Assembly: GCA_016787225.1 (NCBI GenBank)
Contig: JAEUUY010000033.1
Coordinates: 1-35,032 of the forward strand
Origin: Chitinophagales bacterium
Lineage (GTDB): Bacteria > Bacteroidota > Bacteroidia > Chitinophagales > JADJOU01
DNA: 35,032 nt
Reading direction: 5' to 3'
Part shown: piece by piece, positions 1-35,032 of the stretch
Position numbering within the stretch: the first letter of the stretch is position 1
How the letters are laid out: every line of letters starts with the position of its first letter
Translations under genes and position numbers: made by a program
The notes under the pieces: generated by a model
What the model was told of the DNA's origin: nothing
Databases searched by the model: none
Seen by the model: only the letters and a program-made list of their open reading frames with translations

Positions 1-1847
1 ACAGGGCGTACACCATTCATATTGATACGAATAGAGTCTGTCAAGGTGCAGTCAAACCTACTGGTCATTTCTACCACATAGGTGCCTGAGCCTGTCACGA
101 CCACTCTGGGACTAGCTATGGTCGTGGATTTTTTGTTTGTCGAAGGGTTATATAAACTAGGAGTACTTGTAGGGTCTGTCCATGTAAACTTATATGGGGT
201 ATCTGTCATTTGGGTTGCTAGATTGATCTGCACAGTATCATGTAAGCACAAGTCTGATAATTTCGGGGCTAAGGTGTAGTTAAACTTCGGAATCACAATA
301 ACCCGCACACTATCTAAGACCGAACAACTCTTGGTACTATCTATACCATCCGTAGCCCTGGCTACATAGGTAGTAGATGCCGAAGGTGCTAAATCTACCC
401 AGGCACTATCCAGACCGCTTACTTTCACGATACCTGTCTTGGGAGTCCATTTATACTTGGTCCCTCCCCGAGCATAAGACCGCACGGGTTTACCTCCGAT
501 ACAATAATATAAAAACTGCTTATGGGTCGTGACCGAGGGACGAAAGTTTATAACTAAGGTGTAAAATTCTGATACTTTCATGCCTATATTATTGCAATAG
601 TAGCCCTCGATTTTAAAAAGTTCCTGACCTATACCAATCGTAGAATCAAATGTCATTGTTACATCCATGGTGTCAGTATTATTTTTTCTGTTAATGGTTA
701 CTGAGTATTGAAAATTAGTAACCGATGCTGGGTTTGGCACTTGATGTACCTTGTATTTTAAAAACTCTGCTGGTGCACCATACATTCTAAAATTTACCTT
801 AGTATATTTCGAGCCGCAAATATCTACAGTAAAGAAATCTACCTTATTAGCACTTATAAGAGAATCCTCTGTAACTCCTTGAGGGACGACAGGAGGACAG
901 GTATTTCTGACAGTAAACTGAATATCACGACATACATAACCTATCATAACTCTGGTATATCCTGCACCATTCGGAATAGCCCTCCACTCCTGCACAGACA
1001 TAGCCATGATAGCATCTTGCTCTATGGATGGAATACAACTAATTGTCCCAGTCCTAGGATCTACTGTGACACCAGTGGTTGTAAATAAAAAATTGTTTTG
1101 ATTCAAAGGACTAATAAAATTTACGCCAGGATTATTATATAATACAGCTTGATTTACACTTGTAGCTAAACCAGTGAATGGTGTGTAAAGTCTATAAGCG
1201 AATGAATCACGAACTGTCGTAATACCATTTGAAAGAGTAATAAATCGAGGGTCAAAACTATCTACTGCACCATGGTTATAGGTATTTAGTCTTAGTCTAC
1301 ACCAGTAAGGGATAGGTGGAGTTGTAAATACTGGAGAATTATTTCGATAATTTGTATTGATAACTGCTTGAACATATAGACCCGCGCTTCCTGGATTAGT
1401 TATGGTACTAATTATATTGTTTCTACAACATGAACCCCATGCAATAAATGCCCAACCATTATTTTTACCCAAAACATATTCTCTAGTAAATACCCAGCGC
1501 TCTACACCTTTGTATAGACCTATCGCACCATTAGGACAATTTGTAGTAGGTTTTACAGGTACATCAGGTGGCAAACAAATTGGTGTTACATCAGTGATTA
1601 CTGGAGGGTTCATAGTAACTGTAGTATTCACAGTTGATGTAACTATCTGCAACTGTTCTGAGCCATAGTTTATTCCTGAACAGTCTCGATAACAAGATAG
1701 GGTAAATCTATACCTACCTGTTGTCGTATCGATTTCTCTGTAGGTCAAATCTGCTCCCATCATATGCGTAGCGCGCAATTGATCCAAACAGAACACACTA
1801 AAGAATAAAAATCCAAGAACTTTTAAGTTTACAAACACATTATTCAT
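1..1847 (-). CDS. Large secreted PKD/gliding-type surface protein, N-terminal part (runs off left edge)
   Basis: The minus strand is open without a stop from an ATG at 1847 to the window edge (615 codons seen). The start MNNVFVNLKVLGFLFFSVFC is a signal peptide. It is followed by ATHMMGADLTYREID and YRFTLSCYRDCSG, the usual opening of giant Bacteroidota proteins annotated as PKD-domain or gliding-motility-associated C-terminal proteins. Further on there are Ser/Thr-rich Ig/PKD-like stretches such as CIGGKPVRSYARGGTKYKWT (about residues 450-470) and several paired cysteines. An in-frame ATG at 1931 would add 28 residues, many of them charged; a TAnnTTTG box upstream of 1931 is compatible with both starts, and 1847 is preferred because it gives a normal signal peptide. 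The C-terminus, where a type IX sorting domain would be expected, lies outside the window. Role inferred: secreted adhesin or matrix protein. Confidence 0.8.
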   Translation of the reverse strand, partial: MNNVFVNLKVLGFLFFSVFCLDQLRATHMMGADLTYREIDTTTGRYRFTLSCYRDCSGINYGSEQLQIVTSTVNTTVTMNPPVITDVTPICLPPDVPVKPTTNCPNGAIGLYKGVERWVFTREYVLGKNNGWAFIAWGSCCRNNIISTITNPGSAGLYVQAVINTNYRNNSPVFTTPPIPYWCRLRLNTYNHGAVDSFDPRFITLSNGITTVRDSFAYRLYTPFTGLATSVNQAVLYNNPGVNFISPLNQNNFLFTTTGVTVDPRTGTISCIPSIEQDAIMAMSVQEWRAIPNGAGYTRVMIGYVCRDIQFTVRNTCPPVVPQGVTEDSLISANKVDFFTVDICGSKYTKVNFRMYGAPAEFLKYKVHQVPNPASVTNFQYSVTINRKNNTDTMDVTMTFDSTIGIGQELFKIEGYYCNNIGMKVSEFYTLVINFRPSVTTHKQFLYYCIGGKPVRSYARGGTKYKWTPKTGIVKVSGLDSAWVDLAPSASTTYVARATDGIDSTKSCSVLDSVRVIVIPKFNYTLAPKLSDLCLHDTVQINLATQMTDTPYKFTWTDPTSTPSLYNPSTNKKSTTIASPRVVVTGSGTYVVEMTSRFDCTLTDSIRINMNGVRP

Positions 1848-1968
1848 ATTATTATATTTCAACTTGTTGAAAAAAATATCGAACCGTAAATTTAGTGATT
1901 TTATTCGATTTTCCTGATTAAAATTTTTCATATCAATCTTTCAGTTTTAATTACTTAAATAATAAGTA

Positions 1969-1976
1969 CAAAAATA
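1969..1976 (-). promoter_or_regulatory. Candidate -7 box (TATTTTTG) for the left-edge surface protein
   Basis: On the minus strand TATTTTTG matches the Bacteroidota -7 consensus TAnnTTTG. It would start transcription about 30-40 nt upstream of the in-frame ATG at 1931 and about 115 nt upstream of the ATG at 1847. No good -33 TTTG is seen at the expected distance. Such boxes arise by chance in AT-rich DNA. Confidence 0.3.
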
Positions 1977-2119
1977 AGGCGAAAACATTGAAATAAAACT
2001 ATCAAAAAATAGCTCTTGTTAAATGCTTTGGAACAATAAATAGATGTTATTTACTTGATTATCAATGCATTTTAAAAGTGATTTGTTAATCCATTAATTT
2101 TAATTCAAAGCCTATGCAT

Positions 2120-4948
2120 TTAGGATTTTCTGGATTTTAATTTTAGCTCTTTGACAAGATATTGACCCGTTAAGCTCGATTTCATATTTGCCACTTGCTC
2201 TGGTGTGCCAGCGGCTACCACATAACCTCCTGCCAGACCCCCTTCAGGACCCATATCGATAATATAATCCGCCATTTTTATAATATCTAAATTATGTTCA
2301 ATAATTAGAATAGAATTTCCTTTATCTACCAATCTTTTTAGCACATTATACAACATTTGTATATCTTGGAAATGTAATCCTGTAGTAGGCTCATCTAAAA
2401 TATACATAGTGTTTCCTGTATCTCTTTTACATAGTTCTGAAGCGAGTTTTACCCGTTGCGCTTCGCCACCAGATATCGTGGTAGAGGACTGACCTAGCTT
2501 TAAATAGCCTAATCCAACATCTTCCAAAGTCTTTAATTTTTGATATATGCTCGGCAAATGCTCGAATACCTTCACCGCATCTGAGATAGACAAGTCTAGT
2601 ACATCATAAATAGACAAATGCCTATATCGAATATCTAAAGTTTCTCTATTGTAGCGTTTACCTTGACATTTCTCACATGGTACCTGAATATCTGGCAAAA
2701 AATTCATTTCTATCGTCTTTAATCCTGCCCCTTCACAGCCTTCGCACCGACCGCCTTTCACATTAAAACTAAATCGTCCCGGTTTGTAGCCTCTTATTTT
2801 TGACTCCATAGTATCAGCATACAAGGTACGAATGAGGTCAAACACCTTCATATAGGTAGCAGGATTAGATCTGGGAGTGCGGCCTATTGGGCTTTGATCT
2901 ATACTGATTACTTTATTGATATGCTCTAACCCTTTCAAAGATTTATAGGGTAGAGGTAAATTATGTGATTTATAAAAATGCTGTGACAATATCGGCTGCA
3001 AAGTTTCACTAATGAGCGAACTCTTTCCACTGCCAGATACTCCCGTAATACAACACAATACCCCTAGAGGAATTTGTACATCTATTTTCTTTAAATTATG
3101 GCCAGATGCTCCATTTATTTCAAGCCACTTCTTAGGTACGATTCGTTTTTCTGGCAATTCAAAATCTAATTTCCCTGATAAATAATCTGCCGTAGCCGTT
3201 CTTGTCTTTAAAAAATCTTTTGGCTTACCTTCGGCTATGATCTCGCCGCCATATAAACCCGCCCGAGGTCCAATATCTATCAAATAATCACTCTCAAGCA
3301 TAATCTCTTTGTCGTGTTCTACCACAATAATGTTATTACCTAGATCCCTCAGTTTTTTTAAAGAACGAATCAACTTGTCATTATCTCTTGGATGCAATCC
3401 AATAGATGGTTCATCGAGAATATAGGTAATTCCCATGAGTTCTGAGCCAATTTGTGTAGCCAGTCTTATACGCTGTGCTTCACCACCAGAAAGACTTTTC
3501 CCCGCTCTATTTAGACAGAGATAATGCAAACCCACGTTTATTAAGAAACCTAATCGATCTCTTATTTCTTTTAAAATATCTTTAGCTATTTTATTTTGAT
3601 TATCCGAGAATTGCTTTTCTATGTCTTGAAACCAATCTTGTAATTCATCAAGACCCATAAGGCTGAGTTCCGAAATATTTTTTTCCTTAATCTTAAAAAA
3701 TAAAGACTCCTTCTTCAATCGACTTCCTTCACAGGTAGGACAAGGACTGGGTTGCATGAATGTCTCCGCCCAATTCTTTATCCAATCACTTTCACTGTAA
3801 TAAAAATTATTATAAACAAAAGACGAAACACCATGATTAAAATTAGAATAGACTAATGGAATCTCCTTATCATATTCATCGTTTCCATGCTCATTACCAA
3901 AAAGCAAAAGATTCTTTTCTCTTTCTGTCAATTTATTGATGGGCGCACTTAAATCTATCTTGTTCATCTTAGCAAACTGTTTAACTGTTTCCCATAGCTG
4001 AACGGGTCTATATTCTCCTAGAGGTAAAATTCCACCATTCATTACACTTACGGTCTCATCTGGGATCATTAATTCTTTGGATACTAAAAATTCCTCACCT
4101 AAACCTTTGCAGGTAGGACAGGCACCATAAGTTGAGTTAAATGAAAATGAATTTGCTGATGGTTCCTCATAAGATATCCCATGTTCTAAATCCAATAAAT
4201 GCTTGGAATAAAACTGCTGTTTTTTAGTTTCAAAATCTACTATAATCAAAGACCCTTCCCCTTCCTTTAAAGCTGCACGAATTGATTTTTCTATACGGTC
4301 TGCGTTTTCTTCATTCACAGCTAGCTTATCCATAACTAAATCTATATCATGAATTTTATATCTATCGACTTGTAGCTTGGGGATTAATTTAGTAAGAACT
4401 CCATCTACATTCATTTCAGCAAAGCCTTTCTTGGCGTATGATTCGAAAAGCTCACGATAATGCCCTTTTCTACCTCTGACAAGAGGCGCCATCAAAACAA
4501 CCTTTTTACCTTTATAGTTTTTTCCTATGTCTTTAATGATTTCATCTTCAGTCATTTTTTGCATGGGCTTATTGCTGACATAGGAATAGGCGGTAGCCAC
4601 CTTTGCATACAATAAACGAAGAAAGTCATAAACCTCCGTAATAGTCCCAACGGTCGATCGCGGATTTTTATTGACCGATTTTTGCTCGATCGAAATAACA
4701 GGGCTTAAACCTTCAATATAATCTACATCAGGTCGCTCTAAACCACCGATAAATTGTCGTGCATAATTAGAAAACGATTCTAAATATCGTCGTTGACCTT
4801 CTGCATATAATGTTTGAAATGCCAGTGAGCTTTTACCACTTCCGCTCAATCCGGTAATCACGACTAAAGAGTTTTTCGGTATAGAAACACTTACATTTTT
4901 GAGATTATTTTCTCGTGCACCAGAGATTACAATGTGATCAGAAGACAT
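2120..4948 (-). CDS. uvrA: UvrABC excinuclease subunit A (DNA damage recognition ATPase)
   Basis: At 942 aa this is full length for UvrA, which scans DNA for bulky lesions and loads UvrB in nucleotide excision repair. First Walker A GLSGSGKS at residues 33-40; second GVSGSGKS near residue 635; ABC signatures LSGGEAQR and ISGGEAQR; switch regions ILDEPSIGLHPRD and ILDEPTTGLHFQD. The C-terminal zinc module is intact (CEGCEGAG ... CEKCQGKRYN). The first zinc module keeps only its second Cys pair (GACPTCKGLG, residues 276-284); where E. coli has ACPICG this protein has LLDLEHG, which I believe is normal for Bacteroidota UvrA. Same strand as tadA, separated by 224 bp that hold the 130-bp repeat. 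A TACATTTG box lies only 4 nt before the ATG. Confidence 0.97.
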   Translation of the reverse strand: MSSDHIVISGARENNLKNVSVSIPKNSLVVITGLSGSGKSSLAFQTLYAEGQRRYLESFSNYARQFIGGLERPDVDYIEGLSPVISIEQKSVNKNPRSTVGTITEVYDFLRLLYAKVATAYSYVSNKPMQKMTEDEIIKDIGKNYKGKKVVLMAPLVRGRKGHYRELFESYAKKGFAEMNVDGVLTKLIPKLQVDRYKIHDIDLVMDKLAVNEENADRIEKSIRAALKEGEGSLIIVDFETKKQQFYSKHLLDLEHGISYEEPSANSFSFNSTYGACPTCKGLGEEFLVSKELMIPDETVSVMNGGILPLGEYRPVQLWETVKQFAKMNKIDLSAPINKLTEREKNLLLFGNEHGNDEYDKEIPLVYSNFNHGVSSFVYNNFYYSESDWIKNWAETFMQPSPCPTCEGSRLKKESLFFKIKEKNISELSLMGLDELQDWFQDIEKQFSDNQNKIAKDILKEIRDRLGFLINVGLHYLCLNRAGKSLSGGEAQRIRLATQIGSELMGITYILDEPSIGLHPRDNDKLIRSLKKLRDLGNNIIVVEHDKEIMLESDYLIDIGPRAGLYGGEIIAEGKPKDFLKTRTATADYLSGKLDFELPEKRIVPKKWLEINGASGHNLKKIDVQIPLGVLCCITGVSGSGKSSLISETLQPILSQHFYKSHNLPLPYKSLKGLEHINKVISIDQSPIGRTPRSNPATYMKVFDLIRTLYADTMESKIRGYKPGRFSFNVKGGRCEGCEGAGLKTIEMNFLPDIQVPCEKCQGKRYNRETLDIRYRHLSIYDVLDLSISDAVKVFEHLPSIYQKLKTLEDVGLGYLKLGQSSTTISGGEAQRVKLASELCKRDTGNTMYILDEPTTGLHFQDIQMLYNVLKRLVDKGNSILIIEHNLDIIKMADYIIDMGPEGGLAGGYVVAAGTPEQVANMKSSLTGQYLVKELKLKSRKS

Positions 4949-4952
4949 TCTA

Positions 4953-4960
4953 CAAATGTA
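4953..4960 (-). promoter_or_regulatory. Candidate -7 box (TACATTTG) immediately before uvrA
   Basis: TACATTTG on the minus strand is an exact TAnnTTTG match. Only 4 nt separate it from the uvrA ATG, so transcription from it would begin at or next to the start codon, giving a leaderless or nearly leaderless mRNA. No clear -33 element is seen. It lies downstream of the 130-bp repeat, so uvrA may be transcribed separately from tadA. Confidence 0.35.
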
Positions 4961-5018
4961 AGAAATTACTATAAATAAAATGTTGAATTTTAGGTTTTAT
5001 TTTTTACAAGAAACAGAC

Positions 5019-5148
5019 TAATACCGTAAGCGTATTAGTAATAGTCCAATGTCGCATGGCTCATTGCACTAAACAAAAACAGCTACGGCATTTACCATAG
5101 CAAGGTTTTAAAATGGGTTGGACTATTTTAAAACCGCTATTGGTATAA
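5019..5148. repeat. 130-bp dispersed repeat, copy 1 (MITE-like, structured)
   Basis: This 130-bp block is present again at 18905-19034 with 125/130 identities and no indels. Ends are TAATACC and GGTATAA. Left and right ends form an imperfect inverted repeat: ATACC / AGCG / AATAGTCCAA on the left match the reverse complement of the right end with the same 3- and 7-nt spacers (21 of 29 positions). It can also fold as an outer stem closing three hairpins: 5042-5071 (TAGT-C-CAATG with CATTG-C-ACTA), 5082-5101 (GCTA-C-GG with CC-A-TAGC) and 5104-5135 (13-bp stem GGTTTTAAAATGG, one G-U, 6-nt loop). No protein is encoded and no target duplication is visible. It lies 24 bp past the tadA stop. Confidence 0.9.
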
Positions 5149-5172
5149 CACTTGAATGTTAAAAGCAAATGA

Positions 5173-5616
5173 CTATGCCCTCTTATCCATAAAAAAATCC
5201 TTGATTAGTTTTGCGCAGGTATCTTTTTCAATGCCAGCAATCACCTCCGTTTTAGGATGGAGCAGTGAAGGTTTATATAAGGTAAAACCACATTTATCTT
5301 CTGTAGCACCGTATACCAGCCCTCCTATCTGTGCCCACCGAATAGCACCTGCACACATAGCGCATGGCTCTATTGTTACGTACATAATACAATCTTTGAG
5401 AATTTTTGAATTTAGATAATTAAAGGCACTAGTTAATGCGATAATTTCTGCGTGTGCTGTAGCATCATTTAGCCGCTGTGTTTGATTATAGCCTTTAGCT
5501 ATAACTTGATTCTGGGAAATAATAACACATCCAATTGGAACCTCATCTTCTTCATAGGCTTTCAATGCTTCCTTGATAGCCAGTGACATAAAGTGGCTAT
5601 GGTTCAATTCAACCAT
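5173..5616 (-). CDS. tadA: tRNA adenosine(34) deaminase
   Basis: This 147-aa cytidine/deoxycytidylate-deaminase-fold enzyme converts A34 to inosine in the tRNA-Arg anticodon, allowing ICG to read CGU, CGC and CGA. Zinc and proton-shuttle residues are visible: HAE at 55-57 (H55 ligand, E57 catalytic) and PCAMC at 84-88 (C85, C88 ligands), with EVPIGCVI near residues 25-32. Length is typical. The start is 17 nt after the stop of the outer-membrane protein gene, so the two are probably cotranscribed. Related deaminases (for example guanine deaminase) share the fold, but PCAMCAGAIRWAQIGGLVYG fits TadA best. Confidence 0.93.
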   Translation of the reverse strand: MVELNHSHFMSLAIKEALKAYEEDEVPIGCVIISQNQVIAKGYNQTQRLNDATAHAEIIALTSAFNYLNSKILKDCIMYVTIEPCAMCAGAIRWAQIGGLVYGATEDKCGFTLYKPSLLHPKTEVIAGIEKDTCAKLIKDFFMDKRA

Positions 5617-5632
5617 CTTATGAAAAGAATTA

Positions 5633-6436
5633 TTATTTCATTAAATAAAATCTAATCCCTAATCCATAGTGAAATGAAGCTGGATTATAATGAGGAACAG
5701 GCTCTGGATTGCTAACAAAATAAGGCAATGTATATCCACCATGTAAATTAAAAATGGTGTATTCTGAAATTTTTAGACCAATGTTTAATCTTGGTGTAAA
5801 ATTTACATAATTTCGATAGATAAAATTAGTAATGACATCCGAATAGCCTGGGTGTTGAATAGTGAATTCATTGTATCCAATTCTTAATTCTGGGTCTAAT
5901 AAAATAGCCCTTCCTAACGGAAAATAAGCGCCTACACATATCCCAGCACCCCACTCTTTAAGACTGGCCGCATCGTATTCAATATTATTATATTGGATCA
6001 CTTGATACTCATGAGTAGACATTATTTTATGTCGAAAATAAGGTCCTATATGAAATCTTCTGGATATGTCAAAATTAAGCCCTAAATGTCCATAAATATT
6101 GATGGTTGTAATATCAGCATCGCTCGGCAAAGCTCCAAACTCTACAACGGTAGACATTTTCATTGATTCACTTCGGGGGTTTAAAAAAGATTTGCCATTA
6201 TATTCAGAAGCTGAAGCACTAGAGCTCGATTCATCACTGCTTGATGGGTCATCTTTTTTAGAGGCTTCACTAGATGTTTTTTTCTCCTTTGTAGATTTGG
6301 AGTCCTCTTTTTTAACCTCTTTACTTGGCTCTTTTTTTACAACTGGCGCAGTAGAAGTGGATCTTCTGTTCTGTCCATATCCAAGAGAAACAATAAGTAA
6401 TCCAAAAAACAAGGCTATTACTCTTACCATAATCAT
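5633..6436 (-). CDS. Outer-membrane beta-barrel protein with Ser/Lys-rich linker
   Basis: 267 aa. A signal peptide (VRVIALFFGLLIVSLGYG) is followed by a very polar low-complexity stretch, about residues 23-80, made of Lys/Glu/Ser runs (KKEPSKEVKKEDSK, SSSDESSSSASAS). From about residue 85 the sequence alternates aromatic and polar residues, as in small porin-like barrels (VVEFGALPSDADI, HLGLNFDISRRFHIGPYF), and ends in GLGIRFYLMK. Function unknown. Two ATGs are possible (6436 and 6430); the second gives a conventional MVRVIALF signal. A promoter with both -33 and -7 elements lies just upstream. Inferred location: outer membrane, with the linker in the periplasm. Confidence 0.8.
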   Translation of the reverse strand: MIMVRVIALFFGLLIVSLGYGQNRRSTSTAPVVKKEPSKEVKKEDSKSTKEKKTSSEASKKDDPSSSDESSSSASASEYNGKSFLNPRSESMKMSTVVEFGALPSDADITTINIYGHLGLNFDISRRFHIGPYFRHKIMSTHEYQVIQYNNIEYDAASLKEWGAGICVGAYFPLGRAILLDPELRIGYNEFTIQHPGYSDVITNFIYRNYVNFTPRLNIGLKISEYTIFNLHGGYTLPYFVSNPEPVPHYNPASFHYGLGIRFYLMK

Positions 6437-6449
6437 TAATTAATCAATG

Positions 6450-6479
6450 TAAAGATATAGTAAAAACCAAAATTGTCAA
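6450..6479 (-). promoter_or_regulatory. Promoter of the outer-membrane protein/tadA pair
   Basis: On the minus strand TTG (6479-6477), a 19-bp spacer, then TATCTTTA (6457-6450) fits the Bacteroidota -33/-7 layout with one mismatch to TAnnTTTG. The predicted start site is a few nucleotides upstream of the ATGs at 6436/6430. Confidence 0.45.
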
Positions 6480-6583
6480 TAGTTAATAGCATTTTGATTC
6501 CTTGCAATCTACACTTAAAAATCGGGAGTCATTGTCTAATCTCATGAAAAATAATCATCTTTCATTACATGAATCTTTATAGC

Positions 6584-8227
6584 TTAAATCAACAAAGAGT
6601 GTTCTTGTGCAGTTTTAAAAGCAATATCATACCCCGCATCCGCATGGCGAATCACGCCCATGGCAGGATCATTGTGCAATACCCTTCTTAATCTTTCTTT
6701 TGCCTCATCGGTACCATCGGCTACTATGACCATGCCTGCATGAATAGAGTAGCCCATGCCTACTCCTCCACCATGATGGAGACTGACCCAGCTGGCTCCA
6801 CCAATGGTATTGATCATAGCATTTAGTATTGGCCAATCTGCAATAGCATCACTGCCATCGAGCATAGCTTCCGTCTCTCGATTTGGCGAGGCTACAGAAC
6901 CTGTGTCCAAATGGTCTCTCCCTATGACTATGGGGGCAATAAGCTTTCCTTCTTTTACCAAATCGTTAAATGCAAGTGCTGCCTTTTCTCTTTCACCCAT
7001 TTTCAACCAACAAATTCTGGCAGGCAAACCTTGAAAAGCAATCTTTTCCTTGGCTTTATCTAGCCAGCGATGAAGCCCTAAATTTTCGGGAAATAGCTCT
7101 TTTAGTTTGGCATCACAAACTGCTATATCGCTTTCATCTCCACTCAAAGCTACAAAGCGAAACGGGCCAGAACCTTCACAGAATAAAGGCCTAATATAAG
7201 CTGGGACAAAACCCGGGAAATCAAAAGCATTTTTAATTCCTCTTTTGTCCTTGGCTTGACCGCGCAAATTATTTCCATAGTCAAAGGTTATAGCGCCTCT
7301 TTTCTGCAATTCTAGCATAAGATGGATATGATGAGCCATGGTATCATAAGCCAATTCCACATAAGCCTCTGGATGCTCTTTGCGCATATTATAAGCCTCT
7401 TTGACTTCCATATTTTCAGGGAAATATCCAGTCAGGGCATCATGAGCCGATGTCTGATCAGTCAAAGTATCTGGGGTTATACTATGGTCGATTAAATATT
7501 GCAATAAATCCACTGCATTGCAAACGACACCTATAGAGATAGCTTCTTCATTTTTTTTTGCTTCCAGAGCTCTTTGCACTGCCTTGTCTATATCATGAAA
7601 TTTTTCATCTAGATATCGTGTTTCTAGTCGTTTATCTATCCGCCATTCTTCCACTTCGGCGCATAATGCTACACCTTCATTCATTGTGATAGCAAGAGGT
7701 TGAGCGCCACCCATGCCTCCTAATCCAGCGGTGACATTGAGCGTGCCTTTTAGAGAACCATTATAATGTTTTCGAGCTAAACTGAGATAGGTTTCATAAG
7801 TACCCTGTACTATGCCTTGCGAACCAATATATATCCAACTTCCAGCCGTCATTTGCCCATACATGATTAGTCCCTTTTTTTCTAGTTCATCAAAGTGAGT
7901 CCAATTAGCCCAATTTCCTACGAGGTTAGAGTTAGCCAATATCACTCTCGGTGCATCTTTGTGGCTTCGCAATACACCAACTGGCTTGCCCGATTGAACA
8001 ATAAGGGTTTGATCATTTTCTAATTTTTTCAGGCACTCAATTATTTTATCGTAAGCATCCCAGTTACGTGCAGCTTTACCTCTTCCACCATAAACTATCA
8101 ATTTCTCTGGCTCTTCGGCTACTTCTGGGTCTAGGTTATTCATAAGCATGCGCATAGCAGCTTCTTGAACCCAACCTTTACAGTTTAATTGATTTCCTCT
8201 TGGCGCTTTGATATTAGTGTGTGACAT
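6584..8227 (-). CDS. hutU: Urocanate hydratase (urocanase)
   Basis: 547 aa from the ATG at 8227. It hydrates urocanate to imidazolone propionate, the second step of histidine breakdown, using tightly bound NAD+. Family motifs: [32 protein letters not shown], the NAD-binding [44 protein letters not shown] and a C-terminal [15 protein letters not shown]. An in-frame TTG 7 codons upstream (8248) also opens the frame, but [11 protein letters not shown] is the better start. No hutH, hutI or hutG lies nearby, so the rest of the pathway must be elsewhere. It follows radC by 55 bp. A TAATTTTG box at 8253-8246 could drive it separately. Confidence 0.96.
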
Positions 8228-8282
8228 ACTTTTTTTTTCTGTGAACAAAATTATTTAGTATTATTATTTGCTTGTCATTTTT

Positions 8283-8960
8283 TTATAATATTTCTTCATC
8301 TGCAAAACTTAAGTACTTATCTTCAGCCATGATGATATGGTCTAGCAACTTTATCTCTAGTAGATTTAGCCCTGATTTGATAGCTGTGGTCAACTTTATG
8401 TCAGCATCGCTAGGCTTGAGATTGCCAGATGGATGATTGTGGGCTATGACTACCTGACTGGCGAGATATTCCAGAGCTAGCTTAGCTATTATTTTGATAT
8501 CTACTAGTGTAGCATCGGTTTTGCCTATAGATATTCTTTGTATTTTTATAGGTTTCAGAGCCTTATTTAGCAGAATGACATAAAACTCCTCTTGCTTCAG
8601 ACCAGCATAATAAGGTCTTAATAAATTAAAAGTATCATTACTAGATACAATAGATTGTATTTCGTTATTTGGTTCTGCATGCTTTCTATTTCCTAGTTCT
8701 AGAGCTGCGGCTATAGTTATAGCTTTAGCCTCACCTATGCCCTTATATTTGGTTAGTTCCTTGACACTGAGTTTGCTCAATTTTTCTAAGGAGTTTTCAT
8801 TGTCACTCAGCATATCTTTGGCTATATCCAGTGCTGACTTTTCGCGCGTACCCATGCCTATGAGAATAGCTAATAATTCCGAATCACTCACAGCACTCTT
8901 ACCTTTATGGTAGAATTTCTCCCTTGGCCTATCATCTTCTTTCCATAGTTTGATGGACAT
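8283..8960 (-). CDS. radC: RadC/YeeS-family JAMM protein
   Basis: 225 aa. N-terminal UPF0758 region, helix-hairpin-helix (YKGIGEAKAITIAAALELG, residues 72-90), then a JAB/MPN+ domain with HNHPSGNLKPSDAD at 174-187 (H174, H176, S184, D187) and a candidate partner Glu in KQEEFYVI (E124/E125). The metalloprotease-like site therefore looks complete. Historically called a DNA repair protein, but its real role is unclear. Divergent from the M48 lipoprotein gene across 96 bp and followed by hutU. Confidence 0.95.
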   Translation of the reverse strand: MSIKLWKEDDRPREKFYHKGKSAVSDSELLAILIGMGTREKSALDIAKDMLSDNENSLEKLSKLSVKELTKYKGIGEAKAITIAAALELGNRKHAEPNNEIQSIVSSNDTFNLLRPYYAGLKQEEFYVILLNKALKPIKIQRISIGKTDATLVDIKIIAKLALEYLASQVVIAHNHPSGNLKPSDADIKLTTAIKSGLNLLEIKLLDHIIMAEDKYLSFADEEIL

Positions 8961-9030
8961 ATTTTTATAGATTTTGTGTCAATAGTATAAAATTTTTTCC
9001 ATTTCACATAGTTATATATATTGAAATCAT

Positions 9031-9038
9031 TATATTTG
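9031..9038 (+). promoter_or_regulatory. Candidate -7 box (TATATTTG) for the M48 lipoprotein operon
   Basis: An exact TAnnTTTG match 18 nt before the ATG at 9057, in the divergent gap with radC. A convincing -33 element is not seen at 19-21 bp upstream. Confidence 0.4.
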
Positions 9039-9056
9039 CGAATACAATAATAGTTG

Positions 9057-9860
9057 ATGAAAATTTTTACATATTTATTTTTAATAGGTTGGACAATAGC
9101 TCTCACTAGTTGTGGAAAGATTAATTTACTCACACTAGAGGACGAAAGACAATTAGGCGAACAAGCAAAAGCAGAAATAGCTTCCAATCCGCAAGAGTTT
9201 CCAATTCTAAATAAGGCTTCCAATCCACAAGCATACGCCTTTATAGAAGGAATTGCACAAGATATATTAAATTCTGGTCAAGTACAGAATAGAGATAATT
9301 TTCAATGGGAAGTTTATATTATAAAGCGAGACGACGTGTTAAATGCTTTTTGTACTCCGGGTGGTAAAATTTATTTTTACACAGGTCTTATGAAGTATCT
9401 CGATAATTCCTCTGCAGTAGCAGGAGTCATGGGTCATGAAATAGCTCATGCCGATAGGAGGCATTCAGGAAAACAACTTACTAGTCAGATGGGTCTCCAA
9501 ATCTTACTACAAATTGTAGCAGGTACATCTGGTCAAGATATCGCGCAAATGGTAGGATTACTGGCAGGTATAGGATCATTAAAATTTAGTAGAGATCATG
9601 AAAGTGAGGCCGATGAATATAGCGTACGATATCTCTGTCCTACAAAATATCAAACCGATGGCGCTCATTTCTTTTTTAAAAAATTGATAGATGAGGGTCA
9701 GGCTAATTCAGGTACCCCTAGTTTTCTCAGCACTCACCCAGACCCAGGAGATAGAGTTGCCAATATTCAGAGTCAGGCCAATTCCATAGGGGGTTGTGTT
9801 ACCAAAACGGAGAATTATTCTAATGATACTAAATACTTGCAATTACGGGCCACCTTATAA
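9057..9860 (+). CDS. M48-family metalloprotease lipoprotein
   Basis: 267 aa from the ATG at 9057 (a TTG directly before it is less likely). Lipobox LTSC with Cys19 predicts a lipid-anchored envelope protein. The zinc site HEIAH is at 127-131 in a GHEIAHADRRH context, and the third-ligand region ESEAD is at 182-186, both typical of the Ste24/BepA (YfgC) branch of M48. A conserved STHPDPGDRVANIQ lies near the C-terminus. By analogy with BepA and LoiP it probably degrades or helps fold outer-membrane proteins; that is inference. First gene of the plus-strand block, 15 nt ahead of the PorP/SprF gene. Confidence 0.93.
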   Translation: MKIFTYLFLIGWTIALTSCGKINLLTLEDERQLGEQAKAEIASNPQEFPILNKASNPQAYAFIEGIAQDILNSGQVQNRDNFQWEVYIIKRDDVLNAFCTPGGKIYFYTGLMKYLDNSSAVAGVMGHEIAHADRRHSGKQLTSQMGLQILLQIVAGTSGQDIAQMVGLLAGIGSLKFSRDHESEADEYSVRYLCPTKYQTDGAHFFFKKLIDEGQANSGTPSFLSTHPDPGDRVANIQSQANSIGGCVTKTENYSNDTKYLQLRATL

Positions 9861-9875
9861 TAATTTTTAAATACC

Positions 9876-10904
9876 TTGAAAAATAATTACTATTTCATTT
9901 TACTCATTTCACTTTTGATAGTGCGCTATAGTCAAGCGCAGGATGCGCATTATTCTCAAGCACTAAATTTTCCCATGCTTGTCAATCCTGCGTACTCTGG
10001 AGCATTCGATGGTCAGACAAGAGCTTTACTTTCATTTAGAAATCAAAATATCGCTGTGCCTAACTCTGCTTTTTCTGGTGTTTATAATACCTTTGGAGCA
10101 TCTTTAGAACATAAAATATTTCAGGATTTTACAGACCAAAATACCTGGAGTATAGGTGTAACGGCACTATCTGACTACGCCGGAAGCGGCACCCTTGCTA
10201 CTAACCAGGTTTTAATGCATAGTTCCTATTCTCTCGCTATGGATAGATATAGCCAAAGTTTTATATCTATTGGAGCTCAGGCGGGTTTTATCAATAGGCG
10301 CTTGTTTTCCAATGACTTACTATTTGCTTCTCAGGTAAGAGAGTTTGAGTTTGACCCGCGACTGCCAAATTTAGAGCCCTTTATTAACGGTGGTTCAGAA
10401 TATGCTTTTATGTTCAATCTAGGAGTCCTGTATCAACAACAAATTGGAGATAATGTAATTTCGCAAGTAGGTTTCTCACTTTACAATATCAATAAACCCA
10501 ATCAATTCTTTTTTACGAATTCAAAAGAGAACATATATGCTAGAATGAATATAACTGGGGGTTTATTATTTAGGCTTGACGATTTCTCTCAAATTTATCC
10601 TTCTATCATTTTTATGAAACAAGGAAATTTCAATTCTACAAATATTGGGATGAGCTATATGTATACCTTAAATGACAATGTCACCCTAATCGCAGGTTTA
10701 CGAACGAGACTAAAGGATGCATTTATTGTGGTTGCAGGACTTAAATACAAACAATTTCAATCAACTCTTAGCTATGATGTAACTACCTCTAGTTTATCCA
10801 AAGCAAATAATTCTATAGGTGCACTTGAGTTGAATTTGAGCTATATTCTCGGAAAAAGTACACAGAGTTATGGAAATGACAAACTATATTGCCCAGGAAT
10901 TTAA
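9876..10904 (+). CDS. PorP/SprF-family type IX secretion outer-membrane protein
   Basis: 342 aa, read from a TTG. No ATG precedes the mature domain in frame, and this TTG gives a normal signal peptide (KNNYYFILLISLLIVRYSQA|QDAHYSQ). The sequence QDAHYSQALNFPMLVNPAYSGAF is the family hallmark (H-x-SQ ... NPAxxG), and the rest is beta-barrel-like, ending in LNLSYILGK before a short tail. Family members partner with giant secreted adhesins in gliding or type IX secretion, usually with specificity for a neighbouring substrate. Here the neighbours are an M48 lipoprotein and a small lipoprotein, so its substrate is not obvious; the PKD protein at the left edge is a possible client. Confidence 0.9.
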   Translation: MKNNYYFILLISLLIVRYSQAQDAHYSQALNFPMLVNPAYSGAFDGQTRALLSFRNQNIAVPNSAFSGVYNTFGASLEHKIFQDFTDQNTWSIGVTALSDYAGSGTLATNQVLMHSSYSLAMDRYSQSFISIGAQAGFINRRLFSNDLLFASQVREFEFDPRLPNLEPFINGGSEYAFMFNLGVLYQQQIGDNVISQVGFSLYNINKPNQFFFTNSKENIYARMNITGGLLFRLDDFSQIYPSIIFMKQGNFNSTNIGMSYMYTLNDNVTLIAGLRTRLKDAFIVVAGLKYKQFQSTLSYDVTTSSLSKANNSIGALELNLSYILGKSTQSYGNDKLYCPGI

Positions 10905-10925
10905 AATTAATAAACTAATAGATAT

Positions 10926-11375
10926 ATGAAATTTTACAGTGCATTATTCATCCTTTTTGTAACCATCCTATTTTCATGTAGCAAAGAAGAAGAAGCTGCA
11001 GTATTTAAGGCTCCTATTACTATACTACAGCCATCTACTGACCCCGCCAATATTGTTAAGGGACTTTCTATAAAATACGATATCCGTTTTGTAAATGATG
11101 AATACATCGATTCGGTTATGGTATTTTATCAAATTGATTCTATGGCTATCGGTTATCAAGAGGCTGATCCAATTTTGAACCCACTTAACTATCCGAAAGA
11201 TTCAATGGTTCGAAAAGTAGTTTATGGATCAAATGACAGAAAAAATGAAAAGTCGTTAGATGGAAATTTCATGCCACATACTTTCCCACAAATAGGTAAG
11301 AAAATTTATCTAATTGTAAGAATGCACTCTAAAACAAAAAAGCTTTACAAACGAGTACCTTTAATAGTAAGTTAA
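10926..11375 (+). CDS. Small lipoprotein, function unknown
   Basis: 149 aa. Signal MKFYSALFILFVTILFSC with lipobox LFSC and Cys18, then an acidic SKEEEAA linker. The remainder (ITILQPSTDPANIVKGLSIKYDIRFVNDEYIDSVMV...) looks like a single beta-sandwich, but I do not recognise the family. It lies 21 nt after the PorP/SprF gene and 3 nt before pdxH, so it is probably in the same operon. Confidence 0.85.
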   Translation: MKFYSALFILFVTILFSCSKEEEAAVFKAPITILQPSTDPANIVKGLSIKYDIRFVNDEYIDSVMVFYQIDSMAIGYQEADPILNPLNYPKDSMVRKVVYGSNDRKNEKSLDGNFMPHTFPQIGKKIYLIVRMHSKTKKLYKRVPLIVS

Positions 11376-11378
11376 TAC

Positions 11379-12005
11379 ATGAACCTTTCTGATTGGCGCA
11401 CAGAATATGATAAATATAGTCTTCACGAAGAAGACTTACCATCTCAGCCTTTAGATCTTTTCAGATTCTGGTTTGATAAAGCTGTCGAGGAGCTCAACCC
11501 AGAGCCCAATGCCTTTATTCTCAGCACAGTGGGCACAGATAATCAACCCCAATCTCGCGTAGTTTTGTTAAAAGAGATAGAATTAAATAAGTTTGTCTTC
11601 TATACAAACTATGGAAGTCAAAAAGGAAAAGATATAGAAGTAAATCCTAAGGTTTCCGCACTTTTCTTCTTCCCATTTAGTCAGCGACAAATAAGAGTGC
11701 ATGGAACCGTCGAAAAGTTGAGCCGAAAAAAAGCCGTTGAATATTTCTCGTCTAGGCCTATTGAGAGTCAGGTATCGGCCATGGCATCTTCACAAAGCCA
11801 ACCCATAACCCGTGAAAAATTGATTGAAAAAGCCGCTGAAATTAGAAATTCTGGAGAAATATTCTGTCCCGAAAATTGGGGGGGCTACGCTATAACTCCT
11901 AATTATTTTGAATTTTGGCAAGGTCAGCCAGGAAGGCTACACGACCGAATTGTTTACAAACTAGACTCTTCTTCCAATTGGAAGCAACACAGAATAGCAC
12001 CATAA
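11379..12005 (+). CDS. pdxH: Pyridoxamine 5'-phosphate oxidase
   Basis: 208 aa, the usual length. FMN-dependent oxidation of pyridoxine/pyridoxamine 5'-phosphate to PLP, the last step of B6 salvage. Motifs: N-terminal helix with DLFRFWFDKAVEEL, the FMN-binding SRVVLLKEIELNKFVFYTNY followed by GSQKGKDIEVNP, IRVHGTVEKLS, YFSSRPIESQVSAMASSQSQ, and the C-terminal substrate-binding FWQGQPGRLHDRIVY ... HRIAP. The AAG start region is 3 nt from the preceding stop. PLP made here would serve lysA in this window and many other enzymes. Confidence 0.97.
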   Translation: MNLSDWRTEYDKYSLHEEDLPSQPLDLFRFWFDKAVEELNPEPNAFILSTVGTDNQPQSRVVLLKEIELNKFVFYTNYGSQKGKDIEVNPKVSALFFFPFSQRQIRVHGTVEKLSRKKAVEYFSSRPIESQVSAMASSQSQPITREKLIEKAAEIRNSGEIFCPENWGGYAITPNYFEFWQGQPGRLHDRIVYKLDSSSNWKQHRIAP

Positions 12006-12011
12006 AACCAG

Positions 12012-12446
12012 ATGATAAGATTTATTACTCTTTTAATATTTAGCGTTAGTTATAGTTTAATTTCAGCTCAGTCCGAAGACTCCACTGCGAATGTCTTAAA
12101 ATCTTCTATCATTGACCACTCTGGGGTACAGCCCTATATTACGGCTCATCCAATGCTAGATAAGAAAAAACCTTTTTTCCAAGGTTATCGAATTCAGATT
12201 TTTAGCAGAAATAGCAAAGAAGAGGCAAACAAAGTCAAGTCAGAATTTTATAGTAAATTTCCCGCTATGCGTTGTTACCTTACCTATCAACAACCATATT
12301 ATAAGCTACGTGTTGGAGACTATGAAGATCAGGAAAGCGCCAAACCTGATGCGAAAAAACTAGCTAGAACCTACCCTTCTTCATTTCTGGTACCCGATGA
12401 GGTAAGAAGAACAGGTGACAAAGACACCGATAAGGACAAAAAATAA
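12012..12446 (+). CDS. Secreted SPOR-domain-like protein
   Basis: 144 aa with a signal peptide (MIRFITLLIFSVSYSLISAQ). The body, residues about 55-130, fits a SPOR fold: GYRIQIFSRNSKEEANKVKSEFYSKFP, then YKLRVGDYEDQESAKPDAKKL. SPOR domains bind denuded glycan strands of peptidoglycan. The C-terminus is highly charged (TGDKDTDKDKK). It follows pdxH by 6 nt and ends the first plus-strand operon. The family call rests on the RIQIF and YKLRVGDY signatures. Confidence 0.8.
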   Translation: MIRFITLLIFSVSYSLISAQSEDSTANVLKSSIIDHSGVQPYITAHPMLDKKKPFFQGYRIQIFSRNSKEEANKVKSEFYSKFPAMRCYLTYQQPYYKLRVGDYEDQESAKPDAKKLARTYPSSFLVPDEVRRTGDKDTDKDKK

Positions 12447-12537
12447 GCTTGCTAAACCTTTAATTTTCATTAAGTTTCGGTCTTTTTGTTTTTTTGATGA
12501 AACATAATTGTCCAATACTTGGTTTATTTTTTTATTA

Positions 12538-12566
12538 TTGTGGCTCATAATTATTCGGTATATTTT
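12538..12566 (+). promoter_or_regulatory. Promoter candidate for the START-like gene
   Basis: TTG (12538-12540), an 18-bp spacer, then TATATTTT (12559-12566), one base off TAnnTTTG. It is 22 nt upstream of the ATG at 12589, in the 142-bp gap after the SPOR gene. Confidence 0.35.
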
Positions 12567-12588
12567 AAAAGTAGATATATAAACAACA

Positions 12589-12966
12589 ATGGCAAAAGAA
12601 GTATTTGAGATAGACTATGTCATAAAGGCATCACCCAAAATTTTATATGATTTTGTAAAGCAACCTACTCATCTCGCGCAGTGGTTCTGTGACAAATGTG
12701 AATCCAATCTAGACCAATACAATTTTATATGGAAAGGGTATTCGGAAAAGGCGATTTTAATAGATGACATAGAAGAGGAATTAGTAGCTTACCATTGGGA
12801 AAACAGCGAAGACGACGAATTTTTTGAATTCGCCATTCACGTCAATGAAATCAGCGAAGACACCATATTGACCATAAATGATTTCGCAGAATCCAATGAA
12901 ATAGAGGATCAAAAAATGTGGTGGGACAATCAAATTCAGAAGCTTATCCGAGTGATGGGTGGATAA
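12589..12966 (+). CDS. START-like (SRPBCC) domain protein
   Basis: 125 aa. It opens FEIDYVIKASPKILYDFVKQPTHLAQWFCDK, the N-terminal strand-helix of the AHSA1/START-like family, and ends with the long C-terminal helix WWDNQIQKLIRVMGG. This short acidic version is widespread in Bacteroidota as a START-like domain protein. These folds bind hydrophobic ligands or act as co-chaperones; the ligand here is unknown. Cytoplasmic, no signal. Confidence 0.85.
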   Translation: MAKEVFEIDYVIKASPKILYDFVKQPTHLAQWFCDKCESNLDQYNFIWKGYSEKAILIDDIEEELVAYHWENSEDDEFFEFAIHVNEISEDTILTINDFAESNEIEDQKMWWDNQIQKLIRVMGG

Positions 12967-12996
12967 TTTTCTTACTAATATTATGTATGAAGCGAA

Positions 12997-13467
12997 ATGA
13001 ATTCATCAAATCAAGACAAGCTAGCATCGCTTAGAAAATACGTAGAACTCCTAGAATCGAAATTTACAATTCCTGGTACCCGATTTAAATTTGGTCTGGA
13101 TCCTATTCTTAATTTCATTCCTGGTTTAGGCTCCTATTCGGGAATGGTTTTAGGACTTATCTTTATTATTTTAGCTCACCAGAAAGGGGTGTCCGGTAAG
13201 GTTAAAATTTTAATGTTTAAGAATATTATTATTGATCATATTTTAGGCTCTCTGCCAATAGCTGGATATTTCACAGACTTTTTTTATAAATCGAATGTGA
13301 AAAATATGAGGCTGCTTGAAGAGCATCTGCTCGAGGAAAAGCATGGCGGCAGCGGCTGGCATCTTATAATCATTTTCATACTCATAAGCCTAGCAATATT
13401 GGTTTTCACATTAGGCGTTTCGTTATGGCTAATTGTTAAGTTTTTTGCCTTCATTTCTCAGATGTAA
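12997..13467 (+). CDS. DUF4112 membrane protein
   Basis: 156 aa. The stretch LESKFTIPGTRFKFGLDPILNFIPGLGSYSGMVLGLIFI ... LGSLPIAGYFTDFFYKSNVKNMRLLEEHL is the DUF4112 signature (IPGT, GLDPxxxxIPGxG, PxxGxxxDxxxxxNxRN). Two hydrophobic segments are near residues 40-65 and 125-150. Function unknown. It is 30 nt downstream of the START-like gene. Confidence 0.9.
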   Translation: MNSSNQDKLASLRKYVELLESKFTIPGTRFKFGLDPILNFIPGLGSYSGMVLGLIFIILAHQKGVSGKVKILMFKNIIIDHILGSLPIAGYFTDFFYKSNVKNMRLLEEHLLEEKHGGSGWHLIIIFILISLAILVFTLGVSLWLIVKFFAFISQM

Positions 13468-13523
13468 TGTTTTATCCTTGATAGGCATTATTAATTATTC
13501 ATTACTCGCTATTAATTAAACTC

Positions 13524-14966
13524 ATGTCTCTTCAATCGCTCGCTAAACAAACTCTCATCTATGGTGCGAGTACGATTATTTTGCGCATGGCTAGCTGGAT
13601 GCTGACACCATATTATTCTTATGCGATTACCCAACAGGCAAATGGTCAAGTTGCTTTCTTTATGTCTATCGTAGCATTTCTGAATATTATTTATATGTTC
13701 GGGATGGAGACCAGTTATTTTCGCTTTATCAAGTCTGAAAATCAAAATCAGGTTTTTCAAAAAACAGAATCTATTGTATTCTTCAATTCCATACTTTGGT
13801 CTTTACTTCTTGTCCTTTTTGCTAAACCTCTAATAGCATGGCTCGGATATTCGGACAAAGAAATTTATGTTTATCTATTGACATTAACCTTGTTTTTTGA
13901 AAATCTCTGCAATATTCCATTTGCCCAGCTGCGTCAAGAAAATAAAGCACTAAAGTTTGTTTCTTTCAAGGCACTTTATATCATACTAAATATTTCTTTG
14001 AATCTCATTTTACTATCCTATTTTTATAAGAACAAAATAGTATTGCCTGTTCTAAACATTCACGATCCTATCGAACTTATCTTTTGGGCCAATCTCATTC
14101 CTTGGTTTCTTGTTTTTTTATATTTTTCGCCACAAATATTTTCATCTCTTTCATGGAGTGCATTGAAGGATGGCAAGGAAATGTTGAACTACTCCTGGCC
14201 GCTCCTACTAGTAGGTGCGGCAGGTATGGTCAATGAAGTAATAGATCGACCACTTCTCCGAAATTTATTACCTGGTACACAAATTGAAAACGAAATACAG
14301 TTAGGCATTTACAATATCAACTATAAGTTAGCCATCATTATGACCCTTGCTATTCAAGCTTTTCGCATGGGGGCAGAGCCTTATTTTTTCAAACTAGCTC
14401 ATGAAAAATCTTCGACAAAGATGTACGCTATTGTTATGGACTTTTTCGTCATAGTTTGTTCCATGATTCTAGTGATTACTAGTCTCAATAGAGATATAAT
14501 AGCTATGATAAATAATTCTACTTATAAAGAAGGTATTCAAATTCTCCCAATTTTACTGCTTGCTAATCTATTTCTTGGCATGTATTATAATACATCTATC
14601 TGGTACAAGGCTACGAATAATACTATGAAGGGTGCATACATTTCACTTGTTGGTGCGGTCATAACAATTGCTCTGAATTGGATACTGATCCCAAAAATGG
14701 GCTATATGGGTTCAGCATGGACTACCTTGATTTGTTATTTTGCTATGCTTGTTATAAGTCTAATATGGGGTAGAAAGTATTATCCAATACCTTACCACTA
14801 TGCATATAATTTTCTGTGGATTGGACTTAGCACGGTGTACAGTCTAGGAGCATATTTTTTATTTCAAGAGAATATGTGGGCATTAATTGGTCTTTCTTTT
14901 GTCTATCTTTTTATTGCCTGTTATTATGCGTATAAAAGGTTTGGTGATATAAGAGGTTTTCTTTAA
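13524..14966 (+). CDS. Oligosaccharide flippase family (Wzx-like) membrane protein
   Basis: 480 aa, almost wholly hydrophobic, with roughly 12-14 membrane segments. The opening LAKQTLIYGASTIILRMASWMLTPYYSY is typical of the polysaccharide transporter (PST/MVF/MOP) superfamily, which flips lipid-linked sugars across the inner membrane. The C-terminal half contains NTMKGAYISLVGAVITIALNWILIPKMGYMGSAW, also typical. No glycosyltransferases lie next to it, so the substrate is unknown. The 56-bp upstream gap carries AT-rich TTAATTATT words. Confidence 0.9.
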   Translation: MSLQSLAKQTLIYGASTIILRMASWMLTPYYSYAITQQANGQVAFFMSIVAFLNIIYMFGMETSYFRFIKSENQNQVFQKTESIVFFNSILWSLLLVLFAKPLIAWLGYSDKEIYVYLLTLTLFFENLCNIPFAQLRQENKALKFVSFKALYIILNISLNLILLSYFYKNKIVLPVLNIHDPIELIFWANLIPWFLVFLYFSPQIFSSLSWSALKDGKEMLNYSWPLLLVGAAGMVNEVIDRPLLRNLLPGTQIENEIQLGIYNINYKLAIIMTLAIQAFRMGAEPYFFKLAHEKSSTKMYAIVMDFFVIVCSMILVITSLNRDIIAMINNSTYKEGIQILPILLLANLFLGMYYNTSIWYKATNNTMKGAYISLVGAVITIALNWILIPKMGYMGSAWTTLICYFAMLVISLIWGRKYYPIPYHYAYNFLWIGLSTVYSLGAYFLFQENMWALIGLSFVYLFIACYYAYKRFGDIRGFL

Positions 14967-14976
14967 TAGAATCTAC

Positions 14977-14984
14977 TATTTTTG
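14977..14984 (+). promoter_or_regulatory. Candidate -7 box (TATTTTTG) before the 181-aa membrane-anchored protein
   Basis: Exact TAnnTTTG match, 16 nt before the ATG at 15001. No clear -33. It would separate the 15001-18915 genes from the flippase. Confidence 0.35.
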
Positions 14985-15000
14985 CAGGAATCATAACTAT

Positions 15001-15546
15001 ATGCAGGAAAATCAAAATAAAATTTTAAACAAGTTATCTGCTTTCGTTTTTGGAATTATATTCTTATCTGTAATTATATTACTAGGACTCACATTTTTCA
15101 ATCCCGAACCAAAAGTTAATAGCTCAGAGAAACTAATCAATCAACCTCTCTCTAAGACCTGGCAAGCTATTTATGACAAAAAATTCTACCTAGTATCTAA
15201 AAAGGAAATTACTAAATATGCCATCTATGATAGTATAAGACCACGGTGGGTAGAATATTATACCCCTAGTGATTCCATAGAAAACATTACTTCATCACTG
15301 GAACCTCTAGAAAAAATAACCTATGCTACCATCAATAGAAAACACCAGCAAATCAATTGCTTTTCATATCGCCTCTATGCTATAGATAGTCATCATACGA
15401 AAGTGAAAATTTATGAACTATCAAGATATTTTAACGTCTGGGGGTCCATTTATTTTCAACTTTTTAAGCCAAATACTGTCTTAGATTATGAATTTGTAAA
15501 GCTAAATAATACCTTCAGCACTATTGACAGCTTGACCAAAAATTAA
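15001..15546 (+). CDS. Membrane-anchored protein, possibly START-like
   Basis: 181 aa. One N-terminal membrane segment (LSAFVFGIIFLSVIILLGLTFF, residues about 12-33), then an exported or periplasmic domain. The pattern LINQPLSKTWQAIYDKKFYLVSKKEI ... EYYTPSDSIENIT ... INCFSYRLYAIDSHHTKVKIYELSRYFNVWGSIYF suggests an SRPBCC/START-like fold, but this is weak. Function not recognised. It ends 7 nt before the 699-aa secreted protein, so the two are probably co-expressed. Confidence 0.75.
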   Translation: MQENQNKILNKLSAFVFGIIFLSVIILLGLTFFNPEPKVNSSEKLINQPLSKTWQAIYDKKFYLVSKKEITKYAIYDSIRPRWVEYYTPSDSIENITSSLEPLEKITYATINRKHQQINCFSYRLYAIDSHHTKVKIYELSRYFNVWGSIYFQLFKPNTVLDYEFVKLNNTFSTIDSLTKN

Positions 15547-15553
15547 TACTCTT

Positions 15554-17653
15554 ATGGCTAGACTTTTTATTTGTTTCTTATGTACTATTAGTTTCACATT
15601 ATACAGTCAAAATCTCGATGAGACGAACGGCTACATAGATCGAGAACAGAGAAGACTCGACAGTTTTGATGGGGTTGTAGACGGGAAAATAGAGATGAAT
15701 AAAAAAGATGAGCAAAACATACTTTACAAGCAGATATATTTTAAGCTCGTAGATTCATTTCAAAATAGAGTAAATCAGAGTCCGAGTCTGCAAGCTTATC
15801 AGAGAAGAAATTTACTTTATGGAATGTACATGACGCTATCCGATATAAGCGGGAAAACATATAGTAATATTCCTCTATACTACCAGAAGCTTTTTCAGCA
15901 TGCCATGGGTTTAATCAGAGCTTCTGAAAATAAGGATGTTATTTCCTATCTTATTACTGATCCATTGTATTCCGTAAAAAATATTTACTTCTATAAATAT
16001 GATTTAGTGGCAAAGGACTTCCTTATTTCTTCATGCCAGACTTATCCTGAAGAGGTACTAAAAGCGTTTGCGAAATACAGCGATAGACCATATAAAGATA
16101 CGGTAGTGGAGGTGTGTGCTATAAAAGCCCCTAACGTAGCAAAAAATTATCTGATTGGCGAAACAGGCATTAAACAGATACTCATGACCAATCCCAGCCC
16201 TAATATTATGGGTATGCGTGGTTTCTTCGCTCAATACAATATTTTGTCTAAAGGAATGGTACTTGTAGATGATATCGTGGAAGGAAATATAACCATAGAA
16301 GAAGCAGATTCTATTTCACGTAATAAGCGAAAATTTCTACGCACTATGATCAAAATACGAAATAGTGATTATGTGATGGCCGAATACTCACTGGACGAAC
16401 AGCTCAAGGCAACAAGTCTGGAATATGTGCGAATCATGAATGAATTACACGATGAAAAAGATCCCAAAAAGAGATTTGCCTGTATCGATGATTTTAATTG
16501 GAAAGAGTTATATACTTTATTAGTTTATAGTGAAGAAGAAATCTTTACTTCCACCTTCAATGGCGTTTTTGAGCGTTTAATTTTTAGAATCAATCAAGAT
16601 AAGATCAGTGGAGACAAAATGCTGGAAAAGCTAAAGTATAATAAGTTCAGAACTTTCATAAAAATATGCGCGAATTTTAATAAACTGGGCGATTATCTAA
16701 AAACTATGCCTAAGGATCAATCGAGAATGCTAATAGGTAAGTTTACTAACAATTTAGATAAGAATGAAGGAGACCTTAGCTCTGCTATCAATGTAGCAAA
16801 TGCCTTTAGCAGTATCAATGATTCCTTATTGCTGAGCTATATGAGAGAAAACATAGACATGGAATACAAAAGAACTCAAAGAGAAGAAAATAGAAACGGT
16901 ATCGCCATTTATGGATTGCTTAAAAGTCTATTTGTGGTACCCGAAAGAAAAGATGCTCTATGGTTCCAATCCATGGCTATGAAGTATAAATTGCAGCCAA
17001 TAAATCAAATCGATAGTGGTGCATTATTTGGTATGGATAAGGTGCATCGTCAGGTACACTTTTTCTACGATGATGAAGATGGAGAAGCATCCTTTGCCTC
17101 CTTCATTACTACATTTTCCACTCCAAACTACAGAATTACAAGAAGAAAAAACCATGTCACTATCGAGTCCACAAAGGGTAAGAAAGTAGCCATATACGCC
17201 AATCATCCAAAATCTGAATTAGAAGGACAGGCAGACCTTATAGCCGTCATGGATTCTTTTAAAAAAGATATCCAGTTATTCGTGCATCGAGGACATAGCT
17301 ACTATGCTATGAATACCATAGATCATATACCACCTAAGACCAAGATAGTATTCCTAGGCTCATGCGGAAGCTATCACAATATTCATGAGGTATTGAGTAG
17401 ATCAGAAAACGTACATATTATCTCTTCTAAACAAATTGGAACCATGGGTGTTAATAATCCACTGTTGTTTCATATAGCTGAAAATGTTCGAAGTGGTAAA
17501 GATTTAGTATGGAGTGATATCTGGATTAAAACTGGTAAAACAATAGCCGCCAACAAAGATGCAATGGAAAAATTCAGGGATTATGTAGCCCCTGATAAAA
17601 ATCTTGGAGCTATATTTCTACAAGCATTTACTCGATTGGTAACGGAGGAATAG
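15554..17653 (+). CDS. Secreted 699-aa protein with possible clan-CD-like His/Cys pair
   Basis: A signal peptide (MARLFICFLCTISFTLYSQ) predicts export. Residues about 25-520 are helical and match no family I know. From about 530 the sequence looks like an alpha/beta domain: a hydrophobic strand then VHRGHSYY (H578, G580, H581), a second strand KIVFLGSCGSYHNIHEVL (C604), then VHIISSKQIGTMGVNNPLLFH. A strand ending in H-G and a second strand ending in Cys is the arrangement of clan CD cysteine peptidases (caspase, gingipain, CHAT, separase). The His-Cys spacing of 23-26 is short for that clan, so this is a hypothesis. Its stop codon overlaps the GTG of the mannanase by one base, implying translational coupling. 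Confidence 0.8.
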   Translation: MARLFICFLCTISFTLYSQNLDETNGYIDREQRRLDSFDGVVDGKIEMNKKDEQNILYKQIYFKLVDSFQNRVNQSPSLQAYQRRNLLYGMYMTLSDISGKTYSNIPLYYQKLFQHAMGLIRASENKDVISYLITDPLYSVKNIYFYKYDLVAKDFLISSCQTYPEEVLKAFAKYSDRPYKDTVVEVCAIKAPNVAKNYLIGETGIKQILMTNPSPNIMGMRGFFAQYNILSKGMVLVDDIVEGNITIEEADSISRNKRKFLRTMIKIRNSDYVMAEYSLDEQLKATSLEYVRIMNELHDEKDPKKRFACIDDFNWKELYTLLVYSEEEIFTSTFNGVFERLIFRINQDKISGDKMLEKLKYNKFRTFIKICANFNKLGDYLKTMPKDQSRMLIGKFTNNLDKNEGDLSSAINVANAFSSINDSLLLSYMRENIDMEYKRTQREENRNGIAIYGLLKSLFVVPERKDALWFQSMAMKYKLQPINQIDSGALFGMDKVHRQVHFFYDDEDGEASFASFITTFSTPNYRITRRKNHVTIESTKGKKVAIYANHPKSELEGQADLIAVMDSFKKDIQLFVHRGHSYYAMNTIDHIPPKTKIVFLGSCGSYHNIHEVLSRSENVHIISSKQIGTMGVNNPLLFHIAENVRSGKDLVWSDIWIKTGKTIAANKDAMEKFRDYVAPDKNLGAIFLQAFTRLVTEE

Positions 17654-18915
17654 TGAGATTGTTATTCTTTCTTCTATGCCTCACTTCCAAAGAAAATATA
17701 GTTTCGCAATCTTCCTTTGTAAAAACAAATGGAATAACTTTTACTATTGATAATAATCCTTACCGCTTCATAGGAACTAATTATTGGTATGGTGGATACC
17801 TCGCCGCTGATAATACGAATAATGGCTTTCAAAGGCTTTGCAAAGAATTAGACTTTTTAAAAAATCATGGAATTAATAACTTAAGGGTTCTATTTTCTGG
17901 AGAAGGAGATGACACGTATCCATATAGAATATCCCCTTCTGTGCAGGAAAAACCAGGAAAGTATAATGAAGCTATCCTTCGAAGCTTTGATATATTTCTC
18001 AATGAAGTTTCAAAACGAAATATGAAAGTAGTGCTGGTCCTCAATAATAATTGGGAATGGAGCGGAGGCATGGGACAGTATCTAGAATGGGCTAAATACG
18101 CTAACCCAATTTTACCAAAAACATCGAACTGGGATTGGGATAATTACTGCAACTACATTTCACAATTTTATGATTGTGATAGTTGTAAATTTTGGTATAT
18201 GAAATGGATAGAAAAAGTCGTAACTCGAAAGAACTTTATCAATAAAAAAAGATATATTGATGACAAAACGATTATGGCGTGGCAGCTAGCGAATGAACCG
18301 CGACCCATGAAAAAGTCTGCAATTCAATCATATAAAAATTGGGTAAAAGAAATCTCCTCTTACATAAAATCTCTTGACTCTCATCATCTAGTCAGCATAG
18401 GTGTAGAAGGAATTATTGGTACAGCTATGGATACTGCATTGTTTGTCGAAATTCATTCCCTATCTTCAATAGACTATGCTACTATACATCTTTGGCCTAA
18501 GACCTGGCAATGGTATAATGGGGAAACCAAGCATTCCACTACAGATACAACTATAGAAAGAACTAAAAACTATATTGAGTTGCATAGGAATTTATGTCGC
18601 AAAATTCTAAAGCCTTTAGTCATTGAAGAATTTGGTCTGCATAGAGATAGTAACTCTTTCAAGGAAAGTTCTTCTACCTGGCATAGAAATCAATACTATC
18701 AATATATTTTTAATATTGGAAGACAAAATAATATTGCTGGATATAATTTCTGGGGTGCATTTGCAAATAGAGACAAGAGAATGAAATCAGAATTTTGGCA
18801 TAAAAGTTTACCCTATGGTGCTGATCCTCCACAGGAAGAACAAGGATTATATGGTATATTTCAATCAGACTCGAGTACTTGGCATTTAATAAGGCAAAAT
18901 ACATTAATACCGTAA
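17653..18915 (+). CDS. Secreted GH5 endo-beta-mannanase-like glycoside hydrolase
   Basis: 420 aa from a GTG that overlaps the preceding TAG, with a GGAGG six bases upstream. A signal-like start (MRLLFFLLCLTSKENIVSQ) precedes FTIDNNPYRFIGTNYWYGGYL, the usual opening of GH5 mannanases. The acid/base is E215 in WQLANEPRP and the nucleophile E326 in VIEEFGLHRD; ATIHLWPKTWQWY lies between them. GH5 subfamily 7 (mannan endo-1,4-beta-mannosidase) is the best guess, with other GH5 specificities possible. No type IX sorting domain is seen. The last residues and stop (LIP-stop) are encoded inside the 130-bp repeat, so the original C-terminus may have differed slightly. Confidence 0.88.
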   Translation: MRLLFFLLCLTSKENIVSQSSFVKTNGITFTIDNNPYRFIGTNYWYGGYLAADNTNNGFQRLCKELDFLKNHGINNLRVLFSGEGDDTYPYRISPSVQEKPGKYNEAILRSFDIFLNEVSKRNMKVVLVLNNNWEWSGGMGQYLEWAKYANPILPKTSNWDWDNYCNYISQFYDCDSCKFWYMKWIEKVVTRKNFINKKRYIDDKTIMAWQLANEPRPMKKSAIQSYKNWVKEISSYIKSLDSHHLVSIGVEGIIGTAMDTALFVEIHSLSSIDYATIHLWPKTWQWYNGETKHSTTDTTIERTKNYIELHRNLCRKILKPLVIEEFGLHRDSNSFKESSSTWHRNQYYQYIFNIGRQNNIAGYNFWGAFANRDKRMKSEFWHKSLPYGADPPQEEQGLYGIFQSDSSTWHLIRQNTLIP

Positions 18916-19034
18916 GCGTATTAGTAATAGTCCGATGTCGCAAGGCTCATTGCACTATACAAATACAGCTACGGCATTTACCATAGCAAGGTTTTAAAAT
19001 GGGTTGGACCATTTTAAAACCGCTATTGGTATAA
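18905..19034. repeat. 130-bp dispersed repeat, copy 2 (same orientation as copy 1)
   Basis: Differs from copy 1 (5019-5148) at only 18934, 18943, 18958, 18964 and 19010. The change at 18934 turns an A-U pair of hairpin 1 into G-U, and the base at 19010 makes the 13-bp hairpin 3 perfect where copy 1 has G-U; the other three lie in loops or linkers. The left end overlaps the mannanase 3' end and supplies its stop codon; the right end lies 13 bp past the cutC stop, so the element fills the whole convergent gap. No flanking target duplication is visible. Confidence 0.9.
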
Positions 19035-19047
19035 GAGATTATAAGCA

Positions 19048-19734
19048 TTAGCCAATAAATTTTTGCCTTAATTCGCCTATAGTAGCCGCTTCGCTTATTG
19101 TATACTTTCCGAACATTTCATTACCCTCCTTAATGACTTTGCATGTAGCATGTACCTCGTTTAGTTCTGAAAATAATTGAACATTACCCGACGTAATACC
19201 ACTTCCTGCCATCACAGAGATTTTATCCTTATATTTTCTATTCATATTAAGAATAGTATCCACTCCTTCTATAGCTGTAGTTTTACCTCCACTAGTAAGT
19301 ACTCGTTCGAATCCCAGCTCAATAATCGACCTTATTGACTTATCTAAGTCCATAGTTATATCGACAGCTCTATGAAATGTCGCAGATTTGTTATTCCATA
19401 ATTTGAGAAGTTCCTTACACTTGTCTGTATCTATATGTTTATTTTCATCTAGTACTCCGAAAACAATGCCATCTACTTTTAATTGCTTACAAATTTCAAT
19501 ATCATTCTGCATTATGTCCAACTCATCCCGATTATAAACAAAGCCTCCCGCTCTTGGCCTTATCATTACATATATTGGAATACTTGATACTTCCTTCGAT
19601 TTTTTAATCATGCCATAAGAAGGAGTGCAGCCTCCGTTAGGCAAATTTTCAAACAACTCTATTCGGGAAGCTCCTCCATTATTTGCAGCTATGACGGAGT
19701 CCAAATTACAGCAAGCTATTTCTAACTTTTTCAT
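19048..19734 (-). CDS. cutC: CutC-family TIM-barrel protein
   Basis: 228 aa. KLEIACCNLDSVIAANNGGASRIELFENLPNGGCTPSYG, then IPIYVMIRPRAGGFVYNRDEL, GIVFGVLDENKHIDTD, ATFHRAVDITMDL and RVLTSGGKTTAIEG are all CutC signatures. Named for copper homeostasis, but direct copper handling is doubtful for most members. Its ATG overlaps the deoC stop by 4 nt (ATGA type), so translation is probably coupled. Last gene of the clpP-like to cutC operon. Confidence 0.95.
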   Translation of the reverse strand: MKKLEIACCNLDSVIAANNGGASRIELFENLPNGGCTPSYGMIKKSKEVSSIPIYVMIRPRAGGFVYNRDELDIMQNDIEICKQLKVDGIVFGVLDENKHIDTDKCKELLKLWNNKSATFHRAVDITMDLDKSIRSIIELGFERVLTSGGKTTAIEGVDTILNMNRKYKDKISVMAGSGITSGNVQLFSELNEVHATCKVIKEGNEMFGKYTISEAATIGELRQKFIG

Positions 19735-20372
19735 GCCATAATTTTCCTATACTGAGATACCCCCAATCTATCTGCACCAGCATTTATCATTTCTTGAGCC
19801 TTTTCTCTATCTGAAATTCCTCCTGCCGCCTTTATGTTTATTTCAGGAATAAGCACCTCTCGAAACAATTTGACGTCTTCCACTTTAGCACTTCCATAAA
19901 CACCAGTTGAAGTTTTAACATAGTTTGGCTTAAGTTCATTTGCTATTTCCAGAAGCTTCAGTTTTTGATCCTGCATCAATTCAGATGATTCTATGATCCA
20001 TTTAGAAATCACGTTACTAGTTTTACAGATATTCACCCAGGCTGCTGTCTCTTCTTGTATTTTTTCATAATCATTGTCTGCCAAATAACCTCTATGCACG
20101 ACATAGTCGATTTCATCAGCACCACAATGGATGGCATCCTTCAATTCAAACAACTTAGATGCTATCGATTGGTAGCCCGCAGGGAATCCTACTACAGTAG
20201 CTACTTTGACATTTGATTTTTTTAATTCTTCCTTGCAAATCGCTATCATAAAAGGCGGAACACATACAGCTGGAAAATTAAATAGCATTGCATCTTGACA
20301 TAGCGCTAAAAATTCATTCCTCTTGGCTTCTGGCTTTAATATGGTAGCATCAAGGTAGTTATTCATTAGCAT
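19731..20372 (-). CDS. deoC: Deoxyribose-phosphate aldolase
   Basis: 213 aa. It cleaves 2-deoxyribose-5-phosphate to glyceraldehyde-3-phosphate and acetaldehyde in deoxynucleoside breakdown. Schiff-base Lys153 is in YVKTSTGVYG; DEIDYVV (residues 86-92), VVGFPAG and AGADRLGVS are family motifs. The frame begins MLMNNYLD; ATG at 20372 or 20366, both inside the 3' end of the exonuclease gene (overlap 8-14 nt). Cotranscribed with cutC downstream. Confidence 0.94.
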   Translation of the reverse strand: MLMNNYLDATILKPEAKRNEFLALCQDAMLFNFPAVCVPPFMIAICKEELKKSNVKVATVVGFPAGYQSIASKLFELKDAIHCGADEIDYVVHRGYLADNDYEKIQEETAAWVNICKTSNVISKWIIESSELMQDQKLKLLEIANELKPNYVKTSTGVYGSAKVEDVKLFREVLIPEINIKAAGGISDREKAQEMINAGADRLGVSQYRKIMA

Positions 20373-21738
20373 TTGTCGAAATTAATTTATAAGTAGTCTT
20401 TCCCAATATTGAAAGAAATTTTCGTGTAACTTTTTGATTCTTATCAAAATCAAATTCGCTTCGAAAATGTACAACCTTATTGTTCTCTAAAACTCCTTTT
20501 CCCCATGATTTTATATAATAATTTTCCACTGAAACAGCCTCGACTTCGTTTTCTCCCCAAATATTGAAAACATAGTATCCATCTTTAATAGGACAGATAA
20601 AGTCCTTGCAAAGTTTCGCCATAAAAGATTGATTGTACTGATTTATATGGATATCTTGCATGATTTCTTCATCTACATATATTTGCTTTTTCAATACTTG
20701 TAGCTGGGCTATTTCTGGGCTATGATTGAATTTGTCCTTTAATTTTTCAGCACTGCGAAATGATGAACTATAAATAATCGGAGCGATGTTTTCAATATCT
20801 ATATTCTTTGAACGACTTATAGTCAAATAGTTTAGACTCTTCTCATCTTTTTTTATATAAATTGCGAAGGTATCATTCTGGGCTTTAAATGGTTTATTAT
20901 ATCGAGGTCGCTGAAATTGAATGTCATTTATCATCTTTAATTCTGACTTGAACAAATCATCCATAAAGTCTAGGGTCAAACTTCTGGTATTATCCAATAG
21001 CCGTTTGTAGAAAAAATCATTGTGCTGAGCACCGGATACTACCTCGTAAATTTTCTTTTGAAAGTTTTTTGATATATCAATATAAATAATTTCATCCTTA
21101 TCATTATGAAAATATATAATCCCTGAGGAATGGTCTAAAGGCTTATTATCTTTTATGACCCAATGTTCTGGTAGCTCGACAATATGGTTCTGCTCTTTGA
21201 TTTCAGCATGCAAAAAATCAAAATCTGCTTGTTCCAGTATTTTGTGCAGGAGGTGAGTCGTTGCTCGTGCATCATCTAATGCCCTATGAGCATTCATGAG
21301 GGGTATCTCTAAATACTCCGTAATATTACTTAAGCTATACGAGCTCAATCCTTGAAAAACCTTTTTGGCTGACTTTACTGTGCAAAGTCTTTTTCCATCT
21401 AGTGGTTTGCCGATTTCTAAAAATTGACGTTTAAGAATGCCGAAGTCAAAATCTACATTATGCGCTACAAAAATCTTATCCTTGAGAAGTTCTTGAATAG
21501 TATCTGCTAAATCGTCAAATCTTGGTTCATTGGCGACCATTTCATTAGTGATATTGGTCAATTTAGTTACGTACCAATCTATCCTTTTTTCTGGATTAAC
21601 TAAAGTTTGGTATTCACTTAAAATTTGTTTCCCATCAGAAATCACAATCCCGATTTCTGTAATTTTCGTATCTATAGGTTTACCACCAGTGGTTTCTACA
21701 TCAACTACAGCAAAAAGTCTCTTCTCAATATTATTCAA
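20359..21738 (-). CDS. DEDDh exonuclease fused to a degenerate GIY-YIG (UvrC/Cho-like) domain
   Basis: 459 aa. Residues 1-170 form a DnaQ-type 3'-5' exonuclease with all acidic positions: D13/E15 in DVETTGG, D98 in HNVDFDFG, H151 and D156 in HRALDDARAT. Residues about 190-285 resemble the UvrC GIY-YIG nuclease (SGIIYFHNDKDEIIYIDISKNFQKK ... RPRYN), but key positions are changed: GIY to GII, YIG to YID, the LxxR arginine to Lys, and a Met where the catalytic Glu should lie (about residue 269). The last 170 residues are unassigned. Exonuclease/UvrC-like fusions are known in bacteria. It overlaps lysA upstream by 8 nt and deoC downstream. Confidence 0.88.
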   Translation of the reverse strand: MNNIEKRLFAVVDVETTGGKPIDTKITEIGIVISDGKQILSEYQTLVNPEKRIDWYVTKLTNITNEMVANEPRFDDLADTIQELLKDKIFVAHNVDFDFGILKRQFLEIGKPLDGKRLCTVKSAKKVFQGLSSYSLSNITEYLEIPLMNAHRALDDARATTHLLHKILEQADFDFLHAEIKEQNHIVELPEHWVIKDNKPLDHSSGIIYFHNDKDEIIYIDISKNFQKKIYEVVSGAQHNDFFYKRLLDNTRSLTLDFMDDLFKSELKMINDIQFQRPRYNKPFKAQNDTFAIYIKKDEKSLNYLTISRSKNIDIENIAPIIYSSSFRSAEKLKDKFNHSPEIAQLQVLKKQIYVDEEIMQDIHINQYNQSFMAKLCKDFICPIKDGYYVFNIWGENEVEAVSVENYYIKSWGKGVLENNKVVHFRSEFDFDKNQKVTRKFLSILGKTTYKLISTNANE

Positions 21739-22939
21739 GCTCTACCTCTATAACATTTTTCAATAAATCCTCCATATCTTCTCTCTTTCTAATCAAGGAA
21801 TGTTTTTTACCTGAAATTAATACCTCGGCAGGCTTGAAGCGCGCATTATAATTGCTACTCATTTCAAAGCAATAAGCTCCCGCATTATGAAATGCTAGTA
21901 TGTCTCCTTCATTTACCTCGGTTAACATCCGGTCCCAGGCAAACGTATCTGTTTCGCATAAGTTACCTACAATTGTGTATATCCTTTCTGTACCATTAGG
22001 ATTAGAAATATTTTCTATTCTATGATAGGATCCATAGAGCATAGGCCTAATCAGATGATTGAATCCCGAATCTACTCCTACAAAGACAGTAGCAGGAGTA
22101 GGTTTTATTACATTAGCTTTTACTAAAAACGTACCTGCTTCACTCACTAAATATTTACCTGGCTCAAACCATATCTCTACCTTACAGTTTCTTTCATTTT
22201 GAAATTCCTCAATAGGACCGGTGATAATTTCTCTCAATTTTTTTACATCCGTTTCTTTTTCGTCTTCTTTATATGGCACCTTAAAACCGCTACCTAAATC
22301 CAAAATCTTCAGATTTGGAAACTCTCTAGCTATGTCTAGCATAACCTCTAATCCTTGTAAAAACACCTGCATATCTTTTATCTCACTGCCCGTATGCATG
22401 TGAATTCCTTCAACATTTATATTTAAAGTTTTGACAACTCGTAGCACATGTCTCAATTGATGGATAGAAATGCCAAATTTGCTGTCTATATGCCCAGTTG
22501 AGATATTATAATTTCCTCCCGCCATAATATGTGGGTTGAAACGAACTATGACTGGATATCGATCTTGAAAATAATTTCCAAATTGTTCTAGAATACTTAT
22601 GTTATCAATATTTATGTGTACTCCCAAATCCACGGCCTCTTTAATCTCATCAAAGGCAACACAATTAGGAGTAAAGATTATATTTCCAGATTCAAATCCT
22701 GCCTTTAATCCAAGCTTGACTTCATTGATTGAAACAGTATCTAGTCCGCACCCCGTATTTTTTATTACTTTTAAAATATTTATATTCCCTAAAGCTTTGC
22801 ATGCATAAAAAAATCTAACATCTCTTCCATGAAAAGCAGTTGTCAATTTATGATATCGCTCTTCTATTTTTTTTTGATCATAGACATATAGCGGGGTGCC
22901 GTACTCGGTTGCTAAACTTTTTAACACTTCAATATTCAT
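21731..22939 (-). CDS. lysA: Diaminopimelate decarboxylase
   Basis: 402 aa, PLP enzyme converting meso-diaminopimelate to L-lysine. PLP lysine K48 in FFYACKALGN; NPHIMAGGNYNISTGHIDSKFGI, GIHMHTGSEI, LDLGSGFKVPY, EPGKYLVSEAGTFL and the C-terminal LCETDTFAWDR (Cys-Glu substrate motif) are in the expected order. It starts 11 nt after the upstream lipoprotein stop and overlaps the exonuclease start by 8 nt. Confidence 0.96.
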   Translation of the reverse strand: MNIEVLKSLATEYGTPLYVYDQKKIEERYHKLTTAFHGRDVRFFYACKALGNINILKVIKNTGCGLDTVSINEVKLGLKAGFESGNIIFTPNCVAFDEIKEAVDLGVHINIDNISILEQFGNYFQDRYPVIVRFNPHIMAGGNYNISTGHIDSKFGISIHQLRHVLRVVKTLNINVEGIHMHTGSEIKDMQVFLQGLEVMLDIAREFPNLKILDLGSGFKVPYKEDEKETDVKKLREIITGPIEEFQNERNCKVEIWFEPGKYLVSEAGTFLVKANVIKPTPATVFVGVDSGFNHLIRPMLYGSYHRIENISNPNGTERIYTIVGNLCETDTFAWDRMLTEVNEGDILAFHNAGAYCFEMSSNYNARFKPAEVLISGKKHSLIRKREDMEDLLKNVIEVELE

Positions 22940-22950
22940 CGAATTATACT

Positions 22951-23448
22951 TTAGTTTTTAATTACTTTTAAGGTGAATTCACATGTTGAATCAGAGCTAG
23001 AAAACTTAGGGTCAAGTTTTACAACAGCTCTATAACTAGTTTGCTTTTTATTCTGTTGCACACATGAATCTGTCTGACATACTAGTTTATAGTCTCTTAC
23101 CTTAACCACATTTGAAGAATCTTTTTTCACAGTAGAAATCACCTCCTTATAAATGAATAAAGATGCATTGGGTAGGCTGGCATCGAGTTTCCAAGTTATA
23201 CGCTGATTCGTATCCGATTTTAGGTTATATGTTTTTTCTATTTCATTATTGAGCACTCCTTGATAGGTTTCGCCTTGTTTTCCTGCCTCTGCTTCTAGTC
23301 TGGCGACATCTTCAATCGAAAGCTGCTCAACTTTCACTTCTTGACTACCATCTTCTTTCGCTATTACTAAATCATCTATAGGACCTTTTTCCTTATCCTC
23401 GCAAGAAGTAAATAAAACAATACCTATCAAAACTATTAGTTTATTCAT
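22951..23448 (-). CDS. Lipoprotein of unknown function
   Basis: 165 aa. Signal MNKLIVLIGIVLFTSC with lipobox and Cys16, then an acidic DKEKGPIDD linker. The C-terminal half is beta-rich (ITWKLDASLPNASLFIYKEVI ... SDSTCEFTLKVIKN) with three Cys (VCQTDSCVQ, STCEF) that may form disulfides. No family recognised. Within the operon, 13 nt after hpt and 11 nt before lysA. Confidence 0.85.
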   Translation of the reverse strand: MNKLIVLIGIVLFTSCEDKEKGPIDDLVIAKEDGSQEVKVEQLSIEDVARLEAEAGKQGETYQGVLNNEIEKTYNLKSDTNQRITWKLDASLPNASLFIYKEVISTVKKDSSNVVKVRDYKLVCQTDSCVQQNKKQTSYRAVVKLDPKFSSSDSTCEFTLKVIKN

Positions 23449-23461
23449 ATGACCGAATTTT

Positions 23462-24001
23462 TTAAATCAATTGATATATCGCATCAAGATTCCGACCATA
23501 TTCATTATAGTCCAATCCGTATCCAACTATAAATTTGTTTTCTATTTCAAATCCTAGATAATCTATGTGAAACTTTTTTTGAAAAGCCTCTTTCTTAAAA
23601 ATTAATGAAGCGATTTTAACCGAACGAGGCTCATAAGATTTGAGATACTCTAGAAAATGAGCCAAGGTATGACCTGTATCCACAATATCTTCAACAATGA
23701 TAATATCTCTTCCTTTGATATCACAAGTCAAGCCTAATACTTCGCGGACCTTTTCGGTGGTCGCTAGTCCTTCATAAGATTTTAATCGAACAAATTCTAT
23801 GTTACAAGGAATAGAAACTTTCTTCAACAAATCACTCGCAAAAATAAATGAACCATTCAACACACAAATGAAAAGGGGACTTTTGCCATTATAGTCTCTA
23901 TCGATTGCTATAGCTATTTCTGACACTTTTTCATCTAGCTTTACTGCTGATATATATGGCCGAAATTTTAAGTCTAAAATTTGAATAAATTCACTACTCA
24001 C
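23462..24001 (-). CDS. hpt: Hypoxanthine phosphoribosyltransferase
   Basis: 179 aa. Purine salvage: hypoxanthine/guanine plus PRPP to IMP/GMP. PRPP-binding loop IIIVEDIVDTGHTLAHFL, substrate loop FVRLKSYEGLATTEK, flexible-loop ending and C-terminal FIVGYGLDYNEYGRNLDAIYQL are classical. The start codon is GTG at 24001, one nucleotide after the stop of the upstream unknown gene; no ATG is available before the conserved region. Confidence 0.96.
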   Translation of the reverse strand: MSSEFIQILDLKFRPYISAVKLDEKVSEIAIAIDRDYNGKSPLFICVLNGSFIFASDLLKKVSIPCNIEFVRLKSYEGLATTEKVREVLGLTCDIKGRDIIIVEDIVDTGHTLAHFLEYLKSYEPRSVKIASLIFKKEAFQKKFHIDYLGFEIENKFIVGYGLDYNEYGRNLDAIYQLI

Positions 24002-24002
24002 T

Positions 24003-24386
24003 CTAGCTCATGGGGTTTAAACTGACATTGTAGATGCGATAAGAATTCACATCGCGCTCATAATAAAACTTATCGAGCACTTCATAGAGATTTTTAGCTC
24101 TAAAATAAGATGTGTGTAGGTTTTGCTCGCCTATCTTTATCCATTGTAGCGTATAAGAATCTTCCTTCTGATAATGCTTTTGAATGTATTCTAATGCCTT
24201 GCTGGCTGCTTCTATTTTATCTAAAGCCTTGACCGTATGAAATAAAAATGACTGCGAGTGCCTAGAGTTAAAGGTGATAATATCCAATTGGGTGACCTCA
24301 TTGATATTCTTGTATGAAAACACTAAGTGGTCGCTATTCAAACCTAATATTTCGCCTACTTTAGCCTCTATCTGCTCTAAGGTCAT
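24003..24386 (-). CDS. Conserved-looking small cytoplasmic protein, unknown
   Basis: 127 aa, no signal or membrane segment. MTLEQIEAKVGEILGLNSDHLVFSYKNINEVTQLDIITFNSR ... KALDKIEAASKALEYIQKHYQKEDSYTLQWIKIGEQNLHTSYFRAKNLYEVLDKFYYERD looks like a compact alpha/beta domain. I do not recognise it. It is tightly packed between the clpP-like gene (9 nt) and hpt (1 nt), so it is a real coding gene. Confidence 0.85.
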   Translation of the reverse strand: MTLEQIEAKVGEILGLNSDHLVFSYKNINEVTQLDIITFNSRHSQSFLFHTVKALDKIEAASKALEYIQKHYQKEDSYTLQWIKIGEQNLHTSYFRAKNLYEVLDKFYYERDVNSYRIYNVSLNPMS

Positions 24387-24395
24387 GGTAGTCTA

Positions 24396-24998
24396 TTAAA
24401 TACTAGTAATGATTTCATCTACAATACCATACTCCAATGCCTCTTTAGCATCCATCCAGTAATCTCTATCAAAATCTTTCAATATTTTCTCTACGGACTG
24501 ACCACAATTCTCAGCTAAAATTTCAGCTAAAATTCTTCTCGTTTTAACGATTTGTTTTGCTGTAATTTCCAACTCAATAGCTTGTCCTTGGACTCCACCT
24601 ATGGACGGCTGATGTATCATTACTCTTCCGTTCGGAAATATTTTTCGCTTGCCTTTGACTCCTTGACTGAGCAACATAGATCCCATAGAAGCAGCCAAAC
24701 CCATACAGATAGTATGCACAGGAGACGATATCATTTTCATTACATCTAATAAGGAAAGTCCTGCTGTGACTGAGCCTCCTGGACTACTAATAAATAGTTC
24801 AATATCTTTTCCTGGATCCAAAGCATCTAAAAGCAATACCTGATTGATAGCTTTCTCCATAGATTTATCATCAACCACCCCCCATAGAAAAACTCTCCTT
24901 TTCTTTAAAAAGGTTTCTTCCATTTTCTTTGAAAGTCCATTGTCTTCCTTTTCCTTTTCTTTATCCTCTTTTTCTTCTTCGTTGTAAAAAATCATCAC
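24396..24998 (-). CDS. ClpP-family serine protease, divergent paralogue
   Basis: 200 aa. Catalytic triad S104 (GLAASMGSML), H129 (MIHQPSIGG) and D179 (FDRDYWMDAKEALEYGIVDEI) all present. The N-terminus differs from housekeeping ClpP: instead of the short axial-gate segment it has a Lys/Glu run (EEEKEDKEKEKEDN, residues 7-20) and LKKRRVFLWGVVDDK. This suggests a ClpP paralogue with a different gate or partner. Two adjacent ATGs at 24998 and 24995. First gene of the operon through hpt, lysA, deoC and cutC. Confidence 0.9.
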   Translation of the reverse strand: MMIFYNEEEKEDKEKEKEDNGLSKKMEETFLKKRRVFLWGVVDDKSMEKAINQVLLLDALDPGKDIELFISSPGGSVTAGLSLLDVMKMISSPVHTICMGLAASMGSMLLSQGVKGKRKIFPNGRVMIHQPSIGGVQGQAIELEITAKQIVKTRRILAEILAENCGQSVEKILKDFDRDYWMDAKEALEYGIVDEIITSI

Positions 24999-25015
24999 TT
25001 ATATTTAATATATTG

Positions 25016-25023
25016 CAAATTTA
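25016..25023 (-). promoter_or_regulatory. Candidate -7 box (TAAATTTG) for the clpP-like operon
   Basis: Exact TAnnTTTG match on the minus strand, 17 nt before the ATG at 24998 and in the 76-bp gap after the S41 protease gene. -33 element not evident. Confidence 0.4.
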
Positions 25024-25074
25024 ACTATGCAGAGCATTCATGTCTGTTATTTTTTGTTAGTTGATTTCTTTTGA

Positions 25075-26019
25075 TTATTCTTCTATCCAATTTAAAGCTT
25101 CGCGGATGATATCCTCATTCTTTACTCTAATATCTGGCTCTAATCTATCTTTATATACTCTACCATTACGGTCTGCACACCAGGCTACTGCCAATGCCAG
25201 TATTGAACCATTGGATAATTTAAAACGTTTATTTGCGGTCACTAGTCCAGAACTGGGCTGTCCTAATAGTTTTACATTATTTTTCCCTATGAGAGAAATA
25301 GCGGTCATTTCGGCAGCACTTCCTGTCTTACTATCTATCAATACTGCAATTTTTAAATCTAGAGTTTTACATTTATAAGGTCTTACTCTATTGATAGGCA
25401 TTTTGTTTTCCTGAAAAATAGCGTACCACGATGTTTTTGTGTTTTTTTTAATAAAGTAACCCAGGGAGTCTAACTCAATAAAAGGTAAAATACACGCTAT
25501 CATAGGATACATATTGCCTCCGCCATTTCCTCTCAAATCTACTATCAAACCTTTTATGTTTGATTTTGTATCATATTTTTCTATCTGTCTTAATGCTGAG
25601 TCTAGATAACGGTATTGGTCTAAATCATTGTTTTGAGTATAACTAGGTATTATGAGCTGTACGATACCCTTTTTTACTTCTATCAAGTGAGGTACTTTTA
25701 ACGAATCACTCATTTTTAATCTTTCCATTTCCCTTTTTCTGCTTCTCCATGATGAATGATTATCACCATATTTTCTTAGCTCATTGATTATTCTAAGTAT
25801 AATAACCCTACCAGAATCTTTAGGATACGAGGACACTAAAAATTCTATTTCTTTTCTAAATGGTGTCCATTTAATAGAGTCCGATACTATAGAATGATTT
25901 TGAATTATATTTAGTATTTCGCTATAAAACGCTTGATTTCTTATAGAATCTAGGTTTTGCGAATTCAAACTCACAAAATAAAACATCGACAATAGAATAC
26001 ACCAATGCCTTAATTTCAT
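25075..26019 (-). CDS. Secreted S41-family peptidase
   Basis: 314 aa with a signal peptide (MKLRHWCILLSMFYFVSLNSQ). The C-terminal half has the S41 (Ctp/tricorn-core) signatures GLIVDLRGNGGGNMYPM, IAVLIDSKTGSAAEMTAISL (nucleophile Ser in TGSAAE) and LLGQPSSGLVTANKRF, ending in LEPDIRVKNEDIIREALNWI. There is no obvious PDZ domain, so it is shorter than CtpA. Exported, substrate unknown. Its ATG overlaps the MDR stop by 4 nt (ATGA). Confidence 0.9.
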   Translation of the reverse strand: MKLRHWCILLSMFYFVSLNSQNLDSIRNQAFYSEILNIIQNHSIVSDSIKWTPFRKEIEFLVSSYPKDSGRVIILRIINELRKYGDNHSSWRSRKREMERLKMSDSLKVPHLIEVKKGIVQLIIPSYTQNNDLDQYRYLDSALRQIEKYDTKSNIKGLIVDLRGNGGGNMYPMIACILPFIELDSLGYFIKKNTKTSWYAIFQENKMPINRVRPYKCKTLDLKIAVLIDSKTGSAAEMTAISLIGKNNVKLLGQPSSGLVTANKRFKLSNGSILALAVAWCADRNGRVYKDRLEPDIRVKNEDIIREALNWIEE

Positions 26020-27050
26020 AGGTTATTAATTATTGCAATTTTACCAATCGTTTTGCCATCTTCCAATAAGTTGTGTGCTTCTACTAATTGACTCTTTTGA
26101 TAATTGACTCCATGAATATGAGGAAATACTCCTTGCTGATAGAGTTTATAAACTTCTTGCATACATCGCTCGACTACCTCAGGTTTGCTATCGGCTATGG
26201 CTAGCATGTTAATGCCTATCATCGATTTACTGGGCATCAAGAATTTTGCGGGGGAAAATAGTGTTGTCGCAAAACTTAATAACTCGGGTATAAGTCCAAA
26301 AATGTTTTTGGGACCACTCAATTTTGATACGCCGAAAATGACATACTTCCCACCGCTATTAAGAGCCTTAAAGCCCTGTTTTATATTTCTACCACCGGCT
26401 ACACTATCGAAAATAAAGTCGATTTTCTTATAGGATCCGAAATCTCGGATTTTTTGATAAATATCTTCTGTTTTATAGTTAATAGTATGCTGTACGCCAA
26501 TAGATTTAAGAAAATTCAGTTTCTCAGAACTACCAGCCACGGCTATAATATTGCATTTTTTCCAAAGGGCTATTTGCACTATACCTAATCCGACACCCCC
26601 TGCAGCTGCATGGACGAGGATAGTATCACCCTCTCTTAAATTGATAGACTCCATAGTGGCGCAATATGCCGTTGATAACTGAGTAGCCATAGCCAATTGT
26701 TGATATGCAGGAATCTGAGGATCAATCTTAATACAGGCTCTTTCATCTGTAATAGCATAGTCTGCATATCCTCCAAATCGGGTCAAGGCTACCACATGGT
26801 CTCCCTTTGCAAATTTAGAAATTCCACTTCCTACTTCTTCGACCCATCCACATACATCATAGCCCAAGACACAAGGCATGGGTGGCATATCCGGGTATAA
26901 ACCTAGTCGCGCCATCACATCAGCATAATTTAAACCGAAAGCAGAAACTTTTATTAATACTTCATTCAATTTAGGTTGAGGTCTTGCTACCTCTCGCCAT
27001 TCAAAGGCTTTTGCAGCCTTGCCTTTTTTGATTAAATATGCAGCTTGCAT
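26016..27050 (-). CDS. Zinc-free MDR oxidoreductase (quinone reductase / VAT-1-like)
   Basis: 344 aa medium-chain dehydrogenase. N-terminal GroES-like domain (LIKVSAFGLNYADVMARLGLYPDMPPMPCVLGYDVCGWVEEVG), Rossmann domain with ILVHAAAGGVGLGIVQIA and NADPH-type IAVAGSSEKL. It lacks the structural and catalytic zinc Cys set, fitting quinone oxidoreductase/VAT-1-like proteins. Substrate not known. Two nt upstream lies the lpxB stop. Confidence 0.9.
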   Translation of the reverse strand: MQAAYLIKKGKAAKAFEWREVARPQPKLNEVLIKVSAFGLNYADVMARLGLYPDMPPMPCVLGYDVCGWVEEVGSGISKFAKGDHVVALTRFGGYADYAITDERACIKIDPQIPAYQQLAMATQLSTAYCATMESINLREGDTILVHAAAGGVGLGIVQIALWKKCNIIAVAGSSEKLNFLKSIGVQHTINYKTEDIYQKIRDFGSYKKIDFIFDSVAGGRNIKQGFKALNSGGKYVIFGVSKLSGPKNIFGLIPELLSFATTLFSPAKFLMPSKSMIGINMLAIADSKPEVVERCMQEVYKLYQQGVFPHIHGVNYQKSQLVEAHNLLEDGKTIGKIAIINNL

Positions 27051-27052
27051 TT

Positions 27053-28183
27053 TTATTTATTTAATTTTTGAATAATAATATCCGCCACTCGCTTCGAGGC
27101 ATTTTTTTGTCCAAGCTTTGACTTTAGTTCTCGATAATTACTGACTAACTCCTGCTTATAAGTTTCATCTTCTAATTTACGAATTTCACGTAACAAATTT
27201 TCTTTACTTAAATCATCCTGGATGAGTTCTTTGACGATTTCTCTTCCAAAAATTAAATTGACAAGAGAAATAAAAGGCACCTTGATTAATCGCTTACCAA
27301 TTTCATAATTTAATAGCCCACTCTTATAACATACAATCTGGGGAACCTCTGCGAGGGCGGTTTGCAGAGTGGCTGTTCCCGAAGATACCATTGCTATATC
27401 TGAATTATTTATTACTTTTTCACTGTCATCAAAAACCAATTCAATATCCTTATTTCCAATTATCTTTCTATAGAAATCCTTCCCTAAATGACTCATAGCG
27501 GCTACCAGAAATTTGTAGCCCAATAATTCACTTTGCACACTCAACATAACCGGAAGAATATGCTCCACTTCCTGTTTCCTGCTTCCCGGTAACAAAGCGA
27601 TTTGGCTCTTGTCTTTTAACTTTCTACTTTCAACTTTTGACTGTAAAAGAGGATGCCCCACAAACTCAGTCTTTACGCCTCTCTTTTGAAAAAACTCTTC
27701 TTCAAATGGCAAAATAACAAGGAGTTCATCGATATACTTCGCCATTTTTTTTACTCTATTTTCTTTCCAAGCCCAGGCCTGAGGGGCAATATAATAGATA
27801 ACCACAAAGCCATTCTTCTTTAACCATGGGAGTAATCTAAGATTGAAACCCGGATAATCTATCAATACAACAATCTTAGGGTTAACTTCCAAAATTTGTT
27901 TCTTAACTAATCCAAAGTTTCGGATTATTGTGGGTAAATTTCGAATAACCTCATAAAAACCCATAAACGCGAGCTCACGATAATGCTTGAGAATATGGGC
28001 ACCAGCAGCTTGCATTTTACCGCCTCCCCAAGCAGAGATTTTTAGCGAGGGGTTTTGAGTCAATAATTCTTTGACTAGATTCGAGCCATGCAAATCGCCT
28101 GATGCCTCGCCAGAAATGATAAATAAATGGTTTTGGTCTCGCACGGAATTCACAGAAATCGGAGAATTTTTAATTAATGACAC
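27053..28183 (-). CDS. lpxB: Lipid-A-disaccharide synthase
   Basis: 376 aa GT19 enzyme joining lipid X to UDP-2,3-diacylglucosamine at the inner membrane. LFIISGEASGDLHGSNL, SAWGGGKMQAAG, ELAFMGFYEVI, VVLIDYPGFNLRL, YYIAPQAWAWKENRVKKM, FVGHPLL, LLPGSRKQEVEHILPVM and SSGTATLQTAL are all present. The ATG at 28183 gives 15 extra residues and overlaps the GxxExxY 3' end by 14 nt; a GTG nearer to the core is possible. Between GHPLL and IALLPGSR lies QSKVESRKLKDKSQ, encoded by a drifting AAAGTTGAAAGT-type repeat (about 27606-27649) like those in intergenic DNA here. Confidence 0.95.
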   Translation of the reverse strand: MSLIKNSPISVNSVRDQNHLFIISGEASGDLHGSNLVKELLTQNPSLKISAWGGGKMQAAGAHILKHYRELAFMGFYEVIRNLPTIIRNFGLVKKQILEVNPKIVVLIDYPGFNLRLLPWLKKNGFVVIYYIAPQAWAWKENRVKKMAKYIDELLVILPFEEEFFQKRGVKTEFVGHPLLQSKVESRKLKDKSQIALLPGSRKQEVEHILPVMLSVQSELLGYKFLVAAMSHLGKDFYRKIIGNKDIELVFDDSEKVINNSDIAMVSSGTATLQTALAEVPQIVCYKSGLLNYEIGKRLIKVPFISLVNLIFGREIVKELIQDDLSKENLLREIRKLEDETYKQELVSNYRELKSKLGQKNASKRVADIIIQKLNK

Positions 28184-28547
28184 GAATAATAGACTCTTTA
28201 TCTTTAAGAATTTCTGCGTTAAAATTAACTAGAAATCCTATTTTCTTTTCAGCTAATCGCAAATATGTAAGCAATTGCTTTTTATGTACATTTTTTAAGG
28301 ATTCTACAGACTTTATCTCTAATACAATTTTGTTTTCTACCAGTATATCTATCCTAAATCCCAAGCCTAATTCATTATTCTTATATAAAACGGGAAGGTC
28401 AATCTGAGAATCGACCACTAAGCCCAATGTCTTTAATTCAAAGATCAAAGCAGCTTCATAAACACTTTCAAACAATCCTGTACCGAGTTCTTTATGAACT
28501 TCAAAACAAGCTCCTCTTATCAAATAAGTCAATTCATTTACATCCAT
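28170..28547 (-). CDS. GxxExxY protein
   Basis: 125 aa from the ATG at 28547. Signature HKELGTGLFESVYEAAL (G-x-x-E-x-x-Y) with LPVLYKNNELGLGFRIDILVENKIVLEIKSVESL, a PD-(D/E)xK-like core (D ... EIK) typical of this family, whose function is unknown. The frame is open for 20 more codons to another ATG at 28607, but that stretch consists of CACGGAA-type repeat words, so 28547 is chosen. The gene reads into lpxB with a 14-nt overlap. Confidence 0.92.
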   Translation of the reverse strand: MDVNELTYLIRGACFEVHKELGTGLFESVYEAALIFELKTLGLVVDSQIDLPVLYKNNELGLGFRIDILVENKIVLEIKSVESLKNVHKKQLLTYLRLAEKKIGFLVNFNAEILKDKESIIRVIN

Positions 28548-28577
28548 ATAACATTTTTCTATTGCTCTCGCTGAAAG

Positions 28578-28635
28578 CACGGAATACACAGAATTTCCTC
28601 CTATCAAACTTTCCGTGTCTTCTGTGTTTTCCGTG
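28578..28635. repeat. Inverted repeat of CACGGAA-type words upstream of GxxExxY
   Basis: CACGGAATACACAGAA (28578-28593) and TTCTGTGTTTTCCGTG (28620-28635) are inverted copies with one mismatch in 16 and a 26-bp spacer. The same words (CACGGAATAC, CACAGAA) recur in the 173-bp array near the right edge. No gene lies in 28548-28643. Confidence 0.8.
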
Positions 28636-28643
28636 AGAAATAA

Positions 28644-29336
28644 TTAAACATTTGCGAGAAAACCCACCTGCGTCAATGCAACCAATCCAGCTGTCTCCAC
28701 TCGCAATACATTCTTAGACAAAGATACCTCTTTTAAACCTAAATCTCGAATGACTCTAAACTCTTCCTCGGAAAAATCACCTTCAGGACCTATTACAATC
28801 GTCGCATAATCTGTTTTAGGAAAATCTGAAATCTTTTTCACAGCACCTATCGAAGCCACAAAAGTGTTTTCTAAACAAGTTGTTATCCATTTTTCAAACT
28901 TGATTGCCTCTTCTAATAATGGAAAATGAAAGACTTGCGCCTGTTTACATGCTGACTGGATGATTTTATTCCATCGCTCAATATTGACCTTGTTTCGCTC
29001 TGTTCTCTGAAAGATGATAGGAGTGATTTTCCCCACTCCTATTTCACAAGCCTTTTCTAAAAACCACTCAAATCGATCATTAGATTTCGTAGGAGAAATG
29101 GCTATATGCAACTCAGAGGCTCTTTGATTGGTTTTTATTTTCTCAATAAATTTCAACTGAGTTTTCTTTGGATGAGCGACTAAAATTTCACATATTAGTT
29201 TAGAGCCCTTCCCATCAATAATATGAATTTTATCACCAACTTGATGTCGAAGTACAGAAACAGAGTGTTTGCTCTCTTCTTCGCTGAGAAAGAAAGGTTC
29301 GGTTTGAGACCAAGAGTGAGAATAGAAGAGTTGCAT
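28644..29336 (-). CDS. rsmE: 16S rRNA (uracil-1498-N3)-methyltransferase
   Basis: 230 aa SPOUT-class enzyme that methylates U1498 of 16S rRNA. N-terminal PUA-like part (EEESKHSVSVLRHQVGDKIHIIDGKG), then the trefoil-knot domain with FEWFLEKACEIGVGKITPI, SACKQAQVFHFP, IGPEGDFSEEEFRVI and SKNVLRVETAGLVAL. Typical length. It lies 37 nt after the AAA+ gene. Confidence 0.95.
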   Translation of the reverse strand: MQLFYSHSWSQTEPFFLSEEESKHSVSVLRHQVGDKIHIIDGKGSKLICEILVAHPKKTQLKFIEKIKTNQRASELHIAISPTKSNDRFEWFLEKACEIGVGKITPIIFQRTERNKVNIERWNKIIQSACKQAQVFHFPLLEEAIKFEKWITTCLENTFVASIGAVKKISDFPKTDYATIVIGPEGDFSEEEFRVIRDLGLKEVSLSKNVLRVETAGLVALTQVGFLANV

Positions 29337-29342
29337 GGCTAT

Positions 29343-29377
29343 ATACTAAAAACTAACAACTCGAAACTAAAAATTAA
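29343..29377. repeat. Drifting short-word repeat (ACTAAAAACTAAC type)
   Basis: The gap between rsmE and the AAA+ gene is filled by near-repeats of AACTAAAAA/ACTAACAACT/CGAAACTAAAAATT. Similar drifting words occur at 13482-13519, 32139-32175, 33037-33110 and 34945-34982. Confidence 0.55.
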
Positions 29378-31977
29378 AACCCTATCCTCACTCCTTTGCC
29401 GCTTTCCAAGAAATCATCTTTCGTTGGATCCAGGTCTTTCACGTCGTCCATAGTGATGGTCGCCCTAATTTTATCTGTACGCTTTTCTGCAGGCATTTCT
29501 GCTAAGCGAAGATTTTGTACCTTAACTACCTTCTCTACCAACTTTCTTATCGCGCGACCGTTACCGAAATATTTCGACTTCTGACGGACGAGTTGTTTTA
29601 AATAATCCAACATAAATTCGTTGGCTTTTTTATCGAGTTTCAATTCTTCATTTGCCAACATATTAAAGAAAATAGTTTGCAATTCTTCGGCACTATAATC
29701 TTCAAAATCAAATTTTCTGTCGAAGCGTGAACGCAATCCTGGATTGCTCTCCAAGAAGTTCATCATTCTATCGGTATATCCTGCCACGATAACAATAAAC
29801 TCACCGCGCTGATCCTCCATTCGCTTCAACAAGGTGTCTATAGCCTCATTTCCAAAATCACCCCCGTGTCCAGATGTCAAGGAGTAGGCTTCATCGATAA
29901 ACAAGACGCTGCCTTTGGCTTTGTCTATCATTTCTGTGGTCTTAATAGCAGTCTGACCCACGAAGGCTCCGACGAGTTTTTCTCTGTCACATTCTATCAA
30001 ATCTCCTCTTTCTATTATCCCAATGGCTTTGAAAATTCTTGCTAGAATTCTGGCGACCGTCGTTTTCCCTGTTCCTGGATTTCCTAAAAAAACAGAATGC
30101 AGAGGAAATTTATTCAAAACATCTTTGCCTTCTTCTTGATAGTATCTTACGAGTGTTATCAATTCATTGACTTCTTTCTTGACATTCGTCAAACCCACTA
30201 AGGCATTGAGTTCTGCTAAACTATCTTTTAAGAGTTCTTCATCTACCGGTATATGCGGTTTCTTCTTTTTGTTTTCTTCAAAGACCTCTTTGATGTCCGC
30301 TTCTGTGATTTCGGCAAATACTTCGGCAGGCAATTCCTTGACATTTTCATTTTTCATCAATCGAATACCCATATTCATTTTGGACTCATTGACCACAGAC
30401 ATGACCATACGGGCGTTTCCGAATGAATTGGTGCGCGAACGATAGGCATCGACCAACTTTTTAGAAAGCAAAGCCTTAGCTTCTGGCAATAAATTTAATT
30501 TATGTTTATTGTATTCTAATAAGGCGATTTCCTCCAATTCTTGCGGAGTATAATCTTGGAAATAGTAATAGTGTGAAAATCTAGATTTCAAGCCAGGATT
30601 AGAGTCCAAAAATACTTCCATTTCCTTAGGGTAACCAGCTACGAAAACTGCCAAATCTCCTTTGCCATCACTCATTTCTTTGAGCAATATTTCGATGACC
30701 TCCCGACCAAAATCTTTGGAATCTTCACCAGAGCGATAAAGCGCATAAGCCTCGTCAATAAATAAAATACCACCACGAGCAGCATCTATAGCTTCTTTTA
30801 CTTTAGGTGCCGTTTGACCTATATATTCCGCTACTAAATCTGCTCTATCCACTTCGTGAATATGCCCTTTGGATAAAAATCCTAATTTATGAAATATCTT
30901 TCCCAATAATCGTGCTACAGTAGTTTTACCAGTTCCTGGATTTCCTAAAAAGGCCGAATGAATTGATATTCCAGAGTTGTCATCATAACCTTTCTCCTTG
31001 CGAATAACTAAGAAATTAAGGTATTGTACATAGTCTTTCACTTCCTGTTTGATATTCTCCAGCCCTGTCAAACTATCTAATTCTTGAATCAATTCATCTA
31101 AGGTCTTGGCATCGACCTCCTCTTCTACACTCATAGGGAGCATGCCCATGTTATTAAACATTTCACTGCCTATAGTGATTAAGTTTGATTCCCCTTCTGT
31201 GTATTTATCGCCCATTTTAAATGGTATCACCGCGATAAGGGTATCCATAAATACCACTTCTACAGTATAATTATCCTCAAACCATGAACCCTTGACATCG
31301 CTTCCCCAGCCTGTTTCGAAGAGGTAACTCTCACCTCTAGGTATGCGTGCCATGCGCACTGAGCTTCCTTTTAATTGTCGTGCATCGTTATAAAAATTGA
31401 AGGTCATTTCACACATCCAATCTTTATCTAGCAAATTTTCTATCTCACATTCTACCCATACAAAACGAGTTTCTTTATAATCAAACTCCATCAAATATTT
31501 TCGCTCGGAAATATTCAAGTTGCTATCGGGGCCTTCGTACAAAGCCGCATCAGAAATGAAAAAATATTTATTTTCATAGGTAGTGACCAGTCCTACATCA
31601 TAGACATAGAAATATGTAGTAGCCACTAATTCATCATCGATATAAGCTTCCCAGCAGTACTCGCCTTCTTTCCAATAACTTCCTGGCATTTCTTGTCCCC
31701 AACCTTCGCGCACAAATACAATATTGTCTTCTGCTTTTACTATACGTGTCGCATGTATATTGCACAACTCTATGCGTGCAGTCTTAGTTGAAAATGCTTT
31801 TAAGTTGATTCGTGCAGTCCATTCTCCTTCATCAAATCGTTTATTGAAAAACGCTAGTTCGGCATAGATATGTCTGACTTCATTGCTATCAAATACATGC
31901 CTATACTTTTTAGACTCGTAGAGCCATTCATTCGAAGTATAAACCTTAAGGCTTTTATATTTATAGTTATCGGACAT
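29374..31977 (-). CDS. Double CbxX/CfxQ-type AAA+ ATPase with duplicated N-terminal domain
   Basis: 867 aa. Two AAA+ modules of the CbxX/SpoVK/EccA branch: Walker A GNPGTGKT at 345-352 and 632-639, Walker B ILFIDEA (404-410) and VLFIDEA (691-697), pore-loop type DLVAEYIGQT and KLVGAFVGQT, and SNPGLxSRF arginine-finger regions. Both look active. Residues about 50-125 and 170-255 are two related beta-rich domains, each with GWGxxxxGS(Y/W) (92-101 and 223-232) and a following strand (CWEAYIDDELVATTYFYV; TVEVVFMDTLIAVIPFKM). I do not recognise this N-terminal module. Such ATPases remodel protein complexes (for example Rubisco activases, type VII secretion); the client here is unknown. Apparently monocistronic or leading rsmE. 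Confidence 0.92.
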   Translation of the reverse strand: MSDNYKYKSLKVYTSNEWLYESKKYRHVFDSNEVRHIYAELAFFNKRFDEGEWTARINLKAFSTKTARIELCNIHATRIVKAEDNIVFVREGWGQEMPGSYWKEGEYCWEAYIDDELVATTYFYVYDVGLVTTYENKYFFISDAALYEGPDSNLNISERKYLMEFDYKETRFVWVECEIENLLDKDWMCEMTFNFYNDARQLKGSSVRMARIPRGESYLFETGWGSDVKGSWFEDNYTVEVVFMDTLIAVIPFKMGDKYTEGESNLITIGSEMFNNMGMLPMSVEEEVDAKTLDELIQELDSLTGLENIKQEVKDYVQYLNFLVIRKEKGYDDNSGISIHSAFLGNPGTGKTTVARLLGKIFHKLGFLSKGHIHEVDRADLVAEYIGQTAPKVKEAIDAARGGILFIDEAYALYRSGEDSKDFGREVIEILLKEMSDGKGDLAVFVAGYPKEMEVFLDSNPGLKSRFSHYYYFQDYTPQELEEIALLEYNKHKLNLLPEAKALLSKKLVDAYRSRTNSFGNARMVMSVVNESKMNMGIRLMKNENVKELPAEVFAEITEADIKEVFEENKKKKPHIPVDEELLKDSLAELNALVGLTNVKKEVNELITLVRYYQEEGKDVLNKFPLHSVFLGNPGTGKTTVARILARIFKAIGIIERGDLIECDREKLVGAFVGQTAIKTTEMIDKAKGSVLFIDEAYSLTSGHGGDFGNEAIDTLLKRMEDQRGEFIVIVAGYTDRMMNFLESNPGLRSRFDRKFDFEDYSAEELQTIFFNMLANEELKLDKKANEFMLDYLKQLVRQKSKYFGNGRAIRKLVEKVVKVQNLRLAEMPAEKRTDKIRATITMDDVKDLDPTKDDFLESGKGVRIGF

Positions 31978-32048
31978 ATATTTTTATTCATTCAAATACT
32001 ATGCGAATATATACTATTTTTCAATGCAGAAGTTTTTTTTTGATTTTG

Positions 32049-32080
32049 TTTGGATTCCTTAACGAAGTGCGCTATTTTTG
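32049..32080 (+). promoter_or_regulatory. Promoter for the ZIP transporter
   Basis: TTTG (32049-32052), a 20-bp spacer and TATTTTTG (32073-32080) match both Bacteroidota elements exactly. It implies a 5' leader of about 125 nt before the ATG at 32211 that contains the AT-rich drifting repeat. Confidence 0.5.
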
Positions 32081-32138
32081 TTTCGCATATTTGAGTTTAT
32101 AGATAGTTTGTTTTGCTAACGCAATATTGAATTTCATT

Positions 32139-32175
32139 AGTAATTATTAATTGTTAATTATTAATTATTAATCAG
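32139..32175. repeat. Drifting AT-rich word repeat (TTAATTATTAATT)
   Basis: Overlapping copies of TTAATTATTAATTGTTAATT run through the predicted leader of the ZIP gene; highly palindromic words. A shorter relative is at 13482-13519. The rest of 31978-32210 holds the promoter and no gene. Confidence 0.7.
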
Positions 32176-32210
32176 TTAGTTGTTTAAATTTGCTTTTAAT
32201 AGACTTTCAC

Positions 32211-33032
32211 ATGAACCAGTTAATTGAAAATATCGTAGCACTCGGACCGGTTTGGGCTGCATTTTTTGCTACCAGTTTTACGTGGCTACTAACTGCGAGT
32301 GGAGCTGCTATTGTATTTATTTTTAAGGATCTGTCTAGAAAAACACTCGATGGCATGTTGGGCTTTACAGGTGGTGTCATGGTAGCCGCCAGTTTTTGGT
32401 CTTTGTTAGCTCCGGCTATTGAGATGAGTCCCGGTGAAGGATTCTCTAAGGCTTTTCCTGCAGCTTTTGGTTTTTTCTTGGGGGCTATTTTTTTGTTTGC
32501 TTTGGATAAATTGCTTCCTCACCTTCATATTAATTTTCAAGACGAACAAGCAGAAGGAGTAAAGACAGGCTGGCATAGAACCACACTACTCGTATTGGCT
32601 ATCACACTGCATAACATTCCCGAAGGACTTGCCGTAGGAGTGCTTTTCGGGGGTGCAGCTGCGGGCATAGAAGGCGCAACCTATGGCGGAGCTATAGCCT
32701 TAGCTATAGGTATTGGTATTCAAAACTTTCCAGAAGGAATCGCAGTCAGTATGCCACTTAGACGACAAGGATTAAGTCGATTCAAATCCTTCTGGTATGG
32801 GCAGATGTCTGCTATCGTCGAACCTGTGGCTGGGGTGATAGGCGCTTTGCTCGTTTTACAAATTCAACCCATATTGCCCTATGCACTTGCCTTCGCTGCC
32901 GGTGCTATGATTTATGTAGTGGTAGAAGAGGTGATTCCAGAAACGCAACAAGATAATTATACCGATATAGCCACACTCGGTTTTATAGCTGGGTTTATTG
33001 TCATGATGTTGCTGGATGTAGGGTTGGGGTAA
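32211..33032 (+). CDS. ZIP-family metal transporter
   Basis: 273 aa from the ATG at 32211 (a TTG at 32190 also opens the frame but is less likely). About eight membrane segments. Metal-path motifs HNIPEGLAVGVLFGGAAAG and GIGIQNFPEGIAVSMPLR in the fourth and fifth segments are diagnostic for ZIP proteins of the ZupT/GufA type, which import zinc and other divalent ions. No neighbouring regulator is seen. Confidence 0.93.
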   Translation: MNQLIENIVALGPVWAAFFATSFTWLLTASGAAIVFIFKDLSRKTLDGMLGFTGGVMVAASFWSLLAPAIEMSPGEGFSKAFPAAFGFFLGAIFLFALDKLLPHLHINFQDEQAEGVKTGWHRTTLLVLAITLHNIPEGLAVGVLFGGAAAGIEGATYGGAIALAIGIGIQNFPEGIAVSMPLRRQGLSRFKSFWYGQMSAIVEPVAGVIGALLVLQIQPILPYALAFAAGAMIYVVVEEVIPETQQDNYTDIATLGFIAGFIVMMLLDVGLG

Positions 33033-33036
33033 TGTT

Positions 33037-33110
33037 TAGTTGTAAATTTTAAGTGATAAGTTTTAAGTTGTTGTTGCTAGAAACTAATCACCGTTGTCTG
33101 ACCACAAACT
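33037..33110. repeat. Drifting short-word repeat between the ZIP and M20 genes
   Basis: TTAAGTGATAAGTTTTAAGTT followed by ACCACAAACTACTGACGACT-type words. Same low-complexity style as the other gene-end repeats. Fills most of the 112-bp convergent gap; no clear terminator hairpin with T-tract seen. Confidence 0.5.
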
Positions 33111-33144
33111 ACTGACGACTCCGACTGAGAACTACCCTCTGCGA

Positions 33145-34311
33145 CTACTTCAATAGTACCCTTGCCATCTCCGCCATAGCGCTACTACCTATAACCAAGG
33201 CATCTTCATCAATATCAAATTTCGGATTATGAACGGAAATCGTAGTCCCCTTCGATGTATTTCCTGTGCCTAAGCGGAAAAAACTTGCCGCACAATGATG
33301 TCCATAAAATGAAAAATCCTCTGCCCCCATACGGATAGGCATTTCTACAACATTCTCTATACCTATTAATTTGGCTGCTAAATCAGAAATCTTAGTTGTC
33401 AATTCCACGTCATTATTCACAAATGGAACACCAAGCGGGATATCCACGACACACTCTCCACCAAAACTTTTCACTATCCCCTGTGCAATATCCTTAATTT
33501 TTTGTTGAATTTCTTTTCTCCAAGCTTCATCAAAGGTGCGAAGCGTGCCTTTGAGTTCTACTTTTTCTGGGATAATATTCGTGGCACCAAATCCATGAAT
33601 ATCGCCAAAAGTCAATACAGTAGGCGTTTTAGGATCTGCGTAGCGACTGACTAGATTTTGTAGTGCTAGAATAATATGCGCCGAAATCACTACGGGATCT
33701 ATACACAAGTGTGGTGAAGCGCCATGTCCTCCCTTACCCAAAATCGTCATATATATTTCATCGGCCGATGCCATAAATGGACCCGTCCGAAACCCAAGTT
33801 TCCCGACCTCTAATTCTGGAGTCACATGGAGACCAATAATGGATTCGACTGAGTTTAGTACACCTGCTTTAATAAATGCCTCTGCACCAGATGGCTGTTT
33901 TTCCTCGGAGGGTTGAAAAATTAATTTTATGCTACCCTGCCATTTATCTTTGTTTTCCATAAGATATTTGGCCGCTCCTAATAAGCAAGTGGTATGAACA
34001 TCGTGACCACATGCGTGCATCACGCCTTCATTTTTACTTTTATATTCACAGGTATTTTGTTCTGAAATAGGCAGTGCATCGATATCGGCTCTCAAGGCTA
34101 TGGTTTTACCCTTTCCGCTAGTTATAGTAGCCACAAGTCCAGTAGACAATGGCTTTTCTATACTGGTAATTCCCATTTTCTCTAATTCAGACTGAATAAA
34201 CTGGGTAGTCTGAACCTCTTCCCAAGACAACTCAGGATGGCTGTGCATATGGTGTCTCCATCGCAGGAGTTCTTGGTGGTAGGAATAGGTAGGGTAGGTG
34301 CTTAAGTTCAT
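33145..34311 (-). CDS. M20-family amidohydrolase (N-acyl amino acid / hippurate hydrolase type)
   Basis: 388 aa. RWRHHMHSHPELSWEE, ALRADIDALPISEQN, HACGHDVHTTCLLGAAKYL (metal ligands), FQPSEEKQPSGAEAFIKAG, GKGGHGASPHLCIDPV (dimer-domain His) and GAEDFSFYGHHCAASFFRLG are in the order expected for M20D amidohydrolases, which release amino acids from N-acyl derivatives. Cytoplasmic, no signal. The substrate cannot be told from sequence; N-acetyl-diaminopimelate deacetylase is a relative. Convergent with the ZIP gene. Confidence 0.92.
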   Translation of the reverse strand: MNLSTYPTYSYHQELLRWRHHMHSHPELSWEEVQTTQFIQSELEKMGITSIEKPLSTGLVATITSGKGKTIALRADIDALPISEQNTCEYKSKNEGVMHACGHDVHTTCLLGAAKYLMENKDKWQGSIKLIFQPSEEKQPSGAEAFIKAGVLNSVESIIGLHVTPELEVGKLGFRTGPFMASADEIYMTILGKGGHGASPHLCIDPVVISAHIILALQNLVSRYADPKTPTVLTFGDIHGFGATNIIPEKVELKGTLRTFDEAWRKEIQQKIKDIAQGIVKSFGGECVVDIPLGVPFVNNDVELTTKISDLAAKLIGIENVVEMPIRMGAEDFSFYGHHCAASFFRLGTGNTSKGTTISVHNPKFDIDEDALVIGSSAMAEMARVLLK

Positions 34312-34527
34312 ATAACAAAGGTAATTATAATTATGAATTTTTATTTTTTAATTTTTAATAGTTTACTGGGAATTGTTTCAGAGAGTTACACAAAGTTTTG
34401 GCACAACTTATACCGATGCTCCAGAAGAGTTACACGAAGATTTTTAAATTCTCATAGAAATCTCAGACCTGTCTGTCCACCTCCGGAGGAATACACAGTA
34501 CCATACTTTTGTAACTTTGCGCAATTA
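34312..34527. other. Gene-free stretch with a degenerate copy of the array words
   Basis: No convincing gene. From about 34370 it carries GGAATTGTTTCAGAGAGTTACAC and GAGTTACACGAAGA words that look like a decayed unit of the adjoining 173-bp array. Short open frames here are repeat-derived. Confidence 0.6.
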
Positions 34528-34910
34528 CTTTGTGATACAACTAGACCTATTCAAAATTAAAATTCAACGTTTGCTGGGGGTTGTTTCACGAAGGTACACA
34601 GAGGTGACACGGAGTTACACGAAGTTTTTTGATATCTCACAGAATTCACGGAATACGAAGAAATATAATTTGTGTGGCTTTGTGCTTACCCTTCGTGGAA
34701 CTTTGTGATACAACTAGACCTATTCAAAATTAAAATTCAACGTTTGCTAGGTGTTGTTTCACGAAGGTACACAGAGGTGACACGGAGTTACACGAAGTTT
34801 TTTGATATCTCACAGAATTCACGGAATATGAAGAAATATACTTTGTGTGGCTTTGTGCTTACCCTTCTTGGAACTTTGTGATACTACTAAACCTATTCAA
34901 CATTAAACCT
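34528..34910. repeat. 173-bp tandem repeat array (two full copies and a partial third)
   Basis: Unit 1 34528-34700, unit 2 34701-34873, partial unit 3 34874-34910; the unit boundary is taken at CTTTGTGATAC. Units 1 and 2 differ at few positions. Within a unit, words of about 11 nt repeat (CACGAAGGTA, CACAGAGGTGA, CACGGAGTTA, CACGAAG), and the second half carries inverted forms (CTTTGTGTGG, CTTTGTGCTT, CCTTCGTGG), so each unit is an imperfect palindrome. The period is far too long for CRISPR. The short open frames across it are repeat-derived. Confidence 0.88.
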
Positions 34911-34939
34911 TAATCATTAATCATTTCCTCTAGGCTTCA

Positions 34940-34982
34940 ATCCCAAAACTTTTCACTTTAAACTTTTCACTTTTCACTCTTA
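34940..34982. repeat. Drifting AAAAGTGAAAAG-type repeat at a gene end
   Basis: Minus strand reads GAGTGAAAAGTGAAAAGTTT then AAAGTGAAAAGTTTTG. It contains the stop codon of the right-edge gene and resembles the stretch inside lpxB. Confidence 0.65.
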
Positions 34983-35032
34983 AGTTCCTCCCATCGCTCA
35001 CGCACCCACTGTTTTTCACTGAAATAGGGCGA
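34967..35032 (-). CDS. C-terminal end of a gene running off the right edge
   Basis: The minus strand from the edge is open for 21 codons (SPYFSEKQWVRERWEELKSEK) and then TGA. The composition (aromatic and charged, helix-like) looks like real protein C-terminus. The last codons and the stop lie in the drifting AAAAGTGAAAAG repeat. Too short to identify. Confidence 0.4.
   Translation of the reverse strand, partial: SPYFSEKQWVRERWEELKSEK

Follow-up and report, generated by a model that had tools for sequence, protein, structure and literature searches.

The 124-bp repeat that occurs twice in the window, a 35,032-nucleotide stretch of DNA from a Chitinophagales bacterium (contig JAEUUY010000033.1), is most likely a non-autonomous DNA transposon (MITE) mobilized in trans by a DDE transposase of the IS630 family. 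We assign it to the MITEs because it shares its ends and a TWA target duplication with autonomous insertion sequences (ISs) of the IS630 family. The initial annotation had offered two readings, a MITE-like mobile element, possibly multi-copy, or a structured RNA under pairing selection. The former is borne out by target-site duplications, nested insertions, about 50 copies across two related uncultured Bacteroidota and autonomous ISs with matching ends, while the latter does not hold, as detailed below.

As first described, positions 5019-5148 and 18905-19034 are equal in length, alike in orientation and identical at 125 of 130 positions. The five differences, given as copy 1 to copy 2, are A>G (5048/18934), T>A (5057/18943), A>T (5072/18958 and 5078/18964) and T>C (5124/19010). 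Alignment of all copies, together with the nested insertions, sets the boundaries of the element proper at 124 bp with the form TACC...GGTA, which places both copies on the + strand at 5022-5145 and 18908-19031. The outermost three bases on each side of the 130-mers are duplicated target, reading TAA at 5019-5021 and 5146-5148 around copy 1 and at 18905-18907 and 19032-19034 around copy 2. The imperfect terminal inverted repeat proposed initially is real: a motif search finds TACC-N15-ATAGTCCAA at 5022-5049 on the + strand, with the layout of the IS ends described below, and again at 5118-5145 on the − strand. No ORF of at least 80 amino acids lies inside the 124 bp. The upstream ORF 17653-18915 takes its stop codon (18913-18915) from copy 2; the orthologue in a congeneric genome, where the element is missing, ends in a different C-terminus, indicating that the insertion replaced the last residues.

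A sequence search returned 42 matches in the element's own genome, about 31 of them full length and spread over many contigs, and 23 in the congener, about 20 of them full or nearly full, which agrees with the multi-copy nature suspected at the outset and puts the likeness of the two window copies far outside chance. The congener was the only carrier among 60 relatives, and no copy was found in the viral contigs and plasmids searched. Both window sites are without the element in the congener; this presence and absence between relatives and the multi-copy state are as expected of a MITE. The intergenic DNA at these empty sites is too diverged for base-level reading, and the nested insertions were used for the duplication instead. 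The consensus of the element is identical in the two genomes, with a mean divergence of the copies from it of 2.3% (own genome) and 0.8% (congener), although host DNA within the genus is about 67-79% identical where alignable. This points to a recent spread of the element, which may have passed from one host species to the other. Of 30 own-genome copies, none interrupts an ORF of at least 100 amino acids: 12 are found between convergent genes, 12 between tandem genes and three between divergent genes, with three at a contig edge or in an unresolved context. The preference for convergent over divergent sites (P = 0.035) is compatible with selection against insertion into promoters, and the MITE could possibly act as a terminator. 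At one locus (L014) the target TAA coincides with the stop codon of the gene.

The triplets flanking 47 copies are TAA/TAA in 25, TTA/TTA in 15, GAA/GAA in three, TGA/TGA in one and unequal in three; the three GAA/GAA copies apparently lie in one duplicated locus and are not independent. Equal triplets at 44 of 47 copies compare with a mean of 20 and a maximum of 32 in 10,000 shuffles. Two nested insertions, one of a related-family copy (~70% identical) into a 130-mer (L055) and one of a 130-mer into a related-family copy (L063), allow the duplication to be read, since other copies show what the host sequence looked like before insertion. The duplicated target is exactly TAA in L063, while the overlap in L055 is at most TAATA and compatible with TAA. 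The element thus duplicates 3 bp, TWA, and not the TA that is usual for IS630/Tc1/mariner and is the best-known target duplication of IS630. REP/REPIN-like and IS200/IS605-like elements, on which an HUH (Y1) transposase acts via single-stranded hairpins, make no target duplication. Such an origin would suit the two adjacent hairpins of the repeat and the palindromic units that also occur alone, but it conflicts with the equal flanking triplets and with ends that match those of DDE-transposase ISs, and we consider it extremely unlikely.

Searching with the end pattern of the MITE revealed several MITE subfamilies in its own genome and in the congener. Across the class, TWATACCNNTNNNNNNTNNNNAATAGTCCAAT is present in 15 of 395 Bacteroidia genomes compared with 0 for the reversed control, and many of the matches represent complete 100-150-bp MITEs flanked on either side by the same triplet, TAA or TTA. 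A match in Parapedobacter (L094) falls within a coding sequence and is probably fortuitous. On another stretch of the host genome (L072, contig C6, near 5000-5770), a relative of about 109 bp belonging to subfamily F is followed by an apparent truncated IS1-type zinc-ribbon gene and then by a 130-mer. Three MITEs with the same type of ends in one genome (L137, L151 and L159 in G220) carry an inner inverted repeat like TCGACTCCGCTCGAAA / TTCGAGCGAAGTAGA, and a similar piece occurs in L135. At L002 and L025 part of the left end is repeated in inverted orientation directly before the element, creating an extra palindrome (ATTGGACTATTACTAATAC in L002). Partial matches covering positions 1-79 or 75-130 of the repeat were considered as possible flanks of a transposase, but those read (L054, L058) adjoin other genes and represent decayed or solo copies.

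The class-wide end motif TWATACC-N14-AATAGTCCAAT led to complete ISs of about 1.16 kb in other Bacteroidia. The first (L166, the same DNA as L141) measures 1161 bp between TAA/TAA, and its transposase as query identified a second (L167) of 1162 bp between TTA/TTA. Both ISs share with the MITE the TACC-N15-(A/T)TAGTCCAA ends, the spacing of the motifs and the TWA duplication, with identity confined to the ~28-bp end pattern. A third IS630-type IS (L196, TTA/TTA), found with the L167 protein as query in a genome of the host's order, has more divergent ends. ORF2 of the ISs matches the IS630 transposase model NF033545 with 119 bits (cut-off 100) and PF13358 with 85 bits, and the transposase is of the IS630 type with D-D-E spacings of 78 and 31 residues. 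L166 and L167 each have an A7 run close to where ORF2 overlaps ORF1 in the −1 frame, which suggests programmed frameshifting. As the partner ISs also duplicate TWA, the 3-bp target marks a subgroup. Relatives of the transposase (12 genomes) and the end motif (15 genomes) co-occur in five genomes, with a hypergeometric P of ~3e-5 that ignores shared ancestry. From these shared features we infer that a transposase of the L166/L167 type mobilizes the MITE in trans.

ISs sharing the termini, for which the initial annotation had proposed to look, exist in other genera and were not found in this genome. Neither PF13358 nor the L167 transposase had a match in the element's own genome (G000), where assembly gaps could hide a partner, and the same searches yielded no intact partner in the congener (G001). 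A partner in the MITE's own genome would be helpful and is not strictly required, as it may have been lost or left unassembled. The congener does contain a broken IS630-family gene without TACC ends (L165, contig C80), which is unrelated and shares 28% identity with the L167 transposase across the portion that aligns. 3-bp TWA/TAA duplications are typical of PIF/Harbinger, and together with the missing host partner they might indicate a MITE of another DDE family (IS5-group or PIF/Harbinger-like) whose resemblance to IS630 ends is convergent. We regard this as unlikely, given that the end motif with the same spacing and the TWA duplication all recur in both L166 and L167, and that the search of G000 for PF01609 transposases yielded just one gene, which has no TACC ends. 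At L085, where a PF01609 transposase stands close to a TACC end and was considered as a partner, the gene turned out to be just the neighbor of a small MITE.

The minimum-energy fold of the element consists of two adjacent hairpins on the + strand, at 5022-5090 (69 nt) and 5093-5145 (53 nt). The outer stem closing three hairpins that had been proposed initially is not the preferred fold: the stem bases of both hairpins pair with a probability above 0.99 compared with 0.0004 for the outer stem, which costs 4.4 to 4.7 kcal/mol if forced. Pairwise alignment showed each palindrome to be built from one end of the element and, opposite it, an inverted copy of that end: the left end in palindrome 1, where the copy forms the 3' arm at 5062-5090 on the − strand, and the right end in palindrome 2. 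The autonomous ISs likewise carry an inverted end copy, directly before the transposase start codon, at the site equivalent to the internal one of the MITE, whose left half thus appears to be an IS left end. In the IS, the inner inverted site may serve for autoregulation. Palindrome 2 also occurs alone as copies of ~54 bp elsewhere in the genome (L054, L056 and L057), of which L056 has TAA on both sides. In one congener copy (L050, contig C133) the loop of palindrome 2 is inverted from GGGTTGGACC to GGTCCAACCC, with a similar change in L061 (contig C5 of G000), which points to recombination of the two arms or strand switching between them.

Hairpins of this kind could also belong to a structured RNA family, regulatory or small, that is incidentally multi-copy and kept by base-pair selection. 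The predicted fold is indeed strong on both strands (z of −4.5 and −5.9), and pairing is conserved between subfamilies, with covariation of palindrome 1 among 21 subfamily sequences at 0.281 compared with 0.109 for shuffled and at most 0.087 for slid alignments. Within the family, copies do not keep base pairs by selection: among 66 distinct changes, 32 break a stem pair and 10 keep one, against 37.9 and 12.4 expected by chance, and 24 fall at unpaired sites, a mild excess over the 15.7 expected. Changes yielding G-U are about as frequent as those yielding A-C, at 10 and 10 within the family and 14 and 10 between subfamilies, and RNA pairing is accordingly favored on neither strand. A search of Rfam at gathering and relaxed thresholds gave no match, and the target duplications and nested insertions indicate transposition. 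We therefore consider a structured RNA very unlikely. The pairing between subfamilies is attributable to paired inverted transposase-end sequences in the DNA, and pair breaking at chance level, the equality of G-U and A-C outcomes and the inverted loop of L050 all indicate that the symmetry of the palindromes is better explained at the DNA level. Covarying hairpins in a repeat call for caution, as they can reflect paired transposase sites and not RNA.

For the MITE we propose the following route. An IS630-family DDE transposase supplied in trans would bind the TACC ends, move the element and insert it at TWA, duplicating three bases. The MITE would correspond to the two ends of such an IS minus its gene, and probably arose by internal deletion. 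Its left half would comprise the terminal repeat plus the internal inverted copy that precedes the transposase start codon in the IS, and its right half the right end together with its inverted counterpart. With each half built from an end and its inverted copy, the hairpins would be paired inverted end sequences in DNA, and the inverted sites probably function as transposase binding sites.

Compared by description, the element resembles RUP (repeat unit of pneumococcus), a gene-less, intergenic, multi-copy repeat of ~107-124 bp with ends like those of an IS630-family IS and proposed to be mobilized by IS630-Spn1 (PMC2229807, PMC3049150). Unlike RUP, which inserts at TA, it duplicates TWA, resides in Bacteroidota and consists of two adjacent palindromes with four end-like sites. 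Correia elements/NEMIS of Neisseria are also short MITEs with base-paired ends and a target duplication that can affect neighboring genes (PMC2229807, PMC10969869), but they differ in host and size. CIR repeats of Caulobacter and Brucella likewise have two inverted-repeat arms and a short linker, whereas they are without shown terminal repeats and carry a GANTC motif (PMC2229807). The partners L166, L167 and L196 carry the transposase of the IS630 family (NF033545, PF13358) but duplicate TWA, not TA. TAA target duplications are reported for Fot-type pogo elements of the fungal type, which are eukaryotic, longer and of another transposase branch (PMC7386202). The wider IS630-Tc1-mariner group thus offers a precedent for a 3-bp target. 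Our literature searches returned no description of the 124-bp repeat or of such MITEs in Bacteroidota.

Overall, the repeat is a new MITE family of a known type, not a new RNA, and is unusual in its 3-bp TWA target and doubled ends. The analysis places a previously unannotated repeat in a family of mobile elements for which autonomous partners exist, and TWATACC-N14-AATAGTCCAAT provides a simple motif for finding such MITEs and ISs in Bacteroidota. Bacterial MITEs end-matched to an IS630 element are few; RUP, the case named in PMC2229807, was according to that paper the sole bacterial repeat with ends assigned to an IS at the time. The element's two departures from the usual IS630 pattern, its 3-bp target and its doubled inverted ends, are testable. 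More speculatively, and as a tentative view, a Bacteroidota-wide subgroup of TWA-target IS630 elements may have been the repeated source of double-palindrome MITEs that would spread between species without their transposase and in which the doubled inverted ends would have been selected as better transposase substrates or as operator competitors.
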